DNA of 64,000 bases from Lentisphaeria bacterium (lineage in GTDB: Bacteria > Verrucomicrobiota > Lentisphaeria > Oligosphaerales > Oligosphaeraceae), in NCBI GenBank assembly GCA_024405215.1, contig JAKSPB010000005.1, positions 1 to 64,000 of the forward strand. The letters run 5' to 3'. Below, one piece after another: positions 1 through 64,000 of this stretch. A program made the translations under genes and the position numbers. Below the pieces are notes generated by a model that ran no database searches, was not told the origin of the DNA, and was given only the letters and a program-made list of their open reading frames with translations. Every line of letters starts with the position of its first letter. The first letter of the stretch is position 1.

Positions 1-55
1 GGACGGTGGACGGTGGACGGTGGACGGTGGACGGTGGACGGTGGACGGTGGACGG
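1..55. repeat. Heptanucleotide tandem repeat (GGACGGT)n
   Basis: Just under eight perfect head-to-tail copies of the 7-bp unit GGACGGT fill the left edge of the window and may continue beyond it. The array ends 33 bp past the stop codon of the minus-strand ketosynthase gene. Because 7 is not a multiple of 3, copy-number change would shift any frame read through it. The following bases GGGAACTAT resemble one end of the family I dispersed element, but the match is too short to call a copy. Confidence 0.95.
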
Positions 56-88
56 GAACTATCTATTTCCCATTCACCAGTGCCATCG

Positions 89-1720
89 CTACCATGCCAT
101 CATCATCTTCAGTAGTTTGGCTTCGGCGTGTGCCTGGGTTGCGGAGATTTCCAGAAGCAACGGCGTGTGGCAGGTGTGTCGCAGGAGTTCCGGGGGGAGT
201 CCGTGAAGGTATCCCGCTGGGCCGTGAAGTCGCAGGGCGATGGCTGCCTCGCAGATGGGAATGGAAGAGAGTGTGTCAACGAAGAGGGTCCCTCTTCCGC
301 GGTTTCTGCCATGGGCCGTGTAGTCCTGCCAGTAGGCGGGGTTGCTGAAGAGGCAGGCATCGCCGTCGTGTCCAAGGATGGTGACTTCGTTGGGATTCCA
401 GGCGGTTCCAGCAACCTGTGCGCATTTTGCCGCGGCCAGGATGGCGTGTTTGACGGCCAGGCCCGCGCGTCGGAAATCCGCACTGTCCTCCAGGGTGAAG
501 AGCCCTTGTCCAACAAGTCTATCCCGTTCTGTGGAAAGGGCATTTTCCAGGGTGTCATCAACTGCGCAGGCGATTTCCTGCCATTGGCAAGAGCGGTGTT
601 GCCGAGGAGCGCTGTCAGGCAGATCTGTAAGAAGCAAGGCGTTGTTGAGTCCGCCGAAGCCTGCGTTTAGGCTGAGGAGCCAATGCGCGTCTGCGGGAAG
701 TTCGCGGCGGTCTAGCGAAACATAGCCTTCGGCGCCGGGCGCGGGTGTCTCCAAGCCGATTTGCGGCGGGAAATGCTTTTCCTGAAGAATTTTCGTACCA
801 ATGATCGCTTGTAGGACGCCAGTGGCTCCAATGGTATGTCCCAAGTTGCCTTTCAGGGAAAAGAGCGGCACGGGACCGGGCAACGCGCGGTGCAAGGCGG
901 CGAGTTCAGCCTGATCGTTGTAGATGGTTCCCGTGCCATGTCCGATGATGGCGTTGGGAAGAATCCCGCCGGGAAGGGCGTTTCGGATGGCCTGTGCCAG
1001 CCAGGTCCCTTCCAGGTCGGGCGCAGTGATGTGGGCTGCGTCCGTGGTTTCGCTCCAGGCTGCGATCCGTGCACAGAAGCCAGTTGCAGGCTTTGACGAG
1101 ACAATGACGGCCGCAGCAGCTTCTCCCAGGGTCATGCCATCCCGGCTTGCGTCGTATGGTTGCGGCAATTTGTGTGTCAAAGCACCCAGGGAGGCAAAGC
1201 CCGATGCGACGAATTCGGAAAGTTGATCGCAGCCTATGACCAAGGCATCGGGGATTTCGCCCCGGTCCACCGCGTCCGCAGCCAGGCAGACGGCGCGTTG
1301 CCCAGAAGAGCAGGCGGAGGCTACAAGCAGTGCTTCCTGTGCGTCGAAGAGCATCTTAGCGTAGTCTAGCAGAGCAAGTGAGGTCTCGCAGGGAGGATGC
1401 GCCGGATTTTCCAATAGGTCCACGGCCCCGACGGTGGTGGCCAGGTAGAGGCGTTTGGGAAGGGCAGAGGGAAATTTGTGGCGCAGGCGGTCCAGCAGAC
1501 GGAATGCCCGTGGTTTGCGCGTCGGGCGTCGGGCGTCTCCGTATCGTTCGTCAAATTCCTCGTGTTCGTCAATTTGATGGCAGACGCCAAGACGACGGCC
1601 TTTCCCTTGGAAATGCAATGGCCCGGAGAGACCGCTTCGCTTTTGCAGCAGTGCCTGGTAGAGTTCTTCGGGAGAGTCTCCTAGTGCGGAAATGAGTTGT
1701 GGACAGACAATGTATGCCAT
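89..1720 (-). CDS. Beta-ketoacyl-ACP synthase with extra C-terminal KS-like domain
   Basis: This is a condensing enzyme expected to extend an ACP-bound acyl chain by decarboxylative Claisen condensation. Residues 1-365 form a complete ketosynthase with the C-H-H triad: Cys137 in SACSSG, His261 in GHGTGT and His295 in KGNLGH. Residues of about 380-543 are extra. They contain a segment (about 470-505, RGRGTLF then SSIPICEAA and LHGP) that resembles the small ketoacyl-synt_2 type domain encoded separately in aryl polyene clusters, but no catalytic Cys is visible there. The total of 543 aa is well above the usual roughly 400. The gene starts 3 bp after the thioesterase stop on the same strand, so it is the last visible gene of the operon. 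Family assignment is firm. The domain-fusion reading is inference. Confidence 0.88.
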   Translation of the reverse strand: MAYIVCPQLISALGDSPEELYQALLQKRSGLSGPLHFQGKGRRLGVCHQIDEHEEFDERYGDARRPTRKPRAFRLLDRLRHKFPSALPKRLYLATTVGAVDLLENPAHPPCETSLALLDYAKMLFDAQEALLVASACSSGQRAVCLAADAVDRGEIPDALVIGCDQLSEFVASGFASLGALTHKLPQPYDASRDGMTLGEAAAAVIVSSKPATGFCARIAAWSETTDAAHITAPDLEGTWLAQAIRNALPGGILPNAIIGHGTGTIYNDQAELAALHRALPGPVPLFSLKGNLGHTIGATGVLQAIIGTKILQEKHFPPQIGLETPAPGAEGYVSLDRRELPADAHWLLSLNAGFGGLNNALLLTDLPDSAPRQHRSCQWQEIACAVDDTLENALSTERDRLVGQGLFTLEDSADFRRAGLAVKHAILAAAKCAQVAGTAWNPNEVTILGHDGDACLFSNPAYWQDYTAHGRNRGRGTLFVDTLSSIPICEAAIALRLHGPAGYLHGLPPELLRHTCHTPLLLEISATQAHAEAKLLKMMMAW

Positions 1721-1723
1721 GAG

Positions 1724-2203
1724 TTACAGCAGGGAGAAAAGCTCATTGTCTTTCCAGCGTTGCTGGATGTCTGCCAGGAGTTTCGGGGGAACCAGGAATG
1801 GTTCTTGGGTTCTCAGGTCCATGAGCATCTGGACGGTGTAGCCGGTGGCGGCGAGGGAGCCGTCCTGGCATCGGATTTCGTATTCCGTATCCAGTCTTGC
1901 GCCGTCGTTCCAGCAGAGTCTGGCGGTGACGGAGAATTGCTGGTCAAGGAGAAGCGGCCGATGATAATCGACATGTGCCTGGGCCACGGGTGCGCCGATT
2001 TGTTGCTCGCGATACTTCTGATAGGAGAGGCCGATGCGGCGCATGAGTTCCGTATGGGCGTCTTCAAAGAAGCGCAGATAATGCCCGTGCCAGGCGATGG
2101 CAAGTGCGTCCACTTCACTGAAATGCAGACACCGTGTGACGGTGAGTTCCAGCGGTTTTGGGGCATCTGGCGCCGTATTGAAGTATTTTTTTTTCCTGCG
2201 CAT
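1724..2203 (-). CDS. Acyl-ACP/CoA thioesterase, 4HBT hotdog family
   Basis: A 159-aa single-domain hotdog thioesterase, probably releasing or editing acyl intermediates of the polyene pathway. The 4HBT signature lies near residues 29-47 (FSEVDALA then HGHYLRFFE), with Asp32 in the catalytic-type position. I chose the ATG at 2203, giving MRRKKKYF, because the MMPL gene stops at 2212. A longer in-frame reading to 2488 would overlap that gene by about 280 bp and adds no recognisable domain. The spacing of 8 bp to the upstream stop and 3 bp to the next start fits a polycistronic message. A thioesterase beside the exporter is typical of aryl polyene clusters. Confidence 0.88.
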   Translation of the reverse strand: MRRKKKYFNTAPDAPKPLELTVTRCLHFSEVDALAIAWHGHYLRFFEDAHTELMRRIGLSYQKYREQQIGAPVAQAHVDYHRPLLLDQQFSVTARLCWNDGARLDTEYEIRCQDGSLAATGYTVQMLMDLRTQEPFLVPPKLLADIQQRWKDNELFSLL

Positions 2204-2211
2204 GGACAAGA

Positions 2212-5097
2212 TCAGAGAGCCTGGATTTCCAGGGAGATGCGTGCAAAGAAATCCTGGTAGAGCCAGGCGTTTCCCTCTGGGGAGAGGCGTTTGCAGAGCC
2301 AGCTGCGGTGAGAACGGCGCCGCTGGCTTTTCTGCCAGAGAACGAGCGGATTCCCGGCATATAGATAATGTCGTTCGCCTTTGGCAAACCGCAAACCGCC
2401 ATGAGACCATTTCGCAGAATCCGGGATATCTGGTGTATTGTCCAGGAAAGTCCGCGCCAGTCCCAGGGCGGTTTTTTCCAATAGCCATTGGGTGCGTTCC
2501 GGTAACAACGGCGCACGGTCGAGAGAATGAATTTCTTCTGGTGTGGCCTGGAATTGCAGGAGTGTTGCGCCGCTAGGGGAGAGGCAGACCATTTTTAGAA
2601 GGCGCGTTTGGTTGTCGGCGGTGCCTGCGACTAGCATGGGCAGGTCGATCCAGAGAAAACGCACGGTGACCTTGGCCTGGAAATGCGTGACGTTCTGGTG
2701 GGGAACAGCGATTTCCCGCCGAGCCGTATCAAGGGAGATTTCTGCTCGTCGGGGGTAGGTGGTGCAGGAGGAAAGGAATACCGTGATCCCTAGAAGCATG
2801 ACAAGGACGTTTGCATGGTTTTTCCGCTGGAGGATGGCGGGGAGCAGAAAGCGCGCGAAAATGTATGCGGTGCCGATTCCGCAGGAGAGGACCAGCCCGA
2901 TGTCAAAGAGGACGGGGTGCTGGGAAAAGAGCAGGAGAAATGCGGTGAAGACAGTGGTTGAGGCGGAAAGAGTCATGGCTTTGGGGATGGTGGAGGTGGG
3001 GGGGAAGTTTTCCCGTTTCCAGTGTGCCAGGAATACACCGTAGTCGATGGCCAGCCCTAGCAGGAGCATTCCGGCGATGGCGACCATGAGGGTGACGGGT
3101 CTGCCGCACAAGGATAGGATGCCTGCGGTCCAGAGAAGCGTGGCCAATACAGGCAAAGTGGCGAGGATGGTATCGCGGAGAGAGTGCAGAATGAGCGACG
3201 CGAGGAGACCGACGACAACGCAGGCGGCGCAGGCCAGCCAGGTCAGTTGATGACCGAAGTCCTGGAGGAGCGCGTGACGGAAGGCATCGGGTGTGATGAG
3301 TGCGGCGTCGGCACAGGTGCTGTCCAGGATTTCCTGGATTCCTTCTGCTGAGGATGGGAAGAGAATGGCGATGTCGTTGGAGCGGAGCTGCTTGTAGGCG
3401 GTGCCTAGCCAGGCGGGAGGCGTTTCGGGTGGATTGGCCAGGCCTTGGCGGATGTTTTCAAAGAAGGGGCCGAAGAAATCCGCTTTGCCGGGGGGCTGGA
3501 GATGGAAATTCTGGGCTGCGGCACGGAGGTGTTCCTCCCAGGCGGTTAGATTGCAGGAACGCCAGGAGGCGAGATTTGCCTGGCGTGCGCGGGCGTCTGG
3601 CCAGAAATCCGCTGGCTGGACGAGGGGATGTGCGGTCAAGGCTGTCAGGAGGTCTTGGGCGGCAGGAGATTCCGGCGAACGGAGCAGAAGCATGGGAGGG
3701 GGGTGCGGCATCCAGATCTCGGCGTAGAGCGTTTCGTCCGCCCAGACTTCTTTGGGCGAGCCATCCATGCTGCGGACATCGAAATCGCACCGGAGGCGTG
3801 TGGCGATGAGGGTCAGGGCGGCGGTAGTGCCCAGAAGTAACAGGAGCCAGGCTGCATGACGGGGTAATTGAAGTAGGTTTTGCTGATGCAGGGGAGCCGT
3901 GTTTTTGCGCGGTGTGAGCAATGTTGGTAGCAGGAAGAAGCTGGTTGCCAGGCTAAGGAGCAGTCCGCATGCCGCCAGGAAGCCCAGTTGGCGCAGGGCG
4001 GGGCTGTGCAAAGCCATGAGCAAGGCGAATACGGCAATGGATGTTCCCGCAGAGAGAGCCAGGGGGGGGGCCAGGCGGGATAGCGTTTCAAAGCGTCTTG
4101 GGGTCTGGCAGGCCAGGTAGATATGGATGCCTTGGTCCACGGCCAGTCCCAGGATGCTTCCGCCTAGTCCAAGAACGAAGAGCTGGATGACAGAAGATAG
4201 GGCGGCCAGAAGGCCTGTGGCCAGAATCAGTGCGCCTGCGGGGATGAGGGGAATCCAGAGGCAGCGCCAATCGCCTCGGAAGACAATCAGGAAGAGCAGA
4301 ACCAGGAAAAGCGGCGAGAGGTAGCCGATGAATTTCAGGTCATGGCGAATGACTTGTTCGTTGCCTAGAGTGTGGACGGCGGCGCCCAGAAGATGTGCGC
4401 GAATGCCTTCTGGAGCGCAAGAAGTCTGCCGGCGGATTTCCTGCAGGAGCTTGGCGGTTCTGCCTGTGTCGGAGTAGGGGACGGACAGGGTAAGGCGAAT
4501 GAGGGCGTGGCGTTGGTTTGGTGAGCAGAGAAACGACTTCGTGACGTCAAAACGGAGGCCGGAGGCGTTGCGGAGGGCGTCCAGGCGTTGCAGGATAGGC
4601 GGTAGCAATCCGTAGGGATCGTAGCGCAGGAAATCGGTGACGGAGGGCGTTGGCGTCATCAGCTGTCGCAGGGCATAGGTGCAGATTTCCTCGGGATTGC
4701 GGGGCTCCGGTGGCGGAAGAAGCTGGGGAAGAGTGCGGACGATTTCCGGCAGGGAATTTCCGAGGTCGTCGGGCAGGATATGAAAGGTGACTTCCTGAAT
4801 GCCAGGAAGGATTTTCAAGTTGCCGGCGATAGTTTCCATCCAAAGAATTGCCTCGTCATCCAGACCGGCGATGCGTTCAGTGGCATCGATATCCAATATC
4901 AACTGGTCTGACAGGCCGCTTTGCGTCAGAAGGGACATGGCGCGTTCCGAGACGGAGCCTTTGGAGAAAATGCCATCCAGGCGGGTGTCGTAGGGACCGC
5001 GCAGAACCAGAATCCCCGCCATGCAAAGCAGCACCAGGGTCAGGCTCCAGACGAGGAACCTGTGGGCGCAGAAGAATGAAAGCAGGTGGGAAAACAT
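2212..5097 (-). CDS. MMPL/RND exporter fused to DUF3261-like lipoprotein domain
   Basis: An inner-membrane exporter of the MMPL branch of the RND superfamily, expected to move the finished lipid or polyene towards the outer membrane. Residues 1 to about 755 show the duplicated RND plan: one N-terminal TM helix, a periplasmic loop, a block of helices around 230-430, a second loop and a second block around 625-755. The frame then continues without a stop into VMLLGITVFLSSC and a 184-residue tail starting at Cys778. That segment looks like a lipoprotein signal with lipobox LSSC, and the tail resembles the DUF3261 lipoprotein encoded next to the exporter in aryl polyene clusters. The two are therefore fused here, or a start exists inside the frame. 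A family I element sits about 80 bp upstream of the ATG. The gene before it in the operon is lolA. Confidence 0.87.
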   Translation of the reverse strand: MFSHLLSFFCAHRFLVWSLTLVLLCMAGILVLRGPYDTRLDGIFSKGSVSERAMSLLTQSGLSDQLILDIDATERIAGLDDEAILWMETIAGNLKILPGIQEVTFHILPDDLGNSLPEIVRTLPQLLPPPEPRNPEEICTYALRQLMTPTPSVTDFLRYDPYGLLPPILQRLDALRNASGLRFDVTKSFLCSPNQRHALIRLTLSVPYSDTGRTAKLLQEIRRQTSCAPEGIRAHLLGAAVHTLGNEQVIRHDLKFIGYLSPLFLVLLFLIVFRGDWRCLWIPLIPAGALILATGLLAALSSVIQLFVLGLGGSILGLAVDQGIHIYLACQTPRRFETLSRLAPPLALSAGTSIAVFALLMALHSPALRQLGFLAACGLLLSLATSFFLLPTLLTPRKNTAPLHQQNLLQLPRHAAWLLLLLGTTAALTLIATRLRCDFDVRSMDGSPKEVWADETLYAEIWMPHPPPMLLLRSPESPAAQDLLTALTAHPLVQPADFWPDARARQANLASWRSCNLTAWEEHLRAAAQNFHLQPPGKADFFGPFFENIRQGLANPPETPPAWLGTAYKQLRSNDIAILFPSSAEGIQEILDSTCADAALITPDAFRHALLQDFGHQLTWLACAACVVVGLLASLILHSLRDTILATLPVLATLLWTAGILSLCGRPVTLMVAIAGMLLLGLAIDYGVFLAHWKRENFPPTSTIPKAMTLSASTTVFTAFLLLFSQHPVLFDIGLVLSCGIGTAYIFARFLLPAILQRKNHANVLVMLLGITVFLSSCTTYPRRAEISLDTARREIAVPHQNVTHFQAKVTVRFLWIDLPMLVAGTADNQTRLLKMVCLSPSGATLLQFQATPEEIHSLDRAPLLPERTQWLLEKTALGLARTFLDNTPDIPDSAKWSHGGLRFAKGERHYLYAGNPLVLWQKSQRRRSHRSWLCKRLSPEGNAWLYQDFFARISLEIQAL

Positions 5098-5177
5098 GGG
5101 ATGGTATGAAAGGCAGGAATGGGACGGTTTCGGGGCGCGTGGGCGTCATTCTCCGTTTCCGGGGAAAGAGTTGAAAT

Positions 5178-5306
5178 TCGGGAATTGCATACTTGGGTTT
5201 CCTGCGTGTTCCGGCGTTGCCTTCTCCCGAGGCTTGCGCCTCGGGCACAGGGCGAGACCGCGTGGGCAATTCATAATGGAAACATAGGTATATAGTTTCC
5301 TAAAAT
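5178..5306. repeat. Family I foldback element, copy A (MITE-like)
   Basis: About 129 bp with imperfect terminal inverted repeats (GCATACTTGGGTTTCC on the left, GGAAACATAGGTATAT on the right) and the internal hairpin CCCGAGG-CTTGCG-CCTCGGG shared with copies at 19095, 25024 and 39424. It lies between the lolA and MMPL genes of the minus-strand operon. Its right end overlaps the last codons of lolA and supplies the TAG. No coding capacity was seen. This is the most diverged of the four copies at its termini. Confidence 0.8.
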
Positions 5307-5908
5307 TCCCAGTCTCCCGGAGGGATGGTGTTATTCAGGGCTGGGGGGAGAAAGTGGATGGTCAGGGTGTCTCCGTTTTTTTCATGAAGGACGGCTTTTT
5401 CCACACGGGTAAGATTCTCGCTGAAATGCAGCTCCATGGTGGTGGCGACTTTGGGGAGTATGCCTTCTTTGGGGGTAAGTCGTACCTGTCGGTCGCCGAT
5501 TTTCTCCAGATCGGCGAATTTCTGAAGATTTTCCAGGTTTCCTGCCAGCCAGTCTCCGAGCTGTCCCTGGAGCAGTTTCAGCCAGGGGAGTTTCTCCGTG
5601 GCGATCTGGACGCTCTTCTGGGAGACGGCATCCCATTGCGCCAGTTTGCCTTGGTAGATGCGGAAAGCTCCGGCCAAGGGGGATTTTACGCGCCAAAGGA
5701 GATTTCCGGTGGCGGTTTCGTAGAGGAGAGTCCCTTGAAAAGTCAAGTCCAAATCCAGCATGGCGAGATGGCGGATCTGGGTGAAATCGCCACGGTAGGT
5801 CTGGATGGCGGGGAGCTTCTCTTTCAATGTCTGGATAAATTCTTCCAAGGAAGTGTCGGCGAAGACCGGAAGGAAGGCAAGCATCAGGAGGGCCAGAATG
5901 CGTTTCAT
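5300..5908 (-). CDS. LolA-family outer-membrane lipoprotein carrier
   Basis: A periplasmic 202-aa protein with a signal peptide (MKRILALLMLAFLPVFA, cleavage near residue 17-18) followed by a LolA-type half-open barrel. Recognisable features are YRGDFTQ near 39-44, the hydrophobic strands FQGTLLYE and LLWRVKSP, and the late segment TTMELHF. LolA paralogs inside aryl polyene clusters are thought to carry the hydrophobic product or a lipoprotein across the periplasm. It starts inside the end of the ligase gene (ATGA overlap, 5905-5908). Its last residue codon and TAG stop come from the end of the family I element, so the natural C terminus may have been altered, although the length is normal. 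Confidence 0.88.
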   Translation of the reverse strand: MKRILALLMLAFLPVFADTSLEEFIQTLKEKLPAIQTYRGDFTQIRHLAMLDLDLTFQGTLLYETATGNLLWRVKSPLAGAFRIYQGKLAQWDAVSQKSVQIATEKLPWLKLLQGQLGDWLAGNLENLQKFADLEKIGDRQVRLTPKEGILPKVATTMELHFSENLTRVEKAVLHEKNGDTLTIHFLPPALNNTIPPGDWEF

Positions 5909-7191
5909 TTTCGTAAGTCGAAGAAGCGGACGGGCTTGCGTGAACGGCCATAGACATGGCGCCGGGCGTCCTCCAAGGAGACAAGGCGGACGGCGGGGCG
6001 GACGCGGGTCCGGATGGCGACGCGTTTGCTGATTTCTTCCGCCGTGAGTTCCGGATGGGCGGGATTTGCGGCGACAGCGATGGTGATTTCGTCGGATAGT
6101 GCGTTGCCAGTGATTTCCAGGTAGTATTCGTCGATGCCCCGGATGGCATCGACGGCGTTGTAGATGCTGGCTGGATAGAGGGTCGTGCCGCGGACTTTCA
6201 GCATCTGCGCCTTGCGTCCGACGATGGGGCCCAGACGCGGAGTGTTTCTGCCGCAGGGGCAGGCCCCGGGGAGAATGAAGCCCATGTCGCCCGTGCGGAA
6301 GCGCAGAAGCGGCAGTCCCTGGACTTGCAGGGGCGTGAGGACGATTTCGCCGATTTCACCGTCGGGAAGGCGGTTGCCGTTCTGGTCCAGGATTTCGGGG
6401 ATGACCAGGTCGGCGGCCGGATGGCAGCCGGCGCATTCGGCGCATTCCGTAAAGCTGCTTTGCGTTTCACTGGCAGCGTAGGTGGAGTGGACGGCGCCTG
6501 GCCAGTAGTCGTTGAGACGTTCGCCCAGCTCCGTAAAGCGAAGGTCGGATTTGCGGAGTGGTTCGCCGATGCAGACCGCAGTGCGTATGGAATGGCCGTC
6601 CAGCTTGTTTTCCTCCAGATATTGAATCAGTCGGGCCAGGAAACTGGGAACGCCGATGATGGCCTGTGGTTTGAGGCGAGTCAGGATCTCGGCATGGCTT
6701 TCCACGGTGTTAAGGCCATTGCGGATGGCGCTGGCGCCCAGGGCGACGATGCCGTTGTAGTAGGCCATTCCTGCGATGAAGCATCGATCCAGAGTGCAGG
6801 TCAATAGGCAACGGTCGCCTGGACGGATACCTGCCGCCAGAAAACCCGTGGCGTCGGAATAGCCTAGCCTGGCCAGGTCGCGCCTCGTGTAGGCGATAAG
6901 GCAAGGCTGTCCCGTTGTGCCGCTGGTCAGCCCCAGATCGGCGATTTCCTCTTGCGGGACGGCAATGAACTCCTGGCCTCGTTCTGCGTAATCGACTTTT
7001 GCGGTAATGGGTAGCTCCTGCAGGCTTTCCAGGGTGTATTCCTTGTCGGGGTGGTTGGCGAGGATCTCCCGATAGTAGGGAGAATACGTGCGCAGGTAAC
7101 GCAGATGTTCGTTCAGGAGGGTTTCCTGTCGGGCGACAATCTGCTCGCGTGAGGCGAAACCTTGGTCAAGATGGCAGTTGAAATCGGGCAT
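5905..7191 (-). CDS. PaaK-like AMP-forming acyl/aryl ligase
   Basis: A 428-aa adenylate-forming enzyme of the phenylacetate-CoA ligase branch, expected to activate an aromatic or fatty acid with ATP for loading onto CoA or the cluster ACP. The ATP-binding loop TSGTTGQP is at residues 89-96, YAASETQ follows in the middle, and the C-terminal hinge motif FRTGD precedes GRKAQMLKVRG. Two CxxC-like pairs (CAECAGC, and CPCG in GACPCGRN) resemble the structural Cys clusters of this branch. The ATG at 7191 is 9 bp after the acyltransferase stop. In aryl polyene clusters this position holds the starter-activating enzyme. The true substrate cannot be read from the sequence. Confidence 0.86.
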   Translation of the reverse strand: MPDFNCHLDQGFASREQIVARQETLLNEHLRYLRTYSPYYREILANHPDKEYTLESLQELPITAKVDYAERGQEFIAVPQEEIADLGLTSGTTGQPCLIAYTRRDLARLGYSDATGFLAAGIRPGDRCLLTCTLDRCFIAGMAYYNGIVALGASAIRNGLNTVESHAEILTRLKPQAIIGVPSFLARLIQYLEENKLDGHSIRTAVCIGEPLRKSDLRFTELGERLNDYWPGAVHSTYAASETQSSFTECAECAGCHPAADLVIPEILDQNGNRLPDGEIGEIVLTPLQVQGLPLLRFRTGDMGFILPGACPCGRNTPRLGPIVGRKAQMLKVRGTTLYPASIYNAVDAIRGIDEYYLEITGNALSDEITIAVAANPAHPELTAEEISKRVAIRTRVRPAVRLVSLEDARRHVYGRSRKPVRFFDLRK

Positions 7192-7200
7192 GAAGGGGAA

Positions 7201-7971
7201 TTACGCGTTGTGTTCCAGCATGAGTTTCCGGACATGCTGCTTCAAGGTGAAGGCGTTGGTGAAATTTGCCTGTTCTTCTGGAGGGATTGCCGGGAGGACA
7301 TCAATCCGGATGCGGCCTGTGGCCATGCGGAAATGCAGGTCGGGAATTCGCTCGTTGCCGGTGATGACGATGGGTTGCAGCGGCACGCCCAAGTCGCGTG
7401 CCAATCGGAAGGCGCCGCTGCGGAAAGGTTGCAGAGGCGCATCGCCGGAACGATGGCCTTCTGGAAAGAAGACCATGGAGATACCTTGGGAGAGACACTC
7501 TTTGGCGCGCATCTGGATTTCCTCGTGTGTCATGCAGGTGATGTCCAGATAACCGGCCTGCCGAGCGGCGAAGCCCAGCAGGGGGAGGCGCATGGGCCAG
7601 CCGTTTACGCCTTGGACTAGATCTTTTGCCAGGGTGGCGGCCAGGAAGGCATCAAAGGCGGAACGATGATTAAAGACATAAATGGCGGGGCCGGGAACAA
7701 TGGCGGCGCCGATCCTATGGATGCGGATCCACGGCCAGACTGCCAGATGGATGGTCGCCATTCCCCAGAACAGTGCCAGACGGCGCATGATGGCGCCGCG
7801 GGGCTTTGGGGGCAGGCAAAGCCCGACAAGAAACGGCAGTGCCTCCAGCAGGAACATCAGCGCTGTCCACAGCCCCATCCAGAGATATATCGGGATGCTG
7901 ATGGCCAGAGAATTGCGGGGCTGGACGCTACTTTTCTGGTTCGTGGATTTGTTCTGGGTGCTCGGCGGCAT
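7201..7971 (-). CDS. PlsC-like lysophospholipid/acyl acyltransferase
   Basis: A membrane-associated acyltransferase of 256 aa. The acyltransferase signature NHRSAFD places catalytic His102 and Asp107 in HX4D, and the second motif FFPEGHRS is at 168-175. A hydrophobic stretch at about 23-52 probably anchors it to the inner membrane. It may attach the polyene acyl chain to a lipid head group, the role proposed for acyltransferases in aryl polyene clusters. The ATG at 7971 overlaps the ACP gene by 44 bp. A shorter start is possible, but the next Met (residue 32) would cut the anchor. Confidence 0.87.
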   Translation of the reverse strand: MPPSTQNKSTNQKSSVQPRNSLAISIPIYLWMGLWTALMFLLEALPFLVGLCLPPKPRGAIMRRLALFWGMATIHLAVWPWIRIHRIGAAIVPGPAIYVFNHRSAFDAFLAATLAKDLVQGVNGWPMRLPLLGFAARQAGYLDITCMTHEEIQMRAKECLSQGISMVFFPEGHRSGDAPLQPFRSGAFRLARDLGVPLQPIVITGNERIPDLHFRMATGRIRIDVLPAIPPEEQANFTNAFTLKQHVRKLMLEHNA

Positions 7972-8206
7972 AGTGTTCTAGAAAATCATAGACGTCTCCC
8001 AGGGTGTGGACCCTGCGGATTTTCTCGTTCTGCCGCAAGGCAACGCCGAAAGTCTTGTGCAATTCCACCATCAGATCCACGATGTCCAGGCTGTCCAGGC
8101 CCAGATCTTCGAAGAGATTCTTTTCCTGAGTCAGTTTTTCTGGCTCCAGTTCGAATTGTTCGGTAAAAACGTCGTTGACAAGTTTGATGATGTCCTGCCG
8201 CGTCAT
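7928..8206 (-). CDS. Acyl carrier protein
   Basis: A 92-aa ACP with the phosphopantetheine attachment site at Ser39 in DLGLDSLDIVDL. It is acidic and four-helical in pattern, and would carry the growing acyl chain for the neighbouring ketosynthases. I chose the ATG at 8206 (MTRQDIIKLV) because it overlaps the stop of the upstream ketosynthase in an ATGA arrangement. A longer in-frame reading to 8320 would run into that gene. Its C terminus overlaps the PlsC start by 44 bp. It is dedicated to the cluster, since it is embedded between condensing enzyme and acyltransferase and not beside fabF/fabG. Confidence 0.93.
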   Translation of the reverse strand: MTRQDIIKLVNDVFTEQFELEPEKLTQEKNLFEDLGLDSLDIVDLMVELHKTFGVALRQNEKIRRVHTLGDVYDFLEHYAAEHPEQIHEPEK

Positions 8207-9435
8207 GACTTGATTTCTCCCACGAGGACAGCGTTGATGCCTCCGAAGGCGAAGCAGTCCTTGACAATGAAATGTGGCGTTGCTGTTCTGGCTTCCAGCA
8301 GATGGTCTAGTCCGGCGCAATCCTCGGCGACCTGGGTAAGGTTGGCGGTCGGCAGGAGCGTATGCCGGCGGGCCATTTCCAAGGTGGCTGCTAGTTCAAT
8401 GGCGCCCGATGCGCCTAGTGAATGTCCCAGCTGGCCTTTCAGGCTGGAAACCGGTGTATTAGCGCCGAATATCTGGCGCAGTGCGGTTGCCTCGGCTGTG
8501 TCACCTTGGCGTGTGCCAGTGGCATGGGCGTTAATATAGTCAATTTCGCTTGGCTTTAAGGCTGCGTCTGCCAGAGCGCTTTCCAGGCAGGAACGAATGG
8601 CGGTTGCATCGGACTGGCTGGTCTGGCTGCCACTGGCGTTGGTGGCATAGCCGCGGATTTCCATCAGGATTTTCGCCCCGCGCGCTAGAGCGTGTTCCTT
8701 TTCCTCCAGCATGAAGATTCCGGCGCCTTCCCCTACGGTCAGTCCCGTTCGGTGTTCGTCAAAGGGACGCTGTGCCTGTGCTGCGGGAGTGTCGTCGGCA
8801 GGATGGGCCAAAGCGAAAAGTTGCTCGAATGTTCCGGCGACGGCGGGGGTGGCTTCATCGGCACCGCCGGCCAGCATGGCGGTCTGCCGTCCCAGCCGGA
8901 TCTGGTCGTATGCCACTCCGATGGCCTGGAGACCCGACGCGCAGGCGGAGCAGGGCGCGAGCGTTTGCCCGCGCAGTCCCAGACAGTTGGCTACATTGAA
9001 GGCTGCGGTGTGGGCGACGCTTTGGAAGAACTGCTGCGCCGGCAGCGCCTCCAGGCCTTGTTGGGTCAAGATTTGGAAAGCCTGTGCGATGGCGTGGGGA
9101 CTTCCCAGAGTGGAACCGATGGCGCAGCCCACGTAGCCGCTGGCGAGGAAGGATTCGTCCAGGCCGCTTTCGGCGGCAGCATTCTTTGCGGCCAGTGCGG
9201 CGAAGAGGGCGACGGGCGCCATGGAGCGGCGGAGTTTTCTGTCGATGGAGCGAATCGTCTCTTGGGAGAGGGCGCAGGGGGCGGTCAGCAGAGGACCGGC
9301 GGCGCCGGGAAGTGTCCACCCGGGCATTTCCCGGACGGCGCTTTCTCCGGCTAAAAGGCGGTTGAAGAGCTCCTCGCGGCGAAGCCCCAGTGCGGAGACG
9401 ATTCCGCATCCTGTGATGACGACGGATTTCAGCAT
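8203..9435 (-). CDS. Beta-ketoacyl-ACP synthase II-type (FabF-like)
   Basis: A complete 410-aa condensing enzyme. The catalytic triad is Cys165 in SACASG, His304 in NAHATGT and His338 in KGQLGHSLGASG. The ATG at 9435 gives MLKSVVITGCGIVSALG, the canonical KS N terminus. An in-frame extension to 9852 is Arg/Pro-rich, lacks homology features and would overlap the oxidoreductase. The gene starts 5 bp after that oxidoreductase and overlaps the ACP start by 4 bp, so KS and ACP are probably translated together. It is likely the main chain-extending enzyme of the cluster. The KS at 89-1720 would be its partner. No ketoreductase or dehydratase is visible in the window. Confidence 0.92.
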   Translation of the reverse strand: MLKSVVITGCGIVSALGLRREELFNRLLAGESAVREMPGWTLPGAAGPLLTAPCALSQETIRSIDRKLRRSMAPVALFAALAAKNAAAESGLDESFLASGYVGCAIGSTLGSPHAIAQAFQILTQQGLEALPAQQFFQSVAHTAAFNVANCLGLRGQTLAPCSACASGLQAIGVAYDQIRLGRQTAMLAGGADEATPAVAGTFEQLFALAHPADDTPAAQAQRPFDEHRTGLTVGEGAGIFMLEEKEHALARGAKILMEIRGYATNASGSQTSQSDATAIRSCLESALADAALKPSEIDYINAHATGTRQGDTAEATALRQIFGANTPVSSLKGQLGHSLGASGAIELAATLEMARRHTLLPTANLTQVAEDCAGLDHLLEARTATPHFIVKDCFAFGGINAVLVGEIKS

Positions 9436-9440
9436 CTGCG

Positions 9441-10922
9441 TTAGTCTAGAATGTTCTGATATCGCGGCAGGAAGGCGTCGGGTGGCAGGATGGCCTGGTA
9501 GCGCTCTTCGCCGATGACGCGGCGCACGGTCAGGAAAGAGGTCAGGAGGGTTCCCAGGATGCCTGGAGCGAAGGCGGATTCGCCGATGGCGTAGAGGTTT
9601 CGGATGGGGAGGCGCCCCATTAGGCGGGGATTGTCCACTTTCATGCGGACGCCGTATGCGCCTCTGCCTGGGGGGATGTATCGTGCATAGGTATGCGGTG
9701 TGGCGGCTGCGTGAACGCGGATGTGCCCCTCCAGGCATGGCATGGCGCGGTATGCTTGTTGCATGACAGCGTCCAGCATGGCCTGTTTGGCTTCTGGCGA
9801 TGGCGCGGCGCAAGCAGGCGGCGCTACTGCGGGGACAAGCAGGATGATGCATTGCCGGAGAACGCCATCGGCATCTCTTTCGTGGGTGAGGGAAAAGCCC
9901 GTGCTGAGGCCGGGGAGATTTTCTACCGGTGAAAGGATCCTGTCCAGGTCATTGTCTCGGAGAATGGAGCAAAGGCCGGAGGGAAGAGGAAGTCCATTAT
10001 CCACGGTGGCAAAGACAGTGAAGAATCCGCAGGTGTCTTCCACTGCCTTGAGGATACGCTGGAAGCGCGGACGGCGCTCTTCCGGGAGCAAGGACGGCAT
10101 TTCTGCTGGATGCAGCGAGGTGAAGAGGTCGTCAAAGGGGAGGATCGTGCCATCGGAGAGGAGCGCTTCGCGGGCGACGGGGCCTGCCGTAAAATCCCGC
10201 AGGGCGACGACGCGGGTGTTCAGACGGACTTCCACGCCAAGTTGCGCCAGGACGCGCTCGAAATTTTCGCAGAGGGGATCGCCGCCGCGTTCCAGACGCT
10301 GCATCTGTTCCTCAAAACCGTAGCTGATGCGGAAATGACGCGCGGCGGGAACTTCGCCAGGCAGAGCGCCATGATAGAGAGCGGGGGCGGCCAGTGCGGT
10401 GGCCAAGTCGCCATGGATGCCGCATTGCTGGAAGAAATCCGCCAGCGTGGTCTGGTCGGCCGCATCGTCAAGTTTCGCAGGGGCGCCCGGTGCGTCCCTC
10501 AAGTCGAACATGGGTGTGTTGCGCAGGACTTCCGTTTCCCTGCGCTGATAGTTTCGAAGCGCTTGCGTGTCTTTGGGAAACTCCTGCGCCAGATAGTCGT
10601 AAAAGGCACCGCGTCCGGTGTTGGGAAAAGATAACTTTCGCCCGTTGGGGAATTGCAGGCTCCAGGGGAAGGATTCATGGCGGATATCTTTCTGGATGCC
10701 CAGGCAGACGAGCGCCTGGCCGAGCACTCCGTCCAGACTGCTGGTGAAATGAAGTCCTGTGTCGAAGGGGATGCCGTTTCGCCAAAATCTGCGCAGGCGT
10801 CCTCCAAGCCGGTTCTGGCATTCAATTAACGTGACGCGTCTGCCTGCCTTGGCAAGAAGCACGGCTGCCGACAAACCGCCAATGCCGCCACCCAGGATAA
10901 TGGAGTGCGGAACGGAGAGCAT
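9441..10922 (-). CDS. FAD-dependent oxidoreductase, phytoene desaturase-like (COG1233)
   Basis: A 493-aa flavoprotein. The N terminus has the dinucleotide-binding fold IILGGGIGGLSAA (residues 8-20) followed by VTLIE, and the C terminus has the second FAD segment NLYAIGESAFAPGILG. This is the layout of carotenoid desaturases/isomerases and related retinol saturases. In this operon it could oxidise or desaturate the acyl chain, a step for which aryl polyene clusters normally use other enzymes. It begins directly at the stop of the LolA-like gene (TAG followed by ATG) and ends 5 bp before the FabF-like gene. The family is clear. Substrate and pathway role are inference. Confidence 0.86.
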   Translation of the reverse strand: MLSVPHSIILGGGIGGLSAAVLLAKAGRRVTLIECQNRLGGRLRRFWRNGIPFDTGLHFTSSLDGVLGQALVCLGIQKDIRHESFPWSLQFPNGRKLSFPNTGRGAFYDYLAQEFPKDTQALRNYQRRETEVLRNTPMFDLRDAPGAPAKLDDAADQTTLADFFQQCGIHGDLATALAAPALYHGALPGEVPAARHFRISYGFEEQMQRLERGGDPLCENFERVLAQLGVEVRLNTRVVALRDFTAGPVAREALLSDGTILPFDDLFTSLHPAEMPSLLPEERRPRFQRILKAVEDTCGFFTVFATVDNGLPLPSGLCSILRDNDLDRILSPVENLPGLSTGFSLTHERDADGVLRQCIILLVPAVAPPACAAPSPEAKQAMLDAVMQQAYRAMPCLEGHIRVHAAATPHTYARYIPPGRGAYGVRMKVDNPRLMGRLPIRNLYAIGESAFAPGILGTLLTSFLTVRRVIGEERYQAILPPDAFLPRYQNILD

Positions 10923-11603
10923 CTACGGCAGGGCGTTCTTTTCTGCGAAATCGAACTTAACGGCAGTCTTCCAGCCATCGCCGGAGAGCTGCATTTCCTT
11001 GACGAACCACAAGCCGTTTTCAAAGCGCTTGGCGCCTTTCATGATCAGGGAGCGCCAGGGCTTGGTCTCGCCTTTCTTATACCATTTGGCTTCCATGGGG
11101 AAGCCGTGTTCGGCCTCGAACCAGACATCCACGGTTTCGTCGCCGTCAGGAGAAACCAGCTTCAGTACGCGGCAATCCTGCCAGCGGCTGGTGGACCGGG
11201 GAAGTTCCTGGACGAAATCCCAGAAGATGAAGGAGAAGGAGAGGTCGGATGGCCGGACGCCGAACTCGAAGAGTCCGGGCTTGATCTCGTTTTCCGGGAG
11301 ATCCAGATGCTGGGCGGATTTCCCGGCTGTCGCGCGAAGTAATTCCAGGCCATAGATATTTTTCTCGTTCAGTTCCAACTGTGCGTACATGGCTTCCGCC
11401 GTGAAGGAGACGCGCAGACGCAAGGTGCCTTCCTGCTTGCGCTGGCCTTTTTTGCTGGAGATGATGCGTCCCGTGGCTTCCCCCCAGGCGTCCTGGGTCA
11501 GGGGCTGGCGCAGGGATTCCAGAAATTCCTTCGGCGGGAGTTCCTGGGCAAAAGAGACGGCTGTGAAGGAAAGAATGGCGAGGATGGCCAGGAATCGTTT
11601 CAT
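10923..11603 (-). CDS. LolA-like outer-membrane lipoprotein-sorting protein
   Basis: A periplasmic protein of 226 aa with signal peptide MKRFLAILAILSFTAVSFA. The rest is beta-rich, with the feature order of the LolA-like sorting proteins: WGEATGRIIS, then LRLRVSF, later VDVWFEAEHGFPMEAKWY and a final KTAVKFDF strand. It probably shuttles a hydrophobic molecule across the periplasm, as the LolA at 5300-5908 may do. The ATG at 11603 opens the signal peptide. The longer in-frame reading to 12104 is Pro/Arg/His-rich and overlaps the upstream gene. There are 59 bp to the upstream 748-aa gene and none to the downstream oxidoreductase. Confidence 0.8.
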   Translation of the reverse strand: MKRFLAILAILSFTAVSFAQELPPKEFLESLRQPLTQDAWGEATGRIISSKKGQRKQEGTLRLRVSFTAEAMYAQLELNEKNIYGLELLRATAGKSAQHLDLPENEIKPGLFEFGVRPSDLSFSFIFWDFVQELPRSTSRWQDCRVLKLVSPDGDETVDVWFEAEHGFPMEAKWYKKGETKPWRSLIMKGAKRFENGLWFVKEMQLSGDGWKTAVKFDFAEKNALP

Positions 11604-11662
11604 GGGCAGAGGAAAAAGGCCCTGGGCATGAGAGAAGTCCAGGGCCAGATGGTGATTGGGAG

Positions 11663-13909
11663 TTAGTTTGCGGCCGGGGCTTCGGTAGTCTCGACGGCTG
11701 CAACAGTGGTTTCGGCGGTTTCCGCAACCTGCTCGACAACCACTTCGGCAGGAGTATCGCACTTCTTGTCGCAGTCGCAGGTCAGCCAGAAGTAGCCGAC
11801 AATTCCTGCGGCAATGAGCACGACGGCCAGGATGCACCCGCCCATGATACACATCGCGCGACGGAAAGGCGTGCCCTGGGCACCCTCGGGGAATCTTCCG
11901 TTGCGCGAGAAGGTGGCGCGTTGCTTGCGGCTTAGGCGCATCCTGGAGTTGATGGCCCAGCCGTTGCCTTCCAGCAGGCTGGAGAGATCCTGGCGGCGCA
12001 GGCGAAGGATGGCCAGCAGGACGATGGGGCCAATCACGACGAAGAGGATGCAGAGGAGGGAGATGAGGATGGCGAGGCCGCTCAGGCCCGCGATGGTCTT
12101 GCAAATGAAGGCGAAGGCAGAGGACAAGGCGGCGAAGGCGATGCCGAGGCCCATGAGCATGTTGCTCTTGTCGCTCTTGGGTTCGACGGGCTTCACGGCT
12201 GCGGCCCCCGCAGCCACGGCCTTCGGATCGTTGATGACGGTGGCCATCTTGCCGTTGATGACCGTCTCGGAGGCGTTGGACATGCTGGCGACCTTGTCTT
12301 CCGCCATCTTGCCGAACTTGGAGAAGGGGGCCAGGACGGCCTCCTTCAGGCAGACGGGATTCTCCATCACCTTGAGGATCTTGGCGTTGTAGGTCAGGCC
12401 ATCGGGTGCGAAGAAGATTCCGCGCTTGCCGACGACCAGATTGCCCTTGTCACCGATGGTCACGGGGGCGCAGAGGATCTGGGCGGGGGCGGTGTTCACT
12501 TCCACGTAGATGAGGAAGAGGCCGCTGTTGGCCGCCTGCGCGGAATGCGCACCCATGTCGTCCACGGGGAAGGTGAGGTTGAACCAACGTCCGTCGATGA
12601 CGAGCCGTCCACGTTCGAAGAGGGTGGCGGTCTCAGGAGTGTAGAGGTCGGGGAAGCTGATGAAATTGTTGGCGAGCTTGACGATCCATTTCAGGTAGAG
12701 GAGGGCCTTTTCCACGGTGCCTGCCTCGCGCAGGATGTCCGCTACGGCCAGGTCCTTGTCAGCCAGATCCTGGGCGGCTTCCATCAGGCCTTTCAGCGTG
12801 ACGTAGTGTTCCAGATGGGCGAGGTCGATGGCCGCGCAGATGCCGCCCTGTTCGCTGGCCATGTAGGCTTCGTAGGCACCGAAGACTCCCTTCACCTTCG
12901 CCCAGGCGGCGGGGGTCAGTTCCTTGGTGTCGGCTCCCAGGATCGGCAGCAGGACCTTGTCGGTCAGGGCATTCCACCAGGCACGATAGAGCGGGTTGAT
13001 GAACTCCAGATTGTCCAGTCGGATGGCGGCTTTGCCGGCGGGCTGGACGATGGGCATGGTCTTCAGGTGGGATTCCACGCCGGGCCAGGCAGTGGGATCC
13101 AGGGTGCCGGGCTTGCCGTCGTTTTCCAGGACCTGGCCGGCCAGACGGGCATCGAAGTCCTGCAGGTCTCGCAGGGCGAAGAATTTGTCGACCAGGTCGG
13201 CATTTTCCTTCAGCAAGGCCAGGTTCGCTGCTGTGTCTCCTCCGAAGGGGTAGAGTTCGGAGGAGGCCTGTCCTTCGGGGAGCAGGCCAGCCTTGTGCCA
13301 GGCAAGATAGCCGGGGATGGCATTCAGGAACGTCTTGAACTGGTCCAGGGTGACACCCTGGGTTCCGTCCAGGTCTGTGGTTCCGCCGGTGGCCTTGGCT
13401 GCATCGGCTACGAAATCCGACAGGTCCTTGCGAATCTCGGGGGCTGCGGCTTCCGCCGTGGCCTTGATGGAGATAACGCCATCGCCATTCAGGGGGCGGC
13501 TGGTGAGGATTTTCTGGAACTCATGGACTTGCGCCAGGGTGATGGCGGTCTGGTCCTCGGCGTTCAGGTCCTTCAGGATGTAGCTGGCGGAGTGGGAGAT
13601 GGCCTTGGCATCGGCGTTCTCGGCGTTCAGGTCGGAGAGAGTCAGCTTGCCGTTGAAGTGGTCGGTGATGGCCTCCTTGTTGGGATAGACATCCAGGAGC
13701 CACTTGATGGCGCGTTTCAGGCTTTCGGTGGTGATGGAGCCAAGCTTCGGGGTGTCGATGTATTCCAGGACCTTCTGGTCGCAGGTGTAGGCCTTCAGAG
13801 GGGCGCTCATGGCGACCCACAGGGCCTCGTCCAACGTCAAGGCGTCCTGAAGGTCCTGGCCATTCTTGATGACAAGCTGATATGCTTTTCCGACGTGATT
13901 GAATTTCAT
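11663..13909 (-). CDS. Large membrane-anchored protein of unknown function
   Basis: A 748-aa protein I do not recognise. Residues 1 to about 590 are soluble, helical and rich in Ala, Leu and Asp, with one EF-hand-like loop (NGDGVISI, near 142-149). Two close hydrophobic helices follow at about 605-665, then a basic loop (SRMRLSRKQRATF), a third TM helix at about 695-718, a CDCDKKCD cluster and an acidic Val/Thr/Ala-rich tail. Topology suggests inner-membrane anchoring near the C terminus with a large domain on one side. The ATG is 4 bp after the beta-CASP nuclease stop and the next gene is 59 bp downstream, so it belongs to the same message as the polyene genes. It may be lineage-specific. 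Confidence 0.85.
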   Translation of the reverse strand: MKFNHVGKAYQLVIKNGQDLQDALTLDEALWVAMSAPLKAYTCDQKVLEYIDTPKLGSITTESLKRAIKWLLDVYPNKEAITDHFNGKLTLSDLNAENADAKAISHSASYILKDLNAEDQTAITLAQVHEFQKILTSRPLNGDGVISIKATAEAAAPEIRKDLSDFVADAAKATGGTTDLDGTQGVTLDQFKTFLNAIPGYLAWHKAGLLPEGQASSELYPFGGDTAANLALLKENADLVDKFFALRDLQDFDARLAGQVLENDGKPGTLDPTAWPGVESHLKTMPIVQPAGKAAIRLDNLEFINPLYRAWWNALTDKVLLPILGADTKELTPAAWAKVKGVFGAYEAYMASEQGGICAAIDLAHLEHYVTLKGLMEAAQDLADKDLAVADILREAGTVEKALLYLKWIVKLANNFISFPDLYTPETATLFERGRLVIDGRWFNLTFPVDDMGAHSAQAANSGLFLIYVEVNTAPAQILCAPVTIGDKGNLVVGKRGIFFAPDGLTYNAKILKVMENPVCLKEAVLAPFSKFGKMAEDKVASMSNASETVINGKMATVINDPKAVAAGAAAVKPVEPKSDKSNMLMGLGIAFAALSSAFAFICKTIAGLSGLAILISLLCILFVVIGPIVLLAILRLRRQDLSSLLEGNGWAINSRMRLSRKQRATFSRNGRFPEGAQGTPFRRAMCIMGGCILAVVLIAAGIVGYFWLTCDCDKKCDTPAEVVVEQVAETAETTVAAVETTEAPAAN

Positions 13910-13913
13910 GTTT

Positions 13914-15311
13914 TTAATTTAGGGTTACGATTTGCTGGTATCTTGGAACTGTTGCGTTCCAGCCTTTTATGGACAAAATTTTTTGTTTGAGCGCCTCGGC
14001 CGCGCGGGGTTCGCCGTGGGTGACGAAGACCTGTCTTGGCGTATTGGGGATGGAGTCCATCCAGCGCAGGAGCTCCTTCTGGTCCGCGTGGGCGGAGAAA
14101 CCCGTGATGCGCTCGATGCGGGCCTTCACATCGTATTCCTCGCCGAGGATGCGGACGGTTTTGTTGCCATCCAGAATCTGGCGTCCCAGGGTGTTGCTGG
14201 CCTGGTAGCCGACAAAGAGCACGGTGGCGGCGGGATTGCCGATGTTGTGGCAGAGGTGGTGCTTGATGCGGCCGCCGGTGCACATTCCGGAACCGGAGAT
14301 GATGATGACGGAGCCGCGGATGTGGTTGAGGGACTTGGAGTCCGCCGCGCTACGGACGACGGAGACGTTGGAGACTTTCACCGTCCGGGCCATGCGGGTG
14401 GTTTCCGAGTCGAAGAGGTACGGATGATGTGCGAAGACCGTGTTGACCTTGGTGGCCATGGGGCTGTCCACGTAGATGCGCAGTTTGGGGATGCGGTCGT
14501 CGGCGGAAAGCAGTGCCAGGAAGTAGAGAAGCTCCTGGGTGCGTTCTACGGCGAAAGAGGGAATGAGCAGGTTTCCGCCGGCATCGGCGGTCTCGTTGAC
14601 AATCTTCGCCAGTTCGTCGGGAATGCTTGCCGTTTCGCCATGGATACGGTCGCCGTAGGTGGATTCCACCACCAGGTAGTCCACGGGACCGATGATGGCG
14701 GGATCCTGGAGAATCGGCATGTCCCAGCGTCCTACATCGCCGGAAAAGACAATGGTGCGGGATTCCTTGCCCTGGGTGATGACAAAGCGGCAGGCTGCCG
14801 CGCCCAGAATGTGCCCGACGGTCACGAATTCCACGGACACGCCTTCGCCGAGTTCCAGGGGACGGTCAAAATCCACGGCCACGAAGTTCTTTCCTGCCTC
14901 CTGGGCATCGTCCATTGTGTAGAGCGGTTCGTCCGTGTGCGGGCCCTTTCTGCCTTCGCGCGCGTGGCGGACGCGCTTGAACGCTGCGTCTTCCTCGTTG
15001 ATTTTTCCGCAATCCTCCATCACGATCTGCGCGATGTCCGCCGTGGCGGCCGTGCAGTAGACGGGGCCGTCATAGCCTTGGAGGACCAGTCGCGGAATGC
15101 GTCCGCAGTGATCCAGGTGCGCGTGGGTGAGCACCACGGCATCCAACGTCTCAGGCGGAATCGGGAATTTCCCCCAGTTGCGGTCCTTCAGGTCATGCTC
15201 CTGGTAGAGACCGCAGTCCACTAGGATGTTCATCCCATTGGCTTGCAGAAGATAGCAGGAACCCGTGACGTTGCCGGTTGCACCGTAGAATCCGAGTTTG
15301 ATGTTGTTCAT
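13914..15311 (-). CDS. Beta-CASP metallo-beta-lactamase nuclease (YSH1/RNase J-like, COG1236)
   Basis: A 465-aa zinc-dependent RNA-processing nuclease. The metal site motif THAHLDH holds His63, His65, Asp67 and His68. Further MBL motifs are GHILGAA and SGDVG, and the beta-CASP markers are ESTYGDR, PSFAVERTQELL, FSAHAD and VTHGEP. It is most similar in plan to CPSF-73-like bacterial proteins of unknown RNA substrate. A strong ribosome site (CAGGAGG) stands 6 bp before the ATG, supporting the start. It is the first gene of the minus-strand series and ends 4 bp before the 748-aa gene. Whether it has any functional link to the polyene cluster is unknown. Confidence 0.9.
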   Translation of the reverse strand: MNNIKLGFYGATGNVTGSCYLLQANGMNILVDCGLYQEHDLKDRNWGKFPIPPETLDAVVLTHAHLDHCGRIPRLVLQGYDGPVYCTAATADIAQIVMEDCGKINEEDAAFKRVRHAREGRKGPHTDEPLYTMDDAQEAGKNFVAVDFDRPLELGEGVSVEFVTVGHILGAAACRFVITQGKESRTIVFSGDVGRWDMPILQDPAIIGPVDYLVVESTYGDRIHGETASIPDELAKIVNETADAGGNLLIPSFAVERTQELLYFLALLSADDRIPKLRIYVDSPMATKVNTVFAHHPYLFDSETTRMARTVKVSNVSVVRSAADSKSLNHIRGSVIIISGSGMCTGGRIKHHLCHNIGNPAATVLFVGYQASNTLGRQILDGNKTVRILGEEYDVKARIERITGFSAHADQKELLRWMDSIPNTPRQVFVTHGEPRAAEALKQKILSIKGWNATVPRYQQIVTLN

Positions 15312-15794
15312 GGTGTCCTCCTGGGTTTGGCTTTCGGGGGAAAACGCGGAGAAAGACTTTTACAGAATATAGCGCAAGAATGAAACTGCGATGGGATAAC
15401 CAATTAAGATGAAAGGCAAGAAATTGAGGCCATGGAATGGCATCAAATATAAGTGCAAAATTTCTAAAAACAATATTTTTTGCATGAAAATTATGTTGTG
15501 AACTACTCAAAACAAATGATATTCTATTTTATACCGCCTCCTGCCCTCTTCCTCCAACCGTTAGGAAAAAACATGCATTTCCGTTAGTTTTTCCTTCTGT
15601 TGCAATTTCAAGGTGCCTTCTTCTGTCCGCCTCCGCAAAATTCGAAGCCAGCTGCCACGGCCCCTGGCGGACGTCCTAATGGAGTACTGTTAGACAATGG
15701 CGCTAATGAATGGGGCGGTTACGCCTTGGCAAGCGGGGAGTGCGCCCGAATGCAAGCTCCGGGGATTGGCGCTTCGAACAACGTTCGGCGCTTC

Positions 15795-15894
15795 GATGAT
15801 TGTTGCACTGTCTTGCAAAAACTACTCCTGCAAGGAGGCGTTTTGATGATTGTTGCACTGTCTTGCAAAAACTACTCCTGCAAGGAGGCGTTTT
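15795..15894. repeat. Perfect 50-bp tandem duplication
   Basis: Two identical 50-bp units (15795-15844 and 15845-15894) stand head to tail, each containing the small inverted repeat CTCCT-GCA-AGGAG and the phrase TTGCAAAAAC. No difference between units was seen, so the duplication is recent or maintained. It lies 22 bp upstream of the candidate promoter of the dehydrogenase gene and could alter its regulation. Confidence 0.95.
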
Positions 15895-15915
15895 ACGGAA
15901 ATTCCTGCGGTTTTC

Positions 15916-15944
15916 TTTTCCGGTGTTCTTATTTCGCTTATAGT
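15916..15944 (+). promoter_or_regulatory. Candidate sigma70-type promoter for the Gfo/Idh/MocA gene
   Basis: TTTTCC at 15916-15921 and TATAGT at 15939-15944 are 17 bp apart, which predicts transcription starting near 15951 and a leader of about 46 nt. The -10 hexamer is good and the -35 is weak. The string CGCTTATAGTAT recurs upstream of the small membrane protein gene (about 27068-27079), which gives slight support. Confidence 0.4.
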
Positions 15945-15996
15945 ATCTCAAAGCATCCATTCCCATTGATTCAAACTCATTTTCGGAGAAATCATC

Positions 15997-17013
15997 ATGT
16001 CCAAGATTTACAACGTCGTGGTTTTCGGTCTGGGCGGCATCGGCAAGGCCCACATCAAGGGTGTCCTTGGCAATGCCACCTGCAAGCTCTATGGTATCTG
16101 CGATGTCTGCCAGGAGACGCTGGACACGGTCGCCGCTGAACATCCCGGCGTGGTGACCTCCACGGACTACCGTACCTTCCTGGCGGATCCCAATGTGGAC
16201 GTGGTGATTGTCGGCACGCCGGATTTTGTTCATGCGGAGCAGTCTGTGGCTGCTTTGGAGGCCGGCAAGCACGTCCTCTGCGAAAAGCCCCTCGCCATGG
16301 GAATGGCCGATGTGGAGAAGATTGTCGCCGCCGTGGAGAAGTCTTCCGCCAAGTTCATGATCGGTCAGGTCTGCCGCTACGCACCTGGTTTCCGCAAGGC
16401 GAAGGAACTGGTGGACGAGGGAAAGATCGGCAAGCTCTTCTTTGTGGAGAGCGAATACGCCCACAACTACGGCCATGCCCGCGGCGTGGCCGACTGGCGC
16501 GTGAATCCCCTGCGCGATCCCATGGTGGGCGGCGGTTGCCACGCGGTCGACCTGCTGCGCTGGGTTGCCGGCGAGATGAAGAGCGTCTCCGCCTTGAGCA
16601 ATCACTACTGCCTGACCGATTGGCCCGTCAATGACTGCACCGTCTCCATCTTCCAGTTCGAGAACGGCATCATCGGCAAGGTGATGGCTTCCATCGGCTG
16701 CGTGCGCACCTATACCATGCGCAGCGTCTTCTACGGCACGGAAGGGACCATCATCTGCGACAACACCAGCGACCATATTCGCCTGGCCTCTCCCAAGTTC
16801 CAGCCGGACCACGGCAATGACTTCGTGGACATCCCCGTGGACATCAACAACCACAATGTGACGGCGGAGTTGGCGGACTTCATGGATGCCATCATCAACG
16901 AGAAGCCGGTGCTGACCAACGTCTACGAGGGCGCCCGCACGGTGGCCGCCGCCACTGCCGCCTCCGAATCCGCCCGCGAGGGCGGCAAGCCCGTCATGAT
17001 CCGTAAGTTCTAG
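15997..17013 (+). CDS. Gfo/Idh/MocA-family NAD(P)-dependent oxidoreductase
   Basis: A 338-aa sugar or inositol dehydrogenase-type enzyme. The Rossmann motif VVVFGLGGIGKAH is at residues 7-19. The family signature CEKPLAM contains Lys97, and GGGCHAVDLLRW in the C-terminal domain supplies the usual catalytic His. GAGAAATC lies just before the ATG. The next gene begins 14 bp downstream and encodes a GHL6-like hydrolase, so the pair probably oxidises and cleaves a glycan-derived sugar. The family is certain. The substrate is not readable, since these enzymes vary widely. Confidence 0.93.
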   Translation: MSKIYNVVVFGLGGIGKAHIKGVLGNATCKLYGICDVCQETLDTVAAEHPGVVTSTDYRTFLADPNVDVVIVGTPDFVHAEQSVAALEAGKHVLCEKPLAMGMADVEKIVAAVEKSSAKFMIGQVCRYAPGFRKAKELVDEGKIGKLFFVESEYAHNYGHARGVADWRVNPLRDPMVGGGCHAVDLLRWVAGEMKSVSALSNHYCLTDWPVNDCTVSIFQFENGIIGKVMASIGCVRTYTMRSVFYGTEGTIICDNTSDHIRLASPKFQPDHGNDFVDIPVDINNHNVTAELADFMDAIINEKPVLTNVYEGARTVAAATAASESAREGGKPVMIRKF

Positions 17014-17027
17014 CAACTTTAGCTACC

Positions 17028-19016
17028 ATGAAAAAGCACGTCAGAATCGCTGCCTTGCAGTGCAACTTCCAGACACCGGAACAGACCCTGTCCATGCCGG
17101 ACTTCTGGGCGGAGAACGGCTTCAACACCGAGCAGCTTCTCCACACCCACGCGGACCTCTACAGCGCCATCTACGATCCGAAACGGCACAAGGCGCTGAT
17201 GGAGCAGTATCTATTGCGCTCCAAGGCGAATGGCATCCGCACCATCGTCTATATGAACTGCCATATCCTGGGGCCCTCCCTGAAGGAGCACTTCGGGGAT
17301 TGGTGCATCCGCCAGAAGGACAACAGCCAGAAGCTTCTCTACAGCACCTATCCTGCCTGCTGCCTTAATTCCGGCTGGCGTGATTACTTCTTCTCCTGCA
17401 TCGAGTCCCTGGCCGAGTTCGATCTGGAGGGCCTTTTCTTTGACGGCCCTGCCTACAACGACTGCCGTTGCCCCGACTGCCAGAAGAAATACCTGGCGGA
17501 GACGGGGAAGACCATGGCCGAGTCTACGGACGAAGAGATCCATGCTTTCACCCTGCGTTCCGTGCTGGCGTTCAAGCAGGAGCTCCGCAAGAAGGTGAAG
17601 TCCGTCAATCCCGCCTGGAACATGTATTTCAACGAAGGGCTCTTCTCCGGTCTGCACACCTCCGCGGAGATGTCTGCCCATCTGGCGACTGACGACCTGG
17701 TCGGCATCGAGGGCGGCTTCTTCTTCTACTGCGAGCCGCGCAAACTGCCCTATTGGCGTTGCTCCGTCTTTGCGAAGATGGCGGAGGCTGCCGCGCAAGG
17801 CAAGCCGACTGTGATTTTCTTCGCAGCCGACCACAAGTCCTGGGGATGGTATCTCCATACGCCGACGGAATTGCGGCTCTGCTATGCGGACGCCATCGCC
17901 AACGGCGCCAGCGTCTGGCTGGGAATCCACAGCAATCCCGACAACTACAACACCAACGGCGGCCGTGCGGTGCTGGACATGGTGAAGTACGATGCTAGAA
18001 ATGACGCCTGCTACCAGAATACCCGTAGCCTGGCGGAAGTCGCGGTCTTCTACAGCTACGACACCGCCAGCCATACCAACAACGTCATAGAGGAGAGCGA
18101 CTTCTATGGCCAAGGGAACCAGGATGCCACGCGTCCCGGCAACTACAACGACGCAGTCAACGGCGCCTTCGCCATTCTGGAGCACCAGAACATTCCCTAC
18201 GATGTGGTCAACGACCTGCATCCGGAAGACGCCGAGAAGTATCGCGTACTGCTGGTGCCCAATGCTTCCTGTGTGAATGACCGGACGCTGGAGGCCCTTC
18301 ATCGTTTTGTGCAGAAGGGCGGGTTGCTGCTGGCAGATGGACAGTTCGGATTTTTCGACGAGAATGGTGCGCCGCGCAAGGTCCTTCCTGAATGGATCGG
18401 CGCACTTTCCGACAGGAAGATCGTCAATCAGAAGACATTTAATTACATTTCCTTGCAGTGGGAAGGCTTCGAGGCCGACAATGCTTTTGGCTACCAGCCG
18501 TCTCCCTACTGGATGTGTGCACTGACCCCCCAGGAGGGCGCACAGGTGATTGCGCGGATTCCCGTTCCCATGGAAGGATGCTATGCCGCCCGTCCCGGGA
18601 AGCCGGAAATTCCCGTGGGTATTCGCGCGAAGGTTGGCGACGGGCAAATCTGCTACGTGGCCGGCGGTCTCTACGAGTTCTACTACGGCTTCCAGATTAC
18701 CGCCATCCGGCGCTGGTTCCAGGCGATCTTTGCCCGAGTGCCCTTCCAGTTCCGTCTGGAAGGCGCTCTGCCCGGGATTTCCATGACCGTCCGCCAGATG
18801 GAGGACGGGAGAGTCCTGGTCCATCTCACGAACCATGTGGGCGCGACCCGTCCGCTGGACGGTGTGCCGGCAATTTCCGGCGTCACCTTGAAGACACCGG
18901 CGGAATGGACTTCCGGACAGGTGCTGATGGGCGCCCAGGAACTGGTCTGCCAGACCCCCGGATGCTTCCGGTTGCCGCCATTGGGTGATGTCACCGTGCT
19001 GGCGCTCTCCCGATAA
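17028..19016 (+). CDS. GHL6-like glycoside hydrolase with beta-galactosidase trimerisation-type domain
   Basis: A 662-aa protein without a signal peptide. Residues 1 to about 330 look like a TIM barrel of the hypothetical glycosyl hydrolase 6 type. FDLEGLFFDGPAYNDCRCPDCQ (about 125-145) carries the Asp and paired Cys typical of that family, and MYFNEG and IEGGFFF follow at later strands. Residues of about 340-560 resemble the flavodoxin-like domain found after GH42 catalytic barrels (YDVVNDLHPEDAEKYRVLLVPN). A beta-domain with VHLTNH closes the protein. It sits 14 bp after the dehydrogenase gene. Family assignment is moderately sure and the substrate is unknown. Confidence 0.78.
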   Translation: MKKHVRIAALQCNFQTPEQTLSMPDFWAENGFNTEQLLHTHADLYSAIYDPKRHKALMEQYLLRSKANGIRTIVYMNCHILGPSLKEHFGDWCIRQKDNSQKLLYSTYPACCLNSGWRDYFFSCIESLAEFDLEGLFFDGPAYNDCRCPDCQKKYLAETGKTMAESTDEEIHAFTLRSVLAFKQELRKKVKSVNPAWNMYFNEGLFSGLHTSAEMSAHLATDDLVGIEGGFFFYCEPRKLPYWRCSVFAKMAEAAAQGKPTVIFFAADHKSWGWYLHTPTELRLCYADAIANGASVWLGIHSNPDNYNTNGGRAVLDMVKYDARNDACYQNTRSLAEVAVFYSYDTASHTNNVIEESDFYGQGNQDATRPGNYNDAVNGAFAILEHQNIPYDVVNDLHPEDAEKYRVLLVPNASCVNDRTLEALHRFVQKGGLLLADGQFGFFDENGAPRKVLPEWIGALSDRKIVNQKTFNYISLQWEGFEADNAFGYQPSPYWMCALTPQEGAQVIARIPVPMEGCYAARPGKPEIPVGIRAKVGDGQICYVAGGLYEFYYGFQITAIRRWFQAIFARVPFQFRLEGALPGISMTVRQMEDGRVLVHLTNHVGATRPLDGVPAISGVTLKTPAEWTSGQVLMGAQELVCQTPGCFRLPPLGDVTVLALSR

Positions 19017-19094
19017 CCGGGAATAGGGGGGGGGCATGGCTGGTGAGCGTTTCCCAAGATTCTAGGGTCTCTGGTGGTCTGTATTATCTAATAC

Positions 19095-19222
19095 TTTGGG
19101 AATTATATATTTAAGTTGCCTACGTGGTCTGATGCTGCGTTTCCCCGAGGCTTGCGCCTCGGGCACAGGACAAGTCCGTATCGTCAATCAATAACGGCAA
19201 TTTATGTATATAGTTCCCAAAA
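19095..19222. repeat. Family I foldback element, copy B (MITE-like)
   Basis: About 128 bp. The ends TTTGGGAATTATATATTTAA... and ...TTATGTATATAGTTCCCAAA are inverted repeats matching at roughly 22 of 26 positions, ending in AAGTTGCC and GGCAATTT. The core holds the CCCGAGG/CCTCGGG hairpin followed by GCACAGGACAAGTCCG. This is the clearest copy at its termini. It carries no open frame. Confidence 0.9.
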
Positions 19223-19503
19223 CGTTGTCATACTCCGCTCTTTTTGAGCCTTTTTCCCGGTCTGTTTCCTTGCATAGTGACTATGCGCGGTCGCAGATCG
19301 GAAAAAATCCTTCAAAAATAGCTGTTGTCTGAATAACTTATAGGATGCTACAGACTACTAGGTTTCTAAGAGCCTCTAGACCTTCTAGGAAGAACGATCC
19401 CGAATCGCGGGTTTTAATGGACGAAATTCATCTTGGGAAACACCTATTTTTTAGGGAAGGGGTATATTATTTCACCGTTTTTTTTGTGATATATTTTACA
19501 AAA

Positions 19504-19655
19504 GGTAAATGCAAGGTCCAGTTGAAGGCGTTTTCCGGGATTTCGGAGGCAGTTTGCTTCATGTGCGTCAAGGCGTAGTTCACTACGATGCGAAACACTT
19601 GGAGGAAAATGCCCCGAAAGCGCGAAAAGCACTCCAAGCGACTTTTGCAATTGCC
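19504..19655. repeat. Family II long-palindrome element, copy 1
   Basis: A 152-bp element, inverted relative to the other four copies, whose two arms pair over most of its length. The outer ends are GGTAAATGCAAGGTCC and GCGACTTTTGCAATTGCC. Inner arms include GTTTGCTTCATGTGCG and CGAAACACTTGGAGG. It ends 22 bp before the phosphatase ATG, so its right arm would lie in the leader of that mRNA. Confidence 0.88.
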
Positions 19656-19677
19656 TCATGAACTGAAAGGAGAGCTG

Positions 19678-21861
19678 ATGAACCGGAATTTCTTGTTGTT
19701 CAGTCTTTTGACGGGGCTGGTGTCGATGCTGGTCGCCGATGAGATCAAGTTGAAGGAACCTGCTGATCGCGAGGTGGTTTCTCCCTTGTCGATGAACCAG
19801 CGCATGGTGGCGAAGATGCCCATCGCCCAACTGGAGGAACTGTTCACGGATTCGCTTTTCGTGAAACAGCTGGATTCCACGCCGGGACATTCCATTCCTC
19901 CAGGCATCACGATGCGCTGGAGTTTTGCCGGCGATCGCAGCAAGATCCACTATGAGCTGCTGCTCTCCGAGGACAAGAATTTTGCGGATGCCCGGAAGAT
20001 CCTGCCGGCGCACAGCACTTATGCGCTGAACAACCTGCTTCCCGGCAAGACCTACTTCTGGAAAGTCCAGTCTGTGACGGAAAGCGGCACGGTCACGGCG
20101 GAAAGCGATGTGCGTTCTTTCACGGTGGAGGATCTCTATCCCCGCGTGCTGGCTCTGCCGGATGCCTGGAATGTCCGCGACCTGGGCGGCAAGCCCGCCA
20201 TGGCCGGACGCAAAATCCCCTACGGAAAGATCTACCGTTCCGGCGGTCTGAACAACAATTCCGCTGACGGCGGCAAGACTCCGGGCAAAAGTCTTGTCAC
20301 CGCGGCTTCCATCCGGGAAGCCCTGGAGGTCCTGAAGATTCGCACCGAGCTGGATCTGCGCTGGGATGGCGAAGTGGCCGGCATGACCCAGTCCCCCCTG
20401 GGGCCATCCGTCCAATATATCCATATCTCCACCGTGATGTACGGTTCCCTTTTCACCAAGGCCGGCATGGACAACTATGCCGAGCTTTTCCGGCTCTTCA
20501 CGCATCCCGAGAACTATCCCATCGACTTCCACTGCATCGCCGGCGCCGACCGCACCGGGACCCTGTCGTTCCTGCTGCATGCCGTCCTGGGCTGCTCCGA
20601 GGATGACATCCGCCGCGACTACGTCTATACTTCCATCTATTCCATGCGCTACTTCGCCAATGCGGATGCCCTGATCCGCGGCATGGACGTTTTTGGCGCC
20701 GTGGATGAACCGCTGCAGTACAAGGCGGAGCGCTTCCTGCTGCAGGCCGGCATCACCCCGGAGGAAATCCACGCCTTCCAGACCATCGTTCTGGGCGACG
20801 AACTGCCGCTTTCTCCTGTGCTGACTGCCAGCATCCGCGTTCGCGAAATGAAGAGCCAGTTCCAGCCTACCGACCTCCTGAGCGTCGTGGATGGCAGTGC
20901 CGTGAAGACCATTGTGAAACAGTGCGGGAAGGAATACGAGTTCCGTCCCATGGGCTGGACGGCTTCCCCCGTGAAGTTCGTTGGCTCCGACGGCAATGGC
21001 CGCTTCATGGTTGTCCTGCAGAACAAATCCCAGATTCCGCGTCAGGTAAAGTTGGTCTGCCCTGATCTGGAGAATGAAAAGTACAATCTGACGGATGTCC
21101 TGGGCGGCGTTCGCTATATGCGGCCTGCTCCTTCCGGTCTGTCTGGCCTTGCCTTCTGGAAGAACCGTAGTGTCTGCGCCTGGTTTAACGAGACGATTCT
21201 CCTCCAGCCCAAGACGGAGTATTGTTTCCTGCTGACTCCTGCCGGCCAGGAGGCCCCGGAATGCACGGCAGTCGAGACCATGCCGCCCATTACCGAGGAT
21301 TACCTGACCGCTGTCACCATCGAGGAACCCGTCATTGATGGCAAGAAGGACATGGAGTTCTGGGCGGCTGTCCAGCCCGTTGAATTGCGTGATATCGAAG
21401 GTCGGCCGGTCCTGGACCACCAGGTCACGGCTTGGCTGGCTACAAACGCCTCCCATGACACGCTCTATGCGCTGGTGCATGCGGAGGACGATACCTTCAA
21501 CGGAAATTCCGGCAAACGGGATTCCGATGCTTCCTGGTCTGGCGACGATGTGGAGTTCTTCATCAGCTGCGTTGGCTCCGAAGAGTACTACCAGCTGGTT
21601 TTGGGCCGCGGCGGATGCTATCTGGACGGAAAGGGCCAGGATGTCTCCTGGAATACCGAGGCTGTGCAATACGCCATCGCCAGCGACGACAAAGGCTGGA
21701 CGGTGGAGGTGGCGCTTCCGCTGGAGGAGTTCAAGCTGACTGGACCGCTGGCGTTGAACATCTGCTCCTGCAACCAGCCCGCTGGCCTCCTGCGCAACCT
21801 GGGCGTCACGGGCGGCGCCTTCCATAACCGGGAAGCCATGCGCCCCGTGCTCCTGAAATAA
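19678..21861 (+). CDS. Secreted tyrosine/dual phosphatase with CBM9-like C-terminal domain (paralog 1)
   Basis: A 727-aa secreted protein. Residues 1-20 are a signal peptide. Residues of about 75-150 form a fibronectin-III-like fold (LLPGKTYFWKVQSV). Residues 155-375 are a Y_phosphatase3-type phosphatase with NVRDLGGK and the P-loop HCIAGADRTG, where Cys286 and Arg292 make the CX5R nucleophile site. Residues of about 550-727 resemble the CBM9/DOMON-like sugar-binding fold (EPVIDGKKDMEFW, later DDVEFFI and VEVALPLEEF). I chose the ATG at 19678 because AAAGGAGAGCTG precedes it and it opens the signal peptide. An in-frame reading from 19588 only adds residues from the family II element. The paralog follows 33 bp downstream. 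The substrate could be phosphorylated glycan, inositol phosphate or protein. Confidence 0.87.
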   Translation: MNRNFLLFSLLTGLVSMLVADEIKLKEPADREVVSPLSMNQRMVAKMPIAQLEELFTDSLFVKQLDSTPGHSIPPGITMRWSFAGDRSKIHYELLLSEDKNFADARKILPAHSTYALNNLLPGKTYFWKVQSVTESGTVTAESDVRSFTVEDLYPRVLALPDAWNVRDLGGKPAMAGRKIPYGKIYRSGGLNNNSADGGKTPGKSLVTAASIREALEVLKIRTELDLRWDGEVAGMTQSPLGPSVQYIHISTVMYGSLFTKAGMDNYAELFRLFTHPENYPIDFHCIAGADRTGTLSFLLHAVLGCSEDDIRRDYVYTSIYSMRYFANADALIRGMDVFGAVDEPLQYKAERFLLQAGITPEEIHAFQTIVLGDELPLSPVLTASIRVREMKSQFQPTDLLSVVDGSAVKTIVKQCGKEYEFRPMGWTASPVKFVGSDGNGRFMVVLQNKSQIPRQVKLVCPDLENEKYNLTDVLGGVRYMRPAPSGLSGLAFWKNRSVCAWFNETILLQPKTEYCFLLTPAGQEAPECTAVETMPPITEDYLTAVTIEEPVIDGKKDMEFWAAVQPVELRDIEGRPVLDHQVTAWLATNASHDTLYALVHAEDDTFNGNSGKRDSDASWSGDDVEFFISCVGSEEYYQLVLGRGGCYLDGKGQDVSWNTEAVQYAIASDDKGWTVEVALPLEEFKLTGPLALNICSCNQPAGLLRNLGVTGGAFHNREAMRPVLLK

Positions 21862-21894
21862 TTTCTTTTCTCAAAAAAAACTGAATCAATTCCT

Positions 21895-24051
21895 ATGAAA
21901 AAGTTTCTTACCTCATTGGTCCTGGCGGCTTTGGGAACGACCACGCTTTTCGGTGCGTCCGTAAAGGCCCTGAAGCCGGAAAACCGCTCTGTCGTTGCAC
22001 CGCTGACAACGATGCAGCGTATGGTGAACACCCTCTCTATGGAGCAGCTGGAAATTCTCTGGAAGGACAAAATTTTCATGCATCGCGTGAATGCCTGTCC
22101 CAATGCTTCCCTGCCTCAAGGCGTGGAGTTCAAGTGGGAGTATTCCAGCAAATGCCCTCTTGCGTTCAAGGTCCTTCTGGCCGACAATGCGGAACTCTCC
22201 GACGCCTGGACCTACGATGAGGAGGACACTGGGTTCACATTGCACAACTTGATTCCTGGCAAGACCTATTTCTGGAAGGTGGTCGCCGTGAAGGAAGACG
22301 GCGAGGTCGACGCGGAAAGCAAGGTTTCGTCTTTTACCGTGGAGAATCTCCTTCCCCGCGTCATCTACGCTCCAGAGGTCAAGAATTTCCGCGACCTGGG
22401 CGGCATGAAGGCTATGGGCGGTCGCGCCATTCCCTTCGGAAAACTCTACCGTTCCGGTAGCCTGAACGCCAATTCCGAGGATGGGAAGGCGGCAGGCGAG
22501 GCATATCTGACGGAAGAAGGCCAGGATGTCATGGCCAACGAACTGCAGATCAAGACGGAACTGGATCTGCGGTGGGAACGCGAGGCCGGCAAGGAGGTCG
22601 GCTCCCTGCTGGGCGCGGATGTCAATTATATCAACATTCCTGCCAAGCTCTACGGCGCCATGTTCACCTCTTCCGGGCAGGAGAACTACGCGAAGCTCTT
22701 CCAGCTCTTCGCCAAGGCGGAAAATTATCCTATCGCTTTCCATTGCATCGCCGGCGCGGACCGCACAGGGTGCCTGGCGTTCCTGCTGGAGGCCGTGCTG
22801 GGGTGCTCCGCGGATGACATCCGCCGCGACTATATCTTCTCCAGTTTCTACAGTGCGCGCTACTTCAGTGCCATTGACGTTCTGATCGCGGGAATGGACG
22901 CCTATAGCACTGCCGCAGAGGATACGCTCCAGAACAAAGCGGAACGCTATCTGATCCGCAGCGGCGTGGCGCCCGAGGACATCCTGGCTTTCCAGAAGAT
23001 CATCCTGGGCGAAGACCTGGTTCCGTCTCCCACGGTGGAGGCTGCGCTGAAGATCAACGCCTTGAAGGCGCAGTTCCCCGGGAAGTCCTCCCTGGAGCTG
23101 GTGGAAGCCTCGCCGGTGAAGGGAACGATGCTCCAGTGCGGCAAGGAATACGCCTTCGCGCCTCCCGCATGGTTCCGGAATCCCGTGGTTTTCGTCGGCG
23201 CCGACGGCAAGGGCGACTTCCTCTGTGAAATTGACAACACTACGCAGGATGTCTGCTACGGACGCTTCCAGGGCGAAGACTTGACGGCGGAGCGCTATTT
23301 CCTGCTGAATGCCCTGACGAAGGAGGCTTTCCTTACTGCCAACGGAAATATCGCCTGGAAGACGGAAGAACTTCTGGACGAGCCGATTCCGTTGCCTGCC
23401 GCTACTCAGATGCTTCTGGTGCTCCAGCCCGCCGGCGAGGCATTGCCAGAAGGCTATGCGAAGAAGGTTCTGGAAGTCCAGGACGACAAGTTCCTGATGG
23501 CCTCTTCCGCGAAACCCGCTCCCGTTATCGACGGTGTGCTGGATGACGAGATGTGGATGGACCGTGCGCCGTTCTCGCTCTGCGCCATCGACGGCACCCC
23601 CGTCAAAGACAACCATGCCATGCTCTATCTGGGAACCGATCCCCGACATACCATGCTCTACATGGCGGTGAAGGTCGAGGATGATTCCTTCAATGCACAG
23701 GAGCGTCCGCGTGACGGCGAATGCTGGGCCGACGACGAAGTCGAGTTCTTCATTAGCGGCGTCGGCGATGTCGCCTACTATCAGCTCGTTTTCAACCGCG
23801 TAGGCTCCTGGCTGGATGGCAAGGGGCAGGATGTCCACTTTTCGCTGAACGATGTTGTGGCCAAGACCGGCGAGGTGGAAGGCGGCTGGGTGCTGGAGGT
23901 TGCCCTTCCCATGGAACAGCTCCAGCTGACCAACGTCATCGAGCTGAACGTCTGCACCACCAATGTCCCCAGCGGCATTCAGCGGAACTTGGGTCCGACC
24001 GGCGGTGTATATCATACCCGCGAGGCTCTGAAGCCCATCCTCTTGAAGTAA
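21895..24051 (+). CDS. Secreted tyrosine/dual phosphatase with CBM9-like C-terminal domain (paralog 2)
   Basis: A 718-aa paralog with the same order: signal peptide (MKKFLTSLVLAALGTTTLFG), an FN3-like domain near 80-150 (LIPGKTYFWKVVAV), a phosphatase with NFRDLGGM and HCIAGADRTG (Cys284, Arg290), and a CBM9-like end from about 540 (PVIDGVLDDEMW, DDEVEFFISG, LEVALPMEQL). Domain order and many motifs match paralog 1, so the pair arose by tandem duplication and has since diverged. It probably shares a message with paralog 1. A stable hairpin follows 29 bp after the stop, then nagB. A secreted phosphatase that binds carbohydrate beside glucosamine-6-phosphate deaminase hints at phosphorylated amino-sugar or mucin-type substrates, but that is inference. 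Confidence 0.87.
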   Translation: MKKFLTSLVLAALGTTTLFGASVKALKPENRSVVAPLTTMQRMVNTLSMEQLEILWKDKIFMHRVNACPNASLPQGVEFKWEYSSKCPLAFKVLLADNAELSDAWTYDEEDTGFTLHNLIPGKTYFWKVVAVKEDGEVDAESKVSSFTVENLLPRVIYAPEVKNFRDLGGMKAMGGRAIPFGKLYRSGSLNANSEDGKAAGEAYLTEEGQDVMANELQIKTELDLRWEREAGKEVGSLLGADVNYINIPAKLYGAMFTSSGQENYAKLFQLFAKAENYPIAFHCIAGADRTGCLAFLLEAVLGCSADDIRRDYIFSSFYSARYFSAIDVLIAGMDAYSTAAEDTLQNKAERYLIRSGVAPEDILAFQKIILGEDLVPSPTVEAALKINALKAQFPGKSSLELVEASPVKGTMLQCGKEYAFAPPAWFRNPVVFVGADGKGDFLCEIDNTTQDVCYGRFQGEDLTAERYFLLNALTKEAFLTANGNIAWKTEELLDEPIPLPAATQMLLVLQPAGEALPEGYAKKVLEVQDDKFLMASSAKPAPVIDGVLDDEMWMDRAPFSLCAIDGTPVKDNHAMLYLGTDPRHTMLYMAVKVEDDSFNAQERPRDGECWADDEVEFFISGVGDVAYYQLVFNRVGSWLDGKGQDVHFSLNDVVAKTGEVEGGWVLEVALPMEQLQLTNVIELNVCTTNVPSGIQRNLGPTGGVYHTREALKPILLK

Positions 24052-24080
24052 GATTTTGATACAGGCATTAGATTAAGGGT

Positions 24081-24102
24081 GACGGCCCGTCAACGGGCCG
24101 TC
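24081..24102 (+). terminator. Perfect 10-bp stem hairpin between phosphatase and nagB
   Basis: GACGGCCCGT-CA-ACGGGCCGTC folds with ten G/C-rich pairs and a 2-nt loop. Only GTTATGTG follows, not a clear T-run, so it may stabilise or attenuate the transcript and need not end it. It stands 28 bp before the nagB ATG. Confidence 0.6.
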
Positions 24103-24130
24103 GTTATGTGTCACAAGGAGACAATTCATC

Positions 24131-24919
24131 ATGAAAGTCATCATCCAGCAGAATTACGACAAGATGTGCGAATGGGCTGCCAACCACATCGCAGCAGCCA
24201 TCAATGCCCACAAAGGCGACAAGCCCTTCGTTCTGGGTCTGCCCACCGGTTCCTCTCCCCTCGGCGTCTACAAGCGCCTGATCGCCGCCAACAAGGCCGG
24301 AAAGGTCAGCTTCAAGAACGTTGTTACCTTCAACATGGATGAGTACGTCGGTCTGCCCCGCGAGCATCACGAGAGCTACTGGTTCTTCATGCATGACAAC
24401 TTCTTCGACCACATCGACATCCCTGCCGAGAATGTGAACATCCTGAACGGCATGGCCGCCGATCTGGAAGCCGAGTGCATCCGCTATGAGCAGAAGATCG
24501 CCTCCTACGGTGGCATCGACCTGTTCCTGGGCGGCTCCGGCGTTGACGGCCACATCGCCTTCAACGAGCCCTTCACCTCCCTGAATTCTCGCACTGGCGT
24601 CCGCGACCTGACCGAGGACACCAAGATCGTCAACTCCCGCTTCTTCGACAATGATCCCGAGCAGGTGCCCTCCCGCGCCCTCTCCGTCGGCGTTGCCACG
24701 GTCACGGATTCCAAGGAAGTCCTGCTGCTGATCAGCGGCCACAACAAGGCCCGTGCTCTGAAGGAATGCGTGGAAGGCGGCGTGAACCAGATGTGGACCA
24801 TCTCCGCTCTGAACCTCCACAACAACGCTTACATCGCCTGCGACGAAATGGCCTGCGGCGAACTGCGCGTGGATACCTACAAGTACTTCCTGGACGTCTA
24901 TAAGAGCGAGCGCCTGTAG
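24131..24919 (+). CDS. nagB: Glucosamine-6-phosphate deaminase
   Basis: A cytosolic 262-aa enzyme converting glucosamine-6-phosphate to fructose-6-phosphate and ammonia, the entry of amino sugars into glycolysis. Family motifs are [13 protein letters not shown] (35-47), FNMDEYVGL with Asp70-Glu71, and [13 protein letters not shown] with Asp139, His141 and Glu146, matching the catalytic set of the E. coli enzyme with a two-residue shift. Length is typical. CACAAGGAGAC before the ATG is a strong ribosome site. It follows the two secreted phosphatases, and a family I element and a terminator lie downstream. NagB supports GlcNAc, GalNAc or sialic acid use elsewhere in the window. Confidence 0.96.
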
Positions 24920-25023
24920 TGGCTCTCGGGGCTGGCTGCAAGAACCTTGTCGGTCAGCCTCCATTCGCATTCTGCGTGAAATGCGTGTAACCGTCTCTCT
25001 GGCGGGACGCGCAGAACACGTAA

Positions 25024-25153
25024 AAAAAGAATTACATACTTAAGTTGCCTGCGTGCCTTGACACTGCATTTTCCCGAGGCTTGCGCCTCGGGCACAGGAC
25101 AAGTCCGTATCATCAATCAATAGCGGCAACTTAGGTATGTTGTTCCCTAAAAA
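25024..25153. repeat. Family I foldback element, copy C (MITE-like)
   Basis: About 130 bp lying 105 bp after nagB. Terminal inverted repeats are ACATACTTAAGTTGCC and GGCAACTTAGGTATGT, and the core has the same CCCGAGG/CCTCGGG hairpin and GGACAAGTCCGTATCATCAA as copy B. Its right end abuts the terminator hairpin that follows. Confidence 0.9.
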
Positions 25154-25192
25154 GGCCTTCGTCGAACCACTCGTCGAAGGCCTTTTCTTTTC
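25150..25192. terminator. Bidirectional rho-independent terminator between nagB and the MATE gene
   Basis: AAAAGGCCTTCG and CGAAGGCCTTTT form a 12-bp stem around a loop of about 14 nt. The stem is flanked by A-runs on the left and TTTTCTTTTC on the right, so it can act for both the plus-strand nagB and the converging minus-strand transporter. Confidence 0.85.
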
Positions 25193-25248
25193 AGTTTGGT
25201 TGCGATTCAGAAAGAGATGGCAGAATTGTCAATGCGCGCCATCGGTGT

Positions 25249-26646
25249 TCATTCGTGGTTCAAAGCAATATCCTTTCTGAATACGTTGCTGGCAAAGAAC
25301 CTCTTCACCACAATCAGGCAGATAATCACGGTAATCAAATCCAGAATAAACTGAGACCAGGCGATATTGGTGAAATGGGAAAACCTTCCCAGGAGAATCA
25401 TCAGCGGGATGTCCAGCGGCCCTTTGCGGATGATAGAGAGAATCAACGCGGTTTGGGGGCGGTTGATGGCCTGGTAGAAAGCGTTGATGGTGGTGCTGAC
25501 CGCATAGAGGGGGAAGGAGATGCAGAGCATCTGGATGAAGGTCGCGGCGAAGCGTACGGTCTCTTCGTCCCGAATGAAGAGCAGCGACATGGGGCGGGCG
25601 AAGATTTCCAGGAAGATCACCAGCGTGGTCAGGCTGTAGAAGGCCATTTTCAGTGTGGTGAAGAGAATGTCCTTCATCTTCTCATGCTTTCCCGAAGCGT
25701 ATGCGTATGCGATCAGCGGCAGCGCGCCCTGGGTGATGCCTACCGCGATGTGGCTGGGAAGGAAATCCGCCTTTTTGGCGATGCCGATGGCGGCGACTAC
25801 ATGGTCGCCGTGCCGGGCCAGCAGGACGTTCAGCACGTTGTTGGATATGGCCGACAGGAACATGATCAGCGCCGAGGGAAGGCCGACAGAGAGGATTTCC
25901 CTGATTTCCGCAGAGCTCATGCGGACCAGAGAGGGTCGGAAGGAGAGGCAGCTTTGGGAACGAATGCGGTAGATGGCTCCTGCCAGGAATAGGGTGGAAA
26001 TCACATTGGAGAGGAAGGTGGCGAAGGCCGCGCCGCCTACGCCCAGGCCCAATCCGAAGGGGAAGATGAAGAACGGGTCGAGGATGACGTTCAGGATGCC
26101 GCCGAGGATCAGGCCGCGGCTGGCGAGCCGGGCATAGCCTTCCGCCCGGAGAAGGTTGGAGAGGTGCATGCTGAGGACGGACGGCACCACTCCCAGCGTG
26201 AAGAACCACAGGAAATACTCTCTGGCGTAGGGAAGGACCGTTTCGGAAGCCCCCAGGAAGCGGATCAATCCGCCTCCCCAGCGTCCCCCAGCACGTCCGA
26301 GAAGCAGGCTGCTTCCGGTTGCGCAATAGGTGGAGAAGGCGGAAATGCGTCCGGCAGTGCGGAAGTCCTTCTTTCCCAAGGCGCGTGAGAGCATGCTCCC
26401 GGCGCCAACTCCCCAGAAGTTCGCCAGTCCCAGCATGATCAGCGAGGTCGGAAGCGCCAGGGCGATGGCTGCGATCTGTTCCGGCTTGTTCAAGGTGCCG
26501 ACGTAGATGGAATCCGCATAGTTGTAGATGACGCCAATCAACTGGCTGGCCACCGTGGGCAAGGCCATGGCCACAATAATCCCCAAAGTGGATTTTCGCT
26601 GGAATAGCTCCTCCAGCTTGCTAGATTGGGAGACGGCAACAGACAA
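25249..26646 (-). CDS. MATE-family multidrug/metabolite efflux transporter
   Basis: A 465-aa inner-membrane protein with about twelve hydrophobic helices in two pseudo-symmetric halves, as in MATE exporters that use Na+ or H+ gradients. The N-terminal segment has ALPTVASQLIGVIYNYADSIYVG and the family pattern of ALPTSLIMLGLANFWGVGAGSMLSRALG. The start is a TTG at 26646 with GGAGTGAAG about eight bases upstream. No better ATG precedes the first helix. It converges with nagB. No local substrate clue was seen. Confidence 0.88.
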   Translation of the reverse strand: MSVAVSQSSKLEELFQRKSTLGIIVAMALPTVASQLIGVIYNYADSIYVGTLNKPEQIAAIALALPTSLIMLGLANFWGVGAGSMLSRALGKKDFRTAGRISAFSTYCATGSSLLLGRAGGRWGGGLIRFLGASETVLPYAREYFLWFFTLGVVPSVLSMHLSNLLRAEGYARLASRGLILGGILNVILDPFFIFPFGLGLGVGGAAFATFLSNVISTLFLAGAIYRIRSQSCLSFRPSLVRMSSAEIREILSVGLPSALIMFLSAISNNVLNVLLARHGDHVVAAIGIAKKADFLPSHIAVGITQGALPLIAYAYASGKHEKMKDILFTTLKMAFYSLTTLVIFLEIFARPMSLLFIRDEETVRFAATFIQMLCISFPLYAVSTTINAFYQAINRPQTALILSIIRKGPLDIPLMILLGRFSHFTNIAWSQFILDLITVIICLIVVKRFFASNVFRKDIALNHE

Positions 26647-26772
26647 TTGACTTCACTCCGATGGTTTTCATGTACTTTATCCGTTTTTCCCTGTAACGGC
26701 GGGAAAATCCGTTTTTTTCTTCATTCTTTGCCTGAATTGCTCCGAATGATGCTACATTAAGGCAAATGTCGT

Positions 26773-26848
26773 GGTCCCGTAGCTCAGCGGTTAGAGCAGG
26801 TGACTCATAATCTCTTGGTCGCAGGTCCGAATCCTGCCGGGACCACCA
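26773..26848 (+). tRNA. tRNA with CAT anticodon, most like tRNA-Ile2
   Basis: A 76-nt cloverleaf with acceptor GGTCCCG/CGGGACC, discriminator A and encoded CCA. The D arm is GCTCAGCGGTTAGAGC, the anticodon loop CTCATAA gives anticodon CAT, and the T stem is GCAGG/CCTGC. The body closely follows bacterial minor Ile tRNAs whose C34 is changed to lysidine; elongator Met is the alternative. Two oddities are visible: position 55 in the T loop (TCCGAAT) is C where T is nearly universal, and the anticodon stem has a T-T mismatch at 29-41. Confidence 0.88.
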
Positions 26849-27164
26849 CTTTATATTTTCTTTGTTTTAAGATATTTGGAGCTTTCTGTTCTTTTGTGAA
26901 AAAGAACCGTTTTGTTGGTTTTTGCCGAAAAAGAATCGTTTTCTTTTCCTAGGTGGGAATCATGAAAAATAGCACAAATCCAGCACGCTGTGATGAAGCC
27001 ATTTTCAAGAAACGGCAGCAAGGGGCGGACGGTATGAGGCATGTGATTGCACGACAGATTGGCAATGTCGCTTATAGTATTGACAGGAAGCGCAGGTTGC
27101 GTTTTCATGGGAGAGCCTTTTGCAAAAGGCTCGGAATCTTAGGAATCAGCCCAAGGAGGTCATG
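26849..27164. other. Intergenic leader between tRNA and small membrane protein gene
   Basis: These 316 bp begin with an A+T-rich stretch carrying two direct AAAAAGAAYCGTTTT motifs (about 26899 and 26930). A short palindrome AGCCTTTTGCAAAAGGCT lies at about 27114-27131, similar to the ends of family II elements. TTGCAC and TATAGT near 27045-27076 could be promoter parts, but their 20-bp spacing is poor. No gene was seen. Confidence 0.55.
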
Positions 27165-27464
27165 ATGCCACAGGATGTTGATGAAGTGAACCCTCAGGAA
27201 AATACTCTGGAACAAGAGCCCCAGAAGACGCAGGCCGAGCAGAAGCCGGAGGAGACTCAGAAGACTCCGGAAGAACAGAAGGCCGATTTGGAACGCGAGC
27301 TCCGGAAGCGCGAGGCGTTGGCCAGGCTGGAAGAAGAGTCCCGGGATTCCGCCATGGGACGGATTTTGCGGAGCAAGTCCTTTTGGTATGCCGTCTTCGG
27401 AGCCATCTTCTTTCTTTTCATGTTCTATATCATCCGCTGGGCGGCGCGCGACATCGGGTTCTAG
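27165..27464 (+). CDS. Small single-pass membrane protein, unknown function
   Basis: A 99-aa protein with a highly charged N-terminal part (Gln/Glu/Lys-rich, about 5-60, likely a coiled coil or disordered tether), a basic patch GRILRSKS and one TM helix at about 73-91 (YAVFGAIFFLFMFYIIRW). The AAGGAGG site at 27153-27159 favours the ATG at 27165 over the adjacent one at 27162. I do not recognise the family. It ends 5 bp before a family II element. Confidence 0.75.
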   Translation: MPQDVDEVNPQENTLEQEPQKTQAEQKPEETQKTPEEQKADLERELRKREALARLEEESRDSAMGRILRSKSFWYAVFGAIFFLFMFYIIRWAARDIGF

Positions 27465-27468
27465 CGAA

Positions 27469-27620
27469 GTAATTGCAATCGTCGCTTTGGGCACTTTTCG
27501 CGCTTCCGGGACAGTTTGCTTCAAGTGCTTCGCGTCGTAATGGACTACGCCTTGGTGCACTTGAAACAAAGTGCCTCCGAAATCCCTGAAAAGTGCCTTC
27601 GAATGGACTTTTGCAATTAC
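27469..27620. repeat. Family II long-palindrome element, copy 2
   Basis: A 152-bp element with perfect 10-bp outer ends GTAATTGCAA and TTGCAATTAC. The left arm (GGGCACTTTTCGCGC, then TTTGCTTCAAGTGC) pairs with the right arm (GCACTTGAAACAAAG, then TGAAAAGTGCC). It fills the whole gap between the small membrane protein and the serine hydrolase and ends 12 bp before the latter's ATG, leaving little room for other control sequence. Confidence 0.9.
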
Positions 27621-27632
27621 CTCTGGTCGAAG

Positions 27633-28715
27633 ATGAATCTCTCTTTGCAACAGAAAATTCAGGATATCGTCGATGACGCCATTATGCGCGGCGAGGAGCT
27701 GGGCGTGCAATGTGCCATCTGGCAGAATGGCGCAATCCAGGCGGAATACTACGCAGGATATTGCGATGAGGCGCGCACGCGTCTCGTAACGGCGGACTCG
27801 CTTTTTCCTGTTTTTTCCGTGGGCAAGGCCTTCTTTTCCACGCTGGCGTTGAAGTTGGTGGAAGCCGGAGTGGTGGGGATGGACATGCCGCTGGCGGAGG
27901 TCTGGCCGGAGTTCGGTACGGCGGAGTTGCGCACTGTGCGATTGCGTCATGTGCTGAACCACACCACGGGACTTTTCATCATGCCGCAGGCTTCCACGCC
28001 GGAAGAACTCGCCGACTGGGATTTGATGTGCGCACGCATGGCGAAGCGCCGTCCGGCCTGGACGCCGGGCACAAAGACGCAATATCAGGCGCTGACCTAT
28101 TCCTGGCTCCTGGGCGGTGCGCTGGTCCACGCCACCGGGAAGCCGCTGGGGGAACTCCTGCGGCGGGAACTCCTGGAGCCCATCGGCGTTGATCGCGACA
28201 CCTTCTTTGGCATTCCGCTGTCGGAAGAGCATCGTCTGGGACGCGTGGTGCACGGACCGGATCTGCTGCCGTCGTTTCCCAAGAAGCAGACCTATCTTGA
28301 TCCCCTGCCGAATGCCCTGCGCTGCCGGTGCATTCGGGCGGCGTGTCTGCCGGCCTTCAACTGCATGAGCGATGTGCGGGGAATGGCGAAGTTCGGTGCA
28401 GAGCTATGGCAGGGAAATATTCTTTCCCGGAAAATGCTGGCGGAGGCCACTGCCTTGCAGCGTCCTCCAAACGATCCGATTCCTTCCGAAAATCCGGATG
28501 AATATTGGACGATCTTCGGACACGGCTATACGCTGCTGGGGGGACGCCCGAATTACGGACGAATCTTCGGACACCATGGCCACGGTGGCAGCGAAATTAC
28601 CATCGACCAGGAGAACGGCACGGTCTTCGCCGTGGTCAAGAACCGCCTTTCCTGCAAGGTCCTCCAGCCGATGAAGGAGAGGATCCGCCGCGAGGTCAAG
28701 CAGATGCTGGGATAG
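27633..28715 (+). CDS. Serine beta-lactamase-like hydrolase (class C/EstB-type)
   Basis: A 360-aa penicillin-binding-protein-like hydrolase without a signal peptide. The nucleophile motif SVGK stands near residue 67-70 (FPVFSVGKAFF), a YSW triad resembling the YxN motif lies near 155, and HGHGG near the C terminus takes the place of KTG. Such cytosolic members are usually esterases or peptidases and not true beta-lactamases. I chose the ATG at 27633 (MNLSLQQKIQ). The frame is open from 27516, but the added part is family II sequence. The preceding ribosome site is weak. Confidence 0.83.
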   Translation: MNLSLQQKIQDIVDDAIMRGEELGVQCAIWQNGAIQAEYYAGYCDEARTRLVTADSLFPVFSVGKAFFSTLALKLVEAGVVGMDMPLAEVWPEFGTAELRTVRLRHVLNHTTGLFIMPQASTPEELADWDLMCARMAKRRPAWTPGTKTQYQALTYSWLLGGALVHATGKPLGELLRRELLEPIGVDRDTFFGIPLSEEHRLGRVVHGPDLLPSFPKKQTYLDPLPNALRCRCIRAACLPAFNCMSDVRGMAKFGAELWQGNILSRKMLAEATALQRPPNDPIPSENPDEYWTIFGHGYTLLGGRPNYGRIFGHHGHGGSEITIDQENGTVFAVVKNRLSCKVLQPMKERIRREVKQMLG

Positions 28716-28740
28716 AGGTTCTTGTCAATTATCCCTGAAG

Positions 28741-28825
28741 TATAGAACACATTGGAACACTTTTCGACACTTTTTAAAAAAGTGTGTATACTTGAGTGTA
28801 CTTTTGTATAGAACCGGATTTCAAC
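28741..28825. repeat. E element copy 1 (85-bp repeat)
   Basis: The first of three direct copies (also 29233-29317 and 30743-30827). It contains GAACAC repeats about ten bases apart, the palindrome ACACTTTTTAAAAAAGTGT, GTATACTTGAGTGTAC and the end TATAGAACCGGATTTCAA. Together with the adjoining AraC 3' sequence it forms the left arm of a longer direct repeat with 30743 onward. Confidence 0.88.
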
Positions 28826-28884
28826 GGGGAGGAGGATCTTGTCAATGCTGTGGTGACGGGAAGTCCGGGCGTTGTGTCGTCTGG

Positions 28885-29190
28885 TTATTTGTTCCGGTAG
28901 ACGTGTGGGGTGACGCCGTATGCCTTCTTGAAGCGGCGGATGAAGTAGTTCGCGCTGGAGAATCCGGAACGGAAGGCGATTTCGTCCACGCTCATGTGGC
29001 TTTTCAGGAGCAGGTTGCAGGCGTGTTCCAGGCGGTATTTCAGGGTGAGTTCGCTGAAGGAGGCTCCCAGGTATTTCAAGCAAAGGGTTGAGACATACCC
29101 CGGGCTGATGGAGAAGAAGCGGGCCACGTCTTCCCGGGAAAGCGGCTCTTCCCAGTGCTCCCGAAGGAAGGTATGCAGACGCTCCGTCAG
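28885..29190 (-). pseudogene. Truncated AraC-family regulator, C-terminal DNA-binding part only
   Basis: This frame encodes about 101 residues equal to the end of the full AraC regulator at 30887-31729: both helix-turn-helix motifs (LSREDVARFF..SPGYVSTL and VDEIAFRSGFSSANYFIRRF) through VYRNK. The sensing domain is missing. Frame continues upstream to an ATG at 29262, but those 24 residues read E element 2 backwards and are not homologous. The last 194 bp of the coding part are identical to the full gene; the upstream part differs at many positions. It is probably a recombination remnant. It could still make a DNA-binding fragment competing for the same sites. Confidence 0.8.
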
Positions 29191-29232
29191 ATCGCAATAT
29201 CCTGAGTTGAATGACTGTCTATATGATAAAAA

Positions 29233-29317
29233 TATAGAACACATTGGAACACTTTTCGACACTTTTGCGAAAATGGTGTATATTTGAGTATACTTTTATA
29301 TAGAACCAGATTTCAAT
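29233..29317 (+). promoter_or_regulatory. E element copy 2, upstream of the AAA ATPase gene
   Basis: The second copy of the 85-bp repeat, ending 17 bp before the ATPase ATG, so in this copy it is probably the gene's control region. It keeps the phased GAACAC/GAACAC/CGACAC series, but its AC-rich palindrome has decayed to ACACTTTT-GCG-AAAATGGTGT. TATATAGA at 29297-29304 could serve as a -10 box; no good -35 matches it. That the same sequence precedes a different context twice suggests a mobile or recombined regulatory block. Confidence 0.55.
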
Positions 29318-29334
29318 AGGGAAACAACAATTTC

Positions 29335-30504
29335 ATGGATCCTGTCATCAATCCGTTTTCACCTGGAGCAGGCGCTCCGCCGCCAGAACTGGTAGGTCGC
29401 GAGGCTATTTTTGAAGAAGCTCGGATTTTGCTGGGGCGTGTTCTAGGCGGTCGCACGGTTCAGAGTATGGTAATGACCGGTTTGCGTGGTGTTGGCAAAA
29501 CAGTTTTGCTTGGCGAAATAAGACACATGGCTGAACATTCTGGGGTCCTTCCTGTAATGGTGGAGGCAACAGAAGAGAAATCGGTTGGGGAATTATTGGT
29601 TGCTCCCTTGAAAAAGGTGCTTTTTGACCTTGATCGTATGCAGGGGGCGAAGGATAAGGTCAAGCGTGGACTTGTTGCGTTGCGCAATTTTATCGGGACG
29701 ATAAAAATAGAGGTAGGAGATTTTGGTCTCGGCATAGAGCCGCAGCATGGTTTTGCTGACAGTGGTGATTTGGAATATGATCTTGGGGAATTGTTTGTTT
29801 GCGTCGCAGAAGCGGCGGCGGATCGCGGCAAAGGTGTTGTAGTGCTGATAGACGAGATGCAATATCTTTGTGAACGAGAGCTTGGTGCCTTGATCATGGC
29901 TATGCACCGGATGCAGCAGGAGGCGTTGCCTTTGGCACTTGTTGGTGCAGGATTGCCGATTTTGCCGGGGCTGGCAGGCAATGCCAAATCCTATGCGGAG
30001 CGTCTTTTTCACTTTCTTGAAATAGGTGCGCTATTGGAAGAGGATGCTATCAAGGCAATACGACTTCCTTTAGAGGCAGGAGCCGTGCACATTGACGATG
30101 CTGCTGCACATCGCGTCTTCGAGATGACTCATGGCTATCCCTACTTTCTGCAAGAATGGGGATACCGTTTGTGGAATTATGTGGAGCAGGAGCCTATTTG
30201 GTTGTCAGACGTCGAGGCTGTTTATCCAAGTGTGCTAAAGCGTTTGGATGATAGTTTCTTTCGTGTGCGAATCGAACGAATGACGAAGGGAGAAAAGGAT
30301 TTTCTTTATGCCATGGCGAAGATTGAGTCCTCTGAGATAAAGATCGGGGATGTTGCCAAGCAGTTGGGGGTAACAGTGGGAAGCATGGGCCCACGTCGTA
30401 GTTCCTTGATTAGAAAAGGAATGATTTATAGTCCGGCACATGGCACTATTGCGTTCTCTGTGCCTTTGTTCGGTGAGTACTTGTTGCGGTCTAATCGAAT
30501 ATGA
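29335..30504 (+). CDS. AAA/ORC-like ATPase with C-terminal winged helix, function unknown
   Basis: A 389-aa cytosolic P-loop ATPase. The N terminus NPFSPGAGAPPPELVGR is typical of a widespread AAA_16/ATPase_2-like group. Walker A is GLRGVGKT (residues 49-56), Walker B is VVVLIDEMQYL near 180-190, and LALVGAGLP follows as sensor 1. The last 90 residues (MTKGEKDFLYAMA, later GVTVGSMGPRRSSLIRKGM) look like a winged helix-turn-helix. Sample lines are about 47% GC, against 53-58% in nearby genes, and codon use is more A/T-rich, suggesting transfer. It is flanked by E elements and an AraC duplication. Family II copy 3 begins 2 bp after its stop. No partner gene was found. Its role (DNA maintenance, defence or signalling) cannot be read. 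Confidence 0.83.
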   Translation: MDPVINPFSPGAGAPPPELVGREAIFEEARILLGRVLGGRTVQSMVMTGLRGVGKTVLLGEIRHMAEHSGVLPVMVEATEEKSVGELLVAPLKKVLFDLDRMQGAKDKVKRGLVALRNFIGTIKIEVGDFGLGIEPQHGFADSGDLEYDLGELFVCVAEAAADRGKGVVVLIDEMQYLCERELGALIMAMHRMQQEALPLALVGAGLPILPGLAGNAKSYAERLFHFLEIGALLEEDAIKAIRLPLEAGAVHIDDAAAHRVFEMTHGYPYFLQEWGYRLWNYVEQEPIWLSDVEAVYPSVLKRLDDSFFRVRIERMTKGEKDFLYAMAKIESSEIKIGDVAKQLGVTVGSMGPRRSSLIRKGMIYSPAHGTIAFSVPLFGEYLLRSNRI

Positions 30505-30506
30505 AG

Positions 30507-30694
30507 GAGCCTTTTGCAAAAGTCGCTTCGGCCACTTTTCGCTCTTTCGGGGCATTTTGCTCCAAGTGCTTCCGCCTTCGCGAAGCTACGGCGGGACATG
30601 TCGCATCGTAGTGGACTACGCCTTGTCGCACTTGAAGCAGACTGCCTCCGAAATCCCTGAAAAGTGCCTTCGAATGGACTTTTGCAAAAGACTC
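30507..30694. repeat. Family II long-palindrome element, copy 3
   Basis: At 188 bp this is the longest copy. Its ends GAGCCTTTTGCAAAAGTCG and GGACTTTTGCAAAAGACTC are nearly perfect inverted repeats of 19 bp. About 35 bp (around 30571-30605, TTCCGCCTTCGCGAAGC...) are extra in the centre compared with copy 2. It starts 2 bp after the ATPase stop. Confidence 0.88.
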
Positions 30695-30742
30695 GAAGAA
30701 TTCTGTTTTGATCGAATTTCCTTGGCAGGGGACCTTGATAAA

Positions 30743-30827
30743 AATAGAACACATTGAAACACTTTTCGACACTTTTTAAAAAAGTGTGTATACTTGAGTA
30801 TACTTTTGTATAGAACCGGATTTCAAC
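30743..30827. repeat. E element copy 3 (85-bp repeat)
   Basis: The third direct copy, with the intact palindrome ACACTTTTTAAAAAAGTGT and GTATACTTGAGTATAC. From just inside this copy through the AraC 3' end (30801-31080) the sequence is identical to 28799-29078 over 280 bp by eye. It lies downstream of the minus-strand AraC gene and so is not that gene's promoter. Confidence 0.88.
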
Positions 30828-30886
30828 GGGGAGGAGGATCTTGTCAATGCTGTGGTGACGGGAAGTCCGGGCGTTGTGTCGTCTGG

Positions 30887-31729
30887 TTATTTGTTCCGGT
30901 AGACGTGTGGGGTGACGCCGTATGCCTTCTTGAAGCGGCGGATGAAGTAGTTCGCGCTGGAGAATCCGGAACGGAAGGCGATTTCGTCCACGCTCATGTG
31001 GCTTTTCAGGAGCAGGTTGCAGGCGTGTTCCAGGCGGTATTTCAGGGTGAGTTCGCTGAAGGAGGCTCCCAGGTATTTCAGGCACAGCGTCGAGACATAC
31101 CCTGGGCTGATGGAGAAGAAGCGGGCCACGTCCTCCCGGGAGAGGGGTTCTTCCCGGTGTTCCCGCAGAAAGTTGTTCAGGCGCTCCGTAAGATGGAACT
31201 GTCGGGTGATGGGGGCTGCGGTGCTTTCCTGCAACGCCTTGATGGTCAACGAATACAGAGCTTGGCATAACTCGTTGAACAAGGGGAGCTGGTGTTCGTG
31301 GGCCAGGGCTTCCATGGCCTGGATCAGCGCCATGCCGCCAGGCGAAAGCGGCATATAGGTATGCCAGAATATGTCCCGTTCCGTGGGTGGTGGGGTAATG
31401 CCGTCCGAGTCAATGAACATGGCCCGGATGTGTCCGGGAAAGAAGCTGAAGGAAAGGGCCCGGCTGGGATATTCTCTCTTCTCGTTGGAATGGAAGTATC
31501 CATTGCGTGTGCAAAAGAAGGTGTTCATCCCCCTGAAAATCTTTTGTGTAGCCTTCCCGTTTTCAAAAAAATTGCTGCACAATTCACCGTCCAACTGGAT
31601 AAGCAACCGAGGAACGGAATGTATCCAGTCGCCTTCATGGGCCTCCGAAAAGACGCCTGCCACGGGCGGAATGGATGGCAGTTCGCAGTGTTTCAAAAGT
31701 TTTTCCAACGAAATTTGAAAGACGCTCAT
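30887..31729 (-). CDS. AraC-family transcriptional regulator
   Basis: A 280-aa regulator. Residues 1 to about 165 form a ligand-binding domain of unknown specificity (cupin-like pattern, with CTRNGYFHSNEKREYPSRALSFSFFPG). Residues 178-280 form the double helix-turn-helix, with LSREDVARFFSISPGYVSTL and MSVDEIAFRSGFSSANYFIRRFKKAYGVTP. It is transcribed away from the prepilin-like gene, with 248 bp between the two starts, so it may control that gene and the glycan locus beyond. A C-terminal copy lies 2 kb to the left. Confidence 0.9.
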   Translation of the reverse strand: MSVFQISLEKLLKHCELPSIPPVAGVFSEAHEGDWIHSVPRLLIQLDGELCSNFFENGKATQKIFRGMNTFFCTRNGYFHSNEKREYPSRALSFSFFPGHIRAMFIDSDGITPPPTERDIFWHTYMPLSPGGMALIQAMEALAHEHQLPLFNELCQALYSLTIKALQESTAAPITRQFHLTERLNNFLREHREEPLSREDVARFFSISPGYVSTLCLKYLGASFSELTLKYRLEHACNLLLKSHMSVDEIAFRSGFSSANYFIRRFKKAYGVTPHVYRNK

Positions 31730-31752
31730 GATGTAACAAAAGTTCTATTTTT

Positions 31753-31781
31753 TTGTTGAAAAAAGATGTTTGGTTTACAAT
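31753..31781 (+). promoter_or_regulatory. Candidate promoter for the prepilin-like gene
   Basis: TTGTTG at 31753-31758 and TACAAT at 31776-31781 are separated by 17 bp. The -10 matches five of six positions and the -35 only three. Transcription would start near 31788, leaving a leader of about 190 nt that contains a perfect hairpin. Confidence 0.38.
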
Positions 31782-31891
31782 AGTGCTATTTTTCGTTTTT
31801 TCTCACTATTGGGAACAGTTCTTTTTTTCCTAAAATATGATTGACGCCCGAAAATGGTGTTTCCTCGAAAATCGGAAGGATTTTTTTCCGG

Positions 31892-31909
31892 GTCGGCTTT
31901 TTTGCCGAC
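31892..31909 (+). promoter_or_regulatory. Leader hairpin upstream of the prepilin-like gene
   Basis: GTCGGC-TTTTTT-GCCGAC forms a perfect 6-bp stem with a six-T loop. A second possible hairpin (CGGAA...TTCCG) lies just before it at about 31873-31890. Both fall in the predicted long leader between promoter and ATG. Function is unknown; control of translation or mRNA stability is possible. Confidence 0.45.
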
Positions 31910-31977
31910 AACTCAAGTCCCACGTGAGCGCTATCTGTTCACAAGTCATTCCCCAAAACAACCCAAGGAGCAAAGAA

Positions 31978-32760
31978 ATGAAGCGTAATTCCTTCACTCT
32001 GATCGAACTGCTGGTGGTCATTGCCATCATCGCCATCCTGGCCTCCATGCTGTTGCCTGCCTTGTCCAAGGCCCGTGAGAAGGCCCGTTCCATCGCCTGC
32101 GTCAACAACCTGAAGCAGATCGGTATTGCCATGGTCCTTTACTTGGATGACCACAATGGCAATTTTATGGACGACTACAACACCAAGGTCTATCATAGCC
32201 AGAGGACGAACAGTGACATTCCCGTGGACCGCGCTCCCTGGTCGTTCCTCCTGACCGACAACGGCTATCTGCCCTATCCGGGCGGCCAGGATGTCGGCTA
32301 CTTTGGCGGCGGTAACGTCACCAAGCACATTCTCTTCTGCCCCTCTTCCTCCACGACCAGAGAAAAATATCTGTGCGACTATGGCATCAACCTCAATCTG
32401 ACTCGTCACCAAAATAACGCCACCTGGGATTCCTACTGCTGCTACAATATCGATGCCCTGACGGCTCCCTCCAAGATGGCAATGATCACCGATACCGCAA
32501 AATCCTCCTCGGACGAAGCAGGCAGCGGCGAAGCGCAGCAGCCCCTCTTTTTCGGACGTGCATCAAATTTCAGTGGCACCGGCGCCGCGTTCTCCTGCGA
32601 TACACCGTACTGCATCTCCATGTCCCGTCATGGCAAGTTCTGCGCCAACATGCTCTTCTGCGATACCCATGTGGAGACCATCCGCAAGGGACAGCTGCCT
32701 GTTGATGTCTACAGCGGCACTGCCGTCTGCAGCGTTGCTCTGATCAAGCAGCAGCAGTAA
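31978..32760 (+). CDS. Type II secretion/prepilin-like protein, H-x9-DG (DUF1559-like) family
   Basis: A 260-aa protein with a type IV prepilin-style N terminus. A short basic leader MKRNS precedes [24 protein letters not shown], the hydrophobic helix cut and methylated by a prepilin peptidase, and then [19 protein letters not shown], the hallmark of the large prepilin families of Lentisphaerota and Planctomycetota. The rest is a secreted globular domain with several Cys and the terminal FCDTHVE segment. CAAGGAG precedes the ATG at 31978. An earlier in-frame ATG at 31837 has no ribosome site and would bury the leader. A hairpin lies 11 bp after the stop and the GH123-like gene starts about 107 bp downstream. 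Confidence 0.92.
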
Positions 32761-32770
32761 TGTGACAACC

Positions 32771-32798
32771 AGCCGCTGGCGGAGAGCCGCCGGCGGCT
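32771..32798 (+). terminator. GC-rich hairpin after the prepilin-like gene
   Basis: AGCCGCTGGCGG-AGAG-CCGCCGGCGGCT makes a 12-bp stem with one T-G pair and a 4-nt loop. No T-run follows, so it may be an attenuator or mRNA stabiliser between the abundant prepilin message and the downstream glycan genes. Confidence 0.6.
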
Positions 32799-32867
32799 GT
32801 TGCGAAGGGAAAAGAGACATGCGTCGCCTGGAGGCTTTTGAGGTTGCGCATGTCCGTTAGGAGTATG

Positions 32868-35800
32868 ATGTTGATGGAAAAGAGGCTATTTCTTTTTGCG
32901 TTTTGCGTTGCGTTTGTGGTTTTAGGATCGGCGATGGAATATCCGACATACGGCTGGAATACCTGGAAGCACGCGGAAAACGGCGGGGCCTTCGAGCGGG
33001 TGGAGCCCAACGCCGAATTTGCAGAAGGGGCGTTGAAGTTCGTTCCCGACCAGGATATCCAGAAGAGTTATTCTTTGCAGGCGTATGGCGATGTGCCCGC
33101 CAAGTCTGACGAAGTGGTTTCCGTTACTTTCCGGATTCTTGCCAGCGCGGACGTATCTCCTGCGGCAACGATGATTTTCAGTCTTGACACCAAGAACGAG
33201 TCGCAGGAGTGGTATAAGGTATTCAAGACGCCTTTGCAGAAAGCGCTGGATGTCATTCCCGGCATTGAGCAGACGATTACGCTGGAAGCGGATTTCAAGC
33301 AGTTTGAGGCAAGGGAACTGGGTTTTGTTTGCCCGATCGTCGAAGTGAACAATTTGACTGCGGGTTATGTGGCTGTTTTGCCCATCAAGGTCTCGGCCAA
33401 AAAGAGTGTTTATACGGCGTCGGAAAAAACGCAGGTTCCTGGCCTGGATGGATATGTCATTCAGGAGGATGCCCTGACGCAGTTCAAGTGGGCGGGTGCC
33501 GTGGCGGATGACAAGTTCGAGCGTCTGCTGAACTATGCGGCGCTTGGGTTGAATATCGTTGATTTGACGCCGAAGAACAAGGCGGTTGCCTGGCAATGGC
33601 TGGAAGGCGACACGGTGAGCACTGTCTATGCGGGAGGAAAATGGTGCATTTCCGTGGGCGAAACGCCTGAGGCGCAACATGAAGCATTGGTTATTATTGG
33701 CGAGAATCTTTCCGCCGCCGAATATGGTTCTGGCGTGCTCTTCAGAGGTGCGGATGGCGTGGTCCATCTAGTGGAAGGCGGCATGGAATCCACTGGACAC
33801 ACGTTGCTTCGCGCCAAAGGCACACCGGAAATCGACGTGCGCGGTCTCTATGTTGCGGACGACGCATGCTCTCTCTTCTGGATTGACGAGGCGCAGCGGG
33901 AATTGCGTCGCGCCAAGAAGGTCTATGAATCGAACCTGGAGTACATTCCCCCAATCTGGGGCGCTTACAATGTCGCCCGCAAATGGGAAAATGCGTTTGA
34001 CCTCTATAGGCAGGCGCTGGAGGAGATGAAGCGGAATGTCATGGCGCGAACGGAAGGTTGGGGAGCGGCGCTTGTCGCGAATCCTCTGTTGCACGACCGC
34101 TATGGCCAGCTGATCTGGATGGCGGCGCGTGAATACATCGAAGAGTCCGGCTATTTCGGCGGCGTATTTCGCAAAACGTGGTTTACGCATCTCGGTGGAG
34201 CTGGACAAGTGGGACAGACTCTTGAGTTCGCCCGCAAATGCGACGAACTGGCGGCCCGTGCGCGCCGTCTCGAAAAAGCGAATTTCAAGGAAGGCATAGC
34301 TGCGGGAGAGCAGTTCGCCGCAGGCTGGATCAATGGCCTGGAGCATGTCTATCCCTCCGCAGGCAACAACAGACGGCTCAGCCGGGAGTGGACATTGGAT
34401 GTGGCGCGCGGTGAAGCGGAGGATGCGCAGCTGGTACTGACAAGCGGAGACAATGCAGTGGAAGGTCTGGTTGTCTCCATCCAGGCGGAGCAGAAGAACG
34501 CGCCAGTCTTCTCTCTCTACCGCACGGAGTGCGTTACCATTACGCCAAGTCCCATGCCAATGCTTCCGCTGTGCCATCCTGGCGACAGCAAGATGCCGGA
34601 CATTCTGATTCCCCTGGCGGAAGGCGAGGCGGTCGCTTTGGAGAAGGAATCCAATCTGGCGATTCAGGCACGTATTCGCGTGGCGCATGACGCGAAACCA
34701 GGCAAATACACCTATCACGTGAGTGTCAAGAAAGGTGATGTGCAAATTGTTCTTCCTCTGACGGTTGTGGTGCATGGTTTCGACATTTCGGACCGACCTC
34801 TGCCCAATATCGCGGGCCTTCGTCCAAGTACCTTCCGCGAATGGTATAAGGACGACGCGCAGAAAGCGCGCAGGAATTTTGCTCTGGAGCTGATGGATTG
34901 CCATCTGGAGCCGCTGGATCTCTACAGCCAGACGCCGGTTGTGGAAGACCAGGACTGGGCGGTGGAACACGGTGTCCGTGCATGGAATTTCGGCGGCAAT
35001 CTCAACGCCCTGGCCGACCCGGATTCCACTATGCTGGAGTTCGTGAAGCTTCTGGGCAGCACGGACGGAAAGACATTCACGGTGATTCCTGCGGAGTTCT
35101 CGTTGGAGCGCCGCGTGGAGGCCGAGCCGTTGAGCGATGTGGATCTTGTGATCGTTCCGAAGGCTTCCGTCGCCAAATACCGCTATCTGAAGATTCATGA
35201 CAGCGAAGTGCGTGGCTGGTACAACCGCAGCAACTACCACTTCTTCTACGTCTATGCGAACTCGCCTTTTGGCCCTGCTGTTTCGTTGACGGATGCGGAT
35301 GGCGTCAAGAAGGGAATCAGTGATGTCCGCTTCCTGCAGCCGGACAAGAATCCGTCCGTATCCGGCGTGGAACAGTTCAAGGCGATAAGCGGCATTGCGT
35401 TTGACAATCTCCGCGACGCCAGCAACTGCGGCTCTGTGCTACTGGAGAAAGGCGAAGGCGAAGTGACGGAAGTGCGGCTTTTCAACCGTCTGAAGCAGGC
35501 GAATTGGGAAAGCATGTCCAAGTTCTACAATGCTTTCCTGGAGAAGACGGATGGAAAGGCCGAAATCTATCTCTACGGCTTTGACGAAGTTGCTTCGTAT
35601 CTCAACGGCCAGGTGATCTCTGCCCTGAAGAACACCAAGCTGGCCTTCCCGAAGATCCGCACGATTTCGACTCTTGCCCATGCTGAGGCCAATCCGGAGA
35701 TCTTCGGGCTGCTGGACATTCACTGCCCGACAAATGTCTATGCCACGCCGCGCTTCAACAAACGGACCCATGATCGGGTGGGGACGGAGTATTGGACTTA

Positions 35801-36287
35801 TATTGGCGGCGGTGGTTACTACCCCTTTGGCAATTTCGAGCGCGTGGATCAGCCGCTGGTGAACTCCCGCGCCTTCCTATGGGAACCCATCGCCTTTGAT
35901 CATATCAAGGGCTTCCTCTTCTGGGATATCCACATGTGGCGCAGCAACAACCATTTGATTGGAATTGACAAGGTCGATTGGAGCAAATGGTGCACCACAC
36001 ATGGCGAGACGAATGGAATGGGCGCACTTTTCTATCCGGGGCCGAATGCCACGATCTATCCCTCCCGCCGGGCACATACCATTTGCGACGGCATTGAGGA
36101 CTACGCGGCCTTCAAACTGGCGAAGGAAAAGATCGCTGCGCTTGGCAATCCCGCCGCGCTGACAACGCGTCTTGCGGCAATCCGCGAAAACTTCTCCACT
36201 GGCATGAGCGTCTTCAACCATGACGCAGAGTCCGTGCGACAGAACCGTCTGGACCTCTATGGCCTGTTGGATGAATTGACCGAGTAG
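32868..36287 (+). CDS. Large secreted GH123-like glycoside hydrolase (DUF4091)
   Basis: A protein of about 1139 aa with an N-terminal signal (EKRLFLFAFCVAFVVLGSA). The last 450 residues match the GH123/DUF4091 plan. YLYGFDE contains adjacent Asp906-Glu907, the acid pair used by beta-N-acetylgalactosaminidases of this family. FLFWDIHMWRSNNH and YPSRRAHTICDGIEDYAAFKLAKE follow near the end. About residues 520-640 form a beta-sandwich (SREWTLDVARGEAEDAQLVL), as usual before GH123 catalytic barrels; the first 500 residues are not recognised. AGGAG at 32859-32863 serves several closely spaced starts (32865, 32868, 32874); the choice is uncertain by three residues. The sialidase-like gene begins 6 bp after the stop. 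Confidence 0.82.
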   Translation: MLMEKRLFLFAFCVAFVVLGSAMEYPTYGWNTWKHAENGGAFERVEPNAEFAEGALKFVPDQDIQKSYSLQAYGDVPAKSDEVVSVTFRILASADVSPAATMIFSLDTKNESQEWYKVFKTPLQKALDVIPGIEQTITLEADFKQFEARELGFVCPIVEVNNLTAGYVAVLPIKVSAKKSVYTASEKTQVPGLDGYVIQEDALTQFKWAGAVADDKFERLLNYAALGLNIVDLTPKNKAVAWQWLEGDTVSTVYAGGKWCISVGETPEAQHEALVIIGENLSAAEYGSGVLFRGADGVVHLVEGGMESTGHTLLRAKGTPEIDVRGLYVADDACSLFWIDEAQRELRRAKKVYESNLEYIPPIWGAYNVARKWENAFDLYRQALEEMKRNVMARTEGWGAALVANPLLHDRYGQLIWMAAREYIEESGYFGGVFRKTWFTHLGGAGQVGQTLEFARKCDELAARARRLEKANFKEGIAAGEQFAAGWINGLEHVYPSAGNNRRLSREWTLDVARGEAEDAQLVLTSGDNAVEGLVVSIQAEQKNAPVFSLYRTECVTITPSPMPMLPLCHPGDSKMPDILIPLAEGEAVALEKESNLAIQARIRVAHDAKPGKYTYHVSVKKGDVQIVLPLTVVVHGFDISDRPLPNIAGLRPSTFREWYKDDAQKARRNFALELMDCHLEPLDLYSQTPVVEDQDWAVEHGVRAWNFGGNLNALADPDSTMLEFVKLLGSTDGKTFTVIPAEFSLERRVEAEPLSDVDLVIVPKASVAKYRYLKIHDSEVRGWYNRSNYHFFYVYANSPFGPAVSLTDADGVKKGISDVRFLQPDKNPSVSGVEQFKAISGIAFDNLRDASNCGSVLLEKGEGEVTEVRLFNRLKQANWESMSKFYNAFLEKTDGKAEIYLYGFDEVASYLNGQVISALKNTKLAFPKIRTISTLAHAEANPEIFGLLDIHCPTNVYATPRFNKRTHDRVGTEYWTYIGGGGYYPFGNFERVDQPLVNSRAFLWEPIAFDHIKGFLFWDIHMWRSNNHLIGIDKVDWSKWCTTHGETNGMGALFYPGPNATIYPSRRAHTICDGIEDYAAFKLAKEKIAALGNPAALTTRLAAIRENFSTGMSVFNHDAESVRQNRLDLYGLLDELTE

Positions 36288-36293
36288 GGCATA

Positions 36294-37466
36294 ATGATGT
36301 TGAATATACAAGAACTTCCTGCGCCGTTGGCATCGCGGGAGAAGCACGACTTCTTCCATCCGTCTCCGTGCGTCTTGACTGGCGGTCTCTGGATGATGAC
36401 CTTCCATCGGATTCAGAATGCCGACTGCTATGGCGGTTGCGAGGCGGTCTTCAGCGTTGACGAGGGGAGGACTTGGAGCGCTCCCCGGAAGGTGGAGGCG
36501 CTGCGGACCTTGGCGGTGAGAAAAAATCTGATGCTGGGAATTGCGGACGTGCGCCCGTTCTCTTCTCAAGATGGCGAAAAGGCGCTTCTCATCGGTTGCG
36601 ACACCATCTACACTCTCCTGGGCAATGCCAGCTGGGACAAGGATGCGCCGGAGCCGCCGCCTCTCAGATATGGCAGCTACTATACGGTCTTTGATGTGAA
36701 GAGACGTGTCTTCGGCCCTCGCCGGATGCTGCGCAATCCCGCGTTGCCGCCGGAGAAGCTCTGGCGTGTCGCCTGTGCGCAGGCGACGTATGCTCCAGAC
36801 GGCGACTGGATTCTGCCGGCCTATTTCGAGTATCGAGCCAATGTGGAATACGAGGCGGGCTACTTCTCGCCGCGTTTTGCCGTGGAGACCGTGAAGGTCC
36901 ATCTGGAAGGCGATACGCTCATTCCCGTGGCCTGGGGGACGCAGCTGGTCTACGAGAATATGCGCGGCTTCCTGGAACCGTCGCTGATTCGGGGAACGCG
37001 TGACTATCTCTTGACCATCCGTGCGGAGGACGGCTGCGCCTATGTGGCCCGCAGCATGGATGGTCTCCAGTGGCCGCAGCCCGTCCCCTGGCGCTTTGAC
37101 GACGGCGCTCTGCTGGAGACCGACTCCACTCAACAGCACTGGATGATGGTTGGCGGACGCTTACATCTCGTCTATACGCGAAAATGCGCGGAGAGCGCCA
37201 ATGCCATGCGCTACCGGTCCATCCTGTTTGTCGCGGAAGTGGATGATGCGCAGGAAACTCCTGTGCTGAAACGAAATACGGAGCAGGAGCTGTGTCCAAG
37301 ACGCCAGCGCAACGGCGTGGATGGACTGCTGGGGAATTTCCACGTGGCGAATCTGGCGGACGGAACGGCGCTTGTCGGAGACGCCTACGGGTTCTACAAA
37401 GTTGAAAACGATGACATCGTCGAGCGCTATAACGATGTCGTCCTGAAACGAGTCAGTCTTAAATAG
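36294..37466 (+). CDS. Sialidase/BNR-repeat-like protein
   Basis: A 390-aa protein with no signal peptide and a six-bladed-propeller pattern. One good Asp-box, SVDEGRTW, is at residues 54-61. A weaker one, SMDGLQW, lies near 250. HPSPCVLTGGLWMM at the start and LEPSLIRG in the middle are typical of sialidase-superfamily repeats. The Arg triad of a true exo-sialidase cannot be confirmed by eye, so hydrolase or lectin-like roles remain open. It is packed between the GH123-like gene (6 bp) and the DHDPS/NAL-type lyase (17 bp), which favours a role in handling sialylated or GalNAc-containing glycans. Confidence 0.75.
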   Translation: MMLNIQELPAPLASREKHDFFHPSPCVLTGGLWMMTFHRIQNADCYGGCEAVFSVDEGRTWSAPRKVEALRTLAVRKNLMLGIADVRPFSSQDGEKALLIGCDTIYTLLGNASWDKDAPEPPPLRYGSYYTVFDVKRRVFGPRRMLRNPALPPEKLWRVACAQATYAPDGDWILPAYFEYRANVEYEAGYFSPRFAVETVKVHLEGDTLIPVAWGTQLVYENMRGFLEPSLIRGTRDYLLTIRAEDGCAYVARSMDGLQWPQPVPWRFDDGALLETDSTQQHWMMVGGRLHLVYTRKCAESANAMRYRSILFVAEVDDAQETPVLKRNTEQELCPRRQRNGVDGLLGNFHVANLADGTALVGDAYGFYKVENDDIVERYNDVVLKRVSLK

Positions 37467-37483
37467 AAAAGGAGAATCAACAG

Positions 37484-38410
37484 ATGAAATTCGGAATGAA
37501 TGTCTTCGACGGCGCCTGGTCCGCCATGTCCACGCCTTTGACGCCGGACGGGCGGGTGGACGCGGATGCGCTGGAGAAGCTGGTGGAGCACCAGCTGAAG
37601 CTGGGCATCAAGGGCCTTTTCATCGGCGGCACCGCCGGCGAGGGTCCCTTCCTGGCCGACGCGGAACGGGCCCGCCTGGCGAAGCTTACCGTGCGGTTCG
37701 CGGCGGGGCGCATGCCCGTCGCCATGCAGGTCACGGACAACTCCGCGGAGCGAATGATCGAGAACCTGGGCCGCTACCAGGACGAGGGCATCGACATCGC
37801 CGTCGTCGCGCCGCCCTTCTTCCAGCTTGACGCGACGCAGGATTTCCTCTACGGCATCTACTGCAAGGTGATGGACGCCTGCCAGATCCCGGTCGGCCTC
37901 TACAATCTCGGGAAGAACACCAGGACGCTCGTGACCCCGGAAACCCTCGCCAGGCTCCTGGAGAACCCCAAGGTCGTGCTGGTCAAGGACAGCTCCAGCG
38001 AAGACGCCTACGAGCAGGTGATCCTGGCCGCGAAGGCCCGCCGCGGCGGCACGCTTGCGGCCCTCTGCGGCGACGAGTTCAACAGCGTCCATTACATGCG
38101 AAAAGGCTATGACGGCGTGCTTTTCGGCGGCGGCTGCTTCAACGGCGCGTACGCGGCCGAGATGCACCGCCTGGTCCGCGCAGGCAAGGCGGACGAGGCG
38201 CAGAAGCTGCAGGAGCATCTTGACGAGGTCCTCTACAAGGTCTTCGGCGGGAAGGAGCTGACCTGCTGGCTGGCCGGCCAGAAGGAGCTGATGGTCCGCC
38301 TGGGCGTCTTCAACACCGCCAAGACCCTCCTGAACTACAGGCTTACCGACGAGTGCTCGAAGGCCATCGACGAGGTCCTTCGCGACGAGGCGAAGTGGCT
38401 TCTGCCCTAG
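37484..38410 (+). CDS. DHDPS/N-acetylneuraminate lyase-family aldolase
   Basis: A 308-aa class I aldolase of the DapA/NanA superfamily. Schiff-base Lys168 sits in VVLVKDSS, the proton-relay Tyr140 in VGLYNLGK, and the pyruvate-binding loop is GGTAGEGP (48-55). Context beside sialidase-like and GH123-like genes favours sialic acid or a related keto-acid sugar over lysine synthesis, but GTAGEG alone does not decide. AGGAGAATCAAC precedes the ATG. GC jumps here: a sample line in 38041-38100 is 68% GC, against 58% in the preceding gene and 53% in the following transporter, and codons end mostly in C or G. The lyase and the next two genes look acquired together. Confidence 0.87.
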   Translation: MKFGMNVFDGAWSAMSTPLTPDGRVDADALEKLVEHQLKLGIKGLFIGGTAGEGPFLADAERARLAKLTVRFAAGRMPVAMQVTDNSAERMIENLGRYQDEGIDIAVVAPPFFQLDATQDFLYGIYCKVMDACQIPVGLYNLGKNTRTLVTPETLARLLENPKVVLVKDSSSEDAYEQVILAAKARRGGTLAALCGDEFNSVHYMRKGYDGVLFGGGCFNGAYAAEMHRLVRAGKADEAQKLQEHLDEVLYKVFGGKELTCWLAGQKELMVRLGVFNTAKTLLNYRLTDECSKAIDEVLRDEAKWLLP

Positions 38411-38428
38411 CGCAAGGAGGAAATTCCC

Positions 38429-38875
38429 ATGCTTCGCTATCAAGAGAACAACGAACTCCATCGGGATTTCCACGGTACGACGAACACCACGCTGGACTAC
38501 ATCGTGGAGCGTTACGGCGTGGAGGCCCTGAAGGAGATTCTTCACCGCACGGGCCACGACGTGTACAAGTCCATCCGCGAAAAGCTGGAGAAGGGCGACG
38601 CGTCCGAGCTCGTCGAGCACCTGAACTGGTTCTACCACCGGGAGGGCGCGCCCTATCAATTGACCGTGACGGAGGACGAGATCCGCTTCGAGGTCTTCGA
38701 GTGCCCCGCCCATCGCCATCTCAAGGCCCTGGGCCTGCCGGTCTCGCGGCACAGCTGCCTGCAGACCGGCGAGGTCAACGCGGGGATGTGCGAGGGCACC
38801 CGGTGGGAGGCGTCCCTGGAAAAGGTCGGCGACGACCACTGCGTGCAGATTTTCAGGAGGAGGAAGGCGGAATGA
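38429..38875 (+). CDS. Small Cys-containing protein, resembling the L-2-amino-thiazoline-4-carboxylate hydrolase group
   Basis: A 148-aa soluble protein. The N-terminal half is helical (TLDYIVERYGVEALKEILHRTG). The C-terminal half has ECP (near 95), a second Cys in SRHSC, a third in AGMCEG and a final DHCVQIF strand. The order CP, then LGLP, C, and late G..HC.xF recalls the ATC hydrolase-like family, but this is pattern memory and weak. AAGGAGGAAATTCCC gives a strong ribosome site. It follows the lyase by 18 bp, overlaps the next gene by 4 bp (ATGA), and shares their high GC. Confidence 0.8.
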   Translation: MLRYQENNELHRDFHGTTNTTLDYIVERYGVEALKEILHRTGHDVYKSIREKLEKGDASELVEHLNWFYHREGAPYQLTVTEDEIRFEVFECPAHRHLKALGLPVSRHSCLQTGEVNAGMCEGTRWEASLEKVGDDHCVQIFRRRKAE

Positions 38876-39360
38876 TTCCCAGCGACCACTTTGTGCGATT
38901 CTACAACGAGGTCTTCAAGTTCCTGGACGAACGGGACGGCCTGCGGGACTACTACGACGAGATCAGCCGGCACCAGGACTTCCATTGCCAGAAGCTCTTC
39001 AAGGAGAAGGGGCTGGAGGGCGTGGAGGAATACTACCGGAAGATCCGCGTCGAGGAGAATTGCGACATGGACATCGAACTGGACGGCCACGAGCTGCTCC
39101 TGCGGATGAACCGCTGCCCCAGCCTCTCCAAGGCCATCGACAACGACGCCGGCGCCTGCCCGAAATACTGCATGCACTGCCCCGGATGGGTCCATCCGCT
39201 ATACACCCGCGTGGGGCTCTACGACGTCTATGACCTGAAGGGACTGGACGAGCCGGCCTGCACGGAGTATATCAGCGACGACCTGGAAGTCGCCCGCGCC
39301 AGGCGGGACGAACTGCTCAAGATCCGCCCGAAAGAGCAGATCATCTGCAATTTCGAGTAG
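38872..39360 (+). CDS. Small Cys-rich protein with CX3CX2C motif, unknown function
   Basis: A 162-aa protein with eight Cys. Helical residues 1-60 are followed by a beta segment (MDIELDGHELLLRM), then NRCPSLSKAI and GACPKYCMHCPGW, which contains CX3CX2C, and finally PACTEY and a C-terminal IICNF. That spacing equals the iron-sulfur motif of radical SAM enzymes. The protein is far too short for that fold, so metal binding is only a possibility. The ATG at 38872 overlaps the stop of the preceding gene. Longer upstream readings in this frame cross the lyase gene and are artefacts. It is likely translated with, and may bind, the preceding small protein. Confidence 0.8.
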   Translation: MIPSDHFVRFYNEVFKFLDERDGLRDYYDEISRHQDFHCQKLFKEKGLEGVEEYYRKIRVEENCDMDIELDGHELLLRMNRCPSLSKAIDNDAGACPKYCMHCPGWVHPLYTRVGLYDVYDLKGLDEPACTEYISDDLEVARARRDELLKIRPKEQIICNFE

Positions 39361-39423
39361 GATCCTGATTGTGCGGTGCATTCCCGTCAAGCGCAGAGGG
39401 GGCGGGGACTGCGCCGCATAGAT

Positions 39424-39553
39424 TTTGGGGGAACTATAGTACCTACAAGTTGCCGTAATTGATTGTTGATACGAACTTGTCCTGTGCTCGAGGTGCAAGG
39501 CTCAGGAAAATGCAGCATCAGAAAACGCAGGCAACGATAAGTATGTAATTTTC
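39424..39553. repeat. Family I foldback element, copy D, reverse orientation
   Basis: About 130 bp. Relative to copies B and C it is inverted: CTTGTCCTGTGCTCGAGGTGCAAGG is the reverse complement of their core with a few changes, and the ends are AACTATAGTACCTACAAGTTGCC and GGCAACGATAAGTATGTAA. It lies between the Cys-rich gene and the MFS transporter and marks the right border of the high-GC segment. Confidence 0.88.
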
Positions 39554-39570
39554 ATTTTTCACGCGAAGCC

Positions 39571-40995
39571 ATGTCAAATCAACCTCAAGAGTACATTGAC
39601 ACTCCCGAAACACTGGAGAAATTCAAGCGCGAATTTCGTTTCCACCGTTTTCGTTTTGGCATCGCCAATCTATTTTTCCAATGCGAGGAATCTTCCCTGG
39701 GCGCCGTAAAGGCTGCGGTTCTGAAGGCACTTGGGGCCAACGACCGTCATTTTGGAATTCTCGGAGCGTGTTCTGGGTTCATACGGCTCTTTGAATTTCT
39801 CGCCATGCCGTTGCTCAATCATTACCGCAGCTACTACCGCTCCATGCGGAGCGCGCTGTGGGTGGGCGTCCTTTCGGCGTCAGTTCTGGCGGGCGCAGTA
39901 CTTCTCGGCAATATTCCGAACTGGGGCATCATCGGCATCTGGAGTTTCTTGATCTGGTCGATTGTGATGTCCATTGCCACGGGAGTGCAAATCAATGTGG
40001 AACTCGCCTGGATTGGCGACATGGTGCCACGCAAGCTTCTCGGATGGTTTACCAGCGTCAAATACATCATCAGCGTTGTGGGCATGGCGTTGCTGAGTCT
40101 GGTTTTCAGCCTGGTTTACGACTATTTTGATAAAATCGATCCAGACAACGCGCCAAGTGTCATTCGATGTCTCTCATGGCTGGAAAACCTATTCCCGCAT
40201 TCCGAACGGAACTTCTGGGCTTTGCTGGCCTGCAGTCTTCTGTTCCTGTTTGTGGCTGCCAGCCATGTGGCGGCGATTGTTCTTATCTCACAAGTCCCTG
40301 ACCAAACGCCGGTTGAGGCGAAATTCATCTCGAAGAAACGCTCCGAGCGCATAAACTATCGTGCCTTGCCTCTTTGGACATATACCATTTTCTTTATCTT
40401 CTGGACGGGCGGACGTACCGCGCATTATGCGCTGACCTCCATCTTTCTGATGCGCATCTATGACATGAAGATCACTGGCGTCGCCATTCTGGCTGCCATC
40501 GGTACGCTTACGCAGGCGGTGTCTCTCTTCGTCATGGGCAAGGTCAGCGACCGCTGGGGCAATCGCAAATTGCTGATGATCGTCTCCGGGGTTGTGGCGT
40601 GTTCCATGTATATTTGGACATTGACAGCCTGGACTGGCTGGAAGATCATCATCGCCTCCTACCTTATTGAAGGACTGGCGGGCCATAATCACTCCATGCT
40701 CTCCAACAACTACGGCATTGAGATTTTCCCCGGCAAAGGCCGGGCCGCCTATTTTGGCGTCGTGCATTTGGCTCTGGGAATCGTCTGCGTTTTGCTCACG
40801 TGTTTTGTGGGCGAGTTTTCTCATGCTCTTGAAAAACTGCAATGGAGCATGGAATTTCTCGGCGCTACGCTTACCCACTACCATCTGGTCTTTTTCTGCT
40901 GCTCGACATTTACATTATGCTGCGTGATTCCTCTTCTGCTTGTGGGAAATCGTGTGGTGAAACCGCCGGAACAGGATAAATCCAGCGATGATTAA
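39571..40995 (+). CDS. MFS-family transporter
   Basis: A 474-aa inner-membrane protein with about twelve helices. The MFS loop signature GKVSDRWGNRKLL lies between helices in the second half and LLGWFTSVKYIISVVG in the first. The N terminus is soluble and charged (about 35 aa). Following the hydrolase-lyase set, it is the natural candidate for uptake of the released sugar or acid. The family I element precedes it by 17 bp, so it may have its own promoter or depend on the element. Composition returns to about 53% GC. Confidence 0.86.
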   Translation: MSNQPQEYIDTPETLEKFKREFRFHRFRFGIANLFFQCEESSLGAVKAAVLKALGANDRHFGILGACSGFIRLFEFLAMPLLNHYRSYYRSMRSALWVGVLSASVLAGAVLLGNIPNWGIIGIWSFLIWSIVMSIATGVQINVELAWIGDMVPRKLLGWFTSVKYIISVVGMALLSLVFSLVYDYFDKIDPDNAPSVIRCLSWLENLFPHSERNFWALLACSLLFLFVAASHVAAIVLISQVPDQTPVEAKFISKKRSERINYRALPLWTYTIFFIFWTGGRTAHYALTSIFLMRIYDMKITGVAILAAIGTLTQAVSLFVMGKVSDRWGNRKLLMIVSGVVACSMYIWTLTAWTGWKIIIASYLIEGLAGHNHSMLSNNYGIEIFPGKGRAAYFGVVHLALGIVCVLLTCFVGEFSHALEKLQWSMEFLGATLTHYHLVFFCCSTFTLCCVIPLLLVGNRVVKPPEQDKSSDD

Positions 40996-41027
40996 GGACA
41001 TTTCGGGATACATTGGCGAATACAGGA

Positions 41028-41200
41028 GGGAATCGCAAAAGTCGTTTGGGGTGCTTTTCGCGCTTTCGGGGCATTCCCAACCAAGCCTGTTCTCCGTATC
41101 CTTGACGAAGGGGGATGTTTGAACTACGCCTTGACGCACTTGACGCAAACTGCCTCCGAAATCCCTGATAGGTGTCTCCCAATGGACTTCTTGCAATTTC
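41028..41200. repeat. Family II long-palindrome element, copy 4
   Basis: 173 bp, with ends GGGAATCGCAAAAGTCG and ATGGACTTCTTGCAATTTC. It contains TTTTCGCGCTTTCGGGGCATT and TGCCTCCGAAATCCCTG as pairing inner arms, and the central stretch AAGCCTGTTCTCCG...GGGGGATGTTTGAACTACGCC shared with copy 5. It occupies most of the 266-bp gap between the transporter and accD; nothing else was seen in that gap. Confidence 0.86.
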
Positions 41201-41261
41201 TTTGCAGATTGATTCCGGTCGAGGATTGCTCGAAGATGGGAAACGGGATTAAAGTACCATC

Positions 41262-42113
41262 ATGTCCATTCATGATACAGTTACATCTTTTCAATTGCCG
41301 GCTCCCGGCGAGCGCAAGGAGTTTCCCGCTGGCTTGTGGTCCAAGTGCGAGTCTTGCGGCGAGGTGATTTACAAACGTGCGCTACAGGCGCATCTTGGGG
41401 TCTGTCCTTCCTGCGGACATTATTCGCCCATGACGGCCTGGGACCGCATTGCGCAGCTGACCGACACGGGCCCCAAGGGTTTCACGGAGACGGAGTCTTC
41501 GTTGCAGAGCCTGGATCCCCTGAAGTTTGCTGCCAGCAGCGCCTATCCTGTCAAGTTGGAGGAGGCCCAGAAGGCTACGGGGTTGAAGGAGGCTGTGGTG
41601 ACGGGGAAGGCACGGTTGGATGGGCGGCGTTTCGCCTTGGCTGTCATGGATTTCCGTTTCATGGGCGCCAGCATGGGGTCCGTGGTGGGCGAGAAGATCA
41701 CCCGCCTGACGGAGTGGGCGACCAAGCGGGAACTGCCGCTGGTGATTGTGACCGCATCCGGCGGTGCCCGGATGCAGGAGGGCGCGCTTTCCTTGATGCA
41801 GATGGCTAAGACGGCAGGTGCGCTGATGCGTCATGACGAGGCCGGGTTGCCGCTGTTCATCATCCTGACCCATCCGACTACCGGCGGTGTGACGGCGTCG
41901 TTCGCCTCCTTGGGTGATGTGATTCTTGCAGAACCGCACGCGCTGGTGGGGTTTGCAGGACCGCGTGTCGTGGAACAGACGGTTCGGCAGAAACTTCCTG
42001 AGAATTTCCAGCGGTCGGAGTATCTCCTGGAGCACGGCTTTATTGATTCCATTGTGGAACGGAAGGAATTGCGGAATGTCCTTTCTCGCCTCCTGCGTGA
42101 TTTTGAACATTAG
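41262..42113 (+). CDS. accD: Acetyl-CoA carboxylase carboxyltransferase subunit beta
   Basis: A 283-aa subunit that joins AccA to transfer CO2 from carboxybiotin to acetyl-CoA, supplying malonyl-CoA for fatty acid and polyene synthesis. The N-terminal zinc ribbon is complete: Cys29, Cys32, Cys48 and Cys51. The crotonase-type core follows, with [35 protein letters not shown] and [10 protein letters not shown]. Length is typical. The heptosyltransferase starts 5 bp downstream. The ribosome site before the ATG is weak. Confidence 0.95.
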
Positions 42114-42118
42114 AGGTT

Positions 42119-43186
42119 ATGTCTTACCAGCCGAATGTCATTTCGTTTGAACGTCCCGTGAAGTCCTTGGGAAAAGTGGACTGGCGTGGCGGTGTGATTT
42201 TGCGTTCCACGAATTGGCTGGGGGATTTGCTGATGACGCTGCCTGCGACTTGGCAGCTGAAGAAGGCGCTTCCCGTGGATGTCCCGTTGTGGGTGGCGTC
42301 TCCGGCAGGATTGGCGCCGCTTTGGCAGGCGGCATCCTGGGTGGATGGCGTCATCCCCTTTACGGGAAAACGGCTGGACGAGGCAGCGCGGGTGGAGGTT
42401 CGCCGACAGGATTTTGGGTTGGGAATCGTCCTCCCGAATTCCTTTGGTTCCGCCATGGATTTCTGGCGCTGCGGCATTCCCCGTAGGCTGGGACGTTGCG
42501 GTAATTTGCGTGGGTTGCTGCTGACGGACCGGATTCCCCAGTGGCGCGCCCATGAAGGCGAAGGTGCCTGGCATCAGCTTTCCTGGTATCTGGAGCTGAT
42601 GCGTCCTGTTGGAGCCGTGGAGTGTTCTGCTGAATGCCCGAAATTGGACGTGGACGATGCATTGGCAGCCGAACATGGAATTGTTAAGGGCGCCGGGTGG
42701 GTTGCCCTGGCGCCTGGTGCTGCGTATGGTCCTGCCAAGCAGTGGCCTGAGATGAATTATGCGGTGGTTGCGCGGGAGGTGCTGAAACGCGGCGGGAAAG
42801 TCGTGCTGGTCGGCACGGAGAAGGAGGGCTCGCTGACAAGCATGATTGCCCAAGAGGCGCCGGGGGCGCTGGATTTGGCAGGAAAGACCAAGCTTCCTGC
42901 GCTGATGAGCGTATTGGCGAATGTGGATGCCGTGGTGGCCAATGACTCCGGTTCCATGCACTTGGCGGCGGCTGTGGGGACGCCAGGCGTGGGAATTTTC
43001 GCTTCTACGGATCCTATTGCCACGGGACCGCTGGGGGCGCCTTGGGAACTGGAGGTTGCGGATGTGGATTGCCGGCCCTGTCTTCAGAGAATCTGCCCCT
43101 GGGCGGGTTCTCGCCAATATCAATGCATGCGCTGCCTGACTCCGGAACGGATTTTGGCCAGTCTCTGGAAGGTAGGGAAGAAGTAG
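42119..43186 (+). CDS. GT9 ADP-heptose:LPS heptosyltransferase
   Basis: A 355-aa cytosolic glycosyltransferase that adds L,D-heptose to the LPS inner core. STNWLGDLLMTLPA opens the N-terminal Rossmann domain. The donor-binding domain has APGAAYGPAKQWP, VVLVGTEKE and the GT9 signature VANDSGSMHLAAAVGTPGVGIFASTDP. The pattern is closest to WaaF (heptosyltransferase II). HldD, which makes the ADP-heptose donor, is at 58127-59140. It follows accD by 5 bp and ends before a terminator. Confidence 0.9.
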   Translation: MSYQPNVISFERPVKSLGKVDWRGGVILRSTNWLGDLLMTLPATWQLKKALPVDVPLWVASPAGLAPLWQAASWVDGVIPFTGKRLDEAARVEVRRQDFGLGIVLPNSFGSAMDFWRCGIPRRLGRCGNLRGLLLTDRIPQWRAHEGEGAWHQLSWYLELMRPVGAVECSAECPKLDVDDALAAEHGIVKGAGWVALAPGAAYGPAKQWPEMNYAVVAREVLKRGGKVVLVGTEKEGSLTSMIAQEAPGALDLAGKTKLPALMSVLANVDAVVANDSGSMHLAAAVGTPGVGIFASTDPIATGPLGAPWELEVADVDCRPCLQRICPWAGSRQYQCMRCLTPERILASLWKVGKK

Positions 43187-43201
43187 AGGCTGTCCGGAAT
43201 A

Positions 43202-43283
43202 CCGCCTTCGGCGGGAGCGCAAAACACGCAAAATAGGTAAAACATTTCCGCCTTCGGCGGGAGTGCAAAACAGGCAAAACAGC
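43202..43283. repeat. Two direct copies of a hairpin-plus-GCAAAACA unit
   Basis: CCGCCTTCGGCGGGAGYGCAAAACASGCAAAA occurs at about 43202 and 43249, 47 bp apart. Each contains the small hairpin CCGCC-TTC-GGCGG. The same hairpin core returns in the terminator that follows, so the three form a graded series. Confidence 0.8.
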
Positions 43284-43297
43284 AAAATAATCAAAAA

Positions 43298-43334
43298 GTC
43301 CTTCGGCGGGCACCGCCGAAGGACCTTGTTTTTC
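43298..43334 (+). terminator. Strong rho-independent terminator after the heptosyltransferase
   Basis: GTCCTTCGGCGG-GCA-CCGCCGAAGGAC is a perfect 12-bp stem with a 3-nt loop, followed by CTTGTTTTTC. It ends the plus-strand accD-GT9 unit. AAAAA on the left side lets it serve the converging trmL gene as well. Confidence 0.92.
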
Positions 43335-43340
43335 TATTTT

Positions 43341-43393
43341 GCTTGTTTTTCTATCCGTCTTTCAATTTTTGCTTGTTTTTCTATTCGTCTTTC
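43341..43393. repeat. Two 23-bp T-rich direct repeats, 30-bp period
   Basis: GCTTGTTTTTCTATYCGTCTTTC occurs at 43341-43363 and 43371-43393, separated by AATTTTT, with one C/T difference. They lie between the terminator and the 3' end of trmL. No function is evident. Confidence 0.88.
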
Positions 43394-43421
43394 CGTTTTG
43401 CGTTCCAGGTGCAGAGCAGGT

Positions 43422-43886
43422 CTAGAATCCGTGTTGTCGCAAAGCTTCGTATAGGGTGATGGCGGCTGCGTTGGCCAGGTTATGGCAACGGGCGTGTTCG
43501 CCGGGCATGGGGAGCGTATAGAGGCTGTCGCTGTATTTGGTATAGAACTCCGGGGGGAGTCCGTGCTGTTCGTTTCCGAAGACCAGGAACTCTCCTTCCT
43601 GTGTCTGCAAGTCAAAGAAATTTCGCTTTGTCTTGGAGGAGAGGAAGACCAGTCGTGGCGGCTTCATGCCTTCCAAGAAGCTCTCCCAGTCCTTCCATCG
43701 ATGCCAGTCAAGATAGGGCCAGTAGTCCAGCCCGGCGCGCCGCAAATGCGCATCGTCAATGGTAAATCCGAGCGGTTCAATGAGATGCAGGACGGCGCCA
43801 GTGCAGACGCAGAGGCGTCCGATGGTGCCGGTGTTCTGCGGGATTTCCGGTGCGTAGAGTACAATGTGGAAAGGCTTCTTGACCAT
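43422..43886 (-). CDS. trmL: tRNA (cytidine/uridine-34 2'-O)-methyltransferase
   Basis: A 154-aa SPOUT enzyme of the TrmL/YibK group that methylates the wobble ribose of certain Leu tRNAs using S-adenosylmethionine. The N terminus IVLYAPEIPQNTGTIGRLC, the middle VFGNEQHGLPPE and the knot-forming end ARCHNLANAAAITLYEAL match the family in order and length. The usual VFG(S/N)E..GLP and (S)LNL segments are slightly altered, with HNLANA here. It is separated from the upstream dus gene by a family II element. Confidence 0.92.
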   Translation of the reverse strand: MVKKPFHIVLYAPEIPQNTGTIGRLCVCTGAVLHLIEPLGFTIDDAHLRRAGLDYWPYLDWHRWKDWESFLEGMKPPRLVFLSSKTKRNFFDLQTQEGEFLVFGNEQHGLPPEFYTKYSDSLYTLPMPGEHARCHNLANAAAITLYEALRQHGF

Positions 43887-43910
43887 GATTAGGAAAGAAT
43901 GCGGTGTTAG

Positions 43911-44080
43911 AGGGAATTGCAGAAGTCGTTTGGGGCGCTTTCGCGTTTTTGGTGGCGTTTCCGTCCAAGCCTGTCCTCCGGCCTTGGCGAAGGAGGATGT
44001 TTGAACTACGCCTTGGCTTCACTTGAAGCAAACTGCCTCCGGAATCCCTGGAAAGTGCCTTCAAATGGACTTTTGCAACC
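43911..44080. repeat. Family II long-palindrome element, copy 5
   Basis: 170 bp, ends GGGAATTGCAGAAGTCG and GGACTTTTGCAACC. The inner arms are TTTGGGGCGCTTTCGCG and GGAAAGTGCCTTC, with the same central part as copy 4. It fills the gap between dus and trmL, so it would be transcribed as a large hairpin if the two minus-strand genes share a message. Confidence 0.87.
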
Positions 44081-44086
44081 ACCCCG

Positions 44087-45022
44087 TCAAATTTTCTTTT
44101 GCGGGACGAGTTTCCTCACGATTTCCAGAAATTCCTGGCTGGTCCGTCCAAAGAGGTTCGCAGCCATGCGGAGGACAAATCCCAGCGTTGCCCCGCATTC
44201 TTGGAACTCACGGAGGAGTGCGTATTTTTCATTCGGAGTCCAAGGAGGCGGGGGGGCGTTTTGGAGAGTCTGCCGGATATCCACGAGGAGGCGTGGATTG
44301 CGGAGGAGTCCCCTGGCGGGTGCCACGGCATCCACGCCGCATTGATCGCGCATTCGAATGACGTCCTGCGGGGTGAAGAGGTCTCCGCTGCCGACGAGAG
44401 GAATGTCGGGGAGCGCTTTGCGGGCTTCCTTCAGTCGTTCCAGACCATCGGGAATGGCATTGTAGCTTTCCCGAACGGTGCGGAAATGCACGGTGACGAA
44501 ATCCGGTGCGCCCTCCCGGATGGCGGGGGCGATGCGTTCCCGGAACTCGGACGGCGAAGTGAACCCCATGCGTACTTTAATGCCTATGGGACACTCTACG
44601 GCGGATTTGATGGCGCAAATGGCTTCCGCAAGCCATTCGGGGGTCTTCAGCCGTGCGCCGCCGGCGCCATTGCCCAGCACAACCGGGCTGGGGCAGGCGC
44701 AGTTCAGATCAATGCCACGGGCACCTTGCAACAGCATTTCCTTGGCCGCCCGGGCCAGACGTTCACTGTGGGTTCCCATCAATTGAACCAGCACGGGGAG
44801 ATTGCCGTCTTGATAGGGGGCCAGCCAGTGTTTCAAGCGGCCAGGACGAGGGACTGCCTGGGAGATGCGCAGGAATGGCGTCCACCAGGCTTGAATCCAT
44901 TGATGGCGGGTCATGACTTTCAGGAATTCACCTGTCGTGACGCCTTCCATGGGGCCGGGGAGGAGGCGCGTTGGCAGAAATTCACCGTGGCGCGGTAGTA
45001 TGAAGGGAGTACAGAGGTTCAT
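44087..45022 (-). CDS. tRNA-dihydrouridine synthase (Dus family, DusC-like)
   Basis: A 311-aa flavoenzyme reducing specific uridines of tRNA to dihydrouridine with NADPH. PGPMEGVTTGEF opens the FMN barrel. VQLMGTHSERLARAA, then IDLNCACPSPVVLGNGAGG holds catalytic Cys110, followed by IGIKVRMGF, FVTVHFRT, LVGSGDLFTPQD and the FMN-phosphate loop VDAVAPARGLLRNP. The helical RNA-binding C terminus follows. Member type (A, B or C) is not decided, though the LPGPMEG start is DusC-like. The 3' end is 6 bp from a family II element. Confidence 0.92.
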   Translation of the reverse strand: MNLCTPFILPRHGEFLPTRLLPGPMEGVTTGEFLKVMTRHQWIQAWWTPFLRISQAVPRPGRLKHWLAPYQDGNLPVLVQLMGTHSERLARAAKEMLLQGARGIDLNCACPSPVVLGNGAGGARLKTPEWLAEAICAIKSAVECPIGIKVRMGFTSPSEFRERIAPAIREGAPDFVTVHFRTVRESYNAIPDGLERLKEARKALPDIPLVGSGDLFTPQDVIRMRDQCGVDAVAPARGLLRNPRLLVDIRQTLQNAPPPPWTPNEKYALLREFQECGATLGFVLRMAANLFGRTSQEFLEIVRKLVPQKKI

Positions 45023-45396
45023 GGTGACGTACTGTGATATGCTGACAGAAAATTACCATGACTTTTGGTACTTTCATGACTTTCCGGTATTTTCGGCCGG
45101 GAGAAGGTTTGGGGCGTATACTGTAGAGAGTGACGATAGACGTGTGCGGAGGACGACGTCTCTCCGCTTCTTCGATTCCACCAATGCGAGGGATGACGCT
45201 CCCGCGCCCCAAGGCTCTCCTATTTGCATTTTTCGGCGGGGGGGGGCAGTTGCGGAAAATAGGATTGCGGCTTGCGCAGCTTCTTCGCCCCGGTCGCCTT
45301 TCCCCCGGCCCGCGCCCGCGCATTTGCGCGGGTTGCTCACCCCCGTCCGCAAGCCCGCCGCCCCAAAGCTCCCCCCCTCGTGTCCTCTTCTTGCGA
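45023..45396. other. Very GC-rich intergenic region with G-run and hairpins
   Basis: No gene is supported in these 374 bp. 45023-45180 is of mixed composition and should contain the dus promoter. From about 45215 the sequence is extremely GC-rich: a run GGCGGGGGGGGGGC, then C-rich blocks, and the perfect hairpin CCCGCGCA-TT-TGCGCGGG at 45315-45332. A 169-codon frame across it overlaps dus and is Pro/Arg-rich, so it is rejected. Confidence 0.7.
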
Positions 45397-47943
45397 TTAC
45401 TCTTCCAGGAGGAAGGGCGTGACGCTGAAGTAGTTGACGCCCAGCCTCTCGCCGGGGGCGGCCAGGGCGTTGGTCAGGGTGATCTCCACTTCGGGCCGGG
45501 TGGCGATGAAGACGATGTGGTGCAGGTTGGGGCGGGCCACGCCGTTGTTGTGCGCATAGCGGCCCTTGTTGCCGCGCTTGTCGATGTGCTGCCAGGAGAG
45601 GTCCTGGCGGATTTCGGCGCCTTCGCCCAGTTCGGCCCGGATGCCGAAGTCGCGCCAGTCGGAGATGTGGTTCTTCACGTAGTCAATATCGAAGGTGCAG
45701 AACTCCAGCAGGTACGCCTTGCCGGGGACCAGGTTCTTCGCAATTTGGGCGGCGGTGCTGATTTCGTCGGCCTTCTTGGTGAAGACGGCGAAGGTGTCGC
45801 CGACACCATGATTTCCGCCCCAGCGGTTCTGGGAGGTGTTGGCGAAGTCATTGATCTTGTCCAGGGTGACGTTGCCGTTGGTGGTCCAGCCATCGAAGGA
45901 GCCGACGAAGTCGCCGTTGATTATGTGTCCGGGGATGTAGGAGAAGCCGTATTTCTCGGAGAGCATTTCTGTGTGCCCCTCAATGACGTAGTGTCGCAGG
46001 AGCATATAGGACCAGCGGTGGAATTCGTGGTCGGCGTAGTAGCTTCCCCAGTAGCCCACGGTGGCCAGGCCGTCGAAGGCGGGATCGTTGGCCAGCAGGT
46101 TGAACTGCAGGTCCAGGTAGTATTTCATGTCCACTTCGGGATGATGGTGCAGGGAGAGGACGGGCACTTGGTTGAAGTTGCCCAGGATGACGCCCAGGGA
46201 TTCCACGGCATGGGGGAAGAGCCTGCGGTAGCGGCGGACAGTCTCGGTGATGTAGTCGTCCAGATAGTCCTTGACGTCGGCCTCGTCGGGCTGGGTGCGG
46301 CAGTAGTTCTCGATGAGGAGCTTGCCGCGGCCGTGGGAGGCGTTCAGGGTGGCGGAGACGTAGTCTTCGTCAATGCCGGGGGTGGAGGGCTTTCCGACGA
46401 TCCAGGAGTAGATCAGGTGGTTCTTGTCGTTTTTGTAGGCGCGCAGGCCCTTGGTATAGCGTGCCAGGACCATGGGCTGATTGAAGAACTGCTCGTCGCA
46501 GGTGACGCCGTCGAACTGGTCTTCGGACATTCCTTTCGAGCCATTGAGTAGCCCGGTGAGTTCGTCGTTGCTCTTCAGTCCGCTGGTGTTCAGGTTGGCC
46601 AGCCACTTGTAGCCCTGTTCGTGGAACCAAGCGGTCTTGTCGTCGGGAATGCTGCCGCCGTTCTGGGTGGTGATGGCGGGGAGGCCGTACTTCACCTGGA
46701 AATCCCAGTCGTACGGGGGATTTTCGGAAACGACGCCATTGGTTCCGGGGCAGTAGTTAAGGGTTTCGGCGATGGAGCGGACCACCATGTTGCCGCCATT
46801 GACGGCGCCGGTGACGGTCAGCGTGTGTTCGCCGATGCCGACTTCACGGAAGTTCTCCAGGCGGGGCGTGTCGGCTTTGATGACGGTCAGCTGGCCGTCC
46901 AGGACGATTTCCAGCTCATCAGCCATGGCGTTCTGGGCGGCAAGGAAGATCCATCCGGTTTTGATGGTGCTGAAGCGGAAGTCCTGCGCGGCTTTCTGGG
47001 CCAGGATGGGCTGGTTCAGGATTTCGGTGCAGAGGTTGTTCAGGCGCTTTTGGGCGCCGGGGGCGACCTGGGGGACATTTACGACTTCATAGTCGTTGGG
47101 CAGTTCGAAGACCTTTTCGCCGTCTTCACGATCCAGTATGGTGAGAGTCATTGTGCCGCTTTTGGCGGTTTCCGGCAGGGTGACGGGGTTGATGTGTTTG
47201 ACCAAGGGCTGTTTGACGGTGTCAGCGGTATCGGAGAAGGAGACGAGGAGGTCATACTTCCCGGCATTGGCGGTGTCAGAGCCGAAGAGCTTGAAGGTGG
47301 CCTTCCGGTCGGCTGCCGCGATTTTCGTCAGCAGGGGCTCCCAGGGGACGAGCATCGTCTTGCCGCAGGCATTGGCGAGACCGCTGGCAGTGGAGCCTTC
47401 CAGGGCATCTGCGGAAAGGGCTTCCAGCTTCACGTCGGCGAAATCTGCCTCGCCTGTGAAGTTGGAGGCGAAGATGGCGAAGAAATAGGCATCTTTCGTG
47501 GTTTCCGGAATGATGATTTCCGTTTCCATGATGGTCCAGTCCTGATTGGCCGGGAGGGTCTGGAAACCGGCGGATTTCGTCCAGCCATTGTTGCAGACAA
47601 GGAAACCGCAGTGCGGGCTGTGGAAATCTATCGTGCGGACTTTGGCGGAGAGCTTGTATTTTCCGCCGGTGACCAGCTTCAGGTCATATTGGCGCAGAGA
47701 ACTCTCCTGGGCGGGGGTGTCGGAGAGATTGACCAGTTTGACGTAGGACTTGTCCTCCGGGCCGCCGGATGGGCTGTATTCGAAGAACTTTACGTCGTTC
47801 TGGGCGGACCAATACATGGGCGGAGTGTCGGTGCGGTCCGTGTAGAGAATGCCGTTGGAAAGCAAGTTGTCGCCAGGGGCGACCTTGGCGAAGGCAAATG
47901 CGGAGACGATTAGCGCAGCAAGAAAGAAGAGCAGTTTTTTCAT
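45397..47943 (-). CDS. Large secreted protein, probable glycan-active, family not recognised
   Basis: An 848-aa protein with a clear signal peptide (MKKLLFFLAALIVSAFAFA). Residues of about 25-175 resemble a CBM-like jelly roll (NLLSNGILYTDRTD, then ADFADVKLEAL). Residues of about 420-700 look like a barrel domain with YDWDFQVKYGLPAIT, GVTCDEQFFNQPM, LLIENYCRTQ and YWGSYYADHEFHRW; Asp/Glu in CDEQF and ENY are candidate catalytic acids. A second jelly roll at about 705-848 (INGDFVGSFDGW, TNALAAPGERLGVNYFSV) ends the protein. The architecture suggests a hydrolase between two sugar-binding modules. The DegT gene on the same strand ends 23 bp before its start. Confidence 0.8.
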   Translation of the reverse strand: MKKLLFFLAALIVSAFAFAKVAPGDNLLSNGILYTDRTDTPPMYWSAQNDVKFFEYSPSGGPEDKSYVKLVNLSDTPAQESSLRQYDLKLVTGGKYKLSAKVRTIDFHSPHCGFLVCNNGWTKSAGFQTLPANQDWTIMETEIIIPETTKDAYFFAIFASNFTGEADFADVKLEALSADALEGSTASGLANACGKTMLVPWEPLLTKIAAADRKATFKLFGSDTANAGKYDLLVSFSDTADTVKQPLVKHINPVTLPETAKSGTMTLTILDREDGEKVFELPNDYEVVNVPQVAPGAQKRLNNLCTEILNQPILAQKAAQDFRFSTIKTGWIFLAAQNAMADELEIVLDGQLTVIKADTPRLENFREVGIGEHTLTVTGAVNGGNMVVRSIAETLNYCPGTNGVVSENPPYDWDFQVKYGLPAITTQNGGSIPDDKTAWFHEQGYKWLANLNTSGLKSNDELTGLLNGSKGMSEDQFDGVTCDEQFFNQPMVLARYTKGLRAYKNDKNHLIYSWIVGKPSTPGIDEDYVSATLNASHGRGKLLIENYCRTQPDEADVKDYLDDYITETVRRYRRLFPHAVESLGVILGNFNQVPVLSLHHHPEVDMKYYLDLQFNLLANDPAFDGLATVGYWGSYYADHEFHRWSYMLLRHYVIEGHTEMLSEKYGFSYIPGHIINGDFVGSFDGWTTNGNVTLDKINDFANTSQNRWGGNHGVGDTFAVFTKKADEISTAAQIAKNLVPGKAYLLEFCTFDIDYVKNHISDWRDFGIRAELGEGAEIRQDLSWQHIDKRGNKGRYAHNNGVARPNLHHIVFIATRPEVEITLTNALAAPGERLGVNYFSVTPFLLEE

Positions 47944-47966
47944 GGGTGTGAAGGATGTTTTCTGGG

Positions 47967-49118
47967 TTATCGTGTATGTTTGTCGTAGAAGAAAACCGTT
48001 TCGCGGGGATCCTGTGCCCAGGGGATGTAGAAGGTGCAGGTGCGGGCCAGGATGTCCAGAGTGCGCGGTGCGGCGGAGGCATCGTAGTGGTATTCGTTTC
48101 CGTAGGGGGAATTGCGGAAGGGGTTGATGTCATCGCGATAGGTGCGTTTTTCCACCAGCGGCACCCAGTTGGTGAAGACATGCCTGTCTGCGGTCTCCAG
48201 GACGGACTTGATTTCGGGATGTCGCTTGTTCATTTCCTGGTAGGCCTCCACGGTGGGAAACTGGATGCCGAAAGTGGCCTGGGAGGGGATGTCGTTATGG
48301 GGCATCACCTTCACATCGGTGCGGTTGGCCTCGAAGAAATCGCGCAGTGCGTGGCACTTTTGGCGCAAGCCCTCCAGCCCCGGATCCAGGCGGGGAAGTT
48401 GCGCCCAGATGATGGCGCCTTGGATTTCGCTGGCACGGAAGTCATGGCCGGCGAAGTGCGGGACCTTGACGGGTGCGTCGTATTCCTGGACGAATGTCCC
48501 GCAGTCGTGCCAGAGACGGCAGCGGTCGTAGAGTTCGAAGTCGTCGGTGAGGATGGCGCCGCCTTCTGCGCTGGTGATGTTCTTGGCGTTGTTGAAGGAG
48601 AGGCAGCCGATCTTGCCGAAGGTCCCCAGGCGCTTGCCCTTGTAGAGGCCGCCGACAGCCTGGCAGCAGTCTTCCACCACGGGGATGCCATGGGCGTCCG
48701 CAACGCGCATGATGGCGTCCATGTCGCAGGGGAGGTTGGCCATGTGGACGCACAGGATGGCCTTGGTGCGAGAGGAGATTTTCTTCTCCAGGTCCACGGG
48801 GTCCATGGTGAGTGTCTCGTTGATTTCCACCAGCTTGGGCAGGGCGCCCAGCAGCATGGCGGCCAGAGGCGTGGCGATCCAGGTATAGGCGGAGACCAGT
48901 ACTTCGTCGCCGGGGCCGATGCCCAGGGCGACCAGGGCGGAGTTCAAGGCGCTGGTGCCGGAGTTCATCATCAGGCAGTGCTTTGCGCCGAATTTCTCGG
49001 CCAGGGCGCGTTCGCTGCGGGCGAGATAGCCTTCCTTGCCGCCCTGGAAGCGTGTCAGAATCTTGCGATGGATGGTGTCGGCAATTGCCGCAATTTCTTC
49101 GTCGCCAATGTCAAACAT
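47967..49118 (-). CDS. DegT/DnrJ/EryC1/StrS-family PLP aminotransferase
   Basis: A 383-aa enzyme of the family that aminates nucleotide keto-sugars, using pyridoxal phosphate. Internal aldimine Lys179 sits in LSFNNAKNITSAEGG, the cofactor Asp150 in VVEDCCQAVGG, and NSGTSALNSAL (52-62) binds the PLP phosphate. It may make an amino sugar for LPS or another surface glycan, or belong with the neighbouring glycan genes. It lies between the secreted orphan and the sialate esterases, all on the minus strand, with gaps of 23 and 45 bp. Confidence 0.9.
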   Translation of the reverse strand: MFDIGDEEIAAIADTIHRKILTRFQGGKEGYLARSERALAEKFGAKHCLMMNSGTSALNSALVALGIGPGDEVLVSAYTWIATPLAAMLLGALPKLVEINETLTMDPVDLEKKISSRTKAILCVHMANLPCDMDAIMRVADAHGIPVVEDCCQAVGGLYKGKRLGTFGKIGCLSFNNAKNITSAEGGAILTDDFELYDRCRLWHDCGTFVQEYDAPVKVPHFAGHDFRASEIQGAIIWAQLPRLDPGLEGLRQKCHALRDFFEANRTDVKVMPHNDIPSQATFGIQFPTVEAYQEMNKRHPEIKSVLETADRHVFTNWVPLVEKRTYRDDINPFRNSPYGNEYHYDASAAPRTLDILARTCTFYIPWAQDPRETVFFYDKHTR

Positions 49119-49163
49119 GGTAATGATGGGGGGATGGATGGGTGAGTGAAGGAAAGGACAATG

Positions 49164-50657
49164 TCAAAGGGAGGATTCCTGGCGGAAGACCAGCGCGGGC
49201 TGTTCCGCGCCGTTCACCAGATTGCCGTCGGGAAGACGCGGCTGCCAGTTGTATCGGGCGGCTTTCGGGACGGGCACTTCAGGTGCGGAGAGAAGGATTT
49301 CCTCGCCGTCGATCTGTGCGGCTGCCGGGTGGTAGCTGCCGTCCTCGCCTGCGATTTCAAAGGCCCGGAGGGACTGCCCGTCGGAGGAGTGTAGCCCCTT
49401 GGCGTAGAGGAAACGCAATCGCAGAGAACTTCCTTCTGCGGTGATTTTGGTCAATGTCGGTCCTGCGGGCGTCACATCATTGAAGCCGTAGGTCTTTCCC
49501 AAGGCCAGCTGCGCCAGCCGATATCCAATGGGGCGTTTGTCGTGCTGGTGGTTGTTGTCCGGTTCGTCATGGGAGAGGTCGTTTGTGGCTACGGCGCCTG
49601 CATTGGGCGTTTCCAGGCAAAGGCGCCGTTGCGTGTCCTGGATTCCCGCCCAGCCTTCCGTGGAGGGTGCGCACCAGGATTCCAGCTGGACGCAGTGGAA
49701 GGGCAGTTCGGGGTCTGCCCATCGATAGCGCCAGTCCTTGACCAATGCCAGCAGGCGCTCATGGTATGGCTGGAAGTCCTTTTCAAAATCGGCATCCTCT
49801 TCGCCTTGATACCAGAGGATGCCCCGGAGTCCGTATGGGATGAGGGGGGCGAGCATGGTGTCGAAGAGCTTGTGAGGCAGATTCCAGTCGTAGGCGGGAT
49901 AGCCGCGAAAACTGTATTTTCCCGTGGCCCTCGCCTGTTCCAGGAGCGCCGGCGGCTGTTCCGTGTAGGAGAAGGGCGGCGGATAGGACGCCCAGGTCTC
50001 CGGCTGGTTCATCAGGCGGTCGTATTCCTCTAGTATCGGTCGTCCGGAGGGGATGGCGGCCAGCGCTTCACGGCTGAGCCAGGGCCAGATGTTGGTGGCT
50101 CCCCAGGAACAATGGATGACGCCTACGGGGATTTCCAGCAGGCGTTTGCGCAAGTAGAGGGCGAACCAGGCGCCCACGGCGGAGAAGTCCGGCGCGTTTT
50201 CCGCGTCGGAGGTTTTCCAGCAGGCGCCGGGTGCGACAGTGTTGCAGATGGTGGTCAGGCTGTCCCGGGGGACGGTGAACATCCGAAGTCTGTCGTCCAC
50301 ACCGCCCTCCTGGAGGTAGAGCCTGGTCTGTGCGCGCGGATCGTCCGGAGTGAAGGTTTTGAGGGGATACTCCGCATTGGATTGCCCGGAAATCAGCCAG
50401 ACCTCCCCTGCCAGGAGATTTTTCAGGACGCATTCCTCGCCGCCGGTCGCCTTGACATGCAGTTCGTATGGGCCGCCCGCGGGCAATGCCGGCAGACGCA
50501 CTTCGAAGCGTCCGTCCCATCCCGCCGCGCCTGTGGCATGGACAGGTCCCAGCTCGGCGTCCACGCGTGCGCGCGGCGCATCGCACCATCCCCAGAGGAC
50601 GATGGGCTTGTCCCGCTGGATGATGGCATTGTCGGTCCAGATGGAGGCGAGTTTCAT
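49164..50657 (-). CDS. Sialate O-acetylesterase-like SGNH hydrolase (paralog 1)
   Basis: A 497-aa esterase of the family that removes O-acetyl groups from sialic acids or other sugars. LISGQSNAEYPL carries the nucleophile Ser in the GQSN block, GVIHCSWGATNIWPW and ILWYQGEEDA follow, and NNHQHDKRPIGYRL provides the catalytic His region. I chose the ATG at 50657 (MKLASIWTDNAIIQRDKPIVLWGW), which matches the start of the paralog upstream. A longer frame to 51146 would overlap that paralog. No signal peptide is visible, so it probably acts in the cytosol on imported sugar. It follows paralog 2 by 10 bp. Confidence 0.9.
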   Translation of the reverse strand: MKLASIWTDNAIIQRDKPIVLWGWCDAPRARVDAELGPVHATGAAGWDGRFEVRLPALPAGGPYELHVKATGGEECVLKNLLAGEVWLISGQSNAEYPLKTFTPDDPRAQTRLYLQEGGVDDRLRMFTVPRDSLTTICNTVAPGACWKTSDAENAPDFSAVGAWFALYLRKRLLEIPVGVIHCSWGATNIWPWLSREALAAIPSGRPILEEYDRLMNQPETWASYPPPFSYTEQPPALLEQARATGKYSFRGYPAYDWNLPHKLFDTMLAPLIPYGLRGILWYQGEEDADFEKDFQPYHERLLALVKDWRYRWADPELPFHCVQLESWCAPSTEGWAGIQDTQRRLCLETPNAGAVATNDLSHDEPDNNHQHDKRPIGYRLAQLALGKTYGFNDVTPAGPTLTKITAEGSSLRLRFLYAKGLHSSDGQSLRAFEIAGEDGSYHPAAAQIDGEEILLSAPEVPVPKAARYNWQPRLPDGNLVNGAEQPALVFRQESSL

Positions 50658-50667
50658 GGTGAAATTC

Positions 50668-52665
50668 TTACGGAAGTTTTTCGATGGCGGCAAGCGCCGG
50701 GAGTTCCGCCGCGTTGACCAGATTGCCGACGGGAAGGTCCACCAGGCGCGGATCGGCATTGTAGCGGCAGGCCTTCGGAGCCGAGACAGCCTCTGCGGTG
50801 AGAAGTACCTCGTCGCCGTCAATTCTGGCGACAGCCGTTTGGAAGACGCCGTCTGCCCCTGCGATTTCAAAGCCTTTGAGTTCGGCGCCGTCTTTTGCGT
50901 GGAGTCCCTTTGCGTAGCGGAAATGCAGACGCAGTGCGGCGCCCTCCGCTGAAATTTTCTCCAGCGTGGGGCCCTGCGGGATGGTCTCTGTCTCGCCGTA
51001 GGTATTTGCTGCCGCCTCCAGGAAGAGGCGGTAGCCGAAGGATCGCTTGTCGTGTGGATGGATGTCGTGTGGCTCGAAGAGCGCCAGGTCGTTTCCCGTG
51101 ATGCAGCCTGTGTTGGGAACTTCCAGGCTGATGCGGCGCTGGGCATCCTGGATGATGATCCAGTCTTCCTGCTGGATGGTCTCGTAGTTGGCCAGCTGGA
51201 CGAAGTAGAAGGGGAAGTCCCCCTGTGCCCAGCGGTAGCGCCAGTCGCGGATCATGGCGGCGAAGCGCTGAAGGTAGTGCGGGGCAGGCTGTGGCAATGC
51301 GGGATTGGTGTCGGTTTCTCCTTGATACCACAGAACACCGCTGATGCCGTAGGGGATGAGAGGCTGGATCATGTTGTCGAAAAGGCGATGCGGCGCGAAA
51401 ATGTCGCATACGGTGGCTGGTTGCGTGCTGGGAGCGCCGGTGACCTTGATGGTGTATTCGGGGCAGGCCTTCCAGAGGGTTTCGCAGAGTTGGATTTTTT
51501 CCCCCGTGACGGTGTTTTTCAGGAAGAAGTTCTTGGCCGGGCCTGTGAAGGCACCGTCGAAGAAGAAGGTGAAGGCGCGGACGGCGACAACCGCCTTGCC
51601 GGCTTTCACCAGCTCTGCCGGAACCGGATATTCGCGTGGAGTGTTCCAGTATCGCTCCTCGAAGTCCTTGCCTGTGGCGCCGACCTGTACGCCGTTGAAG
51701 TAGGTGGTGTCATGCTTGTCCACGCCGCCTAGATGCAGGAGAAGGGGCTGTCCTGCCCAGCTGGCGGGAATCTCCACGCTCTGCCGTGCCCAGAGAGCGC
51801 CTTGCTTGGAGATGTTTTGGACAATCCATGAGCCGGGCACGCGGAAATCCTGCCATTCGCCGTCGTCAAAATCTTGGTTGGCATAGCCTTTGGCAAAGCC
51901 CTGGTTTCCTCGGTCGCGTTCCGTGATATTGTCATAGCCGTTCGGCGTGAAGCTATTGGAGGAAGGACAGACCTTCTGGAAATCGCCCTGAAGCCCTTCC
52001 CAGGCTTTTTCTTTGATTACTTCCTGGTCGGTCTGGAGCATTTCCTTTTCGCCGTCTTCGGTGGTCATCAGCGCCGCCCGGCTCATCCACGCCCGTATTG
52101 GGGTGCCGCCCCAGGAAGAATGGAGGATTCCGATGGGCAGCGTGGGGAATTTCTTGTGGAGGAAGCAGGCGAACCAGGCGCCGATTGCGGTGAAGTAGGG
52201 AGCGTTCTCCGGGGTGGAGTACTGCCATTCGCCGCCGGGAGGCAATTCATTGCCCACGGCGGCGAGACAGTCCTGGGGGACCGTATAGCAGCGGATCAGC
52301 GGCGTGTCTCCGCCTTCGTCGAGGTATTGTTGCGTCTGGTCCAGCGGGTCGTCGCTGTTGAAGGTCATCAGCGGGAAGGAGGCGTTGGACTGTCCCGACA
52401 CCAGCCAGACATCGCCAACCATCAGGTCTTCCAGGAGGCACTCCTCGCCTGTGGCGGAGGTGGCGCGCAGGTCGTAGGGGCCGCCTTCCGGCAACGCGGG
52501 GAGATGCAGCTCAAAACGCCCGTCCCAGCTGGAGGCGCCATAGGCGGAGATGGGGCCCAGAGTGATTTTCACCTTTGTGCGAGGCGTGTCGGTCCAGCCC
52601 CAGACGACGATGGGCTTGTTGCGTTGAATAACGGCATGGTTGATCCAGGGGGGGGCGAGTCTCAT
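50668..52665 (-). CDS. Sialate O-acetylesterase-like SGNH hydrolase with inserted jelly-roll (paralog 2)
   Basis: A 665-aa paralog. The same blocks are present: LVSGQSNASFPL, ILHSSWGGTPIRAW, VLWYQGETDTNP and IHPHDKRSFGYRL. Compared with paralog 1 it has an insertion of about 170 residues, near 235-400, reading as a beta-galactosidase-type sugar-binding jelly roll (WQDFRVPGSWIVQ, GALWARQSVEIPASW, LLHLGGVDKHDTTYFNGVQVG). That insertion is a known arrangement in this family. No signal peptide is seen. It is divergent from aroF with a 171-bp gap, and is first in the minus-strand run ending at 45397. Confidence 0.9.
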   Translation of the reverse strand: MRLAPPWINHAVIQRNKPIVVWGWTDTPRTKVKITLGPISAYGASSWDGRFELHLPALPEGGPYDLRATSATGEECLLEDLMVGDVWLVSGQSNASFPLMTFNSDDPLDQTQQYLDEGGDTPLIRCYTVPQDCLAAVGNELPPGGEWQYSTPENAPYFTAIGAWFACFLHKKFPTLPIGILHSSWGGTPIRAWMSRAALMTTEDGEKEMLQTDQEVIKEKAWEGLQGDFQKVCPSSNSFTPNGYDNITERDRGNQGFAKGYANQDFDDGEWQDFRVPGSWIVQNISKQGALWARQSVEIPASWAGQPLLLHLGGVDKHDTTYFNGVQVGATGKDFEERYWNTPREYPVPAELVKAGKAVVAVRAFTFFFDGAFTGPAKNFFLKNTVTGEKIQLCETLWKACPEYTIKVTGAPSTQPATVCDIFAPHRLFDNMIQPLIPYGISGVLWYQGETDTNPALPQPAPHYLQRFAAMIRDWRYRWAQGDFPFYFVQLANYETIQQEDWIIIQDAQRRISLEVPNTGCITGNDLALFEPHDIHPHDKRSFGYRLFLEAAANTYGETETIPQGPTLEKISAEGAALRLHFRYAKGLHAKDGAELKGFEIAGADGVFQTAVARIDGDEVLLTAEAVSAPKACRYNADPRLVDLPVGNLVNAAELPALAAIEKLP

Positions 52666-52836
52666 GGGAAGAGAAAAACAAAGGAGGTAAGGAAAATTTA
52701 TTCCGAAAGGAATGAAACGTCAAATGGAGTTTTAGTGAATGTAACTCTCAAAGTCGTCCCCGTAGTGGATATAGGGATTAAATTAAGAGCAATTACCATC
52801 GGGAAAGGACGCAAGTTCGAGGAAATTTGCAGAATT

Positions 52837-53856
52837 ATGATTGTCATCTTGAAAGAAAATCCGAATCAGGCCCAACTGGAGAATCTCGAGTCTTGGCTGA
52901 AGAGCCAGGGGGTGCAGATTCATCGGTCGCAGGGGCAGAGCCAGACCATTCTGGGCCTGGTGGGCGATACCTCCAGGGTGGACATTGATCTTATCAGTGC
53001 GCTGGACATCGTCGAAGAGGTCAAACGCGTCCAGGATCCCTACAAGGCGGCGAACCGGAAGTTCCATCCCCAAGACACGGTGATCCAGGTCGGCGATGTC
53101 AAGATCGGCGGTGGCAACTTCGCTCTGATCGCGGGGCCCTGCTCCATTGAGAGCGAGGAGCAGATTTGCTTTGTGGCGAAGGCCGTCAAGGCGGCTGGCG
53201 CGAATCTTCTGCGCGGCGGAGCCTTCAAGCCCCGCACCTCACCTTATTCCTTCCAGGGATTGCGGGAAGCGGGCTTGCGGATGCTGTTGCAGGCGAAGAA
53301 GGAGACGGGCCTGCCGGTGGTCACCGAGGTGATGGACATTTCCCAGTTGCCGTTCTTTGATGAAGTGGATGTCATCCAGCTGGGCGCCAGGAATATGCAG
53401 AACTTCGAGCTGCTGAAGGAACTGGGCCATTGCGGCAAGCCGATCCTGTTGAAGCGCGGCCTTTCCAGCACCTACCAGGAGTTGCTGATGAGCGCGGAAT
53501 ACATCATGGCCGGCGGCAATGAGCAGGTCATTCTCTGCGAACGCGGCATCCGGACCTTTGAGACCTACACTCGCAATACGCTGGATTTGACCGCGATTCC
53601 GGTTCTGCACCGTCTTTCCCATTTGCCCGTCATTGTGGATCCCAGCCATGCCTCCGGAAAATCCTGGCTTGTTCCTCCCATGGCTCTTTCCGCCGTGGCT
53701 ACAGGGGCGGACGGCCTGATTGTCGAGGTCCATCACGATCCCGAACACGCCTGGTGCGACGGTCCCCAGTCCATCACGCCGGCCGTCTTTGCCGAAATGA
53801 CTCCGAAAATCAGCCAGATGCGCGAGCTGATGGGTTTTGCCAAGGAGACCAAATGA
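52837..53856 (+). CDS. aroF: 3-deoxy-7-phosphoheptulonate (DAHP) synthase, AroF type I-beta
   Basis: A 339-aa enzyme joining phosphoenolpyruvate and erythrose-4-phosphate, the first step of the shikimate pathway. Residues 1-70 are the ferredoxin-like regulatory domain (MIVILKENPN to DIVEEVKRVQDPYK). The barrel follows, with IAGPCSIES, RGGAFKPRTSPYSFQG, QLGARNMQN, LLKRGLSST and VDPSHASGK. I chose the ATG at 52837 with GAGGAA upstream. The frame stays open far to the left only because it runs antisense through the esterase gene. tyrA begins inside its stop (ATGA). Feedback control through the N-terminal domain is likely, since type I-beta enzymes with it are typically inhibited by aromatic products. 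Confidence 0.95.
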   Translation: MIVILKENPNQAQLENLESWLKSQGVQIHRSQGQSQTILGLVGDTSRVDIDLISALDIVEEVKRVQDPYKAANRKFHPQDTVIQVGDVKIGGGNFALIAGPCSIESEEQICFVAKAVKAAGANLLRGGAFKPRTSPYSFQGLREAGLRMLLQAKKETGLPVVTEVMDISQLPFFDEVDVIQLGARNMQNFELLKELGHCGKPILLKRGLSSTYQELLMSAEYIMAGGNEQVILCERGIRTFETYTRNTLDLTAIPVLHRLSHLPVIVDPSHASGKSWLVPPMALSAVATGADGLIVEVHHDPEHAWCDGPQSITPAVFAEMTPKISQMRELMGFAKETK

Positions 53857-54713
53857 ACGTTGGTGTTGTCGGATTGGGACTGATCGGCGGGTCCATGGCC
53901 CGCGCCATCAAGGGGCTGTCGGAGCATCGCGTCTATGGCTATGATATCCAGGAGAGCGTCCGTTTCCGGGCGAAGCTGGTAAATGCCGTGGATGGCGAAC
54001 TGACGGAAGAACTTCTGCCTACTCTGGACATGCTCATCATTGCGCTCTATCCGCAGGCGACCATCGACTATCTGAAGAAGGTCGCGCCGATGCTGAAAGC
54101 CGGCGCCATCGTGGTGGATACCTGCGGCATCAAGCGGGTGGTCTGCGAGGCCGTCCAGGCGGCCTGCCAGGAGAATCATCTGATTTTCCTGGGCGGGCAT
54201 CCCATGGCGGGCATTGAGCGTTCCGGTTTCGAGGCGTCCATGGGAAATCTTTTCAACCAGGCCTCCATGCTTCTGGTGCCGCAGCAGGATGTCGCCATTG
54301 AGACGCTGGAGAAGGTCAAGTCCTTCTTTCTGTCCCTGGGCTTTGGCATGGTGAAATTCACTACTGCCCAGGAGCACGACCGTGTCATCGCCTATACCAG
54401 TCAGCTGGCGCATGTGCTGGCCAGCGCATACGTGCAATCGCCTACCGCGCTGAAGCATAGCGGATTTTCCGCAGGATCCTTCCGGGACATGACTCGCGTC
54501 GCCACCTTGAAGGAGGAGATGTGGACGGAGCTTTTTTTGGACAACCGCGAGGAGCTCCTTGCGGAATTGGACAACGTCTTGAAGAATCTCCATGCCTTCC
54601 GGGATGCCTTGGCTGACAAGGACGCTCCTGCGTTGCAGGCGTTGCTGAAGGCGGGACGCGAAACCAAGGCAAAGGTCAACGCCTTGCCGAGAACCCCCTA
54701 TTCCCTCTTCTGA
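53853..54713 (+). CDS. tyrA: Prephenate dehydrogenase
   Basis: A 286-aa NAD(P)-dependent enzyme converting prephenate to 4-hydroxyphenylpyruvate on the way to tyrosine. The nucleotide-binding start is MNVGVVGLGLIGGSMARAI. VDTCGIKR and FLGGHPMAGIERSG are the family motifs around the catalytic His, and HDRVIAYTSQLAHVLA follows in the helical dimer domain. No ACT domain is present, so it is probably not regulated by that route. The start overlaps aroF by 4 bp and its stop overlaps aroB by 1 bp. Confidence 0.93.
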   Translation: MNVGVVGLGLIGGSMARAIKGLSEHRVYGYDIQESVRFRAKLVNAVDGELTEELLPTLDMLIIALYPQATIDYLKKVAPMLKAGAIVVDTCGIKRVVCEAVQAACQENHLIFLGGHPMAGIERSGFEASMGNLFNQASMLLVPQQDVAIETLEKVKSFFLSLGFGMVKFTTAQEHDRVIAYTSQLAHVLASAYVQSPTALKHSGFSAGSFRDMTRVATLKEEMWTELFLDNREELLAELDNVLKNLHAFRDALADKDAPALQALLKAGRETKAKVNALPRTPYSLF

Positions 54714-55750
54714 TGGCAAGTCTTGAAATCATCGTTCATGCCTCTTCCGGACGCTACGCTGTCACCATCGGTGCCGGTGTGCGGAAGAAGCTCCCGGAAA
54801 TCGTAGGGGCGCTGTCGCCACAACGCGTGGCGGTGGTGGCGGACCAGGCCTTGGCGGAGTCGCATCTGCCGACTGTGGCTTCGCTGGTGCCAGGCGAAGT
54901 GCATACGGTGACTTTCCCGGGTGGCGAGGGACACAAGAACCTGGCATCCGTGGCCCGGCTGCTGGAGTTCCTGGCGGAGAGGAATTTTACCCGCAGCGAC
55001 CTGGTTGTCGCCCTGGGCGGCGGCATTACGGGAGATGTGGCGGGTTTTACGGCGGCGACCTATTTGCGCGGAATCCGCGTGATTCAGATGCCGACGACCT
55101 TTCTTTCCGCCATTGATTCTTCGGTGGGCGGCAAGACCGGCGTCAATCTTCCCCAAGGGAAGAATCTGTGCGGCGCCTTCTGGCAGCCTTCCGCAGTGCT
55201 TTGCGATGTCGATTTCCTCCAGACGCTTCCGCGGAGGATTCTTCTGGATGGCGTGGCGGAAGCTGTCAAGTGCGGCATGATCCGCGATGAGGCGCTCTTT
55301 GAGTTGCTGGAAAAGCCAGATGCCTTGGAGACTTCCCTGGAGGAGGTCATTGCCCGATGCGTAGCCCTCAAGGCGGATGTGGTGGCGGGAGACGAGTTCG
55401 ATCGCGGCGATCGCGCGTTGCTGAATTTCGGTCATACCATCGGTCACGCCGTGGAGAAGTGCACGGATTTTACCATTTCGCATGGCCAGGCCGTGGCGAT
55501 CGGCATGGTGCGGATGACGCAGATTGCCGAAGCGCAGGGATGGTGTGCACCGGGGTGCGCCGAAAGGCTGTGCGCTGTCCTGCGGCACTATGAGTTGCCG
55601 ACGGAGGTGCCGGGCGATTGGCAAGCGCTTCTGGCGACGATGGCGCACGACAAGAAGCGCAGCGGGGATACGCTGACCATCGTTACGCCCGAACGAATCG
55701 GACATTGCGTACGACGGACTATCGCGCTTTCCGAATGGGGGCGGCTATGA
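54713..55750 (+). CDS. aroB: 3-dehydroquinate synthase
   Basis: A 345-aa NAD- and metal-dependent enzyme cyclising DAHP to 3-dehydroquinate. Motifs are FPGGEGHKN (68-76), VALGGGITGDVAGF, DSSVGGKTGVNL, EAVKCGMI with metal ligand Glu, and the metal-binding His segments NFGHTIGHAVE and ISHGQAVAIGM. The length is normal. It starts on the last base of the tyrA stop (TGATGG), so translation is probably coupled. Confidence 0.96.
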   Translation: MASLEIIVHASSGRYAVTIGAGVRKKLPEIVGALSPQRVAVVADQALAESHLPTVASLVPGEVHTVTFPGGEGHKNLASVARLLEFLAERNFTRSDLVVALGGGITGDVAGFTAATYLRGIRVIQMPTTFLSAIDSSVGGKTGVNLPQGKNLCGAFWQPSAVLCDVDFLQTLPRRILLDGVAEAVKCGMIRDEALFELLEKPDALETSLEEVIARCVALKADVVAGDEFDRGDRALLNFGHTIGHAVEKCTDFTISHGQAVAIGMVRMTQIAEAQGWCAPGCAERLCAVLRHYELPTEVPGDWQALLATMAHDKKRSGDTLTIVTPERIGHCVRRTIALSEWGRL

Positions 55751-56958
55751 ACAATCGTGTCGTTCAACCTAGCTCCTGGCGGGACGCGATTGCTGTTCCA
55801 CCTTCCAAATCCGTTGCGCATCGGCTGATGATTTGCGCTGCGCTGTCGGGGATGCCCCCGAAGAGCATTCATTTGCCGGAACAGTGCTCGGAGGACCTTG
55901 TCGCCACGGCGGAATGTCTGGCTGCCCTGATGGCTTCGGATGCACCGGAGTTGGATTGCCGGGAATCGGGCAGCACGTTGCGGTTCCTTCTTCCTGTGGC
56001 CGCCGCTTTGGGAAAAAAGGCTTGTTTTACAGGACGGGGACGCCTTCCGCAACGCCCTGTCGGGACGTTGCTGGAACAGCTGTCGGCGCATGGCGTGCAG
56101 AGTTCTTCGGAAAGCCTCCCGCTGACGCTTTCCGGACGGTTCTCCGGTGGTGAATTTTCATTTCCCGGAGATCTCTCTTCGCAGTTTGTCACGGGATTGC
56201 TCTTTGCTCTGCCGTTGCTGCGCGAGGGCGGTAGCATTCAATTGACGACGCCATTGCAGTCACGTGACTACGTGAATCTGACCATTGACGCCATGGAGCG
56301 CTTCGGTGTCCAGGTGCAGGAATCCGAGAACGGATTCCGAGTGGAGGCCGGTGCCTCCTATCGTCCTTTGGACGCTTCTTCGCTTCCGATTTCCGTGGAA
56401 GGCGACTGGTCCAATGCCGCCTTCCCGTTGGTGGCGGGAGCAATTGGCAGAAAAGGCGTGGAAGTCTGTGGCTTGCGTCCCGATTCCCGGCAGGGCGACC
56501 GGCGGATTTTAGAACTTCTGGCAAGGTTTGGCGCTCAGGTCTCTTTTGATGGTGGACGCTGTTGCGTGCAACCGGGAAGGCTGATTGCGCTTCCTGAAAT
56601 CGATGTCAGCGGCATTCCTGACTTGGTGCCGGTGTTGGCGGTTCTGGCTGGCTGTGCGGAGGGGACGACGCATTTTGTCAATGCCGCGCGGTTGCGCCTG
56701 AAGGAGTCCGACAGGTTGGCTTCCACGCAGTCAATGCTGGAGGCCTTGGGTTGTCGCGCCGAGGTTACGGCGGATAGTCTGGTAGTCCATGGCTGCGGAG
56801 GCTATCGCGGCGGCGTGGTGGACGGTTGCAACGACCACCGAATCGTGATGGCGTCCGCCGTGGCGTCCGTGGCCGTCCGGGAACCCATTACGATTCTTGG
56901 GGCAGACGCCTGCGCCAAATCCTGGCCAGGGTTCTTCAAGGATTGCCTTGCTTCCTAG
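55747..56958 (+). CDS. aroA: 3-phosphoshikimate 1-carboxyvinyltransferase (EPSP synthase)
   Basis: A 403-aa enzyme transferring the enolpyruvyl group of PEP to shikimate-3-phosphate. VPPSKSVAHRLMI holds the substrate-binding Lys and Arg, CRESGSTLRFLLP is the PEP loop, and SSQFVTGLL, LRLKESDRLA and CNDHRIVMA complete the set. It overlaps the aroB stop by 4 bp (ATGA). The frame is open upstream of 55747, but that part is aroB read in another frame. AroE, AroD/AroQ and AroK are not in the window. Confidence 0.95.
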   Translation: MNNRVVQPSSWRDAIAVPPSKSVAHRLMICAALSGMPPKSIHLPEQCSEDLVATAECLAALMASDAPELDCRESGSTLRFLLPVAAALGKKACFTGRGRLPQRPVGTLLEQLSAHGVQSSSESLPLTLSGRFSGGEFSFPGDLSSQFVTGLLFALPLLREGGSIQLTTPLQSRDYVNLTIDAMERFGVQVQESENGFRVEAGASYRPLDASSLPISVEGDWSNAAFPLVAGAIGRKGVEVCGLRPDSRQGDRRILELLARFGAQVSFDGGRCCVQPGRLIALPEIDVSGIPDLVPVLAVLAGCAEGTTHFVNAARLRLKESDRLASTQSMLEALGCRAEVTADSLVVHGCGGYRGGVVDGCNDHRIVMASAVASVAVREPITILGADACAKSWPGFFKDCLAS

Positions 56959-57006
56959 TCTCCTCGGGTTCTACTTTCTTTTTCCATTTTCGCGTTTTAT
57001 TTTCGT

Positions 57007-58077
57007 ATGAATTCCTTTGGTTCAAAAATCCGTGTCACGATTTTCGGGGAATCCCATGGACCGGCCATTGGCTGTGTTTTGGAGGGACTTCCTGCCGGGG
57101 AGTCGATTGACTTCGAGGCACTGAAGGCTTTTCTGGAACGACGTGCGCCTGGGCGGAATGCCCTGGGCACTTCCCGAAAGGAGTCGGATGCGCCGGAATT
57201 TCTTTCCGGAGTGCTGGATGGCGTCCTGACTGGTGCGCCGGTCTGTGCCGTGATCCGGAATGCAGACCATCATTCTGGGGACTATGCGCAACTGAAGGAT
57301 CTTCCGCGTCCTGGACACGCGGACTATCCGTCTGCAGTCAAATTTCACGGCTTCAACGATGTCCGCGGCGGCGGCATATTTTCCGGCCGTTTGACGGCGC
57401 CGCTCTGCGTGGCTGGCGGAATTTTGCTGCAGCTTCTGGAGCGTCGCGGCATTGTCATCGGCGCACAGATTCAGCGCATTCACAAGAGCGTGGGTGCCGC
57501 TTTTGATCCCGTAGCGGTTTCCGCCGGGCTTTTGCGGCGTCTTAACGGGATGGAGTTCCCGACCTTGGAGGAATCGCGGGGCGCGGCCATGCGGGAGGAA
57601 ATCCTGTCCGCATCGGCGCAAGGCGATTCCGTAGGCGGCGTGGTGGAATGCGCGGTGACGGGCTTTCCTGCCGGCGTGGGCGATCCCATGTTCGATGGGC
57701 TGGAAAATCGCCTCGCCCAGGTGCTTTTCGCCATTCCTGCGGTAAAGGGCGTGGAGTTCGGCGCCGGCTTCCAGGTTGCGGAACTCTACGGCAGCGAAAA
57801 CAACGATTCCTTTGTCATGGAAGGGGACACGATACGCACGGCGACCAATCGCTGCGGCGGAATCCTAGGCGGAATTTCCACGGGAATGCCGCTGGTTTTC
57901 CGAGCTGCATTCAAGCCCACGCCTTCCATTGGCAAACCACAACAGACGGTCAGTCTTTCCCGCCGGGAAGGGGTGGAACTGGTCATTCGAGGACGCCACG
58001 ATCCCTGTGTCGTGCTGCGGGCGGTGCCCGTGGTCATGGCGGCGACTGCCCTGGCGCTCTATGATGCGCTTCCCTGA
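57007..58077 (+). CDS. aroC: Chorismate synthase
   Basis: A 356-aa FMN-dependent enzyme forming chorismate from EPSP. The family signatures appear in order: IFGESHGPAIG, RPGHADYPSAVKF, VRGGGIFSGRLT near residues 120-131, and RHDPCVVLRAVPVV near the end. It starts 48 bp after aroA, the only real gap in the operon, and this gap is T-rich and may carry an extra promoter. Its product feeds the tyrA branch. Confidence 0.95.
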   Translation: MNSFGSKIRVTIFGESHGPAIGCVLEGLPAGESIDFEALKAFLERRAPGRNALGTSRKESDAPEFLSGVLDGVLTGAPVCAVIRNADHHSGDYAQLKDLPRPGHADYPSAVKFHGFNDVRGGGIFSGRLTAPLCVAGGILLQLLERRGIVIGAQIQRIHKSVGAAFDPVAVSAGLLRRLNGMEFPTLEESRGAAMREEILSASAQGDSVGGVVECAVTGFPAGVGDPMFDGLENRLAQVLFAIPAVKGVEFGAGFQVAELYGSENNDSFVMEGDTIRTATNRCGGILGGISTGMPLVFRAAFKPTPSIGKPQQTVSLSRREGVELVIRGRHDPCVVLRAVPVVMAATALALYDALP

Positions 58078-58085
58078 TTTTCTAA

Positions 58086-58111
58086 AACGACGATACATAA
58101 CGACGATACAT
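58086..58111. repeat. 13-bp tandem duplication in the hldD leader
   Basis: AACGACGATACAT occurs twice in direct tandem, immediately before GGAGAAACAAAA and the hldD ATG. Its copy number changes the distance from aroC to hldD and could affect leader structure. Confidence 0.9.
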
Positions 58112-58126
58112 AACGGAGAAACAAAA

Positions 58127-59140
58127 ATGCTTTCCAAGGACAGTTGGATTCTCGTGACTGGCGGCGCCGGCCTCATCGGCAGCACCATCGTCTATGAACT
58201 GAACCAGATGGGCTACGAGAATATTGTCATCGTGGACCACCTGGGGACTGGCGAGAAATGGCAGAACCTCCGTGCCTTGAAGTTCGTGGATTATTTCGAG
58301 AAGGCGAATTTCTATCAGGATGTGGCAGGCAAGTTGTCGCGCTATCCCGTCAAGGTGGTCTTCCACCTGGGAAACTGCTCCGACACCACGGAAGTTGACG
58401 CTACCTACCTCATGGGCAACAACTACGATGGAGGAAAGGAGTTGACGGATTACTGCCTCGTCAACGATATTCGCATGATCTACGCCTCCAGTGCGGCCAC
58501 GTACGGTGACGGCGATGTCGGATTCCTGGATGACGAGACGTTGATCCCGAAGCTTCGCCCACTGAACAAATACGGCTATTCCAAGCAGATCTTCGACCAG
58601 TATCTCTGGCGGAACGGCTTCCTGGGAAAGATTGACGGCAGCAATGCCTCATTTGTTGGTGTGAAATATTCCAACGTCTTCGGTCCAAACGAGTATCACA
58701 AGGGAAAGATGCGCAGCATGTTCCTGCGTTGCTACGAGCAGATTACGGCAGGCGGCCAGGTCGGTCTCTTCAAGAGCTATCGTCCCGAATACGGCGATGG
58801 CGAGCAGGTTCGCGATTTCCTTTACGTTCGCGATGCCGCCCGGATGACCATCTTCTTCATGAACGAGGGTGCCAAGTGCACGGGCCTCTACAACATCGGC
58901 TTTGGTGCCACACGCAGCTGGAACGACTTGGCGAAGGCCATGTTCTTCGCCATGGGCAAGCCCGTGAACATCAAGTACATCGACATGCCCGAGGAACTCA
59001 AGGCCCGTTATCAGTACTACACCTGCCTGGATATTTCCAAGATTCGTCAGGCAGGCTACACTGCGCCCCTGACTTCTCTGGAAGACGCAGCAAAGGATTA
59101 CGTCTCCTATCTGAAGCGCGGCGCACACTGGGGCGACTAG
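58127..59140 (+). CDS. hldD: ADP-L-glycero-D-manno-heptose-6-epimerase
   Basis: A 337-aa short-chain dehydrogenase-type epimerase making the ADP-L,D-heptose used by the LPS heptosyltransferase at 42119-43186. VTGGAGLIGSTIV binds NADP near the N terminus. SSAATYGDG and the catalytic pair YGYSK (Tyr and Lys) follow, then FGPNEYHKGKMRSM, a family segment. I chose the ATG at 58127, preceded by GGAG. The upstream part of the open frame overlaps aroC. It is probably cotranscribed with the EamA gene 14 bp downstream. Confidence 0.94.
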   Translation: MLSKDSWILVTGGAGLIGSTIVYELNQMGYENIVIVDHLGTGEKWQNLRALKFVDYFEKANFYQDVAGKLSRYPVKVVFHLGNCSDTTEVDATYLMGNNYDGGKELTDYCLVNDIRMIYASSAATYGDGDVGFLDDETLIPKLRPLNKYGYSKQIFDQYLWRNGFLGKIDGSNASFVGVKYSNVFGPNEYHKGKMRSMFLRCYEQITAGGQVGLFKSYRPEYGDGEQVRDFLYVRDAARMTIFFMNEGAKCTGLYNIGFGATRSWNDLAKAMFFAMGKPVNIKYIDMPEELKARYQYYTCLDISKIRQAGYTAPLTSLEDAAKDYVSYLKRGAHWGD

Positions 59141-59154
59141 GGATTGCCTGCGCC

Positions 59155-60093
59155 ATGCCTTCCCGTTCGGCCAAAGGAATGTTGCTTGGCCTCTTTGCCA
59201 CCATTGTGTGGGGATGCCAGTATTCCACCAACCGCTTCATTTTCGGAACTGCGGTGGAGGAATTGGATCCCTACTTGATGGACCTGGTGAAGATTCTGAC
59301 CGGTGCTCTTTCCTTGATTCCTTTTTTGTTCTGGGATGGCGGCTGGCGGAAGGCCATGCGTTCTCTTCGTCATGATTTTCCCATGATGGCTTTCCTGGCG
59401 TTGGTCGGGATTGCGGGGGAGGGGCTGCTGATCTTCTATGCGGGAAAGTTCATTACGGCGGCGAGAAGCAGCCTTCTGGCCAATATGTCCCCCGTCTTCA
59501 CCGTGATTCTGGCGGCATTGTGGACGCGGAAGATGCCTGGCTGGGGAAAATGGCTGGGAATGGTCTTGGGAGGGGCGGGGTTGGCGATGGTCTTGGGCAC
59601 TCAGTCGTCAGATATCTACGACTGTTCTGGCAGTACTCTTCCTGGAGACGTCATGGCGTTGGCGTCTGGCCTTTGCTGGGCGGCATATACGGTCTTTGGC
59701 GGCGAGACTTCCCGAAAATACGGCGGTGTCCCCTGTACTTTTGTGATGCTTCTTTTGGCTGCTGCGATGATGGGCGTTGTCTGTCTAATCATACGGTCGG
59801 ATTTTTCTCTTCATCTCTCCTGGCAGGCCTGGGGAGGGATTCTTTTCCTCGGAGTCATCGCCACGGGAATCAGCATCGCCTTCTGGTATATCGCCATGGG
59901 CATGACCGATCCTGCCGCCCTTGGCGCCTACGGCTATCTCTCGGCATTGATTGCGCTGGTTCTGGCGCGTGTTCTGGCCCGTGAACGGTTCACTTGGCAG
60001 TTCCTGGCGGCCTTTGCCTTGATCATGATAGCCATCTACTTTATGAACCGCTCGGATACGGTTGAGAAAGAAGCCAAGGGAACAGCTGTATAA
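59155..60093 (+). CDS. EamA/DMT-superfamily transporter
   Basis: A 312-aa inner-membrane protein with ten hydrophobic helices in two EamA repeats, about residues 8-140 and 160-300. WGCQYSTNRFIFG in the first repeat and YTVFGGETSRKYGG to FWYIAMGMTDPAALGAYGYL in the second are typical. Substrates of this family (amino acids, sugars, drugs) cannot be told from sequence. I chose the ATG at 59155. The frame is open far upstream, but that part lies antiphase in hldD. It is packed between hldD and a GT4 gene. Confidence 0.88.
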   Translation: MPSRSAKGMLLGLFATIVWGCQYSTNRFIFGTAVEELDPYLMDLVKILTGALSLIPFLFWDGGWRKAMRSLRHDFPMMAFLALVGIAGEGLLIFYAGKFITAARSSLLANMSPVFTVILAALWTRKMPGWGKWLGMVLGGAGLAMVLGTQSSDIYDCSGSTLPGDVMALASGLCWAAYTVFGGETSRKYGGVPCTFVMLLLAAAMMGVVCLIIRSDFSLHLSWQAWGGILFLGVIATGISIAFWYIAMGMTDPAALGAYGYLSALIALVLARVLARERFTWQFLAAFALIMIAIYFMNRSDTVEKEAKGTAV

Positions 60094-60105
60094 TTTCAAC
60101 GTCCT

Positions 60106-61215
60106 ATGAAACTGATTGTCCTGGCAGCCTATACGAAGTCTCTGCTGAATTTCCGTGTTCCGCTGATGCGGGCATTTCTTGAACGCGGCTGGGAGGTGGT
60201 TGCGGCTGGTCCTGGCGAGGAATCGGAATGGGGGCCGCGTTTTGCGAAGCATGGTGTGCGCTTTCAGTCCATACCGCTGAGCCGCAATGGTCTGAATCCG
60301 CTGGCGGATGGAAAGACCTATTTTTTCCTGAAGGGATTTTTCCGGAAAGAGCAACCGGACCAGCTTTTCTGCAGCCAGGCGAAGGCGGTGGTCTATGGCG
60401 TTCCGGCTGCCAGGGCAGTCGGCGTGCCGGGAATCCACGCGCTGATTTCCGGGCTGGGGAGCGTCTTTCATGGCAGCGGCCTGAAGAATGCTCTGGTGCG
60501 CACGGTGTTGGAGTGGGAATATCAATGCGCCTTGAAGAAGGCGGATACGGTTTTCTTCCAGAATGAGGATGACCGGGGGACCTTCTTCCGGAAGAAGCTG
60601 GTGGATCCCGCCAAGACGGTCATGATTCATGGCAGCGGCGTGGATGTGGCGAAGTTCATTCCCACGCCGTTCCCCGAAAAAACGACTTTCACCATCGTGA
60701 CGCGGGTGCTGCGGGACAAGGGAGTCTGCGAATTCCTGGAAGCCGCGCGCATCCTGAAGTCCCGTCATCCCGAATGTCGTTTTGTCCTGGCGGGGCCATA
60801 CGATACCAATCCTTCTGCGTTGAGCCCGAAGGATCTTCAGCCCTATCTGGACGACCATACGGTGGACTACTTGGGAGAATTGGAGGATGTCCGTCCTGCG
60901 CTGGCGGATTCCACGGTCTTTGTCTTTCCCAGCTACCATGAAGGCACGCCCATGTGCGTGCTGGAGGCCATGGCCTGCGGGCGGCCTGTCGTGACTACGG
61001 ACGCTTCGGGGTGCCGCGAGACTGTCCGCGAAGGCGAGAATGGCTATCTGGTGCCTGTGAAGAACGTAGAGTCGCTGGTGGCGGCCATGGAACGGTTTCT
61101 GAAAGACCCGTCGCTTTGCCAGAGCATGGGCGCGGCTAGCCGCAAGTTCGCGGAGACGATCTTTGCTTCGGAACACGTGAATGCCGCGATCATGGGCGCC
61201 ATGGGAGTGGAATAG
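60106..61215 (+). CDS. GT4-family glycosyltransferase
   Basis: A 369-aa retaining glycosyltransferase with the GT-B fold. The acceptor-side N-terminal domain ends near 175. The donor-binding domain has the nucleotide loop TRVLRDKGVCEFLEAARIL and the signature SYHEGTPMCVLEAMACGRPVVTT, whose first and last Glu hold the E-x7-E motif. Gene order after hldD suggests a role in LPS core, O-antigen or capsule, with donor unknown. The start is 12 bp after the EamA stop. Confidence 0.93.
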   Translation: MKLIVLAAYTKSLLNFRVPLMRAFLERGWEVVAAGPGEESEWGPRFAKHGVRFQSIPLSRNGLNPLADGKTYFFLKGFFRKEQPDQLFCSQAKAVVYGVPAARAVGVPGIHALISGLGSVFHGSGLKNALVRTVLEWEYQCALKKADTVFFQNEDDRGTFFRKKLVDPAKTVMIHGSGVDVAKFIPTPFPEKTTFTIVTRVLRDKGVCEFLEAARILKSRHPECRFVLAGPYDTNPSALSPKDLQPYLDDHTVDYLGELEDVRPALADSTVFVFPSYHEGTPMCVLEAMACGRPVVTTDASGCRETVREGENGYLVPVKNVESLVAAMERFLKDPSLCQSMGAASRKFAETIFASEHVNAAIMGAMGVE

Positions 61216-61284
61216 CGCCCGGTCGACGCTGGATGTCGGGCGTTCGATTCCATTGGATTTCTAAAAGATCATGAAGCTTCATGA
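61216..61284. terminator. Convergent intergenic hairpins
   Basis: CGCCCG at 61217 pairs with CGGGCG at about 61237 around a 14-nt loop. A perfect 16-bp palindrome TCATGAAGCTTCATGA lies at 61269-61284. Neither is followed by a strong T-run on the plus strand, so termination of the GT4 gene or of the converging gene is only possible. The rest of the 135-bp gap shows nothing. Confidence 0.4.
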
Positions 61285-61350
61285 CTTCTGGAAATCCATT
61301 TTGCCTATTGAACATACCGGAAAGCGGCCCTGGCGCGAGATATTGCCGTT

Positions 61351-64000
61351 CTATTTGAACTCCAGGAGGCGGAATTTCGCGATGTCTTGTCCGCCTGCCA
61401 CGCCTTCGGAGAAGGCCAGCCAGTAGGGGGCGAGCTGGGCGGTCATGTCATTGTTGTCCATGATGACGAATCCCAGTCGGATGGAGGTGTCTTCGACGGG
61501 GCGGAAGCCCAGTTCCTTCCAGGGGATGGCGATTTCATAGAAGGTGCAATCTCCTTGGCGGGTGACGTTCGCGGGATAGTTGCAGGCGGCGTTCATGCCA
61601 AGCAGGCGGCGATAGACGACACGGTCGCCTTTCAGAGCCACGGCAAAGTTCAAGGTGCCGGTGCGGTCGGAAGCGTTCAAGGTGGTGCCGGCGAGTCCGG
61701 CGGGAGGGATGCACCGGTCTGTCAGAACGAACTGCAGGCAGTCGCCGCGCCAGATTTCCGCGTCGTCAAAGTGCTGGCAGTGCTTCGGGTCGTCTACTTT
61801 GGCAGCCAGGTAGAGGTTGTCGTCGTCGTAGGCGAGGAAGCACTGTGCGGAGATGCTGTGGGCATCGGGGCTGTAGGAGGTCTTGAAGTAGGCTTTTTCC
61901 GGCTGGAGGGCGGATTTGGGGAAGATGGCATCGGGATATTCCAGCATTACGGCAGGGATATTCTTGAGCCATTCGCCTGAACCATTGAAGATGGGTGTGG
62001 CGGCAATGCGTGGAACCTGTGCCGCCTTGGGGGCTTCGTCCTCGATGTCGTAGGATTTCTGCCCGATGACGAGACTCGCCTTTTCCGTGTAGGGGATGAG
62101 CAAAGTGTTCACTTTGTCAGGTTCCAGGGTGATGGCGATGGGGTCCCTGCCTTCCACCTGGATTTCCGCCTGACGGATTTGGGAATCATTGGAGGTGGCG
62201 TAGATGGCCAGTTGATTTCCTCGTTCCCGTAAGGCGGCGACTTGGCAGTCGGGAATGGCCTTGCGGAAGGCGTCGCGAATGGCCTGGGCGACAGCGTCGG
62301 TGGATTCTCCGGAAACCAGATAGAATGGCTGCTGGGAGATGATGGATAGAGCGCCTGGCTGGTAGGGTTCCTCGCGGCCCAGCATGGTGATTCGCGTCGC
62401 GGGCTGTTCCAGGCCAAAGGAGACTTCTGCGTCCTTTGCGCGATTCCAGACAATGGCCACGGTCTTGCCGTCTTCCCGGCGGAAGACATAGCCGTAGAAG
62501 TTCTCTCGGATGATTTCGTCGGTGCATTTCACGAAGGCCAGTTCCCGGGCCGCGGTGGCGTACATGGCGCCGCCGGGGAGGGGAATCTGATAAATGCTTC
62601 CGTTGTGCTCCACGGGCTTCCAGACGGTGGTCATGCACATGTCGCTGTTTTTTAAGTTGTTGACATTATAAGTCTTGGTTGGTACGTGCAGTTCGAAGGA
62701 GAGAGTGGGGCAGGCGCGATTGATGGCGATTGTTCGCAGGGTGAGGAAGGCCTGCTCCACGGCCATGCCTTCGTCGAAAGGTGCACCGTAGTTGATGGCG
62801 TAGCCCGTCTCGTTGTTGCGGACCAGCGGGTTCTTGCCCAGCTTCACGGCCATTTCCGAGGCCTGCATCAGGAAAGATTTCAGGGAGTCTTCCGGGCGCA
62901 TGGCGTTGTTCAGCATCAGGTTCCAGTTGCCCGTGTAGCCATCCAGCAGGTAGCCGTCGAAATCGTCTTTAAGGTCTTCCAGAACGAGGCGTTCGTAGGG
63001 TTCCAGGTTGCTCTGCTGGTTGCATCCGCCGGTCCAGAAGGGCATGTCGGGATCCACCTTGTCCAAGGCGCGCTTGACCAACCGCGTAAGGCAGACGTGC
63101 TGGGCCATGGCCTCGGACCAGGTGCCGCAGTACTTGTGTTTCATGATGGCGGTGCTGGGAATCTCCTGGCCCGTGCTCCAAGTGTCGACCTTGCCCTTGG
63201 TGGCTTCGGCGAAGAGCGTCACCAGCTTGCTTATCTTCGCCTGCATGTCGTCATTGACGACCATCCAGCCGTCGGCGACTTGTTCATCGTTGTTGTGCAT
63301 GGCCTTGGGAGGGGCGGTATGGACGTGCACATCCACGGTGAAGTCCCCGTTGAGGAAGGGCTGGATTTGGCGGAGGTTGTAGTCCAAGAGGAACTCCGCG
63401 TTACGTTTGTAGTATGTGCCGTAGAAGAGCTTGTGGCTGATATTCCCGCAGCCGATGCGCTTGAAGGCCTCCAGGAATTGCGGGTCCACGCCATAGCCGA
63501 AGGAATAGTAGGGATCACGTTTGGCGGGCGCTTCGTTTACGGCAAAACCGCCTTGGACGGCGAAGGACTTCTGTTTCTTTGCGAAGACGGTTGCAGTGGC
63601 AATGTAGTAGTTCCTGGGGAGGTCCTGTCCGAGAAGAAGCGCCTCCTTGCAGGGGAGCTGAACGCCAGTGCGTTTTTCCTCATAGAAGACCTTGCCTTCA
63701 TAATCCTTTACCACGAAATCGATGTCCACCGGGCTTGTGCCCTCTAGTTCCAGGGTCATCCGGACATCGTCGCCAGGTTCGAAAAAGCCCAGGATGCCGC
63801 CTTCCGGATAGAGGCAGCCGTCGGAGACTGCCTCGCCAAAGTTGTCCCGGAAATTCTTTTTCGAGTCAGGCGTGGCGACTTCCACGGCAGTGATCCGGAT
63901 GTCATCGTACCAGACGGTTCCGGTTCCGATCAAGATGGGCATCACTTTGACAGTTGTGCTTTTCAGGTCCTTGGTGCTGAAGCGCAGTTTCGCGGTGCGC
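61351..64000 (-). CDS. Large glycan-related protein with CBM9-like C terminus, 5' end outside window
   Basis: The minus-strand frame stays open to the right edge, so at least 882 residues are encoded and the start is missing. The visible N-terminal part ends a jelly roll (GTVWYDDIRITAVEV). A middle region of about 450 residues looks like a TIM barrel, with DVHVHTAPPK, DTWSTGQEIPST, FDGYLLDGYTGNW and NNETGYAINYG, giving candidate catalytic acids. The last 190 residues are a CBM9-like domain (FKTSYSPDAHS, DDDNLYLAAKV, WRGDCLQFVLTD, FYEIAIPWKELGF). Plan and ending recall the secreted phosphatases at 19678-24051. The catalytic family is not recognised. It converges with the GT4 gene. Confidence 0.85.
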   Translation of the reverse strand, partial: RTAKLRFSTKDLKSTTVKVMPILIGTGTVWYDDIRITAVEVATPDSKKNFRDNFGEAVSDGCLYPEGGILGFFEPGDDVRMTLELEGTSPVDIDFVVKDYEGKVFYEEKRTGVQLPCKEALLLGQDLPRNYYIATATVFAKKQKSFAVQGGFAVNEAPAKRDPYYSFGYGVDPQFLEAFKRIGCGNISHKLFYGTYYKRNAEFLLDYNLRQIQPFLNGDFTVDVHVHTAPPKAMHNNDEQVADGWMVVNDDMQAKISKLVTLFAEATKGKVDTWSTGQEIPSTAIMKHKYCGTWSEAMAQHVCLTRLVKRALDKVDPDMPFWTGGCNQQSNLEPYERLVLEDLKDDFDGYLLDGYTGNWNLMLNNAMRPEDSLKSFLMQASEMAVKLGKNPLVRNNETGYAINYGAPFDEGMAVEQAFLTLRTIAINRACPTLSFELHVPTKTYNVNNLKNSDMCMTTVWKPVEHNGSIYQIPLPGGAMYATAARELAFVKCTDEIIRENFYGYVFRREDGKTVAIVWNRAKDAEVSFGLEQPATRITMLGREEPYQPGALSIISQQPFYLVSGESTDAVAQAIRDAFRKAIPDCQVAALRERGNQLAIYATSNDSQIRQAEIQVEGRDPIAITLEPDKVNTLLIPYTEKASLVIGQKSYDIEDEAPKAAQVPRIAATPIFNGSGEWLKNIPAVMLEYPDAIFPKSALQPEKAYFKTSYSPDAHSISAQCFLAYDDDNLYLAAKVDDPKHCQHFDDAEIWRGDCLQFVLTDRCIPPAGLAGTTLNASDRTGTLNFAVALKGDRVVYRRLLGMNAACNYPANVTRQGDCTFYEIAIPWKELGFRPVEDTSIRLGFVIMDNNDMTAQLAPYWLAFSEGVAGGQDIAKFRLLEFK

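Follow-up and report, generated by a model that had tools for sequence, protein, structure and literature searches.

What would a pyruvate lyase do beside two small cysteine-rich proteins? The question is raised by three consecutive genes on the + strand, here called g1, g2 and g3, in a 64,000-nucleotide stretch of DNA from a Lentisphaeria bacterium that was analysed as a whole (the window). A first-pass annotation had suggested that the lyase and its two possible metal- or thiol-binding partners, placed inside a glycan locus, could form an undescribed sugar-acid pathway. Our analysis indicates that the trio is probably part of an undescribed sugar-acid breakdown route, because it recurs in distant bacteria, and its g2-g3 pair in SAR11, beside sugar-breakdown genes. 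The features of the locus are:

32874-36287, + strand: GH123-catalytic-domain-like protein (PF13320, E=4e-6, exceeding the curated cut-off)
36294-37466, + strand: BNR_2 beta-propeller with a sialidase-like fold (PF13088, E=3e-9)
37484-38410, + strand: g1, class I pyruvate lyase of the DHDPS/NAL superfamily, type A, 308 aa (PF00701, E=3e-38)
38411-38428, + strand: gap of 18 bp between g1 and g2, with the ribosome-binding site AGGAGG inside
38429-38875, + strand: g2, predicted V4R/Bet3-like protein, 148 aa (AlphaFold2, Foldseek and conservation)
38872-39360, + strand: g3, predicted V4R/MopR/Bet3-like protein, 162 aa (AlphaFold2, Foldseek and conservation)
about 39429-39560, no strand assigned: interspersed repeat of ~120 bp, the right-hand border of the trio
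39571-40995, + strand: MFS transporter, a candidate uptake partner (PF07690, E=2e-16)

The short g1-g2 gap and the ATGA overlap of g2 with g3 are both present in the sequence as first described, and so are the four cysteines of g2 and the eight of g3. Codon use in the trio is indeed unlike that of both neighbours, with a GC content at third codon positions (GC3) of 0.913 in g1, 0.872 in g2 and 0.883 in g3, above that of all other long ORFs called within the window, against 0.708 in the upstream BNR gene and 0.625 in the downstream MFS gene. The difference in composition lies mainly at these third positions, and the overall GC of 65-68% originally given for the trio did not stand (measured totals are 65.3% for g1, 62.4% for g2 and 60.1% for g3). 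Since the GH123-like and BNR genes are separated by only 6 bp, and the BNR gene and g1 by 17 bp, the transcription unit is probably GH123-BNR-g1-g2-g3, with the GH123-like gene as its probable first member. Homologues of the latter (39% identity) lie immediately upstream of g1-g2-g3 in two other loci (L018 and L040), and relatives of the BNR_2 protein, in which a signal peptide is not obvious by eye, lie close to g2-g3 in four (L004, L023, L036 and L132). These two upstream genes make the description of the surroundings as a glycan locus reasonable. Further upstream, the protein encoded at 31837-32760 carries a motif for prepilin N-methylation and begins like a DUF1559/SBP_bac_10 protein; other Lentisphaeria, too, have pseudopilin-like genes of this sort (cluster c13) close to the trio.

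The element noted to the right of the trio is the ~120-bp repeat, which has 43 matches across the organism's own 2.98-Mb genome, mostly at 72-87% identity, with further copies within the window at 25019-25153 and 19101-19218. A structured RNA was sought in the repeat and ruled out, as there is no stable fold (z=+0.45) and no matching Rfam family. The MFS gene, downstream of the repeat and low in GC3, probably constitutes a separate transcription unit.

The assignment of g1 to the DHDPS/NAL superfamily is clear (131.6 bits against PF00701, for a curated cut-off of 22.1), and the protein has a catalytic Tyr140, a Schiff-base Lys168 and a GTAGEG motif. It scores below all curated NCBIfam equivalog cut-offs, however, and by those criteria is not DapA (TIGR00674, 115 bits for a cut-off of 206), NanA (TIGR00683 and NF003164, 57 for 382 and 71 for 281) or a KDG aldolase (66 for 390). 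The g1-type genes form two subfamilies: type A, the kind present in the window, shows GTxGEG, Y[NHD]xG and KDSS and is 37-72% identical to g1, while type B shows LGSMGEW, YYYHCPPNN and GIKNSS and is mostly 20-28% identical to g1. Both keep the catalytic Tyr and Lys wherever that segment aligns. Neither type could be equated with a characterised lyase, as comparisons with the PDB and NCBIfam put both far from DapA, NanA, YagE and HOGA. At two loci (L041, 834-1772; L043, 2556-3572) a canonical g1 has beside it another member of the DHDPS family that has diverged strongly, with TPGNSHY replacing GTxGE and the catalytic Tyr position substituted.

To follow the trio beyond the window, one genome per species was scanned with g3 alone, which yielded 117 confirmed relatives, of which 80 were kept; since only g3 served as the query, the presence of g1 and g2 represents independent observations. 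Carriers are found among Lentisphaeria/Victivallales, Kiritimatiellae, Phycisphaerae, Verrucomicrobiota and alphaproteobacteria, the last including Pelagibacteraceae (SAR11), Sulfitobacter, Hyphomicrobiales and Devosia. In nearly all loci g2 lies directly upstream of g3, usually with the ATGA overlap: counting loci that are not phylogenetically independent, the pair is present in about 56 of 63 PVC loci (55, or 56 with L024 read by eye) and in 25 of 26 alphaproteobacterial ones, and 40 of the 46 PVC loci with room have a g1-type gene no more than 3.5 kb away. Most unpaired loci end at a contig edge, the singles with room being L016, L035, L075 and L098. With three DHDPS genes in the 2.98 Mb of the own genome, chance proximity of g1 would be expected at well under 1 in 46. 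More distant Verrucomicrobiota homologues (62-94 bits) also keep the g1-g2-g3 order (L095, L096, L099, L100, L119 and L122). The trio, which the first-pass annotation had proposed to seek in other genomes, therefore recurs across the PVC group in the same order. None of the 24 alphaproteobacterial loci with room has a g1-type gene near the pair, so that g2-g3 is not strictly dependent on g1.

Occurrence is patchy in whole-genome samples (37 of 289 Verrucomicrobiota sensu lato, 2 of 385 alphaproteobacteria and 3 of 199 Planctomycetota), and g3 is ~50% identical between herbivore-gut Lentisphaeria and SAR11. The cassette has probably been exchanged horizontally; a plasmid collection queried with the Devosia g3 gave no match. 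The own genome holds a second copy of the module (L104; G000 contig C3, 62000-72394), whose g3 is cut by the contig end and whose gene order onward is g3-SDR-AKR.

What varies beside the constant g2-g3 pair is the aldolase. Alphaproteobacterial loci have an HpcH/HpaI aldolase in place of g1, and across the set g1 types A and B and HpcH alternate or co-occur; on a quick g3 tree, whose shallow forks are partly unresolved, the aldolase type changes at least seven times while g2 and g3 are kept together. HpcH relatives are found alongside g1 in L021, L024, L050 and L119, and also in L118 and L129. HpcH is therefore not a mere substitute, and the presence of both at several PVC loci rules out a purely non-orthologous replacement of one by the other. 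A strict co-evolution of the trio was likewise discarded, because distance correlations within PVC are nil for g1-g3 (r=0.005) and weak for g2-g3 (r about 0.2) and give no support beyond adjacency.

The wider neighbourhood is rich in sugar-related functions. One SDR, 47-65% identical, is common to PVC and SAR11 loci, adjoining HpcH in alphaproteobacteria and g1 plus an AKR in Lentisphaeria. BNR propellers and SSS/MFS transporters are recurrent neighbours, and GntR-, AraC- or ROK-like regulators are present at many loci. Individual loci contain NanM-like mutarotases above the PF24996 cut-off (L097 and L098), an N-acylglucosamine 2-epimerase (AGE) with a ROK regulator (L103), SASA (L100), SSS symporters (L099 and L105), and a KDG kinase with a KDPG-type aldolase (L049). 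The alphaproteobacterial operon has the core NagA-like-g2-g3-BNR, surrounded by a D-serine-dehydratase-type (DTA/BhcC-like) PLP enzyme, RidA, an SDR, HpcH, an MFS transporter and a second BNR gene. In alphaproteobacterial loci such as L064 and L068 (range L053-L082), from SAR11 and relatives, the conserved order reads SDR-HpcH-PLP deaminase-like-RidA-SDR-NagA-like-g2-g3-BNR-MFS-BNR, and our search for a paper on this SAR11-type cluster returned none. No lactonase was recognised among the annotated neighbours of either the PVC or the alphaproteobacterial group, nor were partner electron carriers near g2-g3. Of the original proposal, that a lyase and two Cys proteins serve a sugar-acid pathway, it is the context that fits, locus by locus (pyruvate aldolases, SDR/AKR, BNR, NanM/AGE, KDG kinase and KDPG-type aldolase), and what the loci share would be a 2-keto-3-deoxy acid that pyruvate aldolases form or split, accompanied by sugar oxidoreductases.

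We then consider the small proteins themselves. Pfam and NCBIfam searches with g2 and g3 gave sub-threshold matches only, and the concern that the two might be known enzymes of unrelated pathways found no curated family to sustain it. The g2 protein reaches 14.7 bits against ATC_hydrolase (PF14196), below the gathering cut-off of 28.1, and 28 of 62 g2 homologues match this family at E<0.1 (best 3e-4); g2 also weakly matches the V4R regulator MsvR (NCBIfam, E=2e-5), far under the family cut-off. Profile searches with g3 gave nothing credible, and a PDB sequence search with both proteins returned only de novo designs and chance matches. Cross-matches identify g2 and g3 as remote paralogues. Among near and far homologues of g3 the residues Y11, E62, C82-P83-S84, Y99-C100-x-H102-C103 and C130 are invariant, while g2 conserves D13-F14, E72, C92 (with one exception) and mostly C110 and C138, which are lost in several homologues. 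The spacing of C82-C100 in g3 is that of C92-C110 in g2, with a further Cys 28-30 residues later in each. The CX3CX2C motif reported for g3 exists as C96-x3-C100-x2-C103, but its first Cys, C96, varies (54/95 near homologues), and the conserved set comprises C82, C100, H102, C103 and C130. Tandem g3 duplicates occur at about a dozen loci, with up to three copies (L006, 4977-6486) and a single g2; a change in ligand specificity is possible.

AlphaFold2 models built from 62 (g2) and 70 (g3) sequences have mean pLDDT values of 92.3 and 93.6, respectively, and both predicted structures resemble the V4R/Bet3-like fold. In Foldseek the g2 model matches Bet3 with E=8e-4 and a probability of 1.0, and the g3 model matches MopR with E=0.019 and a probability of 0.99; TM scores are about 0.5, a value at which the V4R likeness holds at the fold level only. 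For g3 against MopR and TRAPP subunits together, probabilities are 0.97-0.99 and E-values about 0.02-0.04. The closest solved structures are the MopR/DmpR aromatic sensor domains, TRAPP Bet3 subunits and BcsD scaffolds. A three-Cys cluster is common to V4R and ATC hydrolase domains (PMC5847659), and the zinc ligands of DmpR are Cys151, Glu172, Cys177 and Cys185 (PMC7264223); taken with the conserved Cys pattern, these make a Cys-zinc site in g3 likely by analogy. Judging from conservation, the invariant polar residues of g3 would sit more naturally in an active site than in a hydrophobic sensor pocket. Given that g2 and g3 are almost always paired, are paralogous and have a fold that tends to form dimers, they may well be two halves of one complex.

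Taken together, we tentatively propose, at a little under an even chance, that the trio is a horizontally exchanged sugar-acid cassette in which the substrate of the g1 lyase is also handled by a Cys/metal heteromer with the V4R fold. The substrate would be a 2-keto-3-deoxy sugar acid, either sialic-acid-like or aldonate-derived, which g1 would cleave or dehydrate via its Lys Schiff base. The g2 and g3 proteins would form an obligate V4R/Bet3-fold heteromer, with a Cys-based site in g3 (C82, C100, C103 and C130), probably containing zinc, beside the invariant H102, E62 and Y11. This heteromer would process the acid on its way to g1, and its reaction would most likely be the opening or hydrolysis of a cyclic form (a lactone, hemiketal or imine), in the way that the related ATC hydrolases act on a thiazoline ring. 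The metal, the heteromer, the enzymatic role and the substrate class are what we infer here from the observed gene order, conservation, pairing, lyase residues and neighbouring genes and from the predicted fold. For the pair alone, a heteromeric V4R-fold enzyme whose Cys-metal site opens or hydrolyses a cyclic acid or its precursor is preferred over a sensor or carrier, a choice made with less than even confidence. The fullest version is doubtful as a whole: in it, g2-g3 would be a previously undescribed heterodimeric V4R-fold metalloenzyme that opens a ring or isomerises its substrate in a non-phosphorylative pathway for a sialic-acid-like or amino-aldonate sugar acid, and this pathway would have passed between marine SAR11, gut/rumen Lentisphaeria and further PVC bacteria.

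Proteins with the V4R fold serve as sensors or scaffolds more often than as enzymes, and this, like the modest Foldseek E-values (0.02 for the g3 model), counts against an enzymatic reading. The pair could instead be a V4R-type ligand-binding sensor, carrier or scaffold that, by binding the sugar acid or an intermediate, modulates the lyase or supplies it with substrate, in keeping with the nature of the closest solved structures and the sub-cut-off similarity of g2 to MsvR. Yet g2 and g3 have no DNA-binding or output domain, many loci already possess regulators of their own, and both the invariant polar residues of g3 and the adjoining catabolic genes speak for another function, making such a role rather unlikely. 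The conserved Cys cluster and the weak similarity of g2 to MsvR, a redox-sensing V4R regulator, could point to g2 and g3 guarding or activating the lyase as redox or thiol proteins of the Fe-S or persulfide kind. The conserved Cys spacing of g3, however, resembles the DmpR zinc site, and partner electron carriers were not recognised nearby; we consider this very unlikely.

The most specific proposal, owing to the lack of a recognised lactonase in either operon group, is that g2-g3 is an aldonolactonase or lactone/hemiacetal opener acting between the SDR and later steps, which in alphaproteobacteria would follow an Ong-like sequence from SDR through g2-g3, the NagA-like deacetylase and the PLP deaminase with RidA to HpcH. 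The gene order there agrees with it, as does the GlcNAc1A (Ong) route, for which the deacetylase OngB, the PLP deaminase OngC and the RidA-like OngD have been demonstrated experimentally (PMC9537276). That pathway was nevertheless described without g2-g3, the deacetylase and deaminase are missing from PVC operons, and lactones often open spontaneously; we regard a lactonase as improbable. Finally, the distinct GC3, the adjacent repeat and the patchy distribution would be compatible with an accidental neighbourhood or compositional island of functionally unlinked genes, but the same trio in the same order across phyla and the co-occurrence counts contradict this, leaving it scarcely credible. 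The heteromeric enzyme remains our preferred reading of the pair. As an uncurated protein pair nearly always found beside pyruvate-aldolase chemistry, g2-g3 suggests a missing catabolic step skipped by annotation pipelines, in carriers that include SAR11, whose cells are among the most abundant in the ocean. With a fold predicted and residues named, the two genes make a concrete target, and an enzymatic role of g2-g3, if confirmed, would move the V4R fold further beyond sensing and into catalysis.

A search of the open-access literature on the pair, on SAR11 sialic acid and on an ATC hydrolase beside DHDPS returned no description of the module, which nonetheless shares elements with several known systems. 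The g1 protein has the fold family, GTxGE-type motif and catalytic Tyr and Lys of the DHDPS/NAL superfamily (PF00701), but where YNxP is usual it has Y-[NHD]-x-G. With the sialic acid (Nan) system the loci share a NAL-superfamily lyase and BNR propellers and, at some loci, NanM-like, AGE, SASA and SSS genes; they differ in that the lyase is not assignable to NanA, no NanK or NanE is found among the genes scanned beside the trio, and the BNR proteins of the window and of the SAR11 type are without an obvious signal peptide. The alphaproteobacterial g2-g3 loci resemble the Ong pathway (PMC9537276) in that, by family assignment, they encode a deacetylase, RidA and a PLP enzyme of fold III, although their deacetylase is NagA-like whereas OngB is D-aminoacylase-like, they add HpcH, g2-g3, BNR and SDR genes, and KdgK was not seen in the fetched stretch; PVC loci are without the deacetylase/deaminase set, and the window has no Ong-set genes beside the trio. 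With the V4R/ATC hydrolase/MopR-DmpR/Bet3 group, g2 and g3 share the predicted fold and the Cys cluster, but they occur as a stand-alone two-gene pair in catabolic operons. The folds are known; what appears to be a new variation is that two such proteins serve as a free-standing pair within a catabolic operon.
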